DNA from: Acidobacteriota bacterium
GTDB taxonomy: Bacteria > Acidobacteriota > Terriglobia > Acidiferrales > UBA7541
Direction of reading: 5' to 3'
DNA length: 55,575 nucleotides
Assembly: GCA_003223255.1 (NCBI GenBank)
Contig: QHYJ01000081.1
Span: 1-55,575, forward strand
Numbering within the stretch: the first letter of the stretch is position 1; each line of letters begins with the position of its first letter. The translations under genes and the position numbers were made by a program. The notes below the pieces were generated by a model. It was not told where the DNA came from. It saw only the letters and a program-made list of their open reading frames with translations, and did not search any database. Positions 1 to 55,575 of the stretch are shown piece by piece.

Positions 1-319
1 GCTTGCCGTTTAACGCTCTCTTCTTCACTCTCCCCACCTCGCTCTGGTAGTACTCGCGGCTACGCTCGGTGGAGCTTTGCCGGCGGTGCGCTGCTCGGCA
101 CCCAAACGGACACCGCAGATCCCTGCGCCCCGCGTTCCGGGGATGGGTCAGGAAGAAGATGCGACACTCGCGGCAACGGCACAGACCGGACCGCAGATGA
201 GGGTGGGTACGGAGGACCGAACGCAGCTCGACGTAGTACGGCCCCACCAGAGCGCGGACGCCACTGCGGCGGTACCAGTCCGGGACGCCCTGAAACTGCT
301 CCTGGATTTTGAGTGCTAA
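1..319 (-). CDS. Cys-rich conserved protein, fragment cut by the window edge
   Basis: An uninterrupted reverse-strand frame runs off the left edge. It reads as real protein: an aromatic stretch (VPDWYRRSGVRALVGPYYVE), then a Cys cluster (CRCREC, FFLTHPRNAGRRDLRCPFGC) and a basic tail (HRRQSSTERSREYY). The paired cysteines suggest a small zinc-binding fold, and I recall similar unnamed proteins in Acidobacteria, but no function can be given. No ATG, GTG or TTG lies in frame for a long way upstream of base 319. A different frame just upstream (about 340-430) also looks coding but has stops, so the 5' part is probably broken. Confidence 0.4.
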
Positions 320-592
320 AAACCCAGGTTTTGGCTTAAGATGGAGATCTCTTTGAACACATCCTTGTCCTACCCGATCGACTCGATCGACATGTCGGTG
401 TCGAAAGGGTAGGCAAGGATTTTCTTTCGCGCAATACCTCGCGCTATCGATTCACGTCGCCATTACAACCGACCGCCTCCCCAGCTTGGAGAGAAACATA
501 GGCAAACTGCGCTCAAAACGTTTGCAGTGAAACGGTTGGTGGGCCAATTATCTGAGCAGAGGTGAGGGTCAACCTTGGTGAGCGCTATCGGC

Positions 593-839
593 TCAACCGT
601 CCTTATATTTTTCTTGCCGAGCCACACGATCCTCTTCTTCCACGTTCACCGCCACGCCAGGAAACACCATCCACAGATCCGCCTTCGAATGGTCAATGTT
701 GTTGGAAGTGGCCGTCGTGAACCCCAGGAACAAACCAAATTGAATGGCGATCAGCACCAGCGCGAACCCGATGCCCGTGAGCGTCACCGCGAACCGCGCT
801 GTGTCGTGCAACCAATTCCGTCTTGCCAAGTAAAGCCAT
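593..839 (-). pseudogene. ABC transporter permease (DevC/FtsX-like), N-terminal remnant
   Basis: The remnant encodes the N-terminus of a MacB/DevC-type permease: a short cytoplasmic lead (RRNWLHDTARFAVTLTGIGF), the first membrane helix (LVLIAIQFGLFLGFTT), and the start of the periplasmic domain (ADLWMVFPGVAV). It then runs into unrelated sequence and stops at 593, so most of the roughly 370-residue family length is missing. The natural ATG at 837-839 is one base out of frame with the permease frame (an extra G near 826), so the 5' end is shifted too. It lies downstream of, and in the same direction as, the TetR gene at 949-1560, and a possible TetR operator sits between them. Confidence 0.6.
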
Positions 840-911
840 GTTCGTTCGCTCCCGCCTGCTCCTTACCCTTGGATACGCCGAAGGGCGTGGCAGGTTACAC
901 CGCTTTCTAAC

Positions 912-924
912 TGAACAGCGTTAA
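912..924. promoter_or_regulatory. Candidate TetR operator upstream of the permease remnant
   Basis: The sequence TGAACAGCGTTAA is a near-perfect inverted repeat (TGAAC/GTTAA, 3-bp spacer). It has the same design as the perfect repeat upstream of the tetR-like gene at 1585-1597. It lies between the end of that gene and the start of the permease remnant, as expected for an operator of the regulated transporter. The link is inferred. Confidence 0.4.
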
Positions 925-948
925 TTTGCGACCCAAAAAACATATTCC

Positions 949-1560
949 CTACCGAACCAGCCCCGCGACCAGCGTATGTACGGTGGAATGAATCACTTTC
1001 TCCCGCCCCACCCAGGGAAACGTGTTCTGCGTAATCAGCAAGGATATGATTCCGTGAATCCCAGCCCAAAGAGTTTGGGCTGCCAACTCCACGTTCGTGG
1101 CATGCATTTTCCCGGCTTTGATACAGTCCGTCAGCCCGCGCGTTAAAAACGAAAACGCCTGCATCCCCGGTGAATCTGCCTGGTGATATTTCTCATGGTC
1201 CAAGCCATCCGGAATCGGCATCATGAACGTGGCCCTATAGTGATGAGGGTTTTCCAGCCCAAACTCGATATAGGCAATAAGCCCGCGCTTTAGGCGTTCG
1301 ACGGGCTCCCCGGGCTGTTCCATGATCTTAGTCAGCCTTTGCACTAGTCTCGCAAACGTTTCTTTACACACCTGCTCGAGCAGGTCGGCCTTATCTTTAA
1401 AATAGATATAAATCGTGGTCGGCGAGTACTCGATTTTGTCCGCGATGCGCCGCATGGACACGTTTTCGTACCCCTCACGCACAAACAACTCGCTCGCGGC
1501 ATCCAGAATCTCCTGCCGCAAGTACTTCTTCTGCCGCGCTCTACGCTCCTTTACGCCCAT
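949..1560 (-). CDS. TetR/AcrR-family transcriptional regulator
   Basis: A 203-residue one-domain-plus-ligand-domain repressor. The N-terminal helix-turn-helix is clear (about residues 17-62: ILDAASELFVREGYENVSMR, then RIADKIEYSPTTIYIYFKDK). The C-terminal half resembles the TetR WHG/TetR_C type ligand domain, ending LWAGIHGIISLLITQNTFPW. Length is normal for the family. The natural target is probably the adjacent ABC permease, now a remnant at 593-839. Two similar inverted repeats, one in its own promoter region and one before the permease, suggest autoregulation plus control of the transporter. The inducer is unknown. Confidence 0.9.
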   Translation of the reverse strand: MGVKERRARQKKYLRQEILDAASELFVREGYENVSMRRIADKIEYSPTTIYIYFKDKADLLEQVCKETFARLVQRLTKIMEQPGEPVERLKRGLIAYIEFGLENPHHYRATFMMPIPDGLDHEKYHQADSPGMQAFSFLTRGLTDCIKAGKMHATNVELAAQTLWAGIHGIISLLITQNTFPWVGREKVIHSTVHTLVAGLVR

Positions 1561-1584
1561 CTTGCCGCCGCCACTCTCATTTAC

Positions 1585-1597
1585 TTAACATCGTTAA
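1585..1597. promoter_or_regulatory. Candidate TetR autoregulatory operator
   Basis: TTAACATCGTTAA is a perfect 5+5 inverted repeat with a 3-bp spacer, 25 bp upstream of the regulator's start. The similar half-sites at 912-924 support a shared binding protein. Binding by the neighbouring regulator is inferred. Confidence 0.45.
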
Positions 1598-1741
1598 TCG
1601 TACTCTGGCCATTTCGCGCTGTCAAGAATCTTTCTTGTAGGGAACTTACCCCGGCCCGCTCCGCGTTTCCTCTGCGTGCTCTGCGTCTCCGCGGTAGCTT
1701 TTCTCTTATTGTTCTCTTGAACTTTTGAACCTTGAACTGCC

Positions 1742-2212
1742 TTATCTCTTCACGGCGATGGCTTGCAGTTCGAAGTGGCCGCCCGCGAGCAAGGATCCCG
1801 CTCCAATGAACTCCCGCGCGGGATAATCCTTGGTCGTGAAATAACTGGCATAAATTGGATTAAATTTCTGGAAGAGCGACAAATCCGTGCACGCAATCTG
1901 CACATAAACAAGATCGTCCATGGTCATCCCCGCCTGCGCCAGCACTTCCTTCTCCCCCTCTAGCAGGATTTTGATCTCGTCCTCTACTTTTTCTGGCACC
2001 TTGCCGGTCTTCGGATCAATCCCGATTCTCCCGGCCAGATAGAGCGCATTCCCCGAAAGAATGGCATCGCTAAAGGGCGCCTGCACCGGCCCACCCGCCA
2101 GCTTGATCACCCTTCTTGTCGGTTGCATCGTTACCTGCGAGAACATGCCGCTTGCCGTCAGAACTCCCCCCACCGCCAGCACTATTGCTGCAAACCCCAT
2201 TCGCCGATTCAT
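1742..2212 (-). CDS. Exported RidA/YjgF-family protein
   Basis: The mature part is a complete RidA-fold domain: the N-terminal strand with APFSDAILSGNALYLAGRIG, the helix EVLAQAGMTMDDLVYVQIAC, and the C-terminal signature PAREFIGAGSLLAGGHFELQ. Classical RidA hydrolyses reactive enamines and imines in the cytosol. This one carries an N-terminal hydrophobic signal (MNRRMGFAAIVLAVGGVLTA), so it is probably exported and may do something else; the substrate is unknown. The start at 2212 is supported by a strong GAGGAGG site; the frame stays open upstream but without such a site. A stretch rich in short direct repeats, with no gene, lies between it and tetR (1600-1740). Confidence 0.88.
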   Translation of the reverse strand: MNRRMGFAAIVLAVGGVLTASGMFSQVTMQPTRRVIKLAGGPVQAPFSDAILSGNALYLAGRIGIDPKTGKVPEKVEDEIKILLEGEKEVLAQAGMTMDDLVYVQIACTDLSLFQKFNPIYASYFTTKDYPAREFIGAGSLLAGGHFELQAIAVKR

Positions 2213-2374
2213 ACTTTCCTCCTCAAAGCAATCCTGTGTGACTGCGCAAAGTCTCCATCTCCCAGGTCGCGCGAGTGTAATACTCAATCCCCGCGCCGGC
2301 AAGTCGCGCTCCATCGCGAAACCAGGTTTCCCAGTCGATGTGCTTCGCAGCGTCTGTTATCTTGGAATAAGGCT

Positions 2375-3334
2375 TTACGGTTTTTCCGGCGCCGGCTGCT
2401 TTTCGGGAGCGGAGGGCTTTGCCGGCGACGAAGATGCCGGCTTTGCAGAGCCATTCGGAGTTGCCGGTGCCGCAGGCTTCACAGGCGAGGGCGAATCCGC
2501 AGAAGTGTGGCGAATCCCGAGAAGCTCATCAACAATTTTCTCGGTGGTGGCTTTGCTGATCGCGCAGTTGCGGTCCCAAATGCGGCACTGCGCCAGCGTG
2601 TACTGACAGCCGCAGGTGCAACCTTCCGCATTGAATTTGTGCAGCGCCACAGTTCTTTGCTCCGGGGTCAGCTTGGAGAGGTCGACGCCGGGAAGCTGCG
2701 TGGCGCGGTCCGCATGCTTCAAGAAAATCTGCCCGGTATCCTCGAACGTTTCGACCTTCACGTTGCCGATGGGCAGGCCCAGCAACGACCGAATCTCCAC
2801 TTCGTAAAGAACGGGATCTCGCAAGCCCTCGTGCTTTTGCACCACGCGGCCTTCCGCATCGAGCAAAAACGAAGTCGGAAGTGCTGGAATTCCACCGTAC
2901 TCGAACCGCAACTCATCGGGGGCAATGACGACGGGATAGTTGATCTTGTATTCGTCGACAAACTTCTTGATCGCGTCCTGATCCTCATCGTCCACAACCA
3001 AGCCGATGACTTGGAGCTGGTCCTTATATCGGTTCTGCAGTTCGACGAGGTCGGGAATTTCCGCGCGGCACGGCCCGCACCAGGTGGCCCAGAAATTCAA
3101 CAGAATTACCTTGTTCTTGTAATCTGCCAGAGTGAGCGGTTTTCCTTCCAGTGTGTCAAGCTTGAAACTCGGTGCCGGATCGGGATTCCGCGCAAACCGT
3201 ATCGTAGGCTGCTGTGCGAACGCTGGAGCAGCGAGAACGTGGAGAAGGAAAGCAGCAGCGGCAAGAGAAAACAAATATCGCACGCCCCGTTGGGGCCCGT
3301 GACTAGCGATCGAAAAGACTCTTTGCCAGTTCAT
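2375..3334 (-). CDS. Exported TlpA-type thioredoxin with Cys-rich tail
   Basis: Signal peptide (ending LAAPAFAQQ), then a TlpA/ResA-like thioredoxin domain with the active site FWATWCGPCR (Cys at about residues 86 and 89) and the cis-Pro loop GIPALPTSFLLD. After the domain comes a Cys-rich segment with the spacing CTCGCQYTLAQC and RNC, then a Pro/Ala/Lys-rich disordered tail. It probably reduces disulfides in the periplasm, for example in cytochrome c maturation. The Cys-rich segment may bind metal or serve as a partner redox centre (inference). The ATG at 3334 overlaps the broken hicA reading frame; a GTG at 3283 gives a shorter signal peptide and no overlap, and is an equally good start. 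Confidence 0.85.
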   Translation of the reverse strand: MNWQRVFSIASHGPQRGVRYLFSLAAAAFLLHVLAAPAFAQQPTIRFARNPDPAPSFKLDTLEGKPLTLADYKNKVILLNFWATWCGPCRAEIPDLVELQNRYKDQLQVIGLVVDDEDQDAIKKFVDEYKINYPVVIAPDELRFEYGGIPALPTSFLLDAEGRVVQKHEGLRDPVLYEVEIRSLLGLPIGNVKVETFEDTGQIFLKHADRATQLPGVDLSKLTPEQRTVALHKFNAEGCTCGCQYTLAQCRIWDRNCAISKATTEKIVDELLGIRHTSADSPSPVKPAAPATPNGSAKPASSSPAKPSAPEKQPAPEKP

Positions 3335-3461
3335 CTCTGTCCATTTCCACGTAGCGGGCGTTATCTCCCAGGATTCCTGCCGCTTGGCGTGCGACCTCGT
3401 AGCCAAATCGGCGGAGCAGCTTTGTTAGTTGATCCCCGCTGAGATCGCGAGGAAGTTGCAA
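3303..3461 (-). pseudogene. hicA: HicA-like mRNA interferase with internal deletion
   Basis: Only 52 codons (TTG start). The N-terminus LPRDLSGDQLTKLLRRFGYE and the C-terminus ILGDNARYVEMDRDELAKSL match the two ends of HicA toxins. The middle, which in the family carries the GSH motif with the catalytic His and the double-stranded RNA-binding strands, is absent: the sequence jumps from YEVARQ straight to the last helix. It should therefore be an inactive toxin. The reading frame begins inside the upstream hicB-like gene, as in many hicBA operons. It is too short to be found without looking for it. Confidence 0.6.
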
Positions 3462-3665
3462 GCCGGAATCACCTCATCTTTGACCATGTGTAATCGAATC
3501 ACGCTCGGCTTGTCCCCGTTCGTAAAGTGGCAGGCGACGGCATCGCGGAGCATGGTTTTAAGCTCGTCGAGAGTATCGGCCTGGGCAAAGATAGAATGTC
3601 CCAACGCGCGGGCTCCGTAGCCACCCTCCGGCGATTCTTGAACGGAGGATTTCGCTCTCAGGCAC
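3425..3665 (-). pseudogene. hicB: HicB-like antitoxin, N-terminal frameshift
   Basis: The frame ending at 3425 contains the hallmark of short HicB-like proteins: ESPEGGYGARALGHSIFAQA, DTLDELKTMLRDAVACHF, then VIRLHMVKDEVIPA. The expected first residues (PESEIL after a GTG at 3665, with an AAGGGG ribosome-binding site) lie in another frame, so one indel separates start and body (the interval is 241 bases, not a multiple of three). It overlaps the hicA remnant by 37 bases. A perfect TATAAT hexamer lies upstream. Such proteins fold as a partial RNase H-like domain that neutralises HicA. Confidence 0.6.
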
Positions 3666-3685
3666 GTTGTTTTCCCCTTGCTGAG

Positions 3686-3691
3686 ATTATA
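3686..3691 (-). promoter_or_regulatory. -10 hexamer of the hicBA remnant
   Basis: A perfect TATAAT on the reverse strand, about 20 bases before the GTG of the hicB-like gene. No convincing -35 is visible 17 bp upstream. Confidence 0.4.
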
Positions 3692-3975
3692 CCCTGCTCG
3701 CGTATCGAAAATCCGGCGCAGACAGCCTTAGTGCACACTATTGCAGAGGGACCGGTGGTCCGGCACTCTGCGCTGCTGCGAAGAAATTCAGGTCCCATTT
3801 CTGGAGGACGGATGCGATTGCGCTTCTAGTACTTGCAGTACTGCAAATTTTCATCGTCGCTGAAAGTATTGCTTCGGGATATCCCGGGCAAGAAAACATC
3901 CCATTTATTTTCAGGCGATTACTTACGCAGCGCTAGGTCCCCTTAGTGCCTTCCATAAACCTGGGAGGGTAACTT

Positions 3976-4659
3976 ATGGTTCGGACCAAACTGGGCTTGA
4001 CCAAGCAACGCTTGCGCAAGCTGCGTTTCAACACAGACAAACTGAAGAAACTGCACTTGAGCAAGTGGCATTACTTGATCGCCGGGGGCGTGCTTCTGCT
4101 CGCCTTGGCGCTGGCCGTCAGCGCCAAGGGCAAGTGGGGCACCGACTCCGTTACGGTCCCAGAACACACGAAAATCCACGTGTTTCTGGACCAGGCCGTG
4201 TCCACAAGCGCGAGACCGGGGCACCACTTCCGGGCCACTGTCTCCAAGCCGGTGGTGATTGAGGGCAAAACGGTCATCCCCAAAGGCGCTCGCGCCGAGG
4301 GAGTTGTGGTGGAGGCCAAAGAAGCGGGACGCATCAAGGGACGTCCCCGATTGCTGCTCGCGCTGCAATCGCTCGATGTGGACGGGCAGAACTACCCCGT
4401 TCACACCTTCTCGTCCCGCGAAGTTGGCCATAGCCACAAGAAGCACCACCTGCTGTGGATCGGCGGCGGGGCCGGCGGAGGCGTCTTGATTGGGGCCTTG
4501 GCCGGCGGCGGCATGGGCGCAGCTATCGGCGGACCCGTCGGCGCAGCCGCGGGAACCACCGTGGCGCTCGTCACCGCGAAGCGCGACGTTAAGCTTCGCC
4601 CGGAGACGCCGCTCACGTTCCGGCTGGCCAAGCCGGCTACCATCAACGTGCAAAGCTGA
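3976..4659 (+). CDS. Membrane-anchored protein with glycine-rich segment
   Basis: 227 residues. A basic N-terminus (MVRTKLGLTKQRLRKLRF) precedes one membrane helix (about residues 36-50, LIAGGVLLLALALAV). An extracytoplasmic beta-rich domain follows (VTVPEHTKIHVFLDQAVSTS), resembling SH3/AprI-like domains in which constants such as PKGARAEGVVVEAKEAGR set a surface property. Next is a Gly/Ala-rich, glycine-zipper-like stretch (GGGAGGGVLIGALAGGGMGA), and a final strand LRPETPLTFRLAKPA. The ribosome-binding site GGGAGG precedes the ATG. A conserved hypothetical in Acidobacteria as far as I recall; the biochemical role is unknown. Confidence 0.75.
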   Translation: MVRTKLGLTKQRLRKLRFNTDKLKKLHLSKWHYLIAGGVLLLALALAVSAKGKWGTDSVTVPEHTKIHVFLDQAVSTSARPGHHFRATVSKPVVIEGKTVIPKGARAEGVVVEAKEAGRIKGRPRLLLALQSLDVDGQNYPVHTFSSREVGHSHKKHHLLWIGGGAGGGVLIGALAGGGMGAAIGGPVGAAAGTTVALVTAKRDVKLRPETPLTFRLAKPATINVQS

Positions 4660-4673
4660 CGCGCTGATAAAAT

Positions 4674-4690
4674 CCTCGCCTCTGGCGAGG
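4674..4690 (+). terminator. Hairpin after the glycine-rich protein gene
   Basis: CCTCGCC/GGCGAGG, 7-bp perfect stem with a TCT loop, 15 bases after the stop. There is no T-run, so it may stop transcription only weakly or protect the mRNA end. Confidence 0.35.
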
Positions 4691-4852
4691 CCCCTCAGCA
4701 GCCAGCCGCGACCATACAACCCAAACAGCAACGCAACGGCGGGCGTGCCTTGGAGCGAATGCTCCGAGCCGCCCGCTCCTGTTTGAGCCGCCTTGCGCGC
4801 TAAAAAACAAAGGTTGTTCCTACAGCGCTCGGCGCAACTCGCTGCCGAGGGG

Positions 4853-5365
4853 CTAGGCCCATTTCCAGGTTCTCTGGTGCCAGAGGAAGAGCCAAACCGC
4901 AAAATAAGAAAAACCGCCGAGAACCTCGTCTGCGACGATCCACGGCACGCCGCGAAAATAAAGGCCTTGCGCGATTTCCAGCCGAAAGATGTTGAAAACG
5001 AAAAAGATCATGGCCACCGCGAGGAGCCACGAGGCATTTTGCCGCAGCGTTTTTTTTAAGTCCCACAGAAGCGGGATAGACCCCAGGAAGACGTCTACGA
5101 AAGTGCAGGCAATCCCGATCTGAAAGAGTTGCCCTTGGACGTTAATGGTATCCAGCGATACGCGTGCCGTGGCCCTGCCCAGCAACGCGGACACACGCAG
5201 GGCACTTTCTGAAGTGAGGAAGCGCAGCCACTCCCAGTCGAACTGATACGTAACCATCAAAAAGAGTGCGGCGAGGGCTGCGCGCGGCAAGAATTCCCTG
5301 CTCACGCGCGGCAGCGGAATGGCTGATGGTCTGGCCGTCACGCGCGGGAATGGATTTGCGTTCAC
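4853..5365 (-). CDS. Exosortase/archaeosortase-like membrane protein
   Basis: About 170 residues with several membrane helices. The order of conserved elements resembles exosortases: GIACTFVDVFLGSIPLLW (Cys87, candidate nucleophile), FVFNIFRLEI (Arg128, in the usual second position), then PWIVADEVLGGF, where the family often has His. That third catalytic residue appears to be Asp/Glu, and the protein is shorter than typical EpsH-type enzymes. The GTG start at 5365 lies 7 bases after the stop of the upstream gene, whose product ends in a sortase-like tripartite tail; the two are probably co-translated as enzyme and substrate. Assignment by motif order only; a generic small membrane protein remains possible. 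Confidence 0.5.
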   Translation of the reverse strand: MNANPFPRVTARPSAIPLPRVSREFLPRAALAALFLMVTYQFDWEWLRFLTSESALRVSALLGRATARVSLDTINVQGQLFQIGIACTFVDVFLGSIPLLWDLKKTLRQNASWLLAVAMIFFVFNIFRLEIAQGLYFRGVPWIVADEVLGGFSYFAVWLFLWHQRTWKWA

Positions 5366-5372
5366 GGATCGC

Positions 5373-6053
5373 TCACCGCTGCGCGGCTCTCTTGCTGCGC
5401 CACAGGCGTCCCAGACTCCACAGCGCCAGCAAGGCAACAAAAGTGAGCAAGGCAACGCTCCCACCGCCCCCGATCAGCCAGCGCAAATGGGACACCAGCA
5501 GCGTCGAAGACTGCGCTCCGTTGTCCGGCGGCCGTCCGTGGGCATCTACGGCGGTGACGGTGACCGTGAAATTTCCGTCCGCTGTGGACTCGCTCGAGGT
5601 GACCGTCAACGTTGACGTGGCGGAGCCGGCCGTCACGGTCGCGGAAGGCGGGTTCGCGCAGGATGGCACGGGATGCGTCACTCCGGTGACAGCGCACGTG
5701 AAGTCCACCTTGCCGGTAAAGCCGTTAAAAGGAATGACGGTGATGGTGGAAATTGCGGCCCCAGCACTGATTCCGCTTGGCGTCAGTGGCGACAAAGCGA
5801 TGTTATAGCTGGGCGTTGGCAAGCCCTGGCATTCACAGGCGAGGGCTTCCGCCCGCGCGCCCTCGGTTGTGCACTTGCCCACACTTCCACTACCCACGGT
5901 GGGCGGGCTGCATCGAGCGCCCGGCTTGCTGCAGACGCGTCCCTGGAGAACAGGTGTGGATGAACACGACTGTCCAAAAGTGGTTGCCGGAGAAACGGCC
6001 AGAGCCATACCAAAGAACAATCCGAGAGCCGGGAGGAAAACGGTTCGCTTCAT
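5373..6053 (-). CDS. Secreted Ig-like protein with C-terminal sorting-type tail
   Basis: 226 residues. Signal peptide (MKRTVFLPALGLFFGMALAV, cleavage near TFGQS), a Cys-rich segment (SCSSTP, CSKPGARCSPP, CTTEG, ACECQG), then one Ig-like or Big-type beta domain with the repeating Thr/Ser/Val pattern (SGISAGAAISTITVIPFNGF, ATVTAGSATSTLTVTSSE). The C-terminus has the layout of exosortase substrates: a helix (SVALLTFVALLALWSLG) followed by a basic cluster (RLWRSKRAAQR). It is immediately upstream of the exosortase-like gene. The likely fate is anchoring or release at the cell surface after processing; no enzymatic domain is seen. Confidence 0.65.
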   Translation of the reverse strand: MKRTVFLPALGLFFGMALAVSPATTFGQSCSSTPVLQGRVCSKPGARCSPPTVGSGSVGKCTTEGARAEALACECQGLPTPSYNIALSPLTPSGISAGAAISTITVIPFNGFTGKVDFTCAVTGVTHPVPSCANPPSATVTAGSATSTLTVTSSESTADGNFTVTVTAVDAHGRPPDNGAQSSTLLVSHLRWLIGGGGSVALLTFVALLALWSLGRLWRSKRAAQR

Positions 6054-6134
6054 AGCGGGTCCTAAAAGTAGAAATTGTGATTCCATCTCACCGAACTCGC
6101 GTGACCATAATCCCTGCGGTGCTCGCGCGTCAAT

Positions 6135-6186
6135 GGCTGGCAGAGGCGGCTGGCAGAGGCGGCTGGTAGAGGCGGCTGGTAGAGGC
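6135..6186. repeat. Four tandem 13-bp repeats
   Basis: GGCTGGCAGAGGC occurs twice and GGCTGGTAGAGGC twice, head to tail, in the otherwise geneless interval 6054-6468 upstream of two divergent genes. Probably a slippage-prone minisatellite; no function is visible. The rest of this interval shows no gene. Confidence 0.8.
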
Positions 6187-6468
6187 GGAGGTGATGCTTT
6201 TCGTCGGAGAAAACAGGATTACGCAGGGTTATTGATGATCAGGGAGGATGGTGGATCAAGGAGGAACAGCGTCAAGGGGAGGAAGAAGTTGACAGTGGGC
6301 AGTTCACAACGCAAGCGCGATTCCCCCTTCTTCGCAGAAGCCCGAGCGACAGTATGACGCCAAGCCGTAAATGTGAAACCAAACATCAATCAGGAGCCTC
6401 TGGAAGATTGTCGTGCTACAATCCGCGCACGAGGCCACTCACCCATTTCAAGTTGCCGGAGGCACACA

Positions 6469-8151
6469 ATGCATCGCCGCATCCTGACTGTGTTTACCCT
6501 CATTCTGGCGCTGGGCATCTCGACTCACGCGCTAGGTGCGTCCGCTTTCGCGCAAGGGCACCCCGAACACGCTCCTGCCGCCAAAGCCAAACCCGCCGCC
6601 GCGCTGATGACCGGCTACGGCAACTGGCATCACCCGGTCTCCACCAAGAACGCGCAAGCGCAGGCGTTCTTCGACCAGGGATTGCGGCAGATTTACGCGT
6701 TCAATCACGACGAGGCTGCGCGCTCCTTCCAGCGCGCTGGCGAACTCGACCCGAAGCTGGCGATGGCTTTTTGGGGCATCGCCGAAGCCGTAGGTCCGAA
6801 TTACAACGATCCCGCCAGCGAAGACCGCTTCGTGCAGGCGCATGCCGCCATCGAGAAAGCGCAGGCGCTCGCCGCTGACGCTTCCGAGAGTGACAAGGCG
6901 TACATCGACGCGTTGGCCAAGCGCTTCCCCGCCGATCCCAAGTCCGATTTGCGCGCCGCCGCGGAACAATATCGTGACGCCATGCGCGGCGTGATGAAGC
7001 GCTTCCCCGACGACCTCGACGCCGCGACGCTGTTCGCCGAAGCGGGAATGAATCTTCATCCGTGGGGACTTTGGCGTCCCGATGGCACCCCAGAAGAAGG
7101 CACGGAAGAAATTGTTGCGACGCTGGAGTCGGTGACTCGGCGCGAGCCGAATCATCTGGGGGCGATTCACTACTACATTCATTCGGTGGAGGCGTCGAAT
7201 TCGCCGGAGCGCGCATTGGCCGGTGCCAATCGGTTGGCGGAGCTGGCGCCGGCGGCGGGCCACATCGTGCACATGCCCGCGCACATTTATATCCGCACCG
7301 GCGATTACGAAGCCGCGCTGAAAACCAACCAGAAAGCTGCATTCGCCGATCAGGCGTACATCAAGGGCGGCGCCGCTCCGGGCATCTACTCGATGATGTA
7401 TTACAGCCATAATTTGCATTTCATTGCCATGGCCGCAGCGATGAACGGCAATTATTCCGAAGCGCGGCGCGGCGCGCAGTTGCTGGCCGCCAACGTCGGC
7501 CCGCACCTGAAAGACATGCCCGCGCTCGGTGGCTTTATGACCGTGCCGCTGGCCGTGGAAGTGCGTTTTCACAAGTGGAATGAAATTCTGAAAATCCCAC
7601 ACCCGGATCCGTCGATACAAACCGCCAATGTTTTCTGGCATTTCGCGCGCGGCTTGGCCCTCGCCGGGACCGGGGATCTGGACGGAGCCGAGGCCGAGCA
7701 CAAAATTGTTACCGACGCAGAAGAGAAAACTTCGCCGGATGCTATTTTCCAGATGCCCATCAATAACAAGACCAAAGACATTTTGAAAATTGCGGAGAAC
7801 GTGCTGGGCGCGAAAATTTCGCTCGCGAAAAATGATATGGACGCCACCGTGAACCAGTTGCGCGCCGCCGTCGCGGTACAAGACGGCTTGAAATATGACG
7901 AGCCGCAAGACTGGTTCTATCCTGTGCGTGAGTCGCTCGGCGCGGTGCTGCTGAAAATCGCCGATTACGCCGGAGCCGAGGAAGTCTTCCGCGCGGACCT
8001 CGAGCGCAACCCGCGCAACCCACGGTCGCTCTTCGGCCTCGAGCAAGCGCTGAAATCCCAGGACCGGGCCTATGACGCCGGCTTTGTGCGCAAGCAGTTC
8101 GACGCCAGCTGGAAAGGCGCCGCCCGGCCCACTGTGGACGACCTCGTCTGA
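6469..8151 (+). CDS. Exported tetratricopeptide-repeat protein
   Basis: 560 residues. Start at 6469 chosen for the GGAGG site 6 bases upstream and the signal peptide that follows (MHRRILTVFTLILALGISTH, cleavage near SAFAQG). TPR-like helix pairs run through the protein: QAQAFFDQGLRQIYAFNHDE with ARSFQRAGELDPKLAMAFWG at the front, further units in the middle (HMPAHIYIRTGDYEAALKTN), and a last one (YAGAEEVFRADLERNPRNPR). This looks like a periplasmic scaffold found repeatedly in Acidobacteria and Bacteroidetes; no catalytic motif is obvious. It stands alone, with no operon partner. Confidence 0.8.
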   Translation: MHRRILTVFTLILALGISTHALGASAFAQGHPEHAPAAKAKPAAALMTGYGNWHHPVSTKNAQAQAFFDQGLRQIYAFNHDEAARSFQRAGELDPKLAMAFWGIAEAVGPNYNDPASEDRFVQAHAAIEKAQALAADASESDKAYIDALAKRFPADPKSDLRAAAEQYRDAMRGVMKRFPDDLDAATLFAEAGMNLHPWGLWRPDGTPEEGTEEIVATLESVTRREPNHLGAIHYYIHSVEASNSPERALAGANRLAELAPAAGHIVHMPAHIYIRTGDYEAALKTNQKAAFADQAYIKGGAAPGIYSMMYYSHNLHFIAMAAAMNGNYSEARRGAQLLAANVGPHLKDMPALGGFMTVPLAVEVRFHKWNEILKIPHPDPSIQTANVFWHFARGLALAGTGDLDGAEAEHKIVTDAEEKTSPDAIFQMPINNKTKDILKIAENVLGAKISLAKNDMDATVNQLRAAVAVQDGLKYDEPQDWFYPVRESLGAVLLKIADYAGAEEVFRADLERNPRNPRSLFGLEQALKSQDRAYDAGFVRKQFDASWKGAARPTVDDLV

Positions 8152-8196
8152 TTCACAGGCAAGGCCGAGAGCTGGAGGATGGGCGGACAGCCATCC

Positions 8197-8220
8197 CCTA
8201 ACGAATTGATATCGTTAAGG
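8197..8220. repeat. Imperfect inverted repeat in the gap 8152-8469
   Basis: CCTAACGA and TCGTTAAGG face each other across 7 bases; the second arm has one extra A. The rest of this 318-bp gap contains no gene I can support. Confidence 0.3.
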
Positions 8221-8469
8221 ATACAAGCCTGGTTGCAACGCGCCCGCGTTACTGCCCAAATGCCGCACGCGCGGGACCGTAGCGCACGCGGCAGCGTGAC
8301 GTACGCTACTGCGGATTGTGGATTAGCTGAGCGATAAGCAAAGTAGTGGGGGCGGATGAACTCGAGCGCTTCGGAGTCTTGGGGACCCACCGAGGTGAGC
8401 GGGGGGCATCGCCCTCCAACACAGAAAGAAGCAATTGAGGACAATTTGTGGTCCGGAGTGCCGTGCAAA

Positions 8470-8778
8470 TTAGTCTGAACCTGGGGAACGACTTACCGGT
8501 GATCTTTCGAAAAGGAAATTCCGCCTCTGCTCAGGAAGCAGAAGGGATTCCTCGATCTTCTCATCCAAATTGATGCTTAAGACATGAAACGTGGATGAGG
8601 CAAGCTCGCGTTCCTGAGTCTTACGCTCTTCGAGATCGGAACTTCGGTATTGAAACCACCAATCTGAATTATCGTTCAGCCGAACGGTATCTTTTTCTTG
8701 CACGGCAGGCCAAGCCAAAGAAAAGCTCAGCAAAAAAAGTAAGAAGATTTTCCTACATTGCCCAGCTGAAGAGGTCAT
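8470..8778 (-). CDS. Small exported hypothetical protein
   Basis: 102 residues with a signal peptide (MTSSAGQCRKIFLLFLLSFS, cleavage near WPAVQ). The mature part has a WWFQYR element and a strand STFHVLSINLDEKIEE. I recall longer Acidobacterial proteins with a similar fHVLsInL strand, so this may be a C-terminally shortened member. It lies between the OmpA-like and TPR genes and is oriented like the former, 21 bp after it. Function unknown. Confidence 0.5.
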   Translation of the reverse strand: MTSSAGQCRKIFLLFLLSFSLAWPAVQEKDTVRLNDNSDWWFQYRSSDLEERKTQERELASSTFHVLSINLDEKIEESLLLPEQRRNFLFERSPVSRSPGSD

Positions 8779-8799
8779 CTTCCTTTGTCGCCGTTGCGG

Positions 8800-10500
8800 C
8801 TATTGCTGCGAACCGGGAGCGGCCGAGGCGGAGGCGGTGCCGTTGCCTATCGCGTCGCCGTTGACCACGAGTTCCACGCGGCGATTGCGCTGGCGCCCTT
8901 CGGCAGTGTCATTGGAAGCGACGGGCTCCGTTTTGCCGAGGCCCCGCGCGGTAATCGAAGAAGCAGGAACGCCCTGATCGGCCAGAAAATCGCGCACGGA
9001 GCCGGCGCGGCGTTCGGAAAGCGTCTGATTGAATTCGTCGCCGCCAACGCTGTCCGTGTGCCCTTCGATCTGCATGGTGAGGCCCGGGTGGGCCAGCATA
9101 ATGCCGGAAATCTTTGCCAGTTTTTCACGAGCGCCAGGCTTGAGCGTGTAGCTGCCGGTGGCAAAGAGTACGTCGGACATATTCACGATAAGGCCGCGAG
9201 CAGAGTCGCGCGTCTGCAAGATGGAATTGAGTTGCGCGAGAAGCTGCGCGCGGAGCTGAGCTTTTTCGGCTTCAGCTTGCGCGGCGGCCTGGCGCGCTTT
9301 CTCGGCGTCCGCCTGTGCGGCAGCTTTGTCGCGCGCGGCTTGTTCCGCGGCGGCTTGCGCAGCGGCTCTTTCGTTAGCCGCTTTTTGCGCTTCGGCTTCC
9401 GCGGCTTGCTGCTGCACTAACGCAGCGGCGCGAGCCTGGTCGGCCTCGGCTTTCTGACGCGCAGCGTCGGCAGCGGCTTTTTCCGCTTCCTGCTTCATGC
9501 GGAGAGCTTCGGCTTGCGCCGCTTCGGCCTGTTTGCGGGCCTGCTCGGCCTCGAGGCGGCGCTGCGCCTCGGCGGCGGCATCGGCGCGCGCTTTCGCTTC
9601 GCGCTCTTCAGCCGCTTTCTTGTCTGCGGCGATCTTGGCTTGTGCGTCTTCTTCGGCTTTTTGTTTCACGGCCATAACGCGCGCTTCTTCCGCGGTGATC
9701 ACCACTTCTCGAGCGGCAGCTTCGACGGCCTTTTTGTCGCTCTTGCGGGCGTAGGTTTCTTCCGCGGCGCGGAGCTGCAGCTCGGCCTTGGCAAGCGTTG
9801 GAGTAGCGTATTTATCGGCCAGGGCAATGTGGGCGATGCGCACGGAATTGCGTGCTTCGAAAAGTTCCAGCGGCGTCTTGCGGTCAATGCCGAAGATGGC
9901 GTTTTCAATCTTGGTGTTGGAGGAGGAATAAGCGCCGCGGGTAACAAGTTCGTAGCTGGCATTGATGTTCTCGACCTTCGCCATCGAGGTGTTACTCATG
10001 TTTTCGAGGACTACGGTGTTGCCAGGCTGGGTCACGGCAAAATACGGCTCGGCGGTGACGATCATGCCGAAGGTTTGCATGTCGGTGATGGCTTTGACTT
10101 CGCCCGCACCATTCTTGAGCACCACTTCGCCAAGGTTGACGGCGCGGCCCTCCGGAGAGACGGCCCACAAGACATAGGTGAGGTATTCCAGGCCGAATTT
10201 GGTGGCTTCGTCCAGCCCCAGGAATTTCGCTTCAATCTCGACGCGGCTGCCTTTGTTCTGTACTTTGGCTACGCCGCTGGCTGGCCCCATTAATTCCGTA
10301 CCTTGAAAGTCGATCTTGGCAGCGGGACCGCCGCGGCGGTAGTTCACCGCTTTGGTGGTGCGAGAGACACTCTTCGCGGGCGTGGCCGTCGGATAGGAGG
10401 TCTGACCGAACGCGGGCGCGGCGGGCGCCCCACTTAGCGGCAGGCAAGCGCCAAAAATCCCCGTGATGGTGAGTAGAGCTGGTGCGATTTTCACGTTCAT
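8800..10500 (-). CDS. OmpA-family outer-membrane/peptidoglycan-linking protein with long coiled coil
   Basis: 566 residues. Signal peptide, then a beta-rich N-terminal domain (about residues 50-230), then a long Ala/Glu/Lys/Gln-rich coiled coil (about 250-435), and a C-terminal OmpA domain with NMSDVLFATGSYTLKPGARE, the peptidoglycan-binding signature IEGHTDSVGGDEFNQTLSER, and GRQRNRRVELVV. It should tie the outer envelope to peptidoglycan through diaminopimelate binding, with the coiled coil as a periplasmic spacer. The ATG at 10500 sits directly on the AAGGGG site; a GTG six bases further (10494) is better spaced and may be the true start. A short Ala/Ser-rich tail follows the OmpA domain. 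Confidence 0.88.
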   Translation of the reverse strand: MNVKIAPALLTITGIFGACLPLSGAPAAPAFGQTSYPTATPAKSVSRTTKAVNYRRGGPAAKIDFQGTELMGPASGVAKVQNKGSRVEIEAKFLGLDEATKFGLEYLTYVLWAVSPEGRAVNLGEVVLKNGAGEVKAITDMQTFGMIVTAEPYFAVTQPGNTVVLENMSNTSMAKVENINASYELVTRGAYSSSNTKIENAIFGIDRKTPLELFEARNSVRIAHIALADKYATPTLAKAELQLRAAEETYARKSDKKAVEAAAREVVITAEEARVMAVKQKAEEDAQAKIAADKKAAEEREAKARADAAAEAQRRLEAEQARKQAEAAQAEALRMKQEAEKAAADAARQKAEADQARAAALVQQQAAEAEAQKAANERAAAQAAAEQAARDKAAAQADAEKARQAAAQAEAEKAQLRAQLLAQLNSILQTRDSARGLIVNMSDVLFATGSYTLKPGAREKLAKISGIMLAHPGLTMQIEGHTDSVGGDEFNQTLSERRAGSVRDFLADQGVPASSITARGLGKTEPVASNDTAEGRQRNRRVELVVNGDAIGNGTASASAAPGSQQ

Positions 10501-10797
10501 CCCCTTTCGCTGCAACGAGCGAAACTCTATGGCACGCCTCCTTTTTGCGAGCAGGTGGCTGGGCCGGGTTCAAGGTTGGCGACCTACCACGCTGTGGAAA
10601 ACGTTCGACAATTTCCAGAGCAAGGTATGTCGTTTCGTATCTACAGGCTAGCAAGGAAACAAACGGGGAGAAGTGGCTGTGCAAGGGCGCTTGCGCAAAC
10701 AATCATACTGGCCGAAAGGGCAAGAAGGCGAGAGCCCAAAACTGGGCCTTTGTAAACCTCTGGAACTGAACAGCTTACGGTCAAATTCCTCGCGGAC

Positions 10798-12099
10798 TCA
10801 CAGCGAGCGGAGAAACTCGAGGAGTGCGTCTTTTTCGCTGGATTTGAGTTTTTCAAATTTTTCTGTGACGTGCTCGGCTTCTCCTTTATGACGAAGAATG
10901 GCGTCGAGTAGCGTGACGGAAGCGCCATCATGCATCAGGCGCGAGTGCAGGCGCACACCCCACAGCGGCGCGGTGCGAATTTTGTTAGCGCTGTTCTCGA
11001 ATTCAGGAATGGATAAGCCTTTCCAAGTAACCGAGTACATCCTCTTGCCGTAATGCTCGGTCATGGACTGGACAATGCCGTCGCCGGTGCCGACGTCGTG
11101 AAGCAGGAAATCGCCGTAGGGATGAAACTGCTTATTTGCCATGGGAGCAGGAACGGTGAGTGTGCCTCCGTTCAGCTTTGTGCCTGCAGCCGCAGTGGTC
11201 AGGGTCTGAACGTGGCACTCGTTGCAGCCAACTTTGCTGAAGAGCTTTTCGCCCTCGCGCGCTTTGGAAGTGGCAGCGAGTTGGGTATCGCGCGCAGGAG
11301 CTTCGGCGGCGCGAATGAAGCGCGCAAAGTGATCGATGTCGGAAAGCCCGTCGGCGCCAGGCTGGTCATTCGGTTCCTGAACCGTGTTGCAAAGATTCGT
11401 AACTTCATCGGGCTGGAGACGGCTGGTGATGCCCATCTCGTTCAGGTAAGCATCCGCGGAAAACGACAAGAGGCTGGCTTGCTGGTCCTTCCAGCCGAAG
11501 CGGCCGACCGCAGTCTGGCCCGGCGCTTCGACAATGGGAACGTAGAGGACCTGGCCGCAAATCTTGTGGTGGCTTTTGTTGCACTGCTCTTTCGCTAAAT
11601 CCACAAACGTCTGATCCGGTACGGCCTCGACGAAGCCATCGCCCAGAATATTCCCGGAGACGCGGAACGTGCGAATGTGCTCCGAATCCGGGACGCGTTC
11701 CTGGATTTCCGTGCCCGGAAAAGCGCCGCTCGGGCAGATGGCGCGGTCGTTGACGAGCGAGCGGCCCTTGATAATCTCGGTGCTGCGAGCGATGGGAATT
11801 TCCGGATTTTCAAATTTGCCGTGGGGGCCGCGGTGGCCGACGCGCAACTCGGAGACTTGGCTTGAGCCGCCCGATGTGGGATTCTGATGGCACTCGCTGC
11901 AGGACTGGGCGTTGTAGAGGGGACCCAACCCATCGGACACTTGCTCGACTTCGTCGAACTTGCCTTGATCCACGGCGTGGGTGGCATCGTCCACCATTCC
12001 GTTGGTTTTGTTGTCAAAGCCGGTGGGCGCTTCGGAAGGAGTTGAAGCGCAAAAACAGGCAGCACAGGCCAGCACGGACACACCCAGGAAAAGCTTCAT
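10798..12099 (-). CDS. Di-haem c-type cytochrome oxidoreductase (DHOR/thiol oxidoreductase family)
   Basis: 433 residues. Lipoprotein-like or ordinary signal sequence (MKLFLGVSVLACAACFCAST). Two CXXCH haem motifs: CSECH near residue 70 and CNECH in the C-terminal half (KVGCNECHVQTL). Other family hallmarks: LGPLYNAQSCSEC at the first haem, ILGDGFVEAVPDQT, RFGWKDQQASLLSF, and the final RTAPLWGVRLHSRLMHDG with its His. This is the PF06537-type family related to MauG/CcpA di-haem enzymes, periplasmic, substrate unknown. The ATG at 12099 has a GAGG site; a GTG two codons earlier is possible. Monocistronic. Confidence 0.88.
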   Translation of the reverse strand: MKLFLGVSVLACAACFCASTPSEAPTGFDNKTNGMVDDATHAVDQGKFDEVEQVSDGLGPLYNAQSCSECHQNPTSGGSSQVSELRVGHRGPHGKFENPEIPIARSTEIIKGRSLVNDRAICPSGAFPGTEIQERVPDSEHIRTFRVSGNILGDGFVEAVPDQTFVDLAKEQCNKSHHKICGQVLYVPIVEAPGQTAVGRFGWKDQQASLLSFSADAYLNEMGITSRLQPDEVTNLCNTVQEPNDQPGADGLSDIDHFARFIRAAEAPARDTQLAATSKAREGEKLFSKVGCNECHVQTLTTAAAGTKLNGGTLTVPAPMANKQFHPYGDFLLHDVGTGDGIVQSMTEHYGKRMYSVTWKGLSIPEFENSANKIRTAPLWGVRLHSRLMHDGASVTLLDAILRHKGEAEHVTEKFEKLKSSEKDALLEFLRSL

Positions 12100-12189
12100 G
12101 AGCACCTCGAGGTGGGCGTGGGCAGCGCTGAATGTAACCTACCCTCCCGAAAAAACAAAGAAGAAAATCGCGAGCTTTTGAACCGCATG

Positions 12190-12205
12190 GTTAGTTAGTT
12201 AGTTA
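12190..12205. repeat. Four tandem GTTA units
   Basis: GTTA repeated four times just beyond the end of the helicase gene. It places stop codons in all forward frames; no further role is seen. Confidence 0.6.
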
Positions 12206-12224
12206 GCGTCCGATAAAGGGGCGT

Positions 12225-15200
12225 TCAATTCGCAATATAGTCTTTCGGCGCGACTGAGCGCGAATCGCGGCGGCGGGCGCCTGAGGACTCCTGCGGCCCG
12301 GCCCAGGAGGCGAGAAGTTCTTCCGCGCGGGCGATAACGCGATCGACTAATCCGGCTGCCGGAATGGTTGGCGAGGGCGCCCCGGTCTTGCGCGTCGAGC
12401 GCGGTTTGGCATCGACGGGGAAAATTCCCAGCGTTTGCAGTTTTTCGATGACCGGTCTCATCGTGCGTTCGGGATTGCGGAAAAATTCCGTGCTGCGAAT
12501 GCGCGTGAAGACCCAGCCCATGCGCTCAAGAATGGATTGGCGGTCCAAGTCTTCCTGGAGCCGGTCGAGCGGATGATAGCGGTCGCCGTCGCACTCGATG
12601 GCCAGGCGCTTGCCATTTCCTTCGACGACGAGATCGAGGCGGAAAGAGCCCACTTTCCATTGCGGCGCGACGTTGTAGCCAGCGGCCTCGAGCCGCTTCA
12701 TGACTTCGCGTTCGAGGGAAGACTGGCTGCGCTGTTCCTTTTCATCGAGGGCGCGCATCAATCGGCTAGGATCCTGAGCGTGCTCGATGAGAAGGCGTCG
12801 AAGGTCTTCCGCTTTCAGGTCGTTGTGCGCGTTGAGTGAATGCACCACCCACATCTGGTCACGCGCGCGGCTGGCCGCAACGTTAAAGCGCTGCTTGAAG
12901 AGTTCCTGGTCGCGCATGGAAAGTGGGCCGCGCTGTGCAGTATCCACGAGAGAGATGAAAATAACGTCGCGCTCGTCGCCCTGGAACTGCGCGGCGTTGC
13001 CGCAGAGCAGGCGGTGAAACTCGTAGCGATCGGGCGAGATGCGCGCGCGCAAGAGATTGTCGATTTCGAGCGCTTGCTCATCGCCGACCAGAGAAACGAC
13101 TCCGAAGCTAAGCGGTTGGCCCGCGCCGTTGTGCTGATATTCGGGCTGTTCAATGGCAGAAGCGATGAGCGCGGCGGTAGCCAGCGCTTCCTGGCGATTG
13201 ACTTTGCCGTCGCGGCTGGAGCCCGCAACGCGATAGGCCACGGTGTGCGGAAGCAGATGCACGCGGCTAGCGTCGCGCAGTGGCTTGATGCGCCAATCGT
13301 AGGAAATCATGTTGCTGAACTGAATGATTTCCGGGACGCAACGGAAGTGTTCGACGAGGCAGGTGGCGCCGCCAAAGGATTGCCGCGCAAGGTCGTAGAT
13401 GGAAATTTGGCCGTCGTAGAGATCGGAGTTGGGGATGCCCTGTAGATACTGGAAGATGAGGTTTTGAATGATTCCGAGATCCTGGCCCACCGCGGAAGGG
13501 CTGACCTGCTCGTGGTCGCCGACGACCAGCACGGTTTTGCCAAGATAGAGCGCGACGAGCGCCATCACATCGCTCTGGCTGGCTTCGTCGATGACGACGA
13601 CGTCGAAACGCGTGAGACGCGGATCGAAATTTTCGACCACACGCGACAGCGGCATGACCCAGACGGGCACGGCGCTGCGGCACTCGCTCATTTTCCGGGC
13701 GGCTTCCGCGCGCAACAAGCCAACGCGAATGCCGTGGCCTTTGCCGATTCGACGAATGGTGTCGAGCCAGCCGACGAGGGATTGACGCTGCCGAGGTGAA
13801 GTGCGTCGCGCCTGCCAGGACCACGCACGGCCGTCGATCAAGTCCACAGTCACGCGGCGGAGATGCTCGCGCAGTTTTTCGATTTTGGATTGCAGCGTCT
13901 CGAGTGACATTTCGGCGCGGCGGTCGAGTTCGTCGTTGAGTTGGCGCCAAATCCAGGCGGCGGCAGGATCGCGAGGCGGTTCGCCTTTGCCATGCGCGCC
14001 GGTGCGATTGCGAACGGCGGCGGCCCACGCCGGCGCAGCGCTTTCGAGTTTGCTGAGCAGAGCGCGGCGAAGATCGAGGTCCGCCTGACGGCTCTTCAGT
14101 TCAAGAAGAAGATCGTAGGCTTCGCGATAACCGCCGCAATCCTCGTCCTGGATGGCCTTCTGCAAATGGACAAGGATCTTGGCGGCTTTAGAGCCGCGCG
14201 AGGCGCCTTTGTGGCGGCTCTTCAGTTCGCCAAACTCCTCTTCGAGCTGGAGCAGCCGCAACTTTTGATAGCGGGAGTCGAGAATGGGCAGCAGTGCATT
14301 CGACACGGCTTTGCCGAGACGTAACAATTCGCCTTCTGCTCCCAGGACTGCAGGCTGTTCGGCAAGAAACTTCTCCCAGCGAAAGCCAAGGTCCTCGAGT
14401 TGTTGCTGGAGCGGAAGCCATGCGAATTCATGCCAGCTCAGGCAATCTTCGATGGCATCGCAGTACTGCATGAGCGTTTTTTCCGCTTCTTCGCCCATTT
14501 GCGACGACGGAGGGGCTCCAAGGGGCGCCATCTGGCGGTCCCAGCGCGCGGAGAGATCGCGCCGATGATTCTCCAGGCGCACCAATGTATGCAACGCGCG
14601 GAAATGTTCGAGCAGCTTGGGACGAGCGCGATTCACTTTCGCCGCATCGATGAACTGGTTCCAGGATTTGTGCGTGAGAAGAACGAAGGAGCCGAGCTTG
14701 CCGCCTTGTTCGAGGTGGCCAAGAATTTCCGTGGCGACTCGCAACTGCTCCTCCCGATCCGCGGCTTCGGGAAGCTGCGGGCCGTACTTCACTAGCGTTT
14801 CATGCGCGTCGGCTGCTTCCTGATGAACTTTGCGCACCAGGCTGACCAACTGCTCCCACGGCTGGCGATGCGCCCCGCCGTACTTCCCGGCATAAACGGC
14901 GGCAAGTTTCCATTTGTCGTTGCCGGAAAGCGGCTCGACGGCTTGCCTCAAATTCGCGATGAGCGCGTGGAATTCTTCCGTCGCGCCTTGAAGCGCGCCG
15001 GATTGCCAGAGATCGGCGCGAAAATCCAAATCCTCCATGCCGAGGCGGTTGCGCTCGCTGACGGAAGCTTCAAAATCTTCAGGCCGCGGCAGATCGTGCA
15101 TTTCAGGAAGCGGGCCGGAAAGCGCCGCTTCGTCTTCTGCGGAAAGCGAAATGTTGGTGCGGTAGAGGTTGGCGAGCTCACCGGAAGAAAGCGGCAAGGG

Positions 15201-16862
15201 AGCTACTGCGGCCACCGGTCCCGGAATCCAGCCGTAGAATTCTTTTTCTTGCGCCACTTTGCGCGCGGCGTCGGCGGGCGACCAGTGCTTTTCGCCGAGA
15301 GTGACTTCGCGATATTCATCGGCGCGCGCTTCCGAGAGTTGATTGCGCAACTCTTCCAATTTCTTCAGCAGGTCGTGGCGCTGCGCTTCAAATTTTTTGG
15401 CTTCCAGTTCCAAGGCTTTCGCATCAGCGCGCGACAGCCTTTCCGCAATCGAGCCGACAGCGCTTTCCAATTGCTTACGGCTCTCCAGGTCGCTTTCGAG
15501 GACGCTGACGCACAATGGGCGCAACTCTGGAACAATGTGATGGCGGACCATGCGCAAGGCTTTGGTCGTGTGACTGGTGACCAGAACGCTTTTCCCCTGA
15601 GCCAGCAAATGGCCGATAAGATTTCCGATGGTGTGGGTTTTTCCGGTGCCGGGCGGGCCCTGAACCAAAACGCCTCCGTGCTCTTCGAGTTGCCGCGCGA
15701 TGCGAATCTGCTCGGGGTTGGCGGGTTTGCTGAGTAGGACGTCCACACCGTTTTCTGCCGTAGCGTTTTCGGAAGATTCCGATTCCATTGGCTCGGCATC
15801 AGGAACAGGCGATTCTTCCCCAACAATATTGAGGAGCGACCATGGAAGGTCCTCGCGCGTGCGAACGTCGGCGAGGATGCCCTCAATCGCGGCGGCGTAA
15901 CCCAGCGTGCGCGCGCGCAGGAAAATGACCGGGTCGCGGCCGATGCGTGGATCGCGCTGTTCGCCATGCGGCGCGCTTTCTTCGATGAATTCACCGCGCG
16001 GCGATAACTGCACGACCATCCGCTTCAAGAAATTGGAAGTCGTGCCGTTATACAAAGGATGAAAGCCGCCTTGCTCCAGTTCTTCGCGGCAACGCCCGAT
16101 GGCGCGTCCGTCCACGTCGGCCATGGATTGGAAGAGAGCCGAATACAGTTCGACGGGATATTCCGCTTCGGAAAGCGTGAATTCCGGAACGGACGCGTCA
16201 AACTGAAGTTGCAGGCGCTGCAAGAGAATCGGGTGGAAGATGCCGCCCTCGGCGCGCTGCCAACTCAGGATGCCGTCGCCGAGGACGAGCTCGACGCGCT
16301 CCGCTTCGCGGTCGATGCGGCCGTAAAGGGAATAAAAAGTTTCAAAGAGGCGCATGGCCTGGCGCGCCGGCTTTTCGGTGCGCGCCCACTCATCGCGGAG
16401 GGGCGCCCAGCTTCGCAGTGCGGCAACCCGAGCCGGATCCGCAGAGAACTGTATCGTTAAGGTTGTGGCGTTTGCCTGGGGTTCTTCCCGAGACTCAACC
16501 ACGCATGCCAAGTTGAAAGGATCGTCCCACCCAGACTCGAGCCAGGAAACAATTTCGTTGGGGGGCTCGGGCGCTCTGGTCAACTGCGGGCGCTGCACCC
16601 GTAAGGAAAACGTCGCGTTTGCGGGAGCCCCTTCATTCGGATCATCAGTGGTTCTCGCTTTTGGAGAGGCTGCTCCGGACCTGGCCCCGCCTAGCCGGAC
16701 GACAGAATGGATAGGCAAATCATGCAGCCAGAGGTGCCAGAGCTGTTCCCGAATCTGCCGCTTGGGAGGGTTGCGATGTTGATTCAGCGCCTCAAGATAG
16801 CGGAAAACGCGCGTGATTTTTTCGCGAGCAAAACGCAGCTTCTCAGCGTCCATGAGTTCCAC
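12225..16862 (-). CDS. SF1 (UPF1/Dna2-like) helicase fused to a C-terminal nuclease; defence candidate
   Basis: 1545 residues. An N-terminal uncharacterised part (1-395) is followed by a superfamily 1 helicase split by a roughly 660-residue, largely coiled insertion: Walker A GPPGTGKT (402-409), Walker B IDEAS (1091-1095), motif III GDHEQVSPSAVG, motif IV EHFRCVP, motif V QFQGDERDVIFIS, motif VI FNVAASRARDQMW. The last 170 residues look like a restriction-endonuclease-fold domain of the Vsr/MTES_1575 type: LDLVV (Asp1410), AIECDGD (Glu1423, Asp1425) and LERMGWVFTRIRSTEFF. Related COG1112 helicase-nuclease fusions occur in anti-phage systems. It stands alone, so a self-contained nucleic-acid-degrading defence protein is a reasonable inference; a repair role cannot be excluded. 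Confidence 0.85.
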   Translation of the reverse strand: MELMDAEKLRFAREKITRVFRYLEALNQHRNPPKRQIREQLWHLWLHDLPIHSVVRLGGARSGAASPKARTTDDPNEGAPANATFSLRVQRPQLTRAPEPPNEIVSWLESGWDDPFNLACVVESREEPQANATTLTIQFSADPARVAALRSWAPLRDEWARTEKPARQAMRLFETFYSLYGRIDREAERVELVLGDGILSWQRAEGGIFHPILLQRLQLQFDASVPEFTLSEAEYPVELYSALFQSMADVDGRAIGRCREELEQGGFHPLYNGTTSNFLKRMVVQLSPRGEFIEESAPHGEQRDPRIGRDPVIFLRARTLGYAAAIEGILADVRTREDLPWSLLNIVGEESPVPDAEPMESESSENATAENGVDVLLSKPANPEQIRIARQLEEHGGVLVQGPPGTGKTHTIGNLIGHLLAQGKSVLVTSHTTKALRMVRHHIVPELRPLCVSVLESDLESRKQLESAVGSIAERLSRADAKALELEAKKFEAQRHDLLKKLEELRNQLSEARADEYREVTLGEKHWSPADAARKVAQEKEFYGWIPGPVAAVAPLPLSSGELANLYRTNISLSAEDEAALSGPLPEMHDLPRPEDFEASVSERNRLGMEDLDFRADLWQSGALQGATEEFHALIANLRQAVEPLSGNDKWKLAAVYAGKYGGAHRQPWEQLVSLVRKVHQEAADAHETLVKYGPQLPEAADREEQLRVATEILGHLEQGGKLGSFVLLTHKSWNQFIDAAKVNRARPKLLEHFRALHTLVRLENHRRDLSARWDRQMAPLGAPPSSQMGEEAEKTLMQYCDAIEDCLSWHEFAWLPLQQQLEDLGFRWEKFLAEQPAVLGAEGELLRLGKAVSNALLPILDSRYQKLRLLQLEEEFGELKSRHKGASRGSKAAKILVHLQKAIQDEDCGGYREAYDLLLELKSRQADLDLRRALLSKLESAAPAWAAAVRNRTGAHGKGEPPRDPAAAWIWRQLNDELDRRAEMSLETLQSKIEKLREHLRRVTVDLIDGRAWSWQARRTSPRQRQSLVGWLDTIRRIGKGHGIRVGLLRAEAARKMSECRSAVPVWVMPLSRVVENFDPRLTRFDVVVIDEASQSDVMALVALYLGKTVLVVGDHEQVSPSAVGQDLGIIQNLIFQYLQGIPNSDLYDGQISIYDLARQSFGGATCLVEHFRCVPEIIQFSNMISYDWRIKPLRDASRVHLLPHTVAYRVAGSSRDGKVNRQEALATAALIASAIEQPEYQHNGAGQPLSFGVVSLVGDEQALEIDNLLRARISPDRYEFHRLLCGNAAQFQGDERDVIFISLVDTAQRGPLSMRDQELFKQRFNVAASRARDQMWVVHSLNAHNDLKAEDLRRLLIEHAQDPSRLMRALDEKEQRSQSSLEREVMKRLEAAGYNVAPQWKVGSFRLDLVVEGNGKRLAIECDGDRYHPLDRLQEDLDRQSILERMGWVFTRIRSTEFFRNPERTMRPVIEKLQTLGIFPVDAKPRSTRKTGAPSPTIPAAGLVDRVIARAEELLASWAGPQESSGARRRDSRSVAPKDYIAN

Positions 16863-17153
16863 CCCGGGAGTGTCGCGGCTGGGATGGGCTAGGAGGGGCC
16901 CCAGGATAACAACGACCAGCAGACATTCTCAAGTTTCCAGACTACAAACCCGGAGACCAGGATTTAGTTGCGGACAATTCATGAAGAAGGATCGAACTTG
17001 TACAGCTAGAGACGAAAAAAAGGAGAAAGTCAGAGCCAGGGTTTGCTAGCCATTTAGTTACAAAAGGTGCCCAGAGTGTAGGAATCTTCTTACCCCTTAT
17101 CAAACCCTTTTCGCTTGCGTAATCTCTAACCACGGGTGAAAATACCAGGCCTG

Positions 17154-17188
17154 CTAGCTAAGCCCCATTCCCAACAGGGGCTTGCTAG
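17154..17188. repeat. Long imperfect hairpin in the gap 16863-17263
   Basis: CTAGCTAAGCCCC and GGGGCTTGCTAG pair with one bulged base around a 10-base loop. No T-run follows on either side, so a terminator role is doubtful. The 400-bp gap otherwise shows no gene. Confidence 0.5.
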
Positions 17189-17263
17189 TTCGGAACTTCT
17201 TTAACCTCCTCGAGTTGTTTAAAGATAGCTCCGAAAAAATTTTCAGAGTGCCCTTGAAAACCT

Positions 17264-18667
17264 ATGGATAAAAATCGGCGTCGATTTATAAGGAAAGTAC
17301 CCGGCGACCCCGCCTTTATCCAGATTGAGCGGGATGAAGTCGGGAAAGTCCTGAATGTCTCCGAAGGAGGGCTGAGTTTCCGTTCGGTCACTCCCGTTCC
17401 TAAAAACCTGCCGGTATATTTCTGGTTTTCCTTCAACCTCAAGGATCGTATCGAAGCGATGGGAGAGGTAGCGTGGACGGACCTCTCGAGAACTGTCGGA
17501 GGCTTGCGTTTCACGCAAATCTCTCAGGCCGGCCGGGAACAAATTCAGAAATGGCTGTCGCGGCTGCGCACGGAAGAGGCTCCGCGAGAGGTCCCCGAGG
17601 AGATTGAGGCATTCGAAGAAAAAGAGATTCCGGAAGAAGAGGAAGCTCTTATTCCGCAGCTGGTGACCGCGGGCGCGGCCACGCCACTACGAGCGAACGG
17701 GCCAGCCCCTGCCGCAGTCCCGCTGAAAACCATCGAGAGAAAGACCGGGGAGCCCGACAGGGTGGCAAAGTTCGTGTCGAAGGCCCGCGCTTATCGGCCG
17801 CTCTTATCTTTTGACGTAGAAACGGCAGAAGACTCAAAAGCTGCGCCGCCAACCGCGCTCGAAATCGAGCTGCCGAAGGCTCGCGCCAACCGCCCGATGT
17901 TCTCGATGGAAACGGGGGCCACGCCCGTCGCGGAGCCTCCAGACGCGAAGTTTTCATCGCTATCCTTCCGAGGAATCGAGTCTTTGGTGGAATTGGTTCC
18001 CCTGCAGCGGTATCTCTCCGCGAAGAAACGGCAGCTTCTCTGCGGGGTCATCCTGGGAATCTGTATGTCTGCGGCAGTGACATTGCCGGCCTTCAAATTC
18101 TGGAGTTCCCGCGCGCATGCCGACACAAAGCCAACGGTTGCTGACTCATTAAAAAACAACAATGCCGCAACGCAGCCGCCCCTCACACCACCGAACGTGG
18201 CACGCCAGGCCAAACCAAACTACCCGGTTGCAGGAATCTTTTCGGATCCGATACCGGCAAAGAGCATCCCGCTACCAAAGAACCTTCCAATCGCAAAAGG
18301 GACGACACCCGTCCTGAGTGCAAGAAGCGCGCCAATGGAGTTCTATCGGCAGGATTCTTCCAAAACCGTAGCGGCCAAGACAATCAAGCAAACGGCGGGA
18401 GCGCCCGGCCAGGCGCAATCGAGCAACCCTTCTGCCACGAACAACACGAGCAAAAAGTCGGGGATGACTCCCAATCAATTGTGGGTTGCCGTGCAAGCCG
18501 GAGACAGCAAGGCTGCCCTGGAGTTGGCGGAACTTTATATTAAAGGCGACGGCGTGCCGCGAAACTGCCAGCAGGCGCGCATGTTGTTGCTGGTAGCTTC
18601 CGAAAAACGCAATACCGCGGCTATCAAGAGACTGCAGCAATTGGACAAGGGTACCGCGTGCCCTTAG
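17264..18667 (+). CDS. PilZ-domain membrane protein with C-terminal Sel1-like repeat
   Basis: 467 residues. An N-terminal PilZ-like domain (about 1-105): the RRxxR-type element RRRFIRKVPG, then VLNVSEGGLSFRSV in the position of the D/NxSxxG motif, suggesting c-di-GMP binding. A Glu-rich linker and a disordered region follow, a membrane helix at about 263-280 (QLLCGVILGICMSAAVTLPA), a Ser/Asn-rich linker and one Sel1-like unit (LWVAVQAGDSKAALELAELY, IKGDGVPRNCQQARMLLLVA). It may couple cytoplasmic c-di-GMP to an extracytoplasmic scaffold (inference). The ribosome-binding site before the ATG is weak. Confidence 0.75.
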   Translation: MDKNRRRFIRKVPGDPAFIQIERDEVGKVLNVSEGGLSFRSVTPVPKNLPVYFWFSFNLKDRIEAMGEVAWTDLSRTVGGLRFTQISQAGREQIQKWLSRLRTEEAPREVPEEIEAFEEKEIPEEEEALIPQLVTAGAATPLRANGPAPAAVPLKTIERKTGEPDRVAKFVSKARAYRPLLSFDVETAEDSKAAPPTALEIELPKARANRPMFSMETGATPVAEPPDAKFSSLSFRGIESLVELVPLQRYLSAKKRQLLCGVILGICMSAAVTLPAFKFWSSRAHADTKPTVADSLKNNNAATQPPLTPPNVARQAKPNYPVAGIFSDPIPAKSIPLPKNLPIAKGTTPVLSARSAPMEFYRQDSSKTVAAKTIKQTAGAPGQAQSSNPSATNNTSKKSGMTPNQLWVAVQAGDSKAALELAELYIKGDGVPRNCQQARMLLLVASEKRNTAAIKRLQQLDKGTACP

Positions 18668-18747
18668 CCTGAATCTCGATATTGCTGTAGCTGCAAGCAG
18701 CCAATCGCCCGGAAGTCCTGGCAGACTGGCTGACAACAGCAGACTTC

Positions 18748-18761
18748 CCCCCTGCAGGGGG
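18748..18761. repeat. 14-bp GC palindrome in the gap 18668-19179
   Basis: CCCCCTGCAGGGGG is a perfect palindrome 80 bases after the PilZ gene. It could form a short hairpin but no T-run follows. The rest of this gap holds no supported gene; the frame upstream of 19180 is open but lacks start signals. Confidence 0.4.
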
Positions 18762-19179
18762 AGAGGAACGCGATCTCCTCTTGGCAAGATGCCCGAAAAA
18801 CTCCGACGGAATCCTCCCTTTTGTAATTCCTAGATTTTCCTGATTTTCCTCGCCAGCGCGTTCTCATAGTCTTTCCCTATTCCTCGAACAATCTGCTCAG
18901 CCGCCAAGTGCAGGTCTGTGACCTGAAGGGTTAGACGCGTGAATAGGCGCGGCAGACATGAACCGTAAGTGAGCAACAAAAAGTTGCGACAGGTTGGGGT
19001 TGGTGGCTAAGCGCGCTATACCTGGCCCCTGGACGCAGCAAAGTTGGCTGGGGTTTCCTCCCTGTGGATACACAAGTTCAACTGAACGGCGTGCCGGGCA
19101 CATCCTGGAAAAGCGGGTGCCCGTTCGACTCCAAGTTGAGGAACAAGTTAAGGAAGAGGAAGCAGCTAGGGAGGAGATG

Positions 19180-20268
19180 ATGAAGATGGCCATGAACGAA
19201 GACATGAAGACAAATGCGCGGTTTCCTTATGCTTTGCGCCGCGTTCCCCAGGAGCATCTCGCTTGTCTGTTGCCCTGCTCGGAACCTCCTCAGCCCGGAG
19301 ATATCGCACTGGCTAAGGTGGAGAAAATTGGAAGAAACACCAATCTGGAACTGCCGAGCGGGCGGCGTTGCGCCTTGTACGTAGGCGATTTGATGGTCGG
19401 CGTCTTCGGCAACCGCTATGCAACAATGCAATTCGAGGGCTATGCGCGCACCGATGGAGAGCGGTGTGATTTGCTGAGCATGGCCGGTGTCTGCGGCTTG
19501 GTCGAGAGCAAACACGATGGAGTGGGTGAACCCAGCAAATTACGTCTGCTCGGTTTCGTTGCCGGTCCCGATGGCCGCAAGCTGCGTCTTCGCCAGTTCG
19601 CGCTCCCGCCTGCGCCGTTAGAATTGGGGCCGCGTGTCGTGGTCGTCTGCGGCACTTCCATGGATTCCGGCAAGACGCGCACCGTCGCCAGCATCATCAA
19701 GGGGTTGCGGCAGGATGGACATCGCGTCGTAGGGGTCAAACTCACCGGCACAGCCAGCGGAAAGGACACGCTCAGCATGCTGGACGCCGGAGCCTGCGAG
19801 GCTCTCGATTTTGTGGATGGCGGGCTGCCCTCCACTTATCTGTGCAACCTGGATGAACTCCTCCATTTGCATCTTACCCTGCTGGCGCATGCTTCCCGCC
19901 GCAAAGCTGCTTTTGTGGTCCTTGAAATTGCCGACGGCCTGCTGCAAAACGAAACCGCGGCGCTGCTGCAGAATCCTCGCTTCACCCGGACCGTAGATGC
20001 CTGGGTGTTTGCTGCCGGCGATCCGCTTGGAGCTGCAGGCGGCACGCGCGTGTTGCGAAGCTGGGGAATCCATCCCATTGCCATTTCCGGCGTGGTTACC
20101 ATGAGCGCCCTGGGCATTCGCGAAGCGCAAACCGCCACCGGCTTGCCTTGCCTTACCGTGCGCGAACTGGAATCCGGTGAATTGAATGCCAAACTCATGG
20201 AGGACAAGCCGAAGCCTGAGTCCGCTGCCAAAGTCGGAGGCAAAAACTCCAAGCAGCACACCCAATAA
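19180..20268 (+). CDS. P-loop NTPase of MobB/DUF1611-like type
   Basis: About 362 residues. An N-terminal beta-rich domain (1-145) precedes a SIMIBI-type P-loop domain: Walker A CGTSMDSGKT (about 157-166), a downstream element VKLTGTASGKD, and the Walker-B-like strand AFVVLEIADGLLQNETAALL. This arrangement resembles MobB and DUF1611 NTPases, some of which act in D-glutamate metabolism, but the match is only at fold level. Start at the second ATG of an ATGATG pair, 5 bases after GGAGG; the frame is open further upstream without a start signal. It is the first gene of a tight operon: the peptidase begins 18 bases after it. Confidence 0.7.
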   Translation: MKMAMNEDMKTNARFPYALRRVPQEHLACLLPCSEPPQPGDIALAKVEKIGRNTNLELPSGRRCALYVGDLMVGVFGNRYATMQFEGYARTDGERCDLLSMAGVCGLVESKHDGVGEPSKLRLLGFVAGPDGRKLRLRQFALPPAPLELGPRVVVVCGTSMDSGKTRTVASIIKGLRQDGHRVVGVKLTGTASGKDTLSMLDAGACEALDFVDGGLPSTYLCNLDELLHLHLTLLAHASRRKAAFVVLEIADGLLQNETAALLQNPRFTRTVDAWVFAAGDPLGAAGGTRVLRSWGIHPIAISGVVTMSALGIREAQTATGLPCLTVRELESGELNAKLMEDKPKPESAAKVGGKNSKQHTQ

Positions 20269-20286
20269 GGGACAGAAGATTTCTCC

Positions 20287-21588
20287 ATGCAAGCTACTCC
20301 CCGCGGACGCGTCTACACCTGGATACCTGAGCCCGGAAATCCGCTCGGTGGGCGTGTGACCCTCAGCATCGAGCCCTTGTTGCGCCTCGATATGCACAGG
20401 GAGGGGACCCCTCACCTCTCAGGACGCTACGTGCGCGTGCGGAATGCTGGTGCGGTCAGCGAGCCTGACGCCGCACCGGGCCGAGTCCGGGCCGTCCCCA
20501 TTGGAAACGCTCAACCGCATGGCGACGGCGACTTCTTGTTCGGTCCAGGATGTGGCGGAGGGCGCATGGACAAAGTCCTGCTAGCAGAACCAGACTTTCG
20601 CGCGCGGTACATCCAGGCTTCTCATTTCGGCGAGGTAAATACGTATTTCCACCTCGATCGCATCGGCGCATACATTGATGCCTTGCTGCAAGAGCTTGGT
20701 TCACCTTCCCTCCCGCGCGTCGTTGCCGTGGTAAACGCTCACCACGCCGCAACGGAAAACAATGGGCTCCGCGACGGCCTTTATCGTCCAGAGAGCAGTC
20801 GATGGTTGGCTTTTCAGGGAGGACATTATCGGCTCCCCAGCCGTCGTTACGACGTGCCCGAACTCGAGCCCGTCTCACCATGTGGCGAAATTCATCTCGG
20901 TCCCGGCCGGCAGCTCCTCCACTATGGCGCACTTGTGGAACGAACCGGCGGCCTCTACCGGGCGCGCTACCGGGCAAACGCTTCCCACAATGCCGGAATC
21001 ATCTATCACGAATACGGCCACCACATCACGCGCCACACGGCCGATTTTCAAGGTAATGCTTTTCGGCCTCCTGACCGGCAGAAGAATCGCAAGCCCCCGA
21101 TTGATGAGGGCACTTGCGACTACTGGGCTGCGGCCATGTTGGAAACGCCGCACATTTGGGCTTGGCACCGCCGCCACGATGCGGAGGAAATCCATCCGCG
21201 GAGCTTGTCTTCGGCGAAAACTATGGCCGATTACGATTTTCATCCCAAGGCCGACGAACATTTGAACGGCACCGTCTGGGGCGCGGCGCTTTGGGATTTG
21301 CGAACGCAACTGGCCAACGCTGAGCCGAACGGTTCGCGCAGCGCGGATCTCTTGGTTCTGCAAGCGTTGCTCCTGATCGGTAAGCTAACCAGCCTCCACA
21401 ATGGCGAAGGTCTGAAGCAACTGCGGCGCGCGCGCGCGAACTACAGCGTTGGCCTGTCGACGCTGCTCCAGGCGGATGAGTTGCTGAATGACCGCGGGTA
21501 CCGATCGACGATTCTTGCTTGCTTCGCAAGACGCGGCATCCAGCCGGCCGCCGTCTCCTGTAAAGACGGCACCTTGTGCCTGGCTTAA
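20287..21588 (+). CDS. HExxH zinc metallopeptidase-like protein
   Basis: 433 residues. Zinc-binding motif HEYGHH (His241, Glu242, His245) and, 28 residues on, DEGTCDYWAA, whose Glu274 is the likely third ligand, the layout of gluzincins such as thermolysin or fungalysin. Flanking features fit: NAGIIYHEYGHHITRH and later LNGTVWGAALWDLR. The N-terminal 230 residues include a beta-rich region. No signal peptide is visible, so it may act in the cytoplasm, for example on a product of the neighbouring genes before export. Second gene of a four-gene operon; the substrate is unknown. Confidence 0.75.
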   Translation: MQATPRGRVYTWIPEPGNPLGGRVTLSIEPLLRLDMHREGTPHLSGRYVRVRNAGAVSEPDAAPGRVRAVPIGNAQPHGDGDFLFGPGCGGGRMDKVLLAEPDFRARYIQASHFGEVNTYFHLDRIGAYIDALLQELGSPSLPRVVAVVNAHHAATENNGLRDGLYRPESSRWLAFQGGHYRLPSRRYDVPELEPVSPCGEIHLGPGRQLLHYGALVERTGGLYRARYRANASHNAGIIYHEYGHHITRHTADFQGNAFRPPDRQKNRKPPIDEGTCDYWAAAMLETPHIWAWHRRHDAEEIHPRSLSSAKTMADYDFHPKADEHLNGTVWGAALWDLRTQLANAEPNGSRSADLLVLQALLLIGKLTSLHNGEGLKQLRRARANYSVGLSTLLQADELLNDRGYRSTILACFARRGIQPAAVSCKDGTLCLA

Positions 21589-21621
21589 GACTTTTTGCTC
21601 GGCCTCCAAGTGGGAAAACGT

Positions 21622-22806
21622 ATGCGTCAGAAAGAAAACAGCCGTAATTCTGGAAGTGAGAAATTCTACTCCGCCTCGTCCACTCTTTCTGCGGATTGGC
21701 AGGATTCCTCGGTGTGCTCGCTTCTGCGCCACGTCTCCGCGCAAGAAGTCCCTGCGGCCGAAGACCTCCATTCGCCGGAATCGCTGCAGCAGCATCTAAA
21801 CGCGCTGTGCGAACCGCCATATTCCGTCATCGTGGTGGGCGACATCATGCTTGGCGGTCGTGCGAAGAGTCGTTTGGCGGAGCATGGACCGGACTATCCT
21901 TTTGCCGCCGTTCTGCCGCTTTTGCGCCGAGCGCCCATCGTCGCCGGCAATTTGGAAGGTCCTTTTGCAAAGAAAGCCCGCCGCCAGCAGCGGAATTTCT
22001 CCTATCGCGTGAATCCTTCTCTGGCCTCTGCCCTGCCCCGGGCAAACATCAACGTTCTCACGCTGGCCAACAATCATTTGCTCGATTGCGGCCGCTCCGG
22101 CGTCCTGGAAACGCTAGACGCTTTGGGTCGCGCGGGGCTTGCGCCTCTGGGCGCCGGCGCTAACGAAGAACAGGCGCACCGCCCTGTTGTCCGCGAGGCT
22201 GGCCGCTGGAGGATTGGACTTCTCGGCTATTACTGGAATCGCCGCACCGCCGCTACCGCGGACCAGCCCGGCAGTGCCATGGATCCCGCTGCAGCGCTGG
22301 AAACCGACATCCGCGCGCTACGCGGTCGCACCGACCGCATCGTGGCTATTTTTCATTGGGGCGTTCCGTATGTTCGCGAGCCCTCGCCCGAAGATCGCGC
22401 CAAAGCCCGCTTGGCCATCGACCTCGGCGCGGACGTTGTTGTTGGTCATCACCCGCACGTCATTCAGCCATTTGAAATCTATCGCGGGCGGCCAATTTTC
22501 TTCAGTGTCGGCAATTTTGCGTTCGGCTCCGGAAACAGCCGCGCCGAAGGCTTGCTCGTGGGGATTCGCTTCGAAGAAGCAAGCACGACACTTGTGGCCT
22601 ATCCCCTATACGTCAAAAACCGCGATCCGCGCGTAAATTACCAGCCCAAAGTTCTGAAAGGCGAGCGCGCCAATCACATCCTCCATCGCCTGGCGACAAT
22701 CTCGGGCTCCTGCGGGGGCTTGCTCAGCATCGACCAAGGTCGCGGAACACTCACTCTGCCGCACGAAAGCCAGAACTCCGCAGTAAGCGAGGTGCGTCAT
22801 TCCTAG
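21622..22806 (+). CDS. CapA-family metallophosphoesterase-like protein
   Basis: 394 residues. The core is a PGA_cap/CapA domain: VVGDIMLGGRAKSRL, VAGNLEGPF, LTLANNHLLDCG, the metal-binding HWGVPYVREPS and VGHHPHVIQPFEIYRGRPIF, ending FSVGNFAFGSG. In Bacillus, CapA belongs to the poly-gamma-glutamate synthesis/export machinery, but most homologues are uncharacterised and look like calcineurin-type phosphoesterases. The roughly 60-residue N-terminal extension shows no signal peptide. ATG at 21622 chosen; a TTG 9 codons earlier is possible. Third gene of the operon. Confidence 0.85.
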   Translation: MRQKENSRNSGSEKFYSASSTLSADWQDSSVCSLLRHVSAQEVPAAEDLHSPESLQQHLNALCEPPYSVIVVGDIMLGGRAKSRLAEHGPDYPFAAVLPLLRRAPIVAGNLEGPFAKKARRQQRNFSYRVNPSLASALPRANINVLTLANNHLLDCGRSGVLETLDALGRAGLAPLGAGANEEQAHRPVVREAGRWRIGLLGYYWNRRTAATADQPGSAMDPAAALETDIRALRGRTDRIVAIFHWGVPYVREPSPEDRAKARLAIDLGADVVVGHHPHVIQPFEIYRGRPIFFSVGNFAFGSGNSRAEGLLVGIRFEEASTTLVAYPLYVKNRDPRVNYQPKVLKGERANHILHRLATISGSCGGLLSIDQGRGTLTLPHESQNSAVSEVRHS

Positions 22807-22879
22807 GCAGCGCTCTCGCGCAGACGGCGCAAAAAAGCCCAAACACTCTTTCCGTGATTGGAAATGTTTCCTTCCTCTC

Positions 22880-24625
22880 TTGCGGCCCCATCGAACCGCT
22901 TTGCTTGCCGCTATTGTAGCCATGATTCTGGACGCCGCCTTCACGGTGATGCGTCCTTGGCCCCTTAAGGTGGTCATCGATCGCGTGCTTTCGCATCGCC
23001 CCAGCCGCGTCCCATTCATTCGCGCCTGGCTCGATGCCTCCGTGCACAATCCCATGCACATCCTTTGGGGCGCGTGCGCCGCCACATTCCTGATTGCGCT
23101 GGGAACCGGCGTCCTTACCTACTTTTTTACCCGGACGCTCGGCAACATTGGGCAGCACTTTGCTTTCGACCTGCGGTGCCATCTTTTTGCCCATTTGCAG
23201 CGCCTGTCGCTTCGTTTCCATGATCGCCAGCCGCTTGGCGATTTGCTTACCAGGCTGACTTCCGATGCCGACGCCATCCAAGACGTGCTGGCCAATGGCG
23301 TCATCATCCTTGGCAGCAACGCCTGCCTTCTTCTCGGCATGGCCACGATGATGTGTTGGCTCAATTGGCGTTTCGCCCTGACCGCGCTCTCTGTCTCTCC
23401 CCTGTTGTTTATGACCGTCTGGCGTTATTCCTCTCTTATCAAGCTTGCGGCTAATCGTGCGCGCCTCGGTACAGGCGTTCTTGCATCGCTGGCCCAAGAA
23501 ACGCTTGCGTCCATCCGCATCGTCCAGGGTCTGGCGCAGGAAGGCCAGCGCGACGAACTCTTTGAGGCGCAAGGCGTCAACAGTCTGCAGGCCTCGCTCG
23601 AAGCCGTCGGGTTTCAGGCGCGTGTCGCCCCGCTCATTGATTTGCTCGCCGCCACCGGATTGATTCTTGTGATGTGGTACGGCGCCACGCGCGTGCTGGC
23701 GGGCGAACTTTCCACCGGCGACGTCGTGGTGTTTTTCGCATACGTCACGAACCTTTATGCGCCCATGCGCGCTTTGGCCCGTTTCTCCTATGCTGCGAAC
23801 AAAGCCATCGTCGGCGTCGAGCGCATCGCCGAAGTCATCAACGTGCGCAGCGACGTTACCGACTGCAAAAACGCCCGCCGTGCGCCGCGGCTCAACGGCC
23901 AAATCGAATTTCGCGACGTGGCATTTGAATATGTTCCGGGTCAGCCGGTGCTTTCCGATATAAATCTGGTCATCGAGCCAGGCGAGCGGGTTGCCGTCGT
24001 CGGCGCTACTGGCGCGGGCAAAAGCAGTTTCTTCAGCTTGATTCCCCGCTTTTACGATCCCACGTGCGGCGCGGTGTGCATCAACGGAGAAGACGTCCGC
24101 AATTATTCGCTGCAGTCGCTGCGCGAGCAGATCAGCCTGGTTCTTCAAGATACGTTGCTTTTCAGCGGCTCCATTCGCGAAAACATCGCCTTCGGCCGCC
24201 CCGATGCCACGCAGGAAGAAATTGTCGCCGCCGCCGTCGCGGCTAATGCGCATGAATTTATCCAGCGCCTTCCGGACGGCTACGATTCGCATGTCGCCGA
24301 GCGCGGCTCGACGCTCTCCGGCGGGCAGAAGCAACGTATCGCCATCGCCCGTGCGATGCTGCGCGACGCGCCCATCCTGATTCTCGACGAGCCCACGAGC
24401 GGCCTCGATGCGGTTGCGGAATCCATGGTGATTGACGCGCTGGAGCGCGCGTCGGCGGGCCGCACTGCGCTGATGATCGCCCATCGCCTCAGCACCGTTC
24501 GTTTTGCGAATCGCATTCTCGTTTTTGACCGCGGCCGCATCGTCGAGCAAGGCACTCATGAGCAGCTCCTGGCGCGCAACGGCCGCTACGCCCGCCTGTA
24601 CCAGCATTTGGAAGTAATGAAGTGA
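22880..24625 (+). CDS. ABC exporter, fused membrane and ATPase domains (MsbA/MDR type)
   Basis: 581 residues. Six membrane helices in the first 310 residues, including the MsbA-like FHDRQPLGDLLTRLTSDADA coupling region. The nucleotide-binding domain follows: Walker A GATGAGKSS, Q-loop LREQISLVLQDTLLFSG, signature TLSGGQKQRIAIARA, Walker B ILILDEPTSGLD, switch His in IAHRLS. It should work as a homodimeric exporter for a lipid, peptide or polymer. The start is unclear: no ATG is in frame, TTG at 22880 is used here, and the family usually has about 15 more residues. Last gene of the operon; the cargo is probably a product of the upstream enzymes (inference). Confidence 0.9.
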   Translation: MRPHRTALLAAIVAMILDAAFTVMRPWPLKVVIDRVLSHRPSRVPFIRAWLDASVHNPMHILWGACAATFLIALGTGVLTYFFTRTLGNIGQHFAFDLRCHLFAHLQRLSLRFHDRQPLGDLLTRLTSDADAIQDVLANGVIILGSNACLLLGMATMMCWLNWRFALTALSVSPLLFMTVWRYSSLIKLAANRARLGTGVLASLAQETLASIRIVQGLAQEGQRDELFEAQGVNSLQASLEAVGFQARVAPLIDLLAATGLILVMWYGATRVLAGELSTGDVVVFFAYVTNLYAPMRALARFSYAANKAIVGVERIAEVINVRSDVTDCKNARRAPRLNGQIEFRDVAFEYVPGQPVLSDINLVIEPGERVAVVGATGAGKSSFFSLIPRFYDPTCGAVCINGEDVRNYSLQSLREQISLVLQDTLLFSGSIRENIAFGRPDATQEEIVAAAVAANAHEFIQRLPDGYDSHVAERGSTLSGGQKQRIAIARAMLRDAPILILDEPTSGLDAVAESMVIDALERASAGRTALMIAHRLSTVRFANRILVFDRGRIVEQGTHEQLLARNGRYARLYQHLEVMK

Positions 24626-24658
24626 GGAAGTAACGAGGTAAGATCGAGAGGTTTGACA

Positions 24659-24679
24659 GTTGAAGGTTGAAAGTTGAAA
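24659..24679. repeat. Three tandem 7-bp repeats (GTTGAAR)
   Basis: GTTGAAG, GTTGAAA and GTTGAAA head to tail in the 140-bp gap between two convergent genes. A related but looser run (TTGAACTTTTGAACCTTGAA) lies near 1717-1737. No function is apparent. Confidence 0.6.
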
Positions 24680-24765
24680 TGGCGGAATGGGTCCCAAGGC
24701 CACCGAACGCAAGATTCGAGTTCGGAAACCGTTGCGCACGCAGAATTCATAAGCAGGGAAATCCG

Positions 24766-26922
<2,157 letters not shown>

Positions 26923-27056
26923 AACAGGCAGGATAACACTCGCACAAGCGGAGGCTCAACCCGACTTCGGGCACAGGATCAGCTGTGACTCCTGGCAGCA
27001 CCTGCCCTGCAGCCGGCAGGTTCGTAAGAATGAATGAAAGACAGCTCTTCAAAGAC

Positions 27057-28013
27057 TCAGGGCTTTGGGGTTGGCGTAGGCATGGGAGCCGGCGCGGGCT
27101 TTGAAGTCGGAGTGGGCGCTAGTGCTGCCCGTGGAGCAGAAGGTTGCGTGGGAGCGGCCCCCGGAGCAGGTGCAAGCGGAGCCGCAGCTTGCGGTTGGAT
27201 CGAAAGCAACTCGACATCGAATACGAGCGTGGAGTTGGGACCGATGGAGGGGCCTGCGCCACGAAGCCCGTAAGCCAAGTCAGGAGGAATAAAAAGCTGC
27301 CACTTGGATCCCACAGGCATGAGCTCCAAGGCTTCGGTCCAGCCCTTGATGATTTGCCCAACCGAAAAGCTCGCAGGCTGGCCGCGCTTGAAGGAGCTGT
27401 CAAATTCCGTGCCGTTGAGGAGCGTGCCCCGATAGTTGACGGTGACCGTGTCGGCAGCTGCGGGCTTTGGCCCCGCGCCTTCTTGAACAATCTTATATTG
27501 CAGGCCACTGGGTAGCGTGACAACGCCTTCTTTGGTTTTGTTGGCGGCGAGAAACTCGTCGCCTTCTTTTTTATTGGTCTCAGCAAGCTGCTGTTGCTGT
27601 AGTTCCTGCTTCTTGCGCAGGTCCCCTTGCAGCGCGGTCAAGGTCGTCTGCGCTTCCTGGTCCGTCAGAAGGAGCTTTGCGTCACTGAAAACGTCTTTGA
27701 TGGCGCGCGTCAAAATGTCGGGATCTACGTCCACCCCATCGCGCTTCATGGCTTTTCCCACATTCAAGCCGATGGCGTAGCTGATTTTGTCCTTGTCAGT
27801 TTTCAGCGTCAGAGGAGCAGCGGTTTTGACGGCGGCGCTTTGGCCGGGCCCGATGGCGGCAGGTTTTTTCGTTGTGGGCGCAGGCGCTTGGGAAGTGGAC
27901 TTCGCAGGCGGATTTTGCGCAGTTGAAGCGGGTGTTTGTTGCGCTTGGGCGGGGGACAAAAGAATCGCGCCGGCGGCAAGGATGGTTAGAACAGAAATGG
28001 TTGGTTTTTGCAT
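27057..28013 (-). CDS. Exported FKBP-type peptidyl-prolyl isomerase
   Basis: 318 residues. Signal peptide (MQKPTISVLTILAAGAILLS, cleavage near AQAQQ), a disordered Pro/Ala/Gln-rich linker, an FkpA/Mip-like N-terminal helical dimerisation region (ISYAIGLNVGKAMKRDGVDV, then LLLTDQEAQTTLTALQGDL), and an FKBP domain: GLQYKIVQEGAGPKPAAADT, TVNYRGTLLNGTEFDSSFKR, VIKGW-like IIKGWTEALELMPVGSKWQL, IPPDLAYGLRG. A Pro/Ala-rich tail follows. It acts as a periplasmic folding catalyst. ATG at 28013 chosen over an upstream frame that lacks a signal sequence at its start. Confidence 0.92.
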   Translation of the reverse strand: MQKPTISVLTILAAGAILLSPAQAQQTPASTAQNPPAKSTSQAPAPTTKKPAAIGPGQSAAVKTAAPLTLKTDKDKISYAIGLNVGKAMKRDGVDVDPDILTRAIKDVFSDAKLLLTDQEAQTTLTALQGDLRKKQELQQQQLAETNKKEGDEFLAANKTKEGVVTLPSGLQYKIVQEGAGPKPAAADTVTVNYRGTLLNGTEFDSSFKRGQPASFSVGQIIKGWTEALELMPVGSKWQLFIPPDLAYGLRGAGPSIGPNSTLVFDVELLSIQPQAAAPLAPAPGAAPTQPSAPRAALAPTPTSKPAPAPMPTPTPKP

Positions 28014-28207
28014 TCCTGTATTGTGGCACTGCTGGAGGCGCTTGGCAAATAAAGGGCGAGATCCGAGTGGTGCAATTGCTGAAAAAGCTAATAGGCTCCG
28101 AGGTGACAAAATCGAAGCTGCCGTTCAGGAGATTTCCTCGCCCTCCAGACCCCATCGATTGGGTGAGAACTCGCGCTGTCTCAGGAAATAAGTAGGCAGG
28201 GAAAGAG

Positions 28208-28238
28208 GGGGAGGGAGCTCCCGCAGAAGGCCCTCCCC
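28208..28238 (-). terminator. Hairpin after the DUF5818-like gene
   Basis: GGGGAGGG and CCCTCCCC form an 8-bp stem about 40 bases beyond the stop, followed on the reverse strand by CCCTCTTTCC. Fair terminator candidate without a full T-run. Confidence 0.45.
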
Positions 28239-28279
28239 GTCCCGTTTATCGAAGCATCTGCGCGTCGCGCAGCAAGCCG

Positions 28280-28624
28280 TCAGGCCGCTTCGATCTTCTC
28301 GACGTGAATGATGCGGTTCTGCGCGTCCAGGGTACCGATCACCTTGACCTTTTTGCCCTCATACTTCTGGGCGGTTCTGCTGTCGTCAACGTAGTAGGTC
28401 GTGTTCGTGGCCTCATCCTGCAAGGCGTACTTGCCGTTGCTCTTGGTGATTTTTCCGGTGAAGGTTTGCTCTTGGGACTGGCTCTGGGTTGCAGATTGCG
28501 ATTGGTGGATCACGGCGGTGTGCGAGGGGCGAGGAGCGTCTTGCGGGAAGGCTGCGGCAGCCAAGGGCAGCAGCGCTGATGCCAGAAGAATGGAAAGGAT
28601 AGAAGTCACTCGTTTGCCTTTCAT
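28280..28624 (-). CDS. Small exported DUF5818-like protein
   Basis: 114 residues. Signal peptide (MKGKRVTSILSILLASALLP, cleavage near AAAFPQ), a Ser/Gln-rich linker, and a short OB-like beta domain: QTFTGKITKSNGKYALQDEA, TTYYVDDSRTAQKYEGKKVK, VIGTLDAQNRIIHVEKIEA. Proteins of this shape are frequent in Acidobacteria; their role is unknown, perhaps binding at the cell surface. The ATG at 28624 is chosen for the signal peptide; the frame is open upstream. Confidence 0.75.
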   Translation of the reverse strand: MKGKRVTSILSILLASALLPLAAAAFPQDAPRPSHTAVIHQSQSATQSQSQEQTFTGKITKSNGKYALQDEATNTTYYVDDSRTAQKYEGKKVKVIGTLDAQNRIIHVEKIEAA

Positions 28625-28751
28625 TTGACAATTGACGCGCCAATTCAGAAGGAAATAAGTCTTGAATATGGAGGCATTTAAGTGCGTTTCAAAAATTCCC
28701 AGGCATTTTCTTCCGGGGCGCACGGGAAAAACTTCCAGCGAAAAAGAATCG

Positions 28752-28765
28752 GCCCTTTGAAGGGC
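28752..28765. repeat. REP-like hairpin
   Basis: GCCCTT/AAGGGC with a 2-base loop, followed by GTAGCGG. One of several CTGAAG/TTGAAG-centred hairpins in the window (see 29884 and 29965). Confidence 0.5.
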
Positions 28766-28849
28766 GTAGCGGTTCTAGAACGGTGATGACAGCGGAAAAA
28801 GAAAAGGAACAGGAGAGTGTGTTGCCAATGATCGGCTCACGACGCAAAT

Positions 28850-29827
28850 CTAGCCACAATCCCTCGCTGCGCTCGAGATAACCGGAGCGTTAAACATGGC
28901 GGGATAGCGCGGGCCGGTGGCGAGGAGGCGCTCGATGGCGTCGACGGACGCGATGCCGCCGCGCGCACCGACGCCGATACAGTTGAGAGCGGCGGCGGCG
29001 CAGGCGAAATCGAGCTGCTTCTGCAAAGGCCAGCCTTGCAGAAGCGCGTAAATGAAGCCGGCGTGAAACAGGTCTCCCGCTCCGGTGGTGTCGACCGTGT
29101 CGACACGAAAAGCAGGCGCGTAGTGCAACTGCGCGCCGTCCCAGGCGAGCACGCCATCAATGCCCAGAGTGGCGGCGGTGAGGCGGCAGCCAAAGCGGCG
29201 ATGCACGGCGGGCAACGATTTCTGCAAATCGTCGGTGGACGCGAGTTTGCCGGGAATGTCGCGGCTGGTGATGAGGTAATCGACGTTTTTCAAGAGCGCT
29301 TCGACGCCAGGATAAAGTTCATCGAGGTCGGCGATGACAGGAACGCCCGCCGATCGCGCCCAAGCGGCGGCCTGCGCGGCGGCGGCAGTGTCGTGGCCGT
29401 CGACGTGAAGCGCGCGCGAGTTGACGATCCATTCGCGCTGGAGTTCTTCGGGGCGCAGGGCGAGGCGACGATCGCGCCGCCAAAGCACTGTGCGCTCGCC
29501 GGAATCGTCCACGAGGATGAAGGCTTGCTGGCTGGGACAGTCGGCAGCGGTGAGGAGATGCGCTTCAACGCCGAAGCGCGAAAATTCCGCGGCGTGAAGT
29601 GCTGCTGCGGAGTCTCCGCCGACTTTGCCGACATAGCGCGTGCGGAGTCCCCATTGCTGGCATGCGACAACGGCAGTTGCAGTTTGACCGCCCGGTAGAA
29701 CGGTGGTGGGGCGAATTGCGACTTTGGTGCCGCGCGCGGGATAGTGCGCGACGGGAATGAGGGTGTCCGTGGCGTTGAGGCCCACGCCGACGACGTCGAC
29801 TTTTTCCACATTCGAGAGGCCTGTCAT
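28850..29827 (-). CDS. PfkB-family sugar kinase
   Basis: 325 residues. Ribokinase fold: the N-terminal VVGVGLNATDTLIPV, the Gly-Gly signature LPGGQTATAVVACQQWGLRT with RYVGKVGGDSAAA, and the C-terminal PfkB signature DTVDTTGAGDLFHAGFIYAL, whose Asp is the catalytic base. Substrate specificity (ribose, fructose, adenosine or another sugar/nucleoside) cannot be read off. It is followed downstream by only a short spacer. The last residues (SSAARDCG) lie in a dispersed-repeat sequence also common in intergenic DNA, so the stop may have moved. Confidence 0.9.
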   Translation of the reverse strand: MTGLSNVEKVDVVGVGLNATDTLIPVAHYPARGTKVAIRPTTVLPGGQTATAVVACQQWGLRTRYVGKVGGDSAAALHAAEFSRFGVEAHLLTAADCPSQQAFILVDDSGERTVLWRRDRRLALRPEELQREWIVNSRALHVDGHDTAAAAQAAAWARSAGVPVIADLDELYPGVEALLKNVDYLITSRDIPGKLASTDDLQKSLPAVHRRFGCRLTAATLGIDGVLAWDGAQLHYAPAFRVDTVDTTGAGDLFHAGFIYALLQGWPLQKQLDFACAAAALNCIGVGARGGIASVDAIERLLATGPRYPAMFNAPVISSAARDCG

Positions 29828-29883
29828 CTTGCTGAGAGTACTCTAGCAGGCTGCGGAAAATTTTCTCAAGCGAAGAAAAGGAA

Positions 29884-29899
29884 CGGGTCTGAAGACCCG
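29884..29899. repeat. REP-like hairpin 1 of a pair
   Basis: CGGGTCT/AGACCCG, 7-bp perfect stem with a GA loop, followed by CCACTAC. It shares the CTGAAG centre and CTAC-type tail with the hairpin at 29965. Confidence 0.6.
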
Positions 29900-29964
29900 C
29901 CACTACGTGCGGAGATGGAAGATGCCAAGCTGGATCCCGCGAAAACGTCTGGAAAGGAAAAGAT

Positions 29965-29983
29965 GCCGCCCTGAAGGGGCGGC
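29965..29983. repeat. REP-like hairpin 2 of a pair
   Basis: GCCGCCC/GGGCGGC with loop TGAAG, followed by GCTACAAAAGG. The tail GCTACA recurs after the hairpin at 52341 and, as its complement TGTAGTGG, before the sequence at 47107. Confidence 0.6.
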
Positions 29984-30048
29984 GCTACAAAAGGCAAGGA
30001 GAATTGCAGAGCAGGGCCGCGTAGTGACCGAGCGATGGAACGTGCGGC

Positions 30049-31294
30049 TCAGTGGAAGCGGGTGGTGCGCCAGAGGGCGAGCGTGCAGACAAAAAGCAGG
30101 GCCAAGAGTGCGGCGGTCAAGAGCGCGGCGGGGGCCCAATGCAAAGACAGTTGCGGCACGCGCGCCATCGCGGCAAAAACCATGAAGATGGCCGTGGCGG
30201 CTGCGACGAGCAGCCAGTCCCACATGCTGCGAGAAGGTGCGGACTCGTCAGCCGCTTGGCGGCCGTCCAGGCGTGCTTCGACGTAGTCTGCGGAGACACC
30301 GTAGCGGCGGCCCTCGCGCTGCGCCGCCTCTTTCCAACGGGATTGTTCTTCTCCCGCGGCGGAAGAAAACGCAACCGCGCCAACGCCCAGCATCATGAGC
30401 AGCGATCCGCCAACGACTTGCAGATACGTCGAGGAACTGCGGCCGTGCAGTTCGCCAAAAACAAAAATGCCCCAGAGCAGTCCCCAAAGCTGATTGGAAT
30501 TGGAGAGCGGAATACCGCGACTGATGCCCACGTACTTGGCGGCGTATTGCTGGAAGAGATCGCCAATCACCCAGACGAAGCCGCCGAGCATCAGCCAGAA
30601 AATTACGCCGCGCGCGCTGAGCAATTCCTGCCAGAGTGGAGCCAAACCGGTGTAACCGATGGCCAGCGCAGACATCATGCCGACTTCGCCGAAAGTGAAA
30701 AACGTGACGAAAGAGAGTGGGTTCATGCCGGTGAGATAAGCCTTGCGATAGGGAATGTACATCGTGCCCCAGAGGACGCCAGCGCCGAGCGCGGCCCAAA
30801 CGCCCCGCAGAGAATGACCGGCAGGACCTTGCGTGGAAGAGGCGATGGCGAGCAGCGCGGCGCCAACGCACATGACGAGCGCGCCGCCGAGCACAGCAGT
30901 CCAGCGGCGCCAGCCGGCTTGGCGCAGTTCGTTGAAGAAAAGGAATAATGTCACGAATCGCGAAAATGGTGAGCGTGTTGGCGACGGCCCAGAGGCAGCC
31001 GGCGAGAACCGCCCAGATAATTAAGTGAGGCGCGCGGCGGACGTCGGCACGGACGGAGGAAGTGCCAAGAATCAGCGCGGGAAGACTCCAGCGCGCGAGG
31101 AAAACGCCGATGACCATGATGAGAGAAATGGCGATCGGAGAGATGCCGATGGAAACGAGTTTGGTGGGCGCTTCGGCGGCACCGAGCCAGGCTCCCGCCG
31201 TGAAGCCAGAAAGGATGCCGAGGAGCTGAAGTTTTTTGCTGCGAGAGAGGCTTTGAACCTCTGGCGAACTGCGCGCATCGAGTGCTGAGGTCAT
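30049..31294 (-). pseudogene. DMT-superfamily sugar-type transporter with frameshift and deletion
   Basis: Two frames together give about 410 residues of one membrane protein. The first (31294 to about 30955) has a cytosolic lead and three helices ending ANTLTIFAIRD. The second (30954 to 30049) resumes with LFLFFNELRQAGWRRWTAVL and continues through seven or so helices (GVLWGTMYIPYRKAYLTGMN, GISRGIPLSNSNQLWGLLWG). The junction lacks a roughly 20-residue helix that I expect in intact GRP/RhaT-like relatives, and the frame changes there. The layout suggests import of a sugar or similar nutrient before it broke. A sequencing error would explain a frame change but not the missing helix. Confidence 0.65.
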
Positions 31295-31360
31295 GATTTT
31301 CTGATTTGATTGCTCCTACCCGGCAAGAATGCCTGTCCCACAAAATTCTTAACGCTCTTG

Positions 31361-31486
31361 CTAGCGCATGAAACTCAGCAACAGAAATCCCGCGAGCAGC
31401 ACGGCAACCGGCACCCAAAAATGGATATCGGTCAGCACGCTCTTTAGCCGCGGTGTTTCTTTCGGACTATCAGTAGGCTCTAACAA
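31361..31486 (-). CDS. Small single-pass membrane protein
   Basis: 41 residues from a TTG: a charged N-terminus (DSPKETPRLKSVLTDIH) and one C-terminal helix (FWVPVAVLLAGFLLLSFMR). Coding-like and similar to short tail-anchored proteins I recall near Acidobacterial oxidoreductases. It lies downstream of the quinoprotein gene and may be its membrane anchor or assembly factor (inference). An ATG at 31522 gives a 53-residue version whose first part lies in repeat-like sequence. Confidence 0.45.
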   Translation of the reverse strand: MLEPTDSPKETPRLKSVLTDIHFWVPVAVLLAGFLLLSFMR

Positions 31487-31535
31487 AAGCAGATTCCTCC
31501 TTGCGCTCGGAATGACAATCATCCGGACACGGTAG

Positions 31536-33641
31536 CTAATAGTTTTCGCGCTTGGCGTGCGCGGCGGTCTGTTCGCCTTTATAGGCTTTCCATGCCTGAC
31601 TGATGACATAGGCGTGGATAGCGTCCGCGTCGGCAACGGCCATGTGGGCATTAGGGAAAGTAAATTTTGGCGGATCGGCCAGGCCGGGCATGCCTTTGGA
31701 CCAATGCGAGCCGCCCATCACGATTTGATACCAATCCTTATGGACTTCGGGCGGCGCGTAGCGAAGATCGGGGACGGCGCCGTCTTCGACCCAGGCGCCG
31801 CTGCCATCAATGCCCGGCGAGTGACAGCCTTCGCAGTAAAACGAGACGTAAAGTTTTTCGCCTTTGCGAATCGTATCCAGGTTGGCTTTCAGCTCGGGCG
31901 GTTTCGGGACGGCTGGAACTTCGATGTGTGGATACGGAAAAGGGAAGTTGCCACCGAGTTTGAAAGCATATAGACGAATAGGACCGCGCTTCGACTCGGG
32001 CGTGGCCATGGTGCGCGCGGGAGCGAACAAGCGCGAGCCGGAGCCCCAGCCCACCGAAGTAATGACGTACTGCTCGCCCTTTACGGAAAAAGTGACTGGT
32101 ATGGAGTCGATGGCGGACTTCGTTTGGATGGACCAGAGCTTTTTTCCAGTGTCGGCGGCGTAAGCAGCAAATTCACCAGTTCCCTGCCCCTGAAAAACGA
32201 GATTGCCCGCCGTGGAAAGCACGCCGCCGTTCACGGCGATTTCTTCTTCAACCGACCAACGCGCGGATTCGGCGACGGGATCCCAAGCGATGAGGCGACC
32301 GTAGAGACCTTCGCCGCTTTCCCCCGCTTCGGAAGGTGCTTTGGTGTCTGAGCGGCGATCGGTTGTGGGGATGTAGACCAAGCCATTGAGCGTGTCGTAG
32401 CTCATCGGCCACCAGTTGTGCACGGTCCACTGACGGCCGCCGCCTTGCGAAGCCGGAATGAGGATGGGCTTTTGCGTTTGCAAGTCGTAAGCGGAAGCCC
32501 AGGTAGTTTTCACCAGCGGCTTGGCAGAAAGCAGCTTGCCGGTTTTCGCGTCGAGAATATAAAAGAAACCGTTCTTTGGCGCGGTCATGACGACGTGGCG
32601 TCGTTCGCCATTGATCGGCAGGTCGGCCATGAGAATTTGATTGTTTTCATTGTGCACGCCTTCGGTGCCGGTCTGAAAATGCCAGACGTATTTGCCGGTG
32701 TCCGCATCGACGGCGATGATGCACTGCGAGAAAAGCTTTTCGCCAGTGATTTGCGTGCCGGCCAATTCACCGTAACCCACATCGGCGCCGGCGGTGCCGA
32801 AAATCACGAGCCCGGTGCCGTCATCATAGGTGATGGCGTGCCAGACGTCGCCGCCTCCGATTTTCCACGCGCCTTCGCCGTGCCAGGTCTTTGCAGCCAT
32901 CTCGAGTTCTTTCGTTTCGTATGGCTTCGAAGAATCACCCGGGACAGTCCAAAAACGCCAAACTTCTCTGCCGGTCTCGGCGTCGTAAGCGGCGAGCGCG
33001 CCGCGTACGGCATCGTCCGAGCCGTTGTAGCCCATGAGAATTTTTCCCTTGGCCACGCGAGGCGCGCCGGTGATGCCGGTTTGTGTTGGTTCGCAAACGG
33101 TGGCTTCCCAAATTTTGTTGGCCGTGGCGGCATCGATGGCGATGAGTCGGCAATCGCCCGTGCCGACGTACACTTTGCCGTTCCAGACGGCCACGCCGCC
33201 GTTGGTGCGCGCGGAATAGGACCCATTCAACGCTTGATCGAGGCGAATTTGCGGATCGTACTTCCAGCGGAGTTTTCCCGTAGCGGCGTCGACTGCATAA
33301 ATTCTTGAAAGCGGCGCGCTAACGTAAATGACGCCGTCAACGACGATCGGTTCGGAGACCACGCCCATTAGGCCGTCGTAGTCGAAATACCAGGCCAACC
33401 CGAGACTGGCGACGTTCGAAGAGTTGATTTGCTTGAGCGGACTGAAATGTTTCGAATCGTTGGTGCGGCCGTTCACCAGCCAGTTGACTCCCGTGGCGGC
33501 ATCGGCCGCGATTCTCTCGTCGTTGACTTCGCCGGGCTTCATCACGGGGGGCGCGGCGGAAGTTGGCGAGAAATGCAACGCCAGTGCAATTCCTATAGCG
33601 ACCAAAACCAGCGTAAGACCCAGGATTCGCCGCGCTTGCAT
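31536..33641 (-). CDS. PQQ-dependent dehydrogenase fused to cytochrome c
   Basis: 701 residues. N-terminal signal/anchor helix (ILGLTLVLVAIGIALALHF), then an eight-bladed PQQ propeller with the repeated W-docking motifs (IYAVDAATGKLRWKYDP, LAAYDAETGREVWRFWTVPG, IIAVDADTGKYVWHFQTG, AYAADTGKKLWS) and a C-terminal cytochrome c domain with YCEGCHSPGIDG (one haem) and a distal Met candidate in VMGGSHWSKGMPG. It should oxidise an alcohol or sugar in the periplasm and pass electrons to haem. The vicinal Cys pair typical of alcohol dehydrogenases is not seen (GTGDCRLIAID has one Cys), so the substrate class is open. Good GGAGAGAGG site. Confidence 0.9.
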   Translation of the reverse strand: MQARRILGLTLVLVAIGIALALHFSPTSAAPPVMKPGEVNDERIAADAATGVNWLVNGRTNDSKHFSPLKQINSSNVASLGLAWYFDYDGLMGVVSEPIVVDGVIYVSAPLSRIYAVDAATGKLRWKYDPQIRLDQALNGSYSARTNGGVAVWNGKVYVGTGDCRLIAIDAATANKIWEATVCEPTQTGITGAPRVAKGKILMGYNGSDDAVRGALAAYDAETGREVWRFWTVPGDSSKPYETKELEMAAKTWHGEGAWKIGGGDVWHAITYDDGTGLVIFGTAGADVGYGELAGTQITGEKLFSQCIIAVDADTGKYVWHFQTGTEGVHNENNQILMADLPINGERRHVVMTAPKNGFFYILDAKTGKLLSAKPLVKTTWASAYDLQTQKPILIPASQGGGRQWTVHNWWPMSYDTLNGLVYIPTTDRRSDTKAPSEAGESGEGLYGRLIAWDPVAESARWSVEEEIAVNGGVLSTAGNLVFQGQGTGEFAAYAADTGKKLWSIQTKSAIDSIPVTFSVKGEQYVITSVGWGSGSRLFAPARTMATPESKRGPIRLYAFKLGGNFPFPYPHIEVPAVPKPPELKANLDTIRKGEKLYVSFYCEGCHSPGIDGSGAWVEDGAVPDLRYAPPEVHKDWYQIVMGGSHWSKGMPGLADPPKFTFPNAHMAVADADAIHAYVISQAWKAYKGEQTAAHAKRENY

Positions 33642-33866
33642 GCTAGACCTCTCTCCAAATCGAAGTGCGCCGCGCCAGTGATTAAGGAAGGCTTTTCGCG
33701 TTGCGGATCGGCGCGGATTACCGGATGCCATGTTAGGTGCGCGACAGAAGGAAAGTCAAACGCGTGCCGTACAATGGAGGGGTCCGGGGTACAGTAAGCT
33801 GCTGGCGGCACATCGCTACTGGAAATGAGAGGAGAAAGCGGGGCAAGCCGCACTCCAAAAGGTGAA

Positions 33867-35285
33867 ATGAAAAAGCAGCTACAAGTGATGAAGTTTGGCG
33901 GGACGTCGGTGGGCGACCCCTCGTGCATCAGCCGGGCGGCGAAGATCATTGTAGATGCGGCCAGGGACTATCGTTGTGTTGCGGTTGTTTCCGCCATGAG
34001 TGGCGTTACGAACCGGTTGATCGAAGCCGCGAATCATGCGCGGACCGGGAACGGAGCGGAGGCCACAGCAATATTGGAAGCGCTCCGGAAGCAGCACGAA
34101 ACGGCGCTGGTGAGCTTGATTCCCCATGAAAAGGACCGTGAAGGGATCCGTAGAAAACTAGAAGAAGTTTTAGCGGAAGGGCGCCGACTTTGTGAGGGGA
34201 CGGCCCTGTTGCGGGAATTAACGCCGCGCACGCTCGATGCCGTGTCGAGTTTGGGAGAACGGCTTTCCGCGCCGCTGGTCGCGGCTGCCGTTAAAGAAAC
34301 GGGCGCGCAGAGCGAAGCCATTGAAGCGACGGAGCTCATCGTCACCGACGCGTTCCATGGCGGAGCGGAGCCGCAAATGCAATTGACGCGGAAAAAATCA
34401 CAGGCCCGGTTGCGGCCGCTCCTCGAAAAAGGAATTGTGCCGGTGGCGACCGGCTTTATTGGCGCGACGGTCGAAGGGCAGTTGACCACGCTGGGCCGAG
34501 GCGGTTCTGACTTTTCTGCAACCATTCTTGGAGCCGCGCTGGATGCGGACGAAGTCATTATCTGGACCGATGTGGACGGCGTGCTGACGGCGGATCCGCG
34601 GCTCGTTCCGGAAGCGCGCACCATTCCAGAGATTTCCTACCGCGAAGCGGCGGAGCTGGCATATTTTGGTGCGAAGGTGCTCCATCCCAAAACGCTAAAC
34701 CCCGTCGTGCAAGCGGCGATTCCCGTGTGGATCCGCAATAGTTTTGCGCCGGAGCGGCCGGGAACAAAGATTACGCCCGAGGGGCGCAGCATTGGCGGCG
34801 GCGTGAAGGCGCTGACGGCCATCCGGGATGTAACTTTAATCAGTGTGGGCGGGCCGGGGATTGTGGGGTTGCCGGACGTGGTCGGGAGGACGTTTTCAAC
34901 GACCGCGGAGTTGCGCGCCAACGTCTTGCTGATTTCGCAGTCCTCTTCGCAAAACGACATCTGCTTCATCGTTGCGTCGGCGGACGCGCAGCGAACGGTC
35001 GAAGCGTTGCGCAAGGAATTCGCGCAAGACCTGGCGCACCAAGACGTAGAACACATCACCGTGGATCCCAATATCGCGATTGTTGCCGTGGTGGGGGAAA
35101 ACATGCGCGGAATTCCGGGGATTGCAGGAAAAACCTTCAGCGCGCTGGGCCGCGACGGGGTGAACCTGATCGCCATCGCGCAAGGCTCGTCGGAGAGCAA
35201 CATCTCCTTCGTCATCGAAGAGAAGGTCGTGAAGACGGCACTTCGCACCGCGCATCGCGAATTTGGCCTGAATGCGGCTAGCTGA
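33867..35285 (+). CDS. lysC: Aspartate kinase
   Basis: 472 residues. Kinase domain with the signature [14 protein letters not shown], the [14 protein letters not shown] loop, [13 protein letters not shown], and [20 protein letters not shown]; then two ACT domains ([20 protein letters not shown] and [20 protein letters not shown]) that normally bind lysine or threonine for feedback control. It phosphorylates L-aspartate, the first step toward lysine, threonine and methionine. No homoserine dehydrogenase domain is fused. It stands alone, with a 12-bp-stem hairpin about 200 bases downstream. ATG at 33867 follows AAAGGTG; the frame is open 14 codons upstream. Confidence 0.95.
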
Positions 35286-35488
35286 TCACGAGAAAAGAAT
35301 CGACCTTCGAACCGGCTGCGTAGTGACCCGAGTTTCCTGTCCGGGGAGACTAATCCCCGCGGGTTATACTGATTAACGCCTCGTTGCAAGAAAATTCACT
35401 CGACCTTTGCCGGCACTTAACCATTTGCGCGCAACCTGCCGGCTCACCGAAACCCAAAATCACCAACATCTTTGAGAGTCGAGTTCAG

Positions 35489-35516
35489 AGGCCCGGGCGA
35501 CGGATCGCCCGGGCCT
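35489..35516 (+). terminator. Strong GC hairpin downstream of lysC
   Basis: A 12-bp perfect stem, AGGCCCGGGCGA with TCGCCCGGGCCT, and a CGGA loop; followed by TTCGG rather than a T-run. Likely transcription end for lysC despite the short U-tract. Confidence 0.55.
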
Positions 35517-35761
35517 TTCGGCTTGGGATTAGCTCGCCGCTTTCCAACTTCAGCCATACTCGCATGGCCCACCTCAACTAGCGTTGCGCACCGTCTGTAT
35601 CAAACAAGTTTCTTATGATCCCTGGCCACGGGTCATGGGACCATTGCCCTGAAGGTGTTCTCGACGCATCATTCCAATCTTTTGTTGATCCGAAAATAGA
35701 ACCGTGCTGTCAAATCGCTTTGCAGCAGGTAGACGAACCTTGTGGCAGTGGAACGCGGCAC

Positions 35762-36092
35762 GACGTGCACGCGGACGAAGCAGGCACATGGGCGGTTGTC
35801 GCAGTTCTACTTCAGCAGGGAGAAGATAATCCTTTTGAATTATGGAAGAGAAAAAGAGCAGGAAGAACGATTGGACGACATTCAGAATCGATGCATCACG
35901 GATACTGCCCTCTGATCGGAGCTATTACACATTTTCTGGATCTCTCACTACACCGCCTTGCAGCGAGGACGTGACATGGTTCGTGCTTAAGCACCCTACA
36001 ACCATTTCGGCAGAACAAATCGAGCAATTTTCTCAGCTGTACCACGGCCCACTCAGCCGTTGTACGACCGGATTGTGCTGGAAATCCAGTAA
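35762..36092 (+). pseudogene. Alpha-type carbonic anhydrase, frameshifted C-terminal half
   Basis: Three frames hold successive parts of an alpha-carbonic anhydrase. First VHADEAGTWAVVAVLLQQGE with DNPF, then in a second frame DRSYYTFSGSLTTPPCSEDV with TWFVLKHPTTISAEQIEQFS, and in a third RPTQPLYDRIVLEIQ up to the stop at 36092. The SLTTPPC motif is diagnostic. The N-terminal half with most zinc ligands is not recognisable, so the gene is dead. It marks the left end of the decayed accessory stretch. Confidence 0.65.
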
Positions 36093-36103
36093 GGGCATTG
36101 ACC

Positions 36104-36346
36104 ATGTCTGCCACCAGCATTGGCAACGCAAGAGAATCCCTGCGAGACGACGTGCCTCACAAGGAGCCGAATTCCCCTCCAGAAGTGCCGGACTTCTCTT
36201 TGGTTCTAGGAGGGCCGGTTTTTGAAAGCAAGATGAACGCATCCCTTAAGCGCCGAAACACGCCGGTCTTCGAATTCGCCAAAGCGCTGGTACATCAAAA
36301 TGGTCCGGCGCTTGTCGGCTGCAGCGTGAAATATGACTACGCGTAG
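36104..36346 (+). pseudogene. Fragment of a conserved membrane-associated protein
   Basis: About 80 codons. The start (MSATSIGNARESLRDD) and the segment PPEVPDFSLVLGGPVF resemble the N-terminus of a longer unnamed bacterial membrane protein that I recall. The sequence then diverges (KMNASLKRRNTPVFEFAKAL) and stops, so it seems truncated and joined to unrelated DNA. Low confidence in any function. Confidence 0.35.
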
Positions 36347-36432
36347 GGCAAGGACTACGGGTAACGCTGCTCGGTACAAAAGGAGAAAAATAATCGCACC
36401 GCTTTGTTTGTTCTCGGCTGTTTCAATGAAAT

Positions 36433-36618
36433 ACAGGTAGGAAATCACAGGCAGAAAATGAGGCGGGACTGAAAAATGGTAGCCCCGTGCGGACTCGAAC
36501 CCCAGACCTCTACCGTGTCAACCATCCACCGATACGAAACAGAACGACGTAGGGTGCATCGAAGAGCCTTTCTCCAATGATTTTGGTGGAGATACATAAG
36601 CATCACAAGTAGGAAATG
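36433..36618. repeat. Attachment-like site 1: tRNA-Val 3'-half copy with flanking 14-bp repeats
   Basis: At 36477-36520 a 44-base copy of the 3' half of tRNA-Val (CCA end to anticodon), 36 of 44 bases identical to 42248-42291 and in the same orientation. Two 14-bp repeats lie to the left (ACAGGTAGGAAATC at 36433 and ACAGGCAGAAAATG at 36447) and one to the right (ACAAGTAGGAAATG at 36605). The repeats look like integrase arm sites around a core; this reading is inferred. The flank beyond the core resembles that of site 3. Confidence 0.65.
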
Positions 36619-36648
36619 TAGGTCACGGAGATTTGTCAGCTGATACGC

Positions 36649-37392
36649 TCAATGTTGTGACGCAGTAGCGAGGGGTGGACGGGCCTCTATCGCCGACACG
36701 AACTGCTCGGAACTCGACACCCAGCCAAATAATTCTTGGATAGTCAAGAGGGAGGCCTCATGATTGCTTCGCGCCAAACCCTCACCAATGGGTTCGCCAG
36801 TACAGTCGGCCAGTAACAGGCACCTGTAATCCCGGAACATCGCGTCCCGGATTGTCGAATCCACGCATACGCTCGTTGTACACCCGGTAAAGATCAGGTT
36901 CTTGATTCCAAGCCTGTGCAAAATGTCGTCCAGTTCTGTTTGATAGAAACCGCTGAACCTGTGCTTATAGAGCACCCTGTCCTCGGCTTCCGGCCGAAGC
37001 TCTGCGATGACATCCGTGTTCCATGTATCGCGGATCAAAAATCTTCCTTGCCGACCGTCAGGAGCGAGGCTGGGCTGGCCGACACCGAAATGGAGATGGC
37101 GTACTCGGTTAGGCGAGTCAATGTCCCCGAGGTCCGATAGATCAGGTCGAAAGCCCATCTTCAGGTAAACGATTTTTATTCCTGCCTCGCGGGCCGCCAA
37201 AAGGACCTCCCGCGTCGGGCCGACCGCCTTCTGAACCATTGAAATGTCGATCCCTGCACGGTCGAAGAGTCCACCCTTTGAACAAAAGTCGTTCTGCATG
37301 TCCACAACAATCACGGCAGTCCGCGCGGTGTCGATCGTGATTGGCCCAGGAGTTGCTTCGATGGTTGCTTGCCCCCCTGTACTCATTCCCAT
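36649..37392 (-). CDS. Isochorismatase-family cysteine hydrolase
   Basis: 247 residues. Catalytic triad elements: Asp in AVIVVDMQNDFCSKGGLF, Lys in VLYKHRFSGFYQTELDDI, and Cys in LIFTGCTTSVCVDSTIRDAM. The closest type is RutB/ureidoacrylate or N-carbamoyl hydrolases rather than nicotinamidase, but the substrate is uncertain. The ATG at 37392 follows AAGGGA by 7 bases. It is the only gene of its island segment, between attachment-like sites 1 and 2, suggesting it was carried in as cargo. Confidence 0.85.
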   Translation of the reverse strand: MGMSTGGQATIEATPGPITIDTARTAVIVVDMQNDFCSKGGLFDRAGIDISMVQKAVGPTREVLLAAREAGIKIVYLKMGFRPDLSDLGDIDSPNRVRHLHFGVGQPSLAPDGRQGRFLIRDTWNTDVIAELRPEAEDRVLYKHRFSGFYQTELDDILHRLGIKNLIFTGCTTSVCVDSTIRDAMFRDYRCLLLADCTGEPIGEGLARSNHEASLLTIQELFGWVSSSEQFVSAIEARPPLATASQH

Positions 37393-37467
37393 AGGGATGT
37401 CCCTTCCCTGGTTGCTTCTCTGACGACCTCCCGCTGAGCAAAGGAACTGTATAACAAAGAACAAAAA

Positions 37468-37520
37468 CAAGGTAGGAAATCACGGGCAGAAAATCGAGCG
37501 CGGACTCGAATCGAGCCGCT
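37468..37520. repeat. Attachment-like site 2, degraded
   Basis: Two 14-bp repeats (CAAGGTAGGAAATC at 37468 and ACGGGCAGAAAATC at 37482) are followed by GCGGACTCGAA, matching the T-arm part of the tRNA-Val copies at sites 1 and 3; the rest of the tRNA segment is lost. The next gene begins within a few bases, so this site may be a deletion junction. Confidence 0.5.
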
Positions 37521-37526
37521 GAGTAA

Positions 37527-38695
37527 TTGGCCGGACTCGTCGTCGCCTCCGGACACGATTTCGGTCACGGTGCAGGGAAGCAAGCCGCAGCAGTTTCCCT
37601 CAACGGTACCGGATGGAGTGTCGTGCCATGTTACAGCTTCGGCTCCCGGGACAACATCCTCGGGGGCGTGTCCGCAGCCACTTTAACCGACGCCGGGGCG
37701 GTGGGGGCTTACTACCCGTCTTCGTCGAACGTGCTCGCCACATCGGCGGAGCATTTCGACCGGACACGATGGACGGCCTTCTCCTTGCCGAACGTGGGGG
37801 TTCAAGAGAACGTCCTCTACGCCGTCTCTATGCCTTCCTCCGGGAGGGCCTGGGCGGTGGGTTATTTTGTGAACGGCAAGTTCGAGCAGCAAACGCTCAT
37901 CGAGCACTTCGACGGAAACGTCTGGTCGGTGGTTCCAAGTCCGAGCCCAGGCGCTCTTCAGAACATCCTCTTCGGCGCTGCGGCCATCTCGGACTCCGAT
38001 GTGTGGGCTGTTGGGGCCGAGCGAGATTCGAGCGGCCTCTGGCACACACTCACCGAGCACTGGGACGGATCGGCGTGGTCGGTGGTCAACGCGGTCGACG
38101 CTGGCTCAAGCGGCAATCAGTTCTACGCCGTCAACGCTCTCGCCTCGAACAACGTATACGCCGTCGGTCAGGAGTCCGGCGCGGGATTCCCCAATCAGGC
38201 GCTCATCGAACACTGGGACGGGAAAAATTGGAGCGTGGTCTCCAGTCCGGCCGATGCGTCAGCTTCGGCACTGCCTCTCGGAGTTACAGCGACGGCCTCT
38301 TTACTGACACTATTATAGTGGGCGAGCAGGAGACCGACACCGCGCCCTACACGAACTACGTCGCGACGGGAGCCCCGAGCGCTTTGTCCATCCAGACAAC
38401 CCCAAACGCCGGTACCGGGGAAAATGATCTGTTCGCTGCGGCCACCGCTGCCGATGGCTCGACCTGGGCAGTCGGTTGGAACATGGACACCACCACGGGC
38501 AATCACGACCCGCTCATCCTGCAAGGCAAGAACGGTGCATGGTCGCTTGTCCCCAGCCTAAGCTTCGGGACGGGATCGGACACCGGCTTTGCAGCTATCA
38601 CCGCCATTCCGAGCGGCGGCCTGTGGGCCGCCGGCGTAACTGCGCCTGCCAATGGCGGGGGCAGTTACTCGACGCTCATCGAATTCCATCCGTAG
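37527..38695 (+). pseudogene. Repeat-rich beta-propeller-like protein, frameshifted
   Basis: Two frames give one protein of about 385 residues built from roughly 50-residue repeats: N-x-L-x-x-V-x-A, then D-V-W-A-V-G, then LIEHxxGxxWSVV (examples SDSDVWAVGAERDSSGLWHT, ALIEHWDGKNWSVVSSPADA). The first frame stops at 38318 and the second carries TDTIIVGEQETDTAPYTNYV to LIEFHP at 38695; one indel near 38280 joins them. No signal peptide is present, and the 5' end abuts attachment-like site 2, so the N-terminus was probably lost at integration or deletion. Related proteins are usually secreted; function unknown. Confidence 0.6.
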
Positions 38696-38743
38696 ACAGC
38701 TCGCACAACAAATCTGCTCTTTGTTGTAATTCCTTCAGGGGCT

Positions 38744-38773
38744 CGAGCAACGTGAAGCTCGGCCTCTTTTTTT
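38744..38773 (+). terminator. Rho-independent-type terminator
   Basis: CGAGC/GCTCG stem with loop AACGTGAA, then GCCTCTTTTTTT. It lies 50 bases after the propeller-like gene and is the clearest T-run terminator in the island. Confidence 0.55.
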
Positions 38774-38797
38774 GCCCGAAAAAACTTCGCGGCAGCA

Positions 38798-38920
38798 TTA
38801 CGACCAGTGTCGCTGAGCGGTGTCCGCGTAGGTACACGCTAAGACGCTTTCCAAATCATCCGTCGAGCCAACGCAGAAGCTGTTGGTGGTTTCAGTTTGC
38901 AGGATGTAAACGAAGGCCAT
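38798..38920 (-). pseudogene. GIY-YIG nuclease fragment
   Basis: 40 codons read MAFVYILQTETTNSFCVGST, then DDLES and a short tail. The VYI...CVGSTDDLE spacing is that of the GIY-YIG catalytic core (first two strands); the helix with the catalytic Arg and Glu is gone. It starts 18 bases from attachment-like site 3, facing away from it. Too small to be functional. Confidence 0.55.
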
Positions 38921-38937
38921 GTTGGGAAGCGGAAAAA

Positions 38938-39082
38938 TGGTAGCCCCGGGAGGACTCGAAACCTCTGACCTCTTCCGCGTCAACCTACCACCCATAGCAA
39001 AGAGAAGGGCTTAGGTCGTATCGAACACGCTCTCCACAAGCGTTATACCGTTATCACAGGTAAGAATCACAGGTAGGAAATG
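38938..39082. repeat. Attachment-like site 3: tRNA-Val 3'-half copy with flanking 14-bp repeats
   Basis: At 38938-38982 a second copy of the tRNA-Val 3' half (CCA end to anticodon, one inserted base). The following about 85 bases resemble those at site 1, and two repeats close the site: ACAGGTAAGAATC at 39056 and ACAGGTAGGAAATG at 39069. The left-hand repeats seen at site 1 are missing here. Confidence 0.65.
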
Positions 39083-39139
39083 CAGGTTGCGAAAAAGCGA
39101 GGCCGACAAACGCATCGCGAACGGCTGCGCTGTATAGCG

Positions 39140-39366
39140 CTACTTTGCCTGCGGCACTTCGACAAGATGTTCGGCTAGCGCTACCCATTGACCGTTACGA
39201 TGAATATAAGTCCCCGTATATCTGCCTACCGACGTGTATGCTGCGCCGCTCTTTGTCCCACGCAGAGTGTCGGTGCCAACGACGACTGCCGTATCGTTGT
39301 CTATGATTACGTTTTGGTCGGTCAGGGTTTGGGATTCTGTTGGATCGACATCGCCCGAGGACGTGA
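39140..39366 (-). pseudogene. SnoaL/DUF4440-like fragment
   Basis: About 74 codons up to a stop at 39140: TDQNVIIDNDTAVVVGTDTL, GRYTGTYIHRNGQWVALAEH, LVEVPQAK. These are the C-terminal strands of the NTF2-like DUF4440 fold (alternating V-x-V, then a W in a GRWxL-like turn). The N-terminal part is missing; upstream it is joined directly to a PLP-enzyme fragment. Confidence 0.55.
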
Positions 39367-39743
39367 TGCACCGTGATGCCCATGTTCGGAAACACGTCGC
39401 GCATCAGCCGGTATGTTCCGCCGCAAAGCTGTGCCGTCGAGATTAGCTCGTGGCCGGCCTTCAGCGCTGCCAGGAGCGACGAAGAAACCGCCGCCATGCC
39501 AGAAGCGGCCACGACCGCGGCTTCCGCGCCCTCAAGTGCCGCGATTTTCTTTTCCGCGACGGACAGCGTGGGATTGCCATACCGAGTGTAGATGTACGCC
39601 TTGTTCTTCCCTTCGGCCCACTCCTTCATTTTTTCCGTATTGGAAAAGGTGAACGTCGAGGTGCGAATAATCTCCGTGACGACAGGGCCGTTCACACCGT
39701 GGCGTTCCGGTTCACCGCCATGAATGGCCTTGGTTTGCGGACC
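39366..39743 (-). pseudogene. Cys/Met-metabolism PLP enzyme, N-terminal fragment
   Basis: Reads as the first third of the enzyme encoded intact at 47141-48325: GPQTKAIHGGEPERHGVNGP, KNKAYIYTRYGNPTLSVAEK, GGTYRLMRDVFPNMGITVHH, about 85 percent alike in that stretch by eye. It breaks off just after VHHV, before the PLP lysine, and is replaced by the DUF4440 fragment. It cannot be active. Same orientation and order relative to the redoxin gene as in the intact copy. Confidence 0.75.
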
Positions 39744-39980
39744 AAGCCTGCTTAGGCCGTTGTTAGCCTGACGACCGAGGCCGACCAGCTCGCCGGTCCT
39801 TGTTTGGGCAGGGGGCTTGGGTTGTCTTGTAGTTCTCACGGCCTCAGTTTGCGCCCACTCTCGGGAGAAAAACATCCTCAAATTGGCGCTTGGCTGGACA
39901 AATTGGGTGGCTACCCGGTTCATGTTTGTAGGGCGACTTTACGCCGCCATTCTCTTCTTTTGCATTTTGTTTACTGCTTA

Positions 39981-41288
39981 CTACTTATGGCGAATTTTCA
40001 CTGGCGCGCGCGTGCGGTCCAAAGGAAGCACCTGGATTTGCCATTTCACCGGAACGGATGCGGGCAAATAGCAAATCGTTTTGTCACATGCCTGATATTC
40101 GAGCTTGCCGGCGATGGTGAAGGTCTTTCCTTCTTCGCCCAGCGAGCCCCAGAACGCCGCGGCGGAGCTGACTTTCACGTCCTGGCTAATGCGAAATGTT
40201 CCTTCAAAGACGGGCACTTTCTCTTTGATGGCAGGGAGATAAAGAATTTTTGAAGGCGGGTAAACAGCGGGCTTGAATTCCATTTGCGGCATGGCGTCCA
40301 GCTCAAGCTGGATGGGCTTGTAACCCTGCGTGCCAGGTGCGTACACGTGCACGTCCGGAGGCAGACGCACGTCCGCGACCAGAGTCAGATGAGTGCCGGG
40401 AACGCCGGTGCGGTCGGATTGCTCCAGTGCCAGTTGCAGATGCGGTGCTTCTACGGTGTCCACCACTTCTTCGCCTAGCTCCGGAAAAAGTTTGGCGAGC
40501 AGGCTATTGCCGGTGAGGCGCTCGCGGTACTTGGCTTCGAAAAACTTTTCTGTGATGATGCCGTTGGAATCGATGAAAAAGTATCCGGGACGCGCAAAAC
40601 CTTTCTGCATTCCGGTCGCTTCCGCGTTGAAGACGCCGTAAGCCCGGATGATCTTCGACTCCGGGTCGGCGAGCATCGGGTAGCCGATCTTGTGGCGGTC
40701 GGAGAAAAATTTGAGGATTTCTTCGGAGTCGTAGCTGACGGCCGCGAACTTGAGCCCTTGCTTTTCGAATCTGGGCATCGCGCTTTGCAACTCGACCAGT
40801 TGCCCTTTGCAGAAGGGTCACCAGTCGGCGGAACGGAAAAAGAGAAGAACGGTGCCGTTCGCGCCTTTCAGAGAATCGAGAGATTGCGTCCGGCCAAATT
40901 GATCGTGCAGCGAGAAGTTCGGCGCTTTTTGACCCACCGCGAGCCCGATGGACATCAATTCGAGTGAGGTAGCGTGAATCGTTTCGCCATCGAGAGTCCC
41001 GCGCACGGTGACGCTGTCGCCCAAATGACCCGTAGCCAAGGCTTGCGGCTCCAGTGAATACATCACGCGGTTCGTGTCGTCATAGAGCGACAATTTCGCG
41101 CCCGGTGTCGCCCGGAAACATTCCGGCGATTCGTTGAACGCTTCGTCCGCGTTGCAACTGCTGTACACAATCGTGCCGGACCATGCTCCGGAAATGGGCG
41201 AGGCGGCTTGTTGCGCCAAAGCGAGCGAGGGTATCGACAAAACAGTAGCGAACGCGGCGGCTAGAAGGAAATGGCATCGCTTGGTCAT
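39981..41288 (-). CDS. Probable selenoprotein: Sec-containing redoxin fused to an nDsbD-like domain
   Basis: 435 residues if the TGA at 40818-40820 is read as selenocysteine (residue 157). Signal peptide (MTKRCHFLLAAAFATVLSIP), a small beta domain with a Cys pair (SSCNADEAFNESPECF), an AhpC/TSA-type redoxin (LAVGQKAPNFSLHDQFGRTQ, LFFRSADW-TGA-PFCKGQL), and a C-terminal DsbD-alpha-like domain with EYQACDKTICYLP. The TGA falls exactly where the first Cys of the redoxin CxxC belongs, the frame stays coding for 278 more residues, the next base is C, and a hairpin with loop GGTCG starts 14 bases on. I propose a periplasmic UxxC oxidoreductase exchanging electrons with its own DsbD-like domain. A nonsense mutation is the alternative. 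Confidence 0.72.
40787..40803 (-). promoter_or_regulatory. Candidate bacterial SECIS hairpin
   Basis: GCAACTGGTCGAGTTGC: a 6-bp perfect stem with loop GGUCG in the mRNA. The first loop G is 21 bases after the UGA, inside the 16-37 range of known bacterial elements, and the GGUC loop matches that of the E. coli fdhF SECIS. A second, smaller hairpin (CCCUU/AAGGG) lies between it and the UGA. Confidence 0.6.
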
Positions 41289-41346
41289 AGATATTTCGCC
41301 CGGGCCTTCGACGCCGAATTGTATCACTGGGCTTGAATGGTTCTGC

Positions 41347-42189
41347 AGCTCAGATCTTGAGGAAGAGTTTGCGGCGTTACATCCAGAGCAGGATGAGCCA
41401 GTAGCACAGCAGAATGGCGGCGCCTTCAAAGAAGGGTTGCAGCCAAAGACGCTCGCCGAAGTTAAAATCCTTGCCGATGCATACATCGAAGCCTCACCGC
41501 AAGACGGAGCGCTGAGATTTGGCCTCACGTTCCTTGGGATTCCTGAACAGGTTCATGAAGAAATCATTGATCGGTCGAAACGCGCCGGGTCACCGCCCCT
41601 CCGCGACTTCGTGTACTTCAGGCATCTTTTCGGTGTTGACCTGTTCTTCAGTCTCGCCGTCGCCTCAGACCAGATTTCACGGGTGCGGCCTAACGGAAAA
41701 GCGGATAACAAAGTTGACATCGCATACCTCTGCTACCTGCCGTTTTGTCACGTGTTTGTTTCTGCCGACAACCTTCACAAACGCGTCGTCCCTCTTTTTC
41801 TGCGGCCCGATCAAACGTTCGTTGACGCAGCCGAGCTCAAAGCCGATCTGCAGAAACTCGACGCTTATTACTGGGCGCTGCCGGAAGACGTAAAGAACAC
41901 TGGCTTCTATAAATTTGCGAAGCACCCGCCTCTTGACGATTCATTTCTCGTAACGCGGTTGTGGGACAAGCGGGGAATCGAATGGCGAGAACGAGCATCC
42001 AAATCTGACCCAACTGACAAACTCAAGGACACGAAAATCATTGAAGGGCTGAACCGGATCACCGAAGCTGCCAAGTCGAGCGACCCTAATGCGCGACTCT
42101 CCATTGAAGAGACCGCATTCATGCAGATCAGCCGAAGCGTTGTAGGGAAAGAGGGAAAGTGGGACCGTTTTGGCCCCGAAGTTAAATGA
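41347..42189 (+). CDS. N-terminally truncated hypothetical protein
   Basis: About 280 codons of coherent coding sequence: LKADLQKLDAYYWALPEDVK, FVYFRHLFGVDLFFSLAVAS, DNKVDIAYLCYLPFCHVFVS, NLHKRVVPLFLRPDQTFVDA. I recall a widespread unnamed family of this type but no function. The frame is open upstream to 41134, but that part is antisense to the selenoprotein 5' end and does not read as protein, and no start signal is visible near 41347, so the N-terminus was probably lost. It ends 59 bases before the tRNA-Val 3' end. Confidence 0.5.
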   Translation, partial: SSDLEEEFAALHPEQDEPVAQQNGGAFKEGLQPKTLAEVKILADAYIEASPQDGALRFGLTFLGIPEQVHEEIIDRSKRAGSPPLRDFVYFRHLFGVDLFFSLAVASDQISRVRPNGKADNKVDIAYLCYLPFCHVFVSADNLHKRVVPLFLRPDQTFVDAAELKADLQKLDAYYWALPEDVKNTGFYKFAKHPPLDDSFLVTRLWDKRGIEWRERASKSDPTDKLKDTKIIEGLNRITEAAKSSDPNARLSIEETAFMQISRSVVGKEGKWDRFGPEVK

Positions 42190-42217
42190 TGAACCTGGTG
42201 GGGCGTGACGACGAAAC

Positions 42218-42231
42218 ACAGGTAGAAAATG
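42218..42231. repeat. 14-bp arm-like repeat beside tRNA-Val
   Basis: ACAGGTAGAAAATG, 17 bases from the CCA end of the intact tRNA gene; the same motif recurs at attachment-like sites 1, 2 and 3. Confidence 0.6.
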
Positions 42232-42247
42232 CGGCGCAGACTTGAAA

Positions 42248-42324
42248 TGGTAGGCCCGAATGGACTCGAACCATCGACCTCTTCCGTGTCAGGGAAGCGC
42301 TCTAACCAACTGAGCTACGGGCCT
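42248..42324 (-). tRNA. tRNA-Val (GAC)
   Basis: 77 bases including an encoded CCA. Acceptor stem AGGCCCG/CGGGCCT, D-arm GCTCAGTTGGTTAGAGC, anticodon stem-loop CTTCC-CTGACAC-GGAAG with anticodon GAC, T-arm ATGGTTCGAGTCCAT. All stems pair. It forms the right end of the accessory island, and its 3' half is the sequence copied at 36477 and 38938. Confidence 0.97.
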
Positions 42325-42747
42325 GCAAGTACGTTTAGTTTAGCACGAGTAGCCGCAATTGAGGGCCGGGCGCGCTTGGGGTCGGCCAAGAAAGTCCCCA
42401 GAGCGGTTTCGGAATGGAGCCTGCCAAACCCAATTTGGCCTTGCCCTCCACGCGGAGCCCTCGCAATCTTCTTACCCACCAACTTTCTAACCTAGAAAGC
42501 ATCAAATTTGAGACCTCTTGAAGCTAACCCCAGCCGATGCAGCAGTGGCCCTAGCAGGAGTTTACAAGATACAGGACGCTGAGAGGATAAGTCTCGGCGT
42601 GGGAATGGGTTGGCGACACCCGGTTGTATGTCCTAATCGACGGAACTCAGCGCTTGCCGGGCGCGTAGCGCTGGAGATTGAGCAGAGAAAAGAGCCGCTG
42701 CTGAAGCGGAGGGGACACGGGCTTTAGTAGTCTGAGTATGGTAGAAC

Positions 42748-42776
42748 TTGACAACAGACGGCGCACGGCCTTATCC
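42748..42776 (+). promoter_or_regulatory. Promoter of the cytochrome cluster
   Basis: TTGACA, 17-bp spacer, TTATCC; about 30 bases before the first cytochrome start. The interval 42325-42747 holds no gene that I can support. Confidence 0.55.
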
Positions 42777-42805
42777 GGGCGCTGACATCTCAGGAGGAAG
42801 GAAAC

Positions 42806-43153
42806 ATGCGCAAGACAACCAGTTGGATCGCAGGGATCACGGTGATTGCCGTTGTACTGGCCACGATCGTTTTCCTGAGCGCCCCGGCGAACGCAGACTC
42901 CGCCGCTGCCGAAGCCACGTACAAGGCAAAGTGCGCCGGCTGCCACGGACCGGATGGCAGGGGCGAAACGGCCACGGGCAAGATGATGAAGGTGAAGGAC
43001 TTTTCTTCCGAGGAAGTCCAGAAGATGAGCGATGCAGACTTGTTTGCGGCCATCAGCTCCGGCAAGGGCAAGATGCCGCCGTATAAAACGCTCTCCGCGG
43101 ACCAGGCGAAGGACCTCGTGGCTTTCATCCGAGCATTCGAGAAAAAGAAGTAA
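42806..43153 (+). CDS. Small exported cytochrome c
   Basis: 115 residues. Signal peptide (MRKTTSWIAGITVIAVVLAT, cleavage near ANADS), one haem site CAGCH, and the axial Met in KGKMPPYKTLSADQ. Class I mono-haem electron carrier in the periplasm. Strong AGGAGGAAGG site 5 bases before the ATG and a good promoter upstream. First of two similar cytochromes followed by a multihaem NapC-like protein, probably one electron-transfer unit. Confidence 0.92.
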   Translation: MRKTTSWIAGITVIAVVLATIVFLSAPANADSAAAEATYKAKCAGCHGPDGRGETATGKMMKVKDFSSEEVQKMSDADLFAAISSGKGKMPPYKTLSADQAKDLVAFIRAFEKKK

Positions 43154-43243
43154 CTGGACGAACTCGAGACGGATTTGCTGGCGCGAAGTGTTCTCCACGC
43201 GAAAGGCGTGGCGCGTCATCACCATCAAGGCAAGGAGAAAAAC

Positions 43244-43534
43244 ATGAAGAAGGTTATTTCAGGGATTGCAGTAGTTGCCATGCTGTGCCTGGTAGGCTCA
43301 GTCTCTCGAGCCGACGATACGGCCAACGGTGAGAAAACTTTCAAAGCGAAGTGCGCCGCTTGTCACGGCCCGGATGCGGCCGGCAAGCCCGCGATGAAAT
43401 CGCCGTCGATCAAGGGCAAAACGGCCGAGGACATTCAGAAAGCGATCTCCACTTCGCCGAAGCACGCCAGCTTGAAGAGTCTAACTGCGGACCAGGTGAA
43501 CGAACTCGCTGCTTATCTGGCCACCTTGAAGTAG
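43244..43534 (+). CDS. Small exported cytochrome c
   Basis: 96 residues. Signal peptide (MKKVISGIAVVAMLCLVGSV, cleavage near SRADD), haem site CAACH, and a C-terminal helix VNELAAYLATLK. The usual loop Met is not obvious after PAMKSPSIKG. Paralogue of the upstream cytochrome (same KAKCA-CHGPD core). AAGGAG ribosome-binding site; 90-bp gap from the first gene, so likely co-transcribed. Confidence 0.9.
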   Translation: MKKVISGIAVVAMLCLVGSVSRADDTANGEKTFKAKCAACHGPDAAGKPAMKSPSIKGKTAEDIQKAISTSPKHASLKSLTADQVNELAAYLATLK

Positions 43535-43643
43535 CTAAAACCAGTACCTTCGGTCTCAGGGTTTTCGGTCGGAGATGAACTTCAAGATATATCGAACACG
43601 ACGAACTGCAGAGCCATTGGATTAGTTCTTGCTTCCGCGCGAC

Positions 43644-43670
43644 AGCCCCGGAGCTCCCCGGGCCGGGGCT
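43644..43670 (+). terminator. Hairpin between the small cytochromes and the NapC-like gene
   Basis: AGCCCCGG/CCGGGGCT, 8-bp perfect stem with an 11-base loop, followed by CTCCTTGT. It may attenuate transcription into the multihaem gene or separate two units. Confidence 0.45.
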
Positions 43671-43728
43671 CTCCTTGTAAGAGAAGGCTTTTCTTCCCGG
43701 AAGAGGAGTAAGGCGAACACACCTCGAT

Positions 43729-45114
43729 ATGACCATTCGCGAAACGATCCGGAGCTGGGTGCGGCTCCTGTACTTTCTTGGACAAAATCCCGTCAGTTTC
43801 GTCGGCGCCGTGCTCACCACCAGCGGCGCGGTTACCCTCATGGCCTTCTGGTTTTATGATTTTCTGCTCCCAGGACCGCCCCATCCTTATATTGGCATTT
43901 TGCTCTTTCTGATTTTGCCGGGAGTTTTCGCCCTCGGTTTGTTGATTATTCCCGTCGGAATTTTGGTGCGCCGCCACAAGCTCAAAGCCCAGGGACAGCT
44001 CCTGGACATTTATCCGGCGACCAATCTTCGCGAGCCCATGGTCCGTCACGGAGTTTTTGTCGTCGGGGCCGCAACCTTTGTAAACGTCCTCATCTTCGGA
44101 ACCGCTTCGTACCGCGGCGTCGAGTACATGGATTCCACGCAATTCTGCGGGCAAACCTGCCACACGGTCATGACACCGGAGTTTACCGCCTATCAAAACT
44201 CCCCTCACGCGCGCGTCAACTGCGTGGAATGCCACATCGGTCCGGGACCAGGATGGTTCGTACGTTCTAAGCTCTCGGGCGTGCGGCAGGTTTTCGCGGT
44301 TACCTTTCATACCTACTCACGGCCCATTCATGCGCCGGTCAAATACCTGCGCCCCGCGCGGGAAACCTGCGAGCAGTGCCACTGGCCGCAGCGCTTCACC
44401 GGGGACAAGTTCGTGGTGAAAACCACGTACAAGGACGACGAGAAGAACACTCCGCAGACCACTGTCATGTTGCTCAAGATCGGTGGCCACACGTGGCAAG
44501 GATCGGCGGGAATTCATGGCCGGCACCTTGATGAAGGTTCGCGTATCCGCTACATCTCCATTGACGATCAGCGCCAGGTGATTCCTGTCGTTTATTACGC
44601 CAACGACCAGGGCAAGACCGTCGAATACGTCTCGAGCGACATGCAAGCCACGAAGCAGCAACTGGACGCCGGGGAACATCGCTCGATGGACTGCGTGGAT
44701 TGTCATAATCGCCCGACCCACGCGTTCGACTTGCCGGAAACGGCCGTGAACCGGCAGATGTACGCGGGACGCATCAGCCCGGAATTACCGTTCATCCGCA
44801 AAAAAGCCGTGGAGCTTTTGAAGGCCGATTATCCCGACCGCAGCGCCGCGCAACAGCGCATTATCGACGAGCAGTCTGCGCAGAGCGTGGCAGACATCTA
44901 CCTGCGCAATATTTTCCCCTCGATGAAGGTGACCTGGGGCGTGCACCCCAACAACATCGGGCATACGGATTTTCCCGGCTGCTTCCGTTGTCACGATGGA
45001 AGCCATACGAGCGCAGACGGCCAAACGATTACGAACGATTGCTCCGCCTGCCACAATTTGTTGGCCGTGGAAGAAACGAACGCCAAGGTCCTGACCGATC
45101 TGGGGCTGAAATAA
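43729..45114 (+). CDS. NapC/NirT-like membrane multihaem cytochrome c
   Basis: 461 residues. Three N-terminal membrane helices (VGAVLTTSGAVTLMAFWFYD, ILLFLILPGVFALGLLIIPV, FVVGAATFVNVLIFGTASY), then a periplasmic domain with haem sites CGQTCH (CxxxCH spacing), CVECH, CEQCH, CVDCH, CFRCH and CSACH. NapC/NrfH relatives take electrons from quinol and pass them to periplasmic oxidoreductases; here the natural acceptors may be the two small cytochromes just upstream. The first, 5-spaced site is also found in this subfamily as far as I recall. Start ATG 43729 follows a weak GAGGAG further upstream. Confidence 0.9.
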   Translation: MTIRETIRSWVRLLYFLGQNPVSFVGAVLTTSGAVTLMAFWFYDFLLPGPPHPYIGILLFLILPGVFALGLLIIPVGILVRRHKLKAQGQLLDIYPATNLREPMVRHGVFVVGAATFVNVLIFGTASYRGVEYMDSTQFCGQTCHTVMTPEFTAYQNSPHARVNCVECHIGPGPGWFVRSKLSGVRQVFAVTFHTYSRPIHAPVKYLRPARETCEQCHWPQRFTGDKFVVKTTYKDDEKNTPQTTVMLLKIGGHTWQGSAGIHGRHLDEGSRIRYISIDDQRQVIPVVYYANDQGKTVEYVSSDMQATKQQLDAGEHRSMDCVDCHNRPTHAFDLPETAVNRQMYAGRISPELPFIRKKAVELLKADYPDRSAAQQRIIDEQSAQSVADIYLRNIFPSMKVTWGVHPNNIGHTDFPGCFRCHDGSHTSADGQTITNDCSACHNLLAVEETNAKVLTDLGLK

Positions 45115-45219
45115 GCCGCGGGAATCCTTACCGCTGCCGTGAAGCTTGATTTTATGGAGACCGGTATGGCGGTGTATGCAGACAATCCGCAAAGCTCCTC
45201 GAGGGCCTTCCAGCTGAGA

Positions 45220-45417
45220 ATGACGCTCTTTTGCTTCCTCCTTTCCCTGCCATTTCTCACAATTCCTGCCCTAGCTCGTCAGGAGAAGGCGGCTCAGCCG
45301 CTCAAACAGGATGAGGCCTGTCTCGCTTGCCACGGCCAGTCGGACATGAAATCCGAAAAAGGCAAAAGCATTTCGATTCGCACGGAAATTTTCAAGGTGC
45401 ATTCGCAACCAAAGTGA
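45220..45417 (+). pseudogene. Truncated cytochrome c fragment
   Basis: 65 codons: signal-like MTLFCFLLSLPFLTIPALAR, then QDEACLACHGQSDMKSEKGK with one CXXCH, and a short end. Intact relatives carry several more haem sites after this N-terminus. The frame ends in the TGA that overlaps the GTG start of the next gene (GTGA), as if a deletion fused the two. An ATG at 45154 would add a leader that looks non-coding. Confidence 0.55.
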
Positions 45418-46073
45418 AAATACAAATTGACGCGGACCTAAAGAAAAAATGCCCGCGAACAGCGCTCGCGTGCCTCACCGCGCGCGTGCAAACGGGCGCT
45501 TCGCCCGTGTCGCTGCTCGGCGAGATGAATCAACGAGAACTCGAAATCCAGGAGCTGCCGTTTCCCCGCGGCGTCCTGGAATCACCGCAGATTGAAACAG
45601 TCCGCAAAGCCTACAAGTCCCTGGGAAAAGACCCGGCAAGATATCGTGGTTCCGCGGAAGCCCTTCTTCGCAGAATCGTGGCGGGCAAAGGCTTCCCCCA
45701 AATCAACGTTGTTGTGGATGTGATTAACCTAGTTTCCGTTGAAAGCCGGCTGCCCGTCGGCCTTTATGACCTGGCACCCGTCGTGGGAGACATCGTCTTT
45801 CGCGCCGGATGCGCCGGGGAAACCTACAAAGGTATCGGCAAATCCGATTTGAATCTGGAAGGCTTGCCGGTTTTCTCCGATGACCTGGGCCCGCATGGCA
45901 GCGCCACCAGCGATTCCGAGCGCACCATGGTCACTTCGAAAACCGAGGGCATTCTCGCAATCATTGTTTCCTTCGGTGGGCCGGAAGGTCTGGACCGCTG
46001 GACCCAGCGCATGTCTGGCCTGCTCGTCGAGCATGCCTCCGCGCAAAACGTCGAGTCTCGCATCTTGCAGTGA
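45414..46073 (+). CDS. B3/4-domain protein (tRNA-editing-domain fold)
   Basis: 219 residues from GTG. The central part matches the B3/4 (PheT editing) fold: SPQIETVRKAYKSLGKDPAR, YRGSAEALLRRIVAGKGFPQ, INVVVDVINLVSVESRLPVG, LYDLAPVVGDIVFRAG, and a C-terminal TEGILAIIVSFGGPEGLD. In PheT the domain deacylates mischarged tRNA; free-standing proteins may do likewise or act on other amino-acid esters. The overlapped start (GTGA with the upstream cytochrome fragment) suggests a secondary arrangement; the frame is open further upstream. Confidence 0.8.
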   Translation: MKIQIDADLKKKCPRTALACLTARVQTGASPVSLLGEMNQRELEIQELPFPRGVLESPQIETVRKAYKSLGKDPARYRGSAEALLRRIVAGKGFPQINVVVDVINLVSVESRLPVGLYDLAPVVGDIVFRAGCAGETYKGIGKSDLNLEGLPVFSDDLGPHGSATSDSERTMVTSKTEGILAIIVSFGGPEGLDRWTQRMSGLLVEHASAQNVESRILQ

Positions 46074-46290
46074 GCACAGGCGCCGATTCGAATAAACAGT
46101 TGCCAACTCTACCGCAGCCTGTGACCCGCGTCACCAATCTACTGGGCCCAAAGAACAGTAGCACTTCCGTCACAGAATCCATGCAGTCCCATTGATTGCC
46201 GTTAGGCCTTGGCCCGACTATGGTCACAGTGACTTAACTTCCCTGGATGGGTCTGATGTTTCGATCCCACGGGAAAGTGCAAAAACATCC

Positions 46291-47052
46291 ATGGCCACAC
46301 TGAATCGCGCGGAATTGGATCGCCTCGAAAAGCGTGAGCTGCAGCTCACCATCCTAGCCGTGGTGTTTGTGCTGGTGCTGGCCGGCGGGCTCGCTGCGTT
46401 CATGTATCCGCTCGTGTTTCTCCATCCCATCGGCAACAAGTGGACCCTGCGTGTGGCTTTTTTTGGCTTTTGCGGTCTCGCCTTGCTTTTCGTCGGCTAC
46501 CTCCTCGAGCGCCAGCGCACCGTGCTCCAGCTCAAGCAGCAACTGCTGGCGGAAGTGGAACGCAACGTAACCTTGCAGCACCAGGCCAGCGTGGATTTGC
46601 TCCAATCCATGCCCGACCGGAACCATTTCTGGGACCGCCTGACGATGGAATTCCGCCGTGCCATGACCATGCAGAAAACGCTATCTCTGCTGCTGGTGAA
46701 AGCTAAGGCCGGCGCCGGGCCCGCAAAGCCAGACCAGGACGACGCGGCTTGGGGCGACGCGGCCAAAGCTCTGTCCCGTAAACTGCGGCCCACGGACTCC
46801 ATTTACCGGCTCGGCACCGAAATTCTCGCCCTAGTCCTTCCGGAAACGGATTCGTTGACTGCCAAGCGCACTGCCGTCCGTCTTCAGGAAGAGCTGCAGG
46901 ACGTCCGCACAAAGTACGGCAAAGCGTTTGACATCTCTGCGCACAATTATCCGCAGGACGTGCAAAGCGTTCACGAACTGGAAGACATCGTGAAGTCCCT
47001 GCTCCCGGAACAAGAAGACTGGGAGTCTCCGGTTCCATCGAACGCAAAGTAG
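46291..47052 (+). CDS. Membrane protein with degenerate GGDEF-like domain
   Basis: About 253 residues. Two N-terminal helices (LTILAVVFVLVLAGGLAAFM and VAFFGFCGLALLFVGYLLE), a coiled linker (RTVLQLKQQLLAEVERNVTL), and a domain with GGDEF-like layout (ASVDLLQSMPDRNHFWDRLT, SLLLVKAKAG, LRPTDSIYRLGTEILALVLP). The signature GG[D/E]EF is replaced by YRLGTEILA, so cyclase activity is unlikely; it may be a receptor or a dead paralogue. ATG chosen for the start of coherent sequence. Confidence 0.7.
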   Translation: MATLNRAELDRLEKRELQLTILAVVFVLVLAGGLAAFMYPLVFLHPIGNKWTLRVAFFGFCGLALLFVGYLLERQRTVLQLKQQLLAEVERNVTLQHQASVDLLQSMPDRNHFWDRLTMEFRRAMTMQKTLSLLLVKAKAGAGPAKPDQDDAAWGDAAKALSRKLRPTDSIYRLGTEILALVLPETDSLTAKRTAVRLQEELQDVRTKYGKAFDISAHNYPQDVQSVHELEDIVKSLLPEQEDWESPVPSNAK

Positions 47053-47104
47053 ATTTATTTTGCAGCGCCGGCATCTTAGCCGGCGTTTGTTTCTTTTCTC
47101 TGCG

Positions 47105-47132
47105 TTTGTAGTGGCCGCCCTTCAGGTCGGGG
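47105..47132. repeat. REP-like sequence
   Basis: On the reverse strand it reads GACCTGAAGGGCGGCCACTACA, similar to the hairpins at 29884 and 29965 (CTGAAG centre, CTACA tail); the stem is imperfect here. Confidence 0.45.
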
Positions 47133-47140
47133 CTTTTCTC

Positions 47141-48325
47141 TTATTCCAGCGCCTGCTTCAAATCCTCGATCAAATCCTCTTTGTCTTCCAATCCCATGGA
47201 AACGCGCACCGTCCCCGGGCTGACTCCCGCGCGCTTCAATTCTTCGTCGCTCATGTTGTAGTGCGAACTGTAAATCGGCAGGATCACCAGCGACTCCACG
47301 CCGCCCAGGCTCGCCGCCAACAAGAACAGCTGTACGCGATCGCAGAATCGTCGCGCCACCGGCAATCCGCCCTTCATATCAAACGCCAGCATCGAGCCGA
47401 AGCCCCGCATCTGTTTTTTCGCCAGCGCGTGGTCCGGGTGCGACTTCAATCCCGGATAGTGTACGCGCTCGACTTTCGGATGCTTCTCCAAAAACGTCGC
47501 CACCGCCATCGCGTTTTCGCACTGCCGCTGCACGCGCACGCCCAGCGTCTTGATTCCCCGAATCAGCAGATATGCCGCGCCAGGATCCATCGAGCCCCCG
47601 AGATAAATGATCATGTGGCGCACTTTGTCCATCCACGCTTCGCTGCCCACGGAGACGCCCGCGATGATGTCCGAATGTCCGGCCAACGCTTTCGTCGCGC
47701 TGTGCACCACCATGTCGTAGCCCAGCGCGATGGGATTTTGCAGCACCGGCGTCGCGAATGTGTTGTCCATCAGCGCGACGAGTTTGTGCTTTTTCGCGAA
47801 CTCCACCGCTTTTTCGATGTCCACCAGCCGCAGCGTGGGATTCGTGGGCGTTTCGACGTACAGCGCCTTCGTGCGGGCGTTGACTAGTCTTTCGATACCA
47901 CAGAGATCCGGCGGGACGTGGTGTACCGTTATGCCCAGGTTGGGAAACACGTCGCGCATCAACCGGTACGTCCCGCCGTAAAGCTGCGCCGTGGAGATGA
48001 GTTCGTCTCCGCCCTTCAGCACCGCCAGGAGCGACGAGGAAATCGCCGCCATGCCCGAAGCAGTCACCACCGCCGCCTCCGCGCCTTCGAGCGCCGCGAT
48101 TTTCTTTTCCGCCACGCTGAGCGTCGGATTCCCGTAGCGCGTGTAGATGTACGCCTTGTTCTTCCCCTCCGCCCACTCCTTCATTTCCTCCGTGTTGGAA
48201 AACGTGAACGTCGACGAGCGAACGATCTCGGTCACAATAGGGCCATTAACCCCGTAGCGGTTCGGTTCCCCGCTGTGAATGGCTTTGGTTTGAGGACCTT
48301 GGCTGGCTAGCTTTTTCGTGTTCAT
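47141..48325 (-). CDS. Cys/Met-metabolism PLP enzyme (gamma-lyase or gamma-synthase type)
   Basis: 394 residues, full length for the fold-type I trans-sulfuration family. PLP site: MVVHSATKALAGHSDIIAGV with the Schiff-base Lys; active-site Tyr/Arg region YIYTRYGNPTLSVAEKKIAA; phosphate-binding ASGMAAISSSLLAVL; C-terminal Arg in ILPIYSSHYNMSDEELKRAG and SPGTVRVSMGLED. It could be methionine gamma-lyase, cystathionine gamma-synthase or O-acetylhomoserine sulfhydrylase; residues that separate these are not decisive by eye. A truncated second copy lies at 39366-39743. The frame begins with MNTKKLASQGPQTKAIHSGE. Confidence 0.92.
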   Translation of the reverse strand: MNTKKLASQGPQTKAIHSGEPNRYGVNGPIVTEIVRSSTFTFSNTEEMKEWAEGKNKAYIYTRYGNPTLSVAEKKIAALEGAEAAVVTASGMAAISSSLLAVLKGGDELISTAQLYGGTYRLMRDVFPNLGITVHHVPPDLCGIERLVNARTKALYVETPTNPTLRLVDIEKAVEFAKKHKLVALMDNTFATPVLQNPIALGYDMVVHSATKALAGHSDIIAGVSVGSEAWMDKVRHMIIYLGGSMDPGAAYLLIRGIKTLGVRVQRQCENAMAVATFLEKHPKVERVHYPGLKSHPDHALAKKQMRGFGSMLAFDMKGGLPVARRFCDRVQLFLLAASLGGVESLVILPIYSSHYNMSDEELKRAGVSPGTVRVSMGLEDKEDLIEDLKQALE

Positions 48326-48580
48326 GCGAACGAGTGTGCGCTATCTCCGCTAAGAAAAACAGTCTCGAGTGCGGCGTAAGACTGGACAATTTGGGCGGGT
48401 TCCGGTGGCACGCCCTAGCACCTAGCACCGACTTTATGTTGCCACTCTTTTTCCGTCTGCAGGAACAAGATGGCGGTGTAAGATCACAATTCGTTGCGCT
48501 CAAGCTTACCGGGCTTCACAGAGAGCGTCAGGCTTCTCGTTCGGCGTGAGGTTCGCAGCAGGCGACGACGTCCGGCGAAT

Positions 48581-49246
48581 TCATTTGTGGCGAATTTCGA
48601 CCGGGGCGCGAGTGCGGTCGAGAGGAAAAACCTGCACTTGCCATTTCAACGGGACAGACGTGGGCAAATAGCAGATGGTTTTGTCGCAAGCCTGATATTC
48701 GAGCTTCCCGGTGACCGTAAAGGTCTTTCCTTCTTTGCCCAGCGAGCCCCAGAACTCCGCCGTCGAGCTGACCTTCGCATCTTGGTCGATCCGGAACGTT
48801 CCTTCAAAAACGGGCACGTTCTCTTTGATCGCGGGCCGATAAAGAATGTTGGGCTGCGGGTAAGTGACGGGCTTGCGTTCCATTTGCGGGATCGCGTCCA
48901 TCACAAGTTGGATGGGCTTGTAGCCTTGCACGCCGGGCGCGTACACCGGACGGTGACCGTGTCACCCCGATGACCGCCAATGAGCGACTGCGGCTCGAGA
49001 CCGTACATCATGCGGTTGGTATCGTCGTAGAGAGAGAATTTCGCACCTGGTGTGCTTATGAAGCATTCACGAGATTCATTGGAGGCTTCGTCGGCGTTGC
49101 AACTGCTGTAAACAATGATGCCCGACCATGCTCCGGAATTGGCCGTTTTGTTCTGCCCATCTAGGGTCTAGGATGGTCGCGAAAGAACTAAGCGCCATCA
49201 GAAAGATAAAGATGCGCATCGCAACCGGCCGAGATCTGAACGCCAT
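48581..49246 (-). pseudogene. Redoxin/nDsbD gene, internally deleted paralogue of the selenoprotein
   Basis: Both ends match 39981-41288. The 5' end reads signal-like sequence, then in a shifted frame SGAWSGIIVYSSCNADEASN, LYDDTNRMMYGLEPQSLI and GDTVTVR. The 3' end reads VYAPGVQGYKPIQLVMDAIP to EYQACDKTICYLP and ends at 48581. Between VTVR and VYAPG about 225 residues are missing, including the whole redoxin with its UxxC position, and the junction near 48950 is out of frame. A second frame change lies near 49140. It precedes the intact PLP enzyme gene in the same order as the other copy. Confidence 0.75.
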
Positions 49247-49274
49247 TTTGGGTTCGTAACTTGGGAGAATGCGA

Positions 49275-51416
49275 TTACGCTTCTTCCTCGACGAGAGCTT
49301 CGCCGTGTGCAGCTTTGTGCGCCGCGATGACCTTTTCCGCCAGTTCGTTGGGCACATAGTCGTAATGCGAGTGCTCCATCGAATAGCTGGCGCGTCCTTG
49401 CGTCATGGAGGTCAGGTCAGTGGCGTAGCTCAGCATTTCGGCGAGCGGCACCTGCGCTTTGATGACGACGTTGTGGCCGCGTGTTTCGCTGCCGGAGATG
49501 CGGCCGCGCCGCGAACTGAGGTCGCCCATCAAGTCGCCGGAGTATTGATCGGGCGCATAAACTTCGACGTTCATGATGGGCTCGAGCAGCGCGGGCCGCG
49601 CCTGCTTCATGGCTTCCTTGAAGGCCAGCGTGCCGGCGATTTTGAACGCGATATCCGACGAATCCACGTCGTGGTATTTGCCGTCATACAGAATCGCGCG
49701 GAAATCGGTCACCGGGAATCCCGCGAGGTAGCCACGCGCGGCGGCATCGCGAATGCCCTTCTCGACGGAAGGAATCCAGTTTTTCGGGATGGCGCCGCCG
49801 AAGACATCATCGACGAACTCGACGCCTTTGCCGCGCTCGATGGGCTCCATCTTGACGCGGCACACGCCGAACTGCCCGTGCCCGCCGGACTGCTTCTTGT
49901 GCTTGCCTTCGGCGTCGGCCTTGCCGCGAATGGTTTCGCGGTAAGGAACCTTGGGAGGCTTGAGCGTGAGGTTGACGTTGTAGCGTTTCTGCAGTTTCGC
50001 GACGACGACTTCGATGTGCTGCTGGCCGGAGCCAGCGAGGATGAACTCCTTCGTTTGCGCGTCGCGCGAAAAGCGCAGCGCGCCGTCTTCTTCGAGAATT
50101 CTGTGAATGGCCACGCCAATTTTGTCTTCATCGGCCCGGGTCTTCGGCTCAACGGCGAAGGTGATGGACGGCTCGGGCAAGCGCGCCGGAATGTAATAAA
50201 TCGGTGAAGCCTTATCCCCGAGCGTCTCGCCGGTAGTGGTTTCTTTCAGCTTGGCGATGGCGCCAATGTCTCCGGCGTGCAGCTCTCCGATTTCGGTGAG
50301 CTGCTTGCCTTGCACAACTTGAATGTGCTGCAGGCGTTCGGAAACGTTGCTGTTGTAGTTCTGAAGCGTGGCATCGTTTTTGAGTATGCCGCTTTTCACC
50401 TTGAAGTAATTGATGCGTCCCGCGAAAGGATCGGCGAGGGTTTTGAACACAAAAAGAGAAACCGGCTGGCTATCGTCGTATTTGCGCTCGACGCGGTCTC
50501 CCTTGCCGCCTGGTTCTTTGTAACCGACCTGGGCATGTTCGTCAGGATGCGGAAACACATCCGCAAGAAAAGTGAGCAGGCTGGCGGTGCCGACGTTGTG
50601 CAGCGCGGAGGTTATCAGCACGGGAAAGATTTTTTCCTGGACGATGGCGTTGCGCACTGCAGGAATCAAGTCCTGAATAGGAATGGTGCCTTCGCGGAAA
50701 AATTCCTCCATCATTTCGTCGTCGCCTTCGGCGATCATTTCGACGAGGTTTTCGTGCGCTTCTTTGGCTTCATCGGCGAGCGCCGCGGGGATTTCTTCAA
50801 TGGTCGGCTTGCCATCGCCATCCGGCTTGTACGTGTGGGCCTTCATGGCCACAAGGTCGATTACCCCTCGAAATCCTTTTTCTGAACCGATCGGCAACTG
50901 CAACGCAACGACGTTGCGGCCAAAAACTTCTGTCAGCGATTCCACGGACCGCTCGAAACTGGAGAGCTCGCGATCCATCCAGGTAAGCACAAACGCGCGA
51001 GGAATGTCGTACTCGGTGCAGTAATCCCAGACTTTTTCCGTGGTGACCTGCACGCCCACATGCGCGTCCACGGCGATCAGCGCGGCATCGGCCGCAATCA
51101 GCGAAGCTTTCGTTTCGGTAATGAACGTGGAATACCCGGGGAGGTCGATAAGGTTAATTCTGACTTTCTCGGACGAACCGGAGGGGCCGGTCGGCGTCGC
51201 GGGCCATTCGGCGTAAGCGAGGCCCGTTTGAATGGATATTTTCCGCGCCACCTCCTCGTCGTCCCAATCGGTGGTGGCGCTGCCATCCGCAACTTTTCCC
51301 CACCGCGGCGTCATGCCCGCGGTGTACAGCAACGACGACACCAGTTGCGTCTTGCCGGTGCCGCCGTGACCTACAATGCCAACGTTGCGGATGTCCTTGG
51401 TGAGATAGGATTTCAT
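49275..51416 (-). CDS. EF-G-like translational GTPase (EF-G2 type)
   Basis: 713 residues. Five-domain EF-G architecture: G1 GHGGTGKTQLVSSLLY, G3 DLPGYSTFITE, G4-like FVLTWMDREL, then domains II-V ending with LSSRRGRISGSETRGHNVVI and LTSMTQGRASYSMEHSHYDY. Canonical EF-G has DTPGH and NKMD; here the catalytic His is Tyr and the NKxD motif is TWMD, as in EF-G2-like paralogues, so it may not be the main elongation factor. Probably an auxiliary ribosome factor. Start ATG 51416 has an AAGGAGAG site. Confidence 0.85.
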   Translation of the reverse strand: MKSYLTKDIRNVGIVGHGGTGKTQLVSSLLYTAGMTPRWGKVADGSATTDWDDEEVARKISIQTGLAYAEWPATPTGPSGSSEKVRINLIDLPGYSTFITETKASLIAADAALIAVDAHVGVQVTTEKVWDYCTEYDIPRAFVLTWMDRELSSFERSVESLTEVFGRNVVALQLPIGSEKGFRGVIDLVAMKAHTYKPDGDGKPTIEEIPAALADEAKEAHENLVEMIAEGDDEMMEEFFREGTIPIQDLIPAVRNAIVQEKIFPVLITSALHNVGTASLLTFLADVFPHPDEHAQVGYKEPGGKGDRVERKYDDSQPVSLFVFKTLADPFAGRINYFKVKSGILKNDATLQNYNSNVSERLQHIQVVQGKQLTEIGELHAGDIGAIAKLKETTTGETLGDKASPIYYIPARLPEPSITFAVEPKTRADEDKIGVAIHRILEEDGALRFSRDAQTKEFILAGSGQQHIEVVVAKLQKRYNVNLTLKPPKVPYRETIRGKADAEGKHKKQSGGHGQFGVCRVKMEPIERGKGVEFVDDVFGGAIPKNWIPSVEKGIRDAAARGYLAGFPVTDFRAILYDGKYHDVDSSDIAFKIAGTLAFKEAMKQARPALLEPIMNVEVYAPDQYSGDLMGDLSSRRGRISGSETRGHNVVIKAQVPLAEMLSYATDLTSMTQGRASYSMEHSHYDYVPNELAEKVIAAHKAAHGEALVEEEA

Positions 51417-51604
51417 GCGAACTCTCCTTTTGCGATCCGGCAGGATCGCGGTCCTGCGATTCAGAGGCGATCGCGGCGAAAGTCCGTCACCAGGTTTCAA
51501 GCGCGGGCTTGCGCCTGAGCGAATTGTCCACTAAGGAGGAAGAGCGTGCCCTCGTTCACTGAACGTTTAGCGTTTCCCTGGGTCTCCGAGCGGCGGAGGC
51601 GAAG

Positions 51605-51622
51605 GGGAATCGAAAGATTCCC
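51605..51622. repeat. Short perfect hairpin upstream of the EF-G-like gene
   Basis: GGGAATC/GATTCCC around GAAA, about 190 bases before the start codon. It could be a leader structure; nothing else is seen in 51417-51664. Confidence 0.4.
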
Positions 51623-51664
51623 TGGAACGCTCTTCTTTCACGCGGATGCTAGCACACGGGTAGG

Positions 51665-51988
51665 TTGGCGGCAACGAACCCGCGGAAAAAAGCGAGAGAA
51701 TCTGCACTGAACAAACAGCACCTCCTCACGCTCGCCTGGGAACCGTGGAAAGTCGTGCTGAGTGAGGACAAAATTGCAAGGACTAGTACCAAGGAATTCC
51801 CGTATTCGCGCAGGCTCGGCTTGTTAATCGTTGCTGCTGTGGAAGTTAGCGACGAGCAGGAAATTGCCTCGTTGGGCCGCGCTTTTGCATACAAACTCGG
51901 GGGGGCTCGAGTAAAGACGCACACCGAGCAGCAGAGTTCTCGCCAATCTAAAAGCACAAAGGTCTCTAGCCGAGTAGTGTCGCGTTAG
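51665..51988 (+). CDS. Doubtful small hypothetical protein
   Basis: 107 codons from a TTG start: LTLAWEPWKVVLSEDKIART, FPYSRRLGLLIVAAVEVSDE, then a Ser/Lys-rich end. No ribosome-binding site is clear and I recognise no family. It may be non-coding; listed because it is open, forward-facing and just upstream of the next gene. Confidence 0.25.
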   Translation: MAATNPRKKARESALNKQHLLTLAWEPWKVVLSEDKIARTSTKEFPYSRRLGLLIVAAVEVSDEQEIASLGRAFAYKLGGARVKTHTEQQSSRQSKSTKVSSRVVSR

Positions 51989-52019
51989 GGAGCCGAGAAG
52001 AAATTGAGGAGGAACGAGG

Positions 52020-52973
52020 ATGGAAGAGAACTGGGAGAAGCAAGAAGTGCAGAATGACGGCAACTGGGAATTCAGACCGGGTGGCATCAACCGCTGGCTG
52101 TTGATCGGCGGGGTGGCGCTGCTGCTTGTGGCGGGACTCGCGTTCGGTTACGGTTACCGGCAGGAAATCGCCGTTGGGCATCTGACCGCGCAACAGTCGG
52201 TGGCCAATTCAACGATCGACCAACTGCAAGGCCAGTTGAATACGGTGACAGCGAAATTAAATGATTTGGTCGCGGCGCAGCAGACCGCCCAGCAGACCGC
52301 TGAACAAGCAGCGGAGCAGAAGAAAGCCGGTAGACACGGGGCGCCTGTGGCGGACAGGCGCTACAAACAATTGCAGGCGCAGTTGGAGGAACAGCAAAAG
52401 CAATTGAAGGACACGCAGGATCAGGTCGCCAAGAACCGGACGGACCTGGAGACCAGCCTCAGCTCCACGAAAGACGAGCTCAACGGCTCCATCGCCAAGA
52501 CGCATGAGGAGCTGGTCGTGCTGCAAAAGCGCGGGGAGCGTAACTATTTCGAATTCGACCTGACCAGGTCCAGGCAGTTCCAGCGTTTCGGACCGCTCAC
52601 GCTGTCGCTGCGCCGTACCGATCCCAAGCACATGAACTACGATTTGATAATGGTTGTCGATGACAATTCGCTCAGCAAGAAGAGAGTGAATCTCTACGAG
52701 CCTATCTGGATCCACACGGAGAGCGCAGGACAGCCTGTGCAAATCGTGGTGAACAAGATCAGCAAGAATGCGGTTCACGGGTACATCAGCGCGCCGAAAT
52801 ACAAGGAGTCTGACTTGGCGGCGTCCACGGGCGAGACGACCCTTACTCCTGTCTCGGACAAGACCCAGGTGGACCCCAACCGACCGAACCCGCAACCTCA
52901 GCAGCAACAGGAACAGCCCCAGACCCAGCCGCCGCAAACGTCGCAGCCGGAATCACCGCGACCGCAATTTTAG
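52020..52973 (+). CDS. Coiled-coil membrane protein of Acidobacterial type
   Basis: 317 residues. Cytosolic lead, one helix (about 25-43, LLIGGVALLLVAGLAFGYGY), a periplasmic coiled coil (about 60-170, QLQAQLEEQQKQLKDTQDQV), and a beta domain (YFEFDLTRSRQFQRFGPLTL, NYDLIMVVDDNSLSKKRVNL, QIVVNKISKNAVHGYISAP), then a Pro/Gln tail. The coiled coil is broken by an in-frame insertion of a REP-like hairpin (52341-52361, giving GRHGAPVADRRYKQ). Function unknown, perhaps a cell-envelope spacer. Good AGGAGGAACGAGG site. Confidence 0.75.
   Translation: MEENWEKQEVQNDGNWEFRPGGINRWLLIGGVALLLVAGLAFGYGYRQEIAVGHLTAQQSVANSTIDQLQGQLNTVTAKLNDLVAAQQTAQQTAEQAAEQKKAGRHGAPVADRRYKQLQAQLEEQQKQLKDTQDQVAKNRTDLETSLSSTKDELNGSIAKTHEELVVLQKRGERNYFEFDLTRSRQFQRFGPLTLSLRRTDPKHMNYDLIMVVDDNSLSKKRVNLYEPIWIHTESAGQPVQIVVNKISKNAVHGYISAPKYKESDLAASTGETTLTPVSDKTQVDPNRPNPQPQQQQEQPQTQPPQTSQPESPRPQF
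52341..52361. repeat. REP-like hairpin inside a coding sequence
   Basis: GCGCCTGT/ACAGGCGC, 8-bp perfect stem with a GGCGG loop, followed by TACAAAC. Stem-plus-CTACA design as in the intergenic copies at 29965 and 47105. Confidence 0.7.
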
Positions 52974-53064
52974 AGTTTTTCGTCTGTCCTAGCCCCAGTT
53001 TACGAAATATAGCGAGAAATGTGCGCGAAAGCCGCATCAGAACGTGTTTTGTGAGGCGTGGGCT

Positions 53065-54812
53065 TGTATAGCCTAAATTAAATTAGGCTAATCAGGTGTG
53101 CCGGTAGCGATCCAAGGCGAAGAGGCCAAAAAGCGCCTGCTGGGTGTCATCCATTTCTGTGAGGGTCGTCTTCACGTGGGGCCGCCCTGGCGAGCCGGGC
53201 TTGCCCGCAGGGGGGAACACATTGGTCACTTCTTGGATTCCGTTGAGAGCCTTGAACAGCGCCTGCAGGCTTAGGGATAAACCGTTCTGCGCCGCCCGGC
53301 GCTGGAGCAGGCTTCCCAAAATCAGCGCCAACACACAGTAGAAGGCATGGACCCGGATCTTGGAATCGGTCCAGTGGAACATGGGCTCCCAGCTCAGGAA
53401 GTGGTGATCTTTCATATCCGCAAACGCACTCTCGACCTGCGATTGACTGCGATAGGCGAGGATAATCTGCTCATTGCTCCAGCTCTTCTGGTCGGTGAAC
53501 AAGATGCGTTTCCCCAATTGATGTTCCTTGAGTTGGGCGAAGGCAGAGGCATCGGTTCGGTAGAAGAGTTTCAGTTTGCGGCGTTTTTCGATCACCGAAA
53601 CGCGCAGGATTTTCGAGATGTGCTGGCCCGCACAAATCTGTCGTACTCGCTTGGCGAGGCTTTCGCGGCTATAGCCTTTGCCTTTAGCGCCCGGCTTCTG
53701 CGAGCGCCGCAGCTTGGCTTGGAGTTCTTCTAAGGCCCGCCGTTTCTTCGATAGGTGCTGCTCGATACCGCGAATCTGCTTGCGTTGCAGTTCCGGACTG
53801 AAGGTGATCACCAGGGTGCGTTCCTGCCCCCAAACCTGGCGCGTAACGCGCCAGGCCCGAGTTGGTTTGAGGCGCGCATCTTCGAGCTCTTGAAATTTCT
53901 CGAGAGGGAGAGCCAGCAGGTCGGCGAAGTGGGTCGGTACCAGCGAACCAACAAAATGGAAACTGCTGGCGTCAAGAATCTCCTGATTGCTGGCGGAGTT
54001 GTTGCCCTTATCAAAGATCAAGGTAATGGACTGGCAGTGATGGGCCAAAGCCTGGTACCGCTTGGTGAGTTCTTGCAAGGCCTGGGCAAAGGTGAGGCTG
54101 TCATGCTGATTGCCCGGATAGACTTTCCACAGTAAAGGAACGTGAAAATCGACGCTCACCAGCAGAGCGAGTCCCACGATGCGAAGATCGGTCCGTTTGC
54201 TTTTGGCATGACCTCGCTGAGGTAGTCGGCTGTGGTTTTCCGTATCGATGAAGGTATCGAAGTTGGTGCAATCGAAAACCAGACTGTTCACATCCAGGTG
54301 GCAGGTCTCCAGCAGACGCTGAGAGAGCGCCTCACTAATGGCGGCGATCTGCTTCTTTCCCAGGAGTTCCATGTTGTCCCAGAAGCGCGGCGCAGAAAAC
54401 TGTGCGGCGGAAAGGCCCAACCAACGCAGCAGGGGGGTGCTGCGAAGCCAGGCGGGCATCTGCAGCTTGCTGGTAGGCGCCAGGCAGCGGTTGATGGCGG
54501 CCACCAGCATGTATTGCCCAAGCGAGGGGCCCTGGTGTCGTTTGGGGGCGTGCTCATCAATGAGTTCAAGCAAGCGGAGTTGCAGGGCGAGATCATAAAG
54601 GGCAGCGACGCCGCCAAACTGAGAGAGACGAGCACGGGTGGGTTCCGTCTGGGTCTGCTGGAGGCGTTGGAGCAAGGTATCGGCCGAGCCCAAGTACTGC
54701 ACGACGACAGGACGAGGCCGTCCGTTCACGCGCCGAGACTCGACGAGGTAGTAGTACGGGCGTCCATGGATGATCTTGCGTTGGAGGCTGGCCACAGAAT
54801 TTAGTGTATACA
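53065..54812 (-). mobile_element. IS1634-like insertion sequence (IS4 superfamily)
   Basis: 1748 bp between inverted ends TGTATAGCCTAAATT (53065-53079) and TGTATACACTAAATT (reverse strand, 54812-54798), 13 of 15 identical. One transposase gene fills it. A palindrome (AGCCTAA/TTAGGCT) at 53070-53089 lies just after the transposase stop. No target duplication was found by eye. It interrupts the gene whose 5' part is at 54813-55251. Confidence 0.75.
53092..54795 (-). CDS. IS1634-family transposase
   Basis: 567 residues from a GTG just inside the right inverted repeat. DDE residues of the IS4-type RNase H fold: first Asp in LVFDCTNFDTFIDTENHSR, second Asp in LIFDKGNNSASNQE, and the YREK-like region YRSQSQVESAFADMKDHHFL with the third acidic residue. 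Opening segment KIIHGRPYYYLVESRRVNGR is typical of the family. The frame continues in phase into the interrupted host gene upstream, making a long chimeric open frame (to 55251); the GTG start is the natural one. Appears intact. Confidence 0.85.
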   Translation of the reverse strand: MASLQRKIIHGRPYYYLVESRRVNGRPRPVVVQYLGSADTLLQRLQQTQTEPTRARLSQFGGVAALYDLALQLRLLELIDEHAPKRHQGPSLGQYMLVAAINRCLAPTSKLQMPAWLRSTPLLRWLGLSAAQFSAPRFWDNMELLGKKQIAAISEALSQRLLETCHLDVNSLVFDCTNFDTFIDTENHSRLPQRGHAKSKRTDLRIVGLALLVSVDFHVPLLWKVYPGNQHDSLTFAQALQELTKRYQALAHHCQSITLIFDKGNNSASNQEILDASSFHFVGSLVPTHFADLLALPLEKFQELEDARLKPTRAWRVTRQVWGQERTLVITFSPELQRKQIRGIEQHLSKKRRALEELQAKLRRSQKPGAKGKGYSRESLAKRVRQICAGQHISKILRVSVIEKRRKLKLFYRTDASAFAQLKEHQLGKRILFTDQKSWSNEQIILAYRSQSQVESAFADMKDHHFLSWEPMFHWTDSKIRVHAFYCVLALILGSLLQRRAAQNGLSLSLQALFKALNGIQEVTNVFPPAGKPGSPGRPHVKTTLTEMDDTQQALFGLFALDRYRHT

Positions 54813-55251
54813 ATGGTTTGTTGCTGTCAAGGGCATCACCGCGAACCCAAAGCGAATATGTTTTCGCACTTTGCAGAACTCGCTCGGAGGGAGTGCATTG
54901 CGGAGCGCCAGGAGGTCTGTTGACCGCCTGATAGAGGAAAGAATCAAAATACTGCAAAATGAGGCGTTCGAACTCTTCGATGTGAGCGCCGTTGAACGTC
55001 TGGTACGGCTCAGAACGGGGAGGGATTGTGGCAAGGTAACCAGCAGTAAACTCAATCCACCGAGCCCAGCGGCGCGTGTCTGAAGCCTCCCCGTGAAAGC
55101 CTTCTGGCGTGAACAGGAAGGTCATTATTAATTGGCACAGGAGTTCAATCGGGTCGAATTTCTGTACATAGGTTTTATATTCTTCGAATGCCGCCTCAGG
55201 CGGCACCAATCGTGGAGCTGGCGTTGTCCCCTCGATCATCTTTGTCTCCAT
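54813..55251 (-). pseudogene. 5' part of an unidentified gene cut by the IS
   Basis: About 146 codons: PEAAFEEYKTYVQKFDPIEL, LCQLIMTFLFTPEGFHGEAS, RRWARWIEFTAGYLATIPPR, FNGAHIEEFERLILQYFDSF, SAKTYSLWVRGDALDSNKP. Coherent alpha-helical protein; no family recognised with certainty. The 3' part is not visible left of the IS (52974-53064), so it was lost or lies elsewhere. Joined in frame to the transposase. Confidence 0.5.
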
Positions 55252-55446
55252 CGTGGCCCCTATCTGCGCGACTGTTCACTATAACGCCACCCATATAGGT
55301 CCGCACAAACGCGCTTGTATTGAATGGCCTGGCACGCCACTGATGACAACCCTTGGCGTCGTTTCTTGAATAGCGAATATCGCCCGCACACAGTTGTCTT
55401 CTTTTGCCCTTCCTGCCGTAAGAGTGCGTTTTCCCGCCCGCTTGTT

Positions 55447-55511
55447 CTGTCAAGGCCGTACGCTTCGCTCCAGCTTCGCTCCCGTGAACGCAAACTGCGC
55501 GGTCTTGACAG
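55447..55511. repeat. Inverted repeat near the right edge
   Basis: CTGTCAAGGCCG (55447) and CGGTCTTGACAG (55500), 11 of 12 complementary, 41 bases apart. May be ends of a small element or an operator pair. The region 55252-55575 shows no supported gene; reverse-strand open frames there are short and unrecognised. Confidence 0.45.
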
Positions 55512-55575
55512 CGCGAGCGGAGCAAAGCGCCCACACAACTGGATGATGATCAAAAAGAGCGGCTTCGTCAGCTAT

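Follow-up and report, generated by a model that had tools for sequence, protein, structure and literature searches.

The window analysed here, a 55,575-nucleotide stretch of acidobacterial DNA, very probably encodes a selenocysteine (Sec) protein, read through an in-frame UGA and ending in an nDsbD-like domain; it is probably exported and probably a thiol:disulfide oxidoreductase. On the evidence of sequence comparison, decoding of this UGA, at residue 157, as Sec is near certain in silico. The features of the gene are collected in Table 1.

Table 1. Features of the predicted selenoprotein gene in the window.
Feature	Position	Strand	Basis or remark
Predicted selenoprotein gene, read through TGA	39981..41288	minus	435 codons + stop; same TGA in homologues
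Signal-peptide-like N terminus, residues 1-26	41211..41288	minus	judged by eye
Small beta domain, residues about 27-111	40956..41210	minus	weak DUF5818 match
AhpC-TSA/redoxin domain, residues 113-263, with predicted Sec157-x-x-Cys160	40500..40952	minus	PF00578
Predicted Sec-UGA, residue 157 of 435, context ADW-U-PFC	40820-40818	minus	
Predicted bSECIS hairpin GCAACU-GGUCG-AGUUGC, loop 40797-40793	40803-40787	minus	comparison + covariation
nDsbD-like (DsbD-alpha) domain, residues 272-435	39984..40475	minus	PF11412 + fold

In the window translation, the gene is on the minus strand; it extends from an ATG at 41288-41286 to a stop codon at 39983-39981, and its frame stays open for 278 codons past the TGA at 40820-40818. 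The earlier note, which left the strand unstated, had placed this TGA at the first Cys of the redoxin CxxC and had described a protein-like frame of 278 codons after it. The coordinates and the length both hold, and the codon-position changes after the TGA, in comparison with four relatives, fall mostly in position 3 (for example 7, 3 and 32 over 99 codons). It had also expected a conventional caller to split the gene, and translation under table 11 indeed yields two ORFs, 41528-40818 and 40790-39981.

Alignment of homologues at residue 157, a check proposed in the earlier note, returned Cys or TGA only, both within the class and outside it. We surveyed 299 genomes of the class, 80 of which had a match at E 1e-20, scoring at most five candidates per genome and leaving out one genome (G173) whose match lacks residue 157. 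Among the matches listed, the residue was TGA in 67 of 79 genomes, Cys (TGC or TGT) in 12 of 79 and another codon in 0 of 79, two genomes (G036 and G215) being scored as Cys forms on short and remote matches. A phylum-wide draw of 396 genomes gave matches at E 1e-30 in 49, of which 45 lie outside the class; the matches of five of these 45 lacked residue 157 and were left out, and the remaining 40 genomes gave 53 matches, a set that was not made unique and leans to one genus (g166), with TGA in 49, Cys in 4 and no other codon in any of the 53. In 37 of the 40 genomes there was at least one TGA form, and members of the family are found in several acidobacterial classes. In one outside-class genome (G404), a TGA form and a TGC form are found together (L206 and L215).

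Among the named relatives with a DsbD part, all but one are acidobacterial records, for the most part MAGs, and several bear the titles gp2 or Terriglobia. The exception is a record titled Formivibrio sp. (Pseudomonadota; L069), whose gene nests inside the acidobacterial clade and which is probably a misbinned contig. The loci with non-acidobacterial titles (L089-L138) all have Cys, and their matches are confined to the redoxin part; this redoxin-only set came from peptide patterns and is biased, because one pattern (ADWCPFCK) requires Cys, whereas the genome-level count of 67 and 12 of 79 was built on the class survey, which is free of that bias. Within the same genus as the window, we also observed a decayed extra copy of the selenoprotein gene (L182, at G146:C120:19300-19900), which has a TAG in addition to the TGA and ADG replacing ADW.

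The TGA lies one base from TGC and TGT, and the same window contains a broken second copy of the gene, both of which would suit an origin from a Cys gene, by sequencing error or by a recent nonsense mutation. However, the TGA counts given above come from many independent assemblies, the frame downstream is under coding constraint, and the hairpin described below is a feature of the TGA genes that the Cys genes do not share, which leaves such an origin vanishingly improbable. The pseudogene and sequencing-error readings were rejected on the recurrence of the TGA and the coding constraint downstream of it.

The window's own genome (6.66 Mb in 428 contigs, 97% complete) carries the components for reading the UGA as Sec. 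A search for selA, selB, selC and selD, likewise proposed beforehand, found all four, each over its cut-off: selA at 566 bits (cut-off 268), selB at 360 bits (cut-off 242), selD at 350 bits (cut-off 125) and tRNA-Sec at 64.9 bits (cut-off 47), the last with the anticodon UCA according to ARAGORN. Of the outcomes that the earlier note had named as refuting, neither missing selenocysteine machinery nor a sense codon other than Cys at residue 157 was thus encountered. The selD gene itself has one in-frame TGA (KAAG-U). Six more likely selenoprotein genes were observed in this genome (L003, L005, L008, L196, L197 and L139), comprising TGGU and TSGU peroxiredoxin-like proteins, a YWUPFC redoxin, two WASWUGC proteins and the SelD with KAAGU, so that at least seven are likely when the ADW-U-PFC fusion is included.

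Since some homologues have Cys at residue 157, a suppressor or a change of the genetic code might instead cause the UGA to be read as Cys or Trp. This is very improbable: the genome encodes a tRNA-Sec (UCA) together with selA, selB and selD, the bSECIS is found in the TGA forms and is missing from the Cys forms, and TGA still acts as an ordinary terminator in two of eight checked ORFs of the window (33825-35285 and 36649-37470).

The 17-base hairpin, whose loop GGUCG had been noted 21 bases after the UGA, was verified in position and sequence; 20 nt separate the UGA from the loop, whose first base is thus 21 nt after it, and the hairpin starts 15 nt downstream. Its reality is supported by comparison and covariation, not by folding energy. 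Single-sequence folding gave no excess stability over shuffles (z -0.22, -0.94 and -0.57 for 63, 50 and 40 nt), only for the 40-nt piece did the MFE helix consist of the hairpin alone, and an Rfam scan of the window returned only a tRNA. The energy was -7.9 kcal/mol with one flanking base on each side and -6.5 for the bare 17-mer. In the available part of a 2026 review, the bSECIS model specifies a loop of 3-9 nt, a stem of 4-16 bp, a distance of 16-37 nt from the UGA, a G in the first two loop bases and an MFE of -7.5 or lower (PMC13188914). The hairpin here has a 5-nt loop, 6 bp, a GG loop start and a distance of 20 nt, and reaches the energy limit only with its flanking bases.

There are no indels between the TGA and the hairpin in TGA genes, so that positions can be compared directly. 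After rows identical over 117 nt had been dropped, all six pairs were intact in 69 of 78 distinct TGA genes, with at least one pair broken in the other 9. The corresponding counts of intact hairpins were 0 of 14 for Cys genes that include the DsbD part and 1 of 51 for redoxin-only Cys genes. In a held-out set consisting of the matches from other classes, for which the hairpin positions were fixed beforehand, the six pairs were intact in 48 of 49 TGA genes and in 0 of 4 Cys genes. An alignment of the hairpin region, from which rows identical over 45 nt as well as L182 and L195 were left out, had 97.9% of 426 cells paired (71 distinct sequences). Its covariation score was 0.278 compared with 0.110 +/- 0.012 for shuffles, none of 500 of which scored as high, and slid controls reached at most 0.069; further pair types, one of the five covariation measures, were not above shuffles (311 of 500). 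Two hairpin pairs covary strongly. Pair 18-34 is mostly G-C or C-G, and pair 21-31, made of the third base of the Gln163 codon and the first base of the Leu167 codon, is G-C or A-U through silent changes (CAG with CTG in 53 of 78 genes, CAA with TTG in 19, CAG with TTG in 3 and other combinations in 3).

The coding sequence around the loop appears to be similarly restricted. A G stands within the first two loop bases in all 78 TGA genes, 77 of which also have G as the third base of codon 166. Val165 is present in 77 of 78 TGA genes, but in only 3 of the 14 DsbD-bearing and 9 of the 51 redoxin-only Cys genes, and would seem to be kept in the TGA genes as though the amino acid were fixed by the RNA loop. 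Silent variation at codons 159, 160 and 166 was 0.13, 0.07 and 0.02 in TGA genes versus 0.50, 0.50 and 0.49 in a Cys set that is broader and has a different host mix, so that the difference may partly be one of composition; codon 160 is TGC alone in all 14 Cys genes with the DsbD part too. Collectively, the six pairs kept in TGA genes, the covariation above shuffles and the fit to the published model bear out the bSECIS claim, and the comparison indicates that the hairpin is a real bSECIS.

To place the Sec and Cys forms on a tree, we used 89 proteins, leaving out L182, L195 and rows whose match ends before residue 400. The Sec/Cys label needed seven changes, and the well-supported branches force seven. 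Of seven independent pairs, an average of 6.5 showed the hairpin changing together with Sec and none showed the reverse (median p 0.016, range 0.016-0.125 over pairings), indicating that Sec and Cys were switched at least seven times with the hairpin following. A selA gene over the cut-off was found in 63 of 67 TGA genomes versus 4 of 12 Cys genomes, a difference for which the Fisher test overstates the evidence, the genomes being related; the independent-pairs test corrects for kinship only for the hairpin and not for selA. The four TGA genomes with no selA over the cut-off are 73, 79, 81 and 88% complete, and one of them has a 153-bit fragment. The presence of selA in four Cys genomes (G206, G252, G264 and G036) implies that hosts able to make Sec sometimes forgo it in this protein. 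In genus g8, one genome with a TGA form (G098) has selA and two with TGC forms (G102 and G126) are without it, the genes not being sisters on the tree.

The predicted protein has four parts (Table 1). Alignments A1 and A3 were built from the 30 loci L059-L088, A1 without L066, L078, L082 and L085 and A3 without L082; A2 omitted L064 in addition to the four missing from A1, and included 16 loci out of the 50 in L089-L138. The small N-terminal domain gave a DUF5818 match in 10 of 27 members, and Cys45 and Cys57 occur in 22 of 27 A1 rows, namely those having this domain, which is absent from five remoter rows. Residues 157, 160, 401 and 406 are invariant in the 27 A1 rows (Sec written as C), as is Pro234. 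AlphaFold2 run on 42 sequences gave a mean pLDDT of 91.7 and a pTM of 0.84. The earlier note had described a UxxC redoxin fused to a DsbD-alpha-like domain, and both halves of this description are sustained: PF00578 scored 112.4 bits (cut-off 26) over a domain with the motif U157-P-F-C160, and PF11412 scored 32.8 bits (cut-off 25) in the window protein and matched 23 of 27 members at E 0.001. No NCBIfam cut-off was passed, the scores being 45.3 of 120 bits for the SelL-related redox protein and 24.1 of 300 for WAxxUGC_long.

The best solved relatives of the redoxin part are peroxiredoxins, which raises the question of whether the protein acts as a peroxiredoxin-type peroxidase with Sec. The closest, the 1-Cys peroxiredoxin AhpE of Mycobacterium tuberculosis, matches the predicted fold (Z 22 over 150 residues) with 31% identity (31-32% by Foldseek), and ResA (4nmu), a thiol-disulfide oxidoreductase, gave a sequence match at E 1e-11 that was weaker than that of AhpE. 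Alignment with AhpE places Cys160 at the peroxidatic Cys, and puts Sec157 at the Thr and Pro234 at the Arg, which we take to be, with that Cys, the catalytic positions of AhpE and other peroxiredoxins. When the protein was tested for PxxxTxxC/U and the catalytic Arg, the P, T and R positions held Arg152, Sec157 and Pro234, and membership of the peroxiredoxins was rejected on the replacement of the aligned Thr and Arg. Because the domain has lost these catalytic residues, a thiol:disulfide oxidoreductase fits better than a peroxidase; we consider the former probable and the latter unlikely. The residue arrangement is that expected of a thioredoxin-type CxxC enzyme with a Sec nucleophile, rather than of a peroxidase. 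In the available part of the 2026 review, peroxiredoxin selenoproteins carry PxxxTxxU, whereas UxxC is listed as a motif of Prx-like oxidoreductases (PMC13188914).

The C-terminal domain, folded alone, reached a pLDDT of 89.1, and its first 11 structural neighbours were nDsbD or ScsB N-terminal domains (Z 9.9-11.8), with other folds at 9.1 or lower. Identity to these domains is only 10-13%, and a phmmer search of this part against the PDB found no relative (one chance match, E 0.44), so that the nDsbD assignment rests on Pfam and fold. Compared with whole DsbD, the protein is without the membrane domain and the C-terminal thioredoxin domain, neither of which gave a Pfam match in it at E 0.1. 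The domain shares an immunoglobulin-like fold with many binding domains, which appear among its structural neighbours from the twelfth down, and it might be a docking or substrate-binding module that exchanges no electrons with its own redoxin domain. We hold this to be possible but somewhat doubtful, as both Cys401 and Cys406 (YQAC-x4-C) are invariant in all 30 A3 rows, as expected of a redox pair, and nDsbD is a redox shuttle in known systems.

For the relay, which we favour slightly, electrons would pass through the protein's own nDsbD domain. SelB and tRNA-Sec would decode UGA 157 as Sec under guidance of the hairpin, and the protein, judging from its N terminus, is probably exported and periplasmic. 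Reducing power would cross the membrane via a CcdA-type carrier, enter the CxxxxC of the nDsbD-like domain and then reduce the Sec157-Cys160 selenenylsulfide, to be spent finally on an oxidised periplasmic substrate; Sec157 would be the attacking nucleophile and Cys160 would resolve it as the selenenylsulfide. The own genome has a CcdA-type carrier of 298 aa beside two CxxC thioredoxin-like genes (G000:C62:32388-34430), which are likely the cell's electron route to the periplasm. No full DsbD was found in it, PF02683 being detected only in the 298-aa CcdA-type gene; another nDsbD-like protein (240 aa) is encoded at C255, where it stands by itself. Across 30 loci and the window (ORFs of at least 110 aa, with many short flanks), no conserved gene neighbourhood hinted at a partner or substrate. 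Only three ORFs besides the gene itself recurred in at least four loci, at shifting distances: one sensor-like (7 loci), one regulator-like (4) and one that is an antisense shadow (9).

The window also contains a direct duplication on the minus strand with complementary decay. Copy A (39360-41288) holds the intact selenoprotein gene and a truncated PLP enzyme of Cys/Met metabolism, whereas in copy B (47144-49209) the PLP enzyme is intact and the selenoprotein gene is a remnant that matches residues 9-99 and 315-435, having lost the redoxin domain along with the UGA and hairpin. Among 60 loci tested, the PLP enzyme lies near the selenoprotein gene only in the window, L060/L031 and L061/L032, and the latter pairs look like two genomes each seen twice. 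Elsewhere on the plus strand, overlapping short ORFs in different frames at 35615-36346, with stretches presumably resembling carbonic anhydrase (FSGSLTTPPCSEDV), have the appearance of a frameshift-broken gene. The region 42806-45114 (plus strand, the one not used by the selenoprotein gene) carries two genes for small c-type cytochromes and one for a NapC/NirT-like multihaem cytochrome.

Selenoproteins of related design have been described. The table of the 2026 review, in its available part, lists Prx-like thiol:disulfide oxidoreductases (PF00578) with UxxC or UxxU, a UxxC 'Redoxin family protein' (PF08534) and TsoB (NF045694), a rhodanese/DsbD fusion-like selenoprotein with UxxxxU (PMC13188914). 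The window protein shares the domain family, the UxxC motif and Sec with the first two kinds, but adds a DsbD-alpha fusion and a small N-terminal Cys domain that are unnamed in that part of the review. It resembles TsoB in combining predicted Sec with a DsbD-like part, and in having a redox motif of two residues spaced by four; by the review's description, however, TsoB has Sec in UxxxxU, whereas here the nDsbD motif is CxxxxC and Sec lies in the redoxin domain. It likewise differs from AhpE, beyond residues 157 and 234, in its extra domains, and from ResA in having Sec and a fused nDsbD domain. For acidobacterial selenoproteins, the accessible text of the literature yielded nothing beyond counts, namely three families and four selenoproteins in a 2006 survey (PMC1794560) and three known selenoproteins in Occallatibacter riparius, with no names in the part seen, from deep-Sep (PMC12013277). 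The available parts of PMC9312934 and PMC5029168 hold nothing on a redoxin-DsbD fusion, and we found no published account of a redoxin-DsbD_N selenoprotein in the openly available text, so that an earlier listing is possible. The UxxC Prx-like kind is already published, and the redoxin-DsbD-alpha fusion is apparently unlisted; its wide recurrence in the phylum argues for a real selenoprotein version.

In summary, our analysis points to a widespread soil-bacterial selenoprotein that is cut in two by table-11 calling and falls below every NCBIfam cut-off. With at least seven switches between Sec and Cys, several in genomes without selA, the family offers a good natural experiment on the retention and loss of Sec, and the same switches provide a test of how far an RNA signal within coding sequence constrains the protein. 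Tentatively, and a little short of an even call, we propose a multi-class acidobacterial family in which a periplasmic Sec redoxin would carry its own DsbD-alpha shuttle in one chain, so that extracytoplasmic Sec turnover would require no more than a CcdA-type carrier; the bSECIS of this family would also dictate Val165 and Glu/Gln166, positions that would drift after a change from Sec to Cys. The protein also suggests an extracytoplasmic Sec redox relay.
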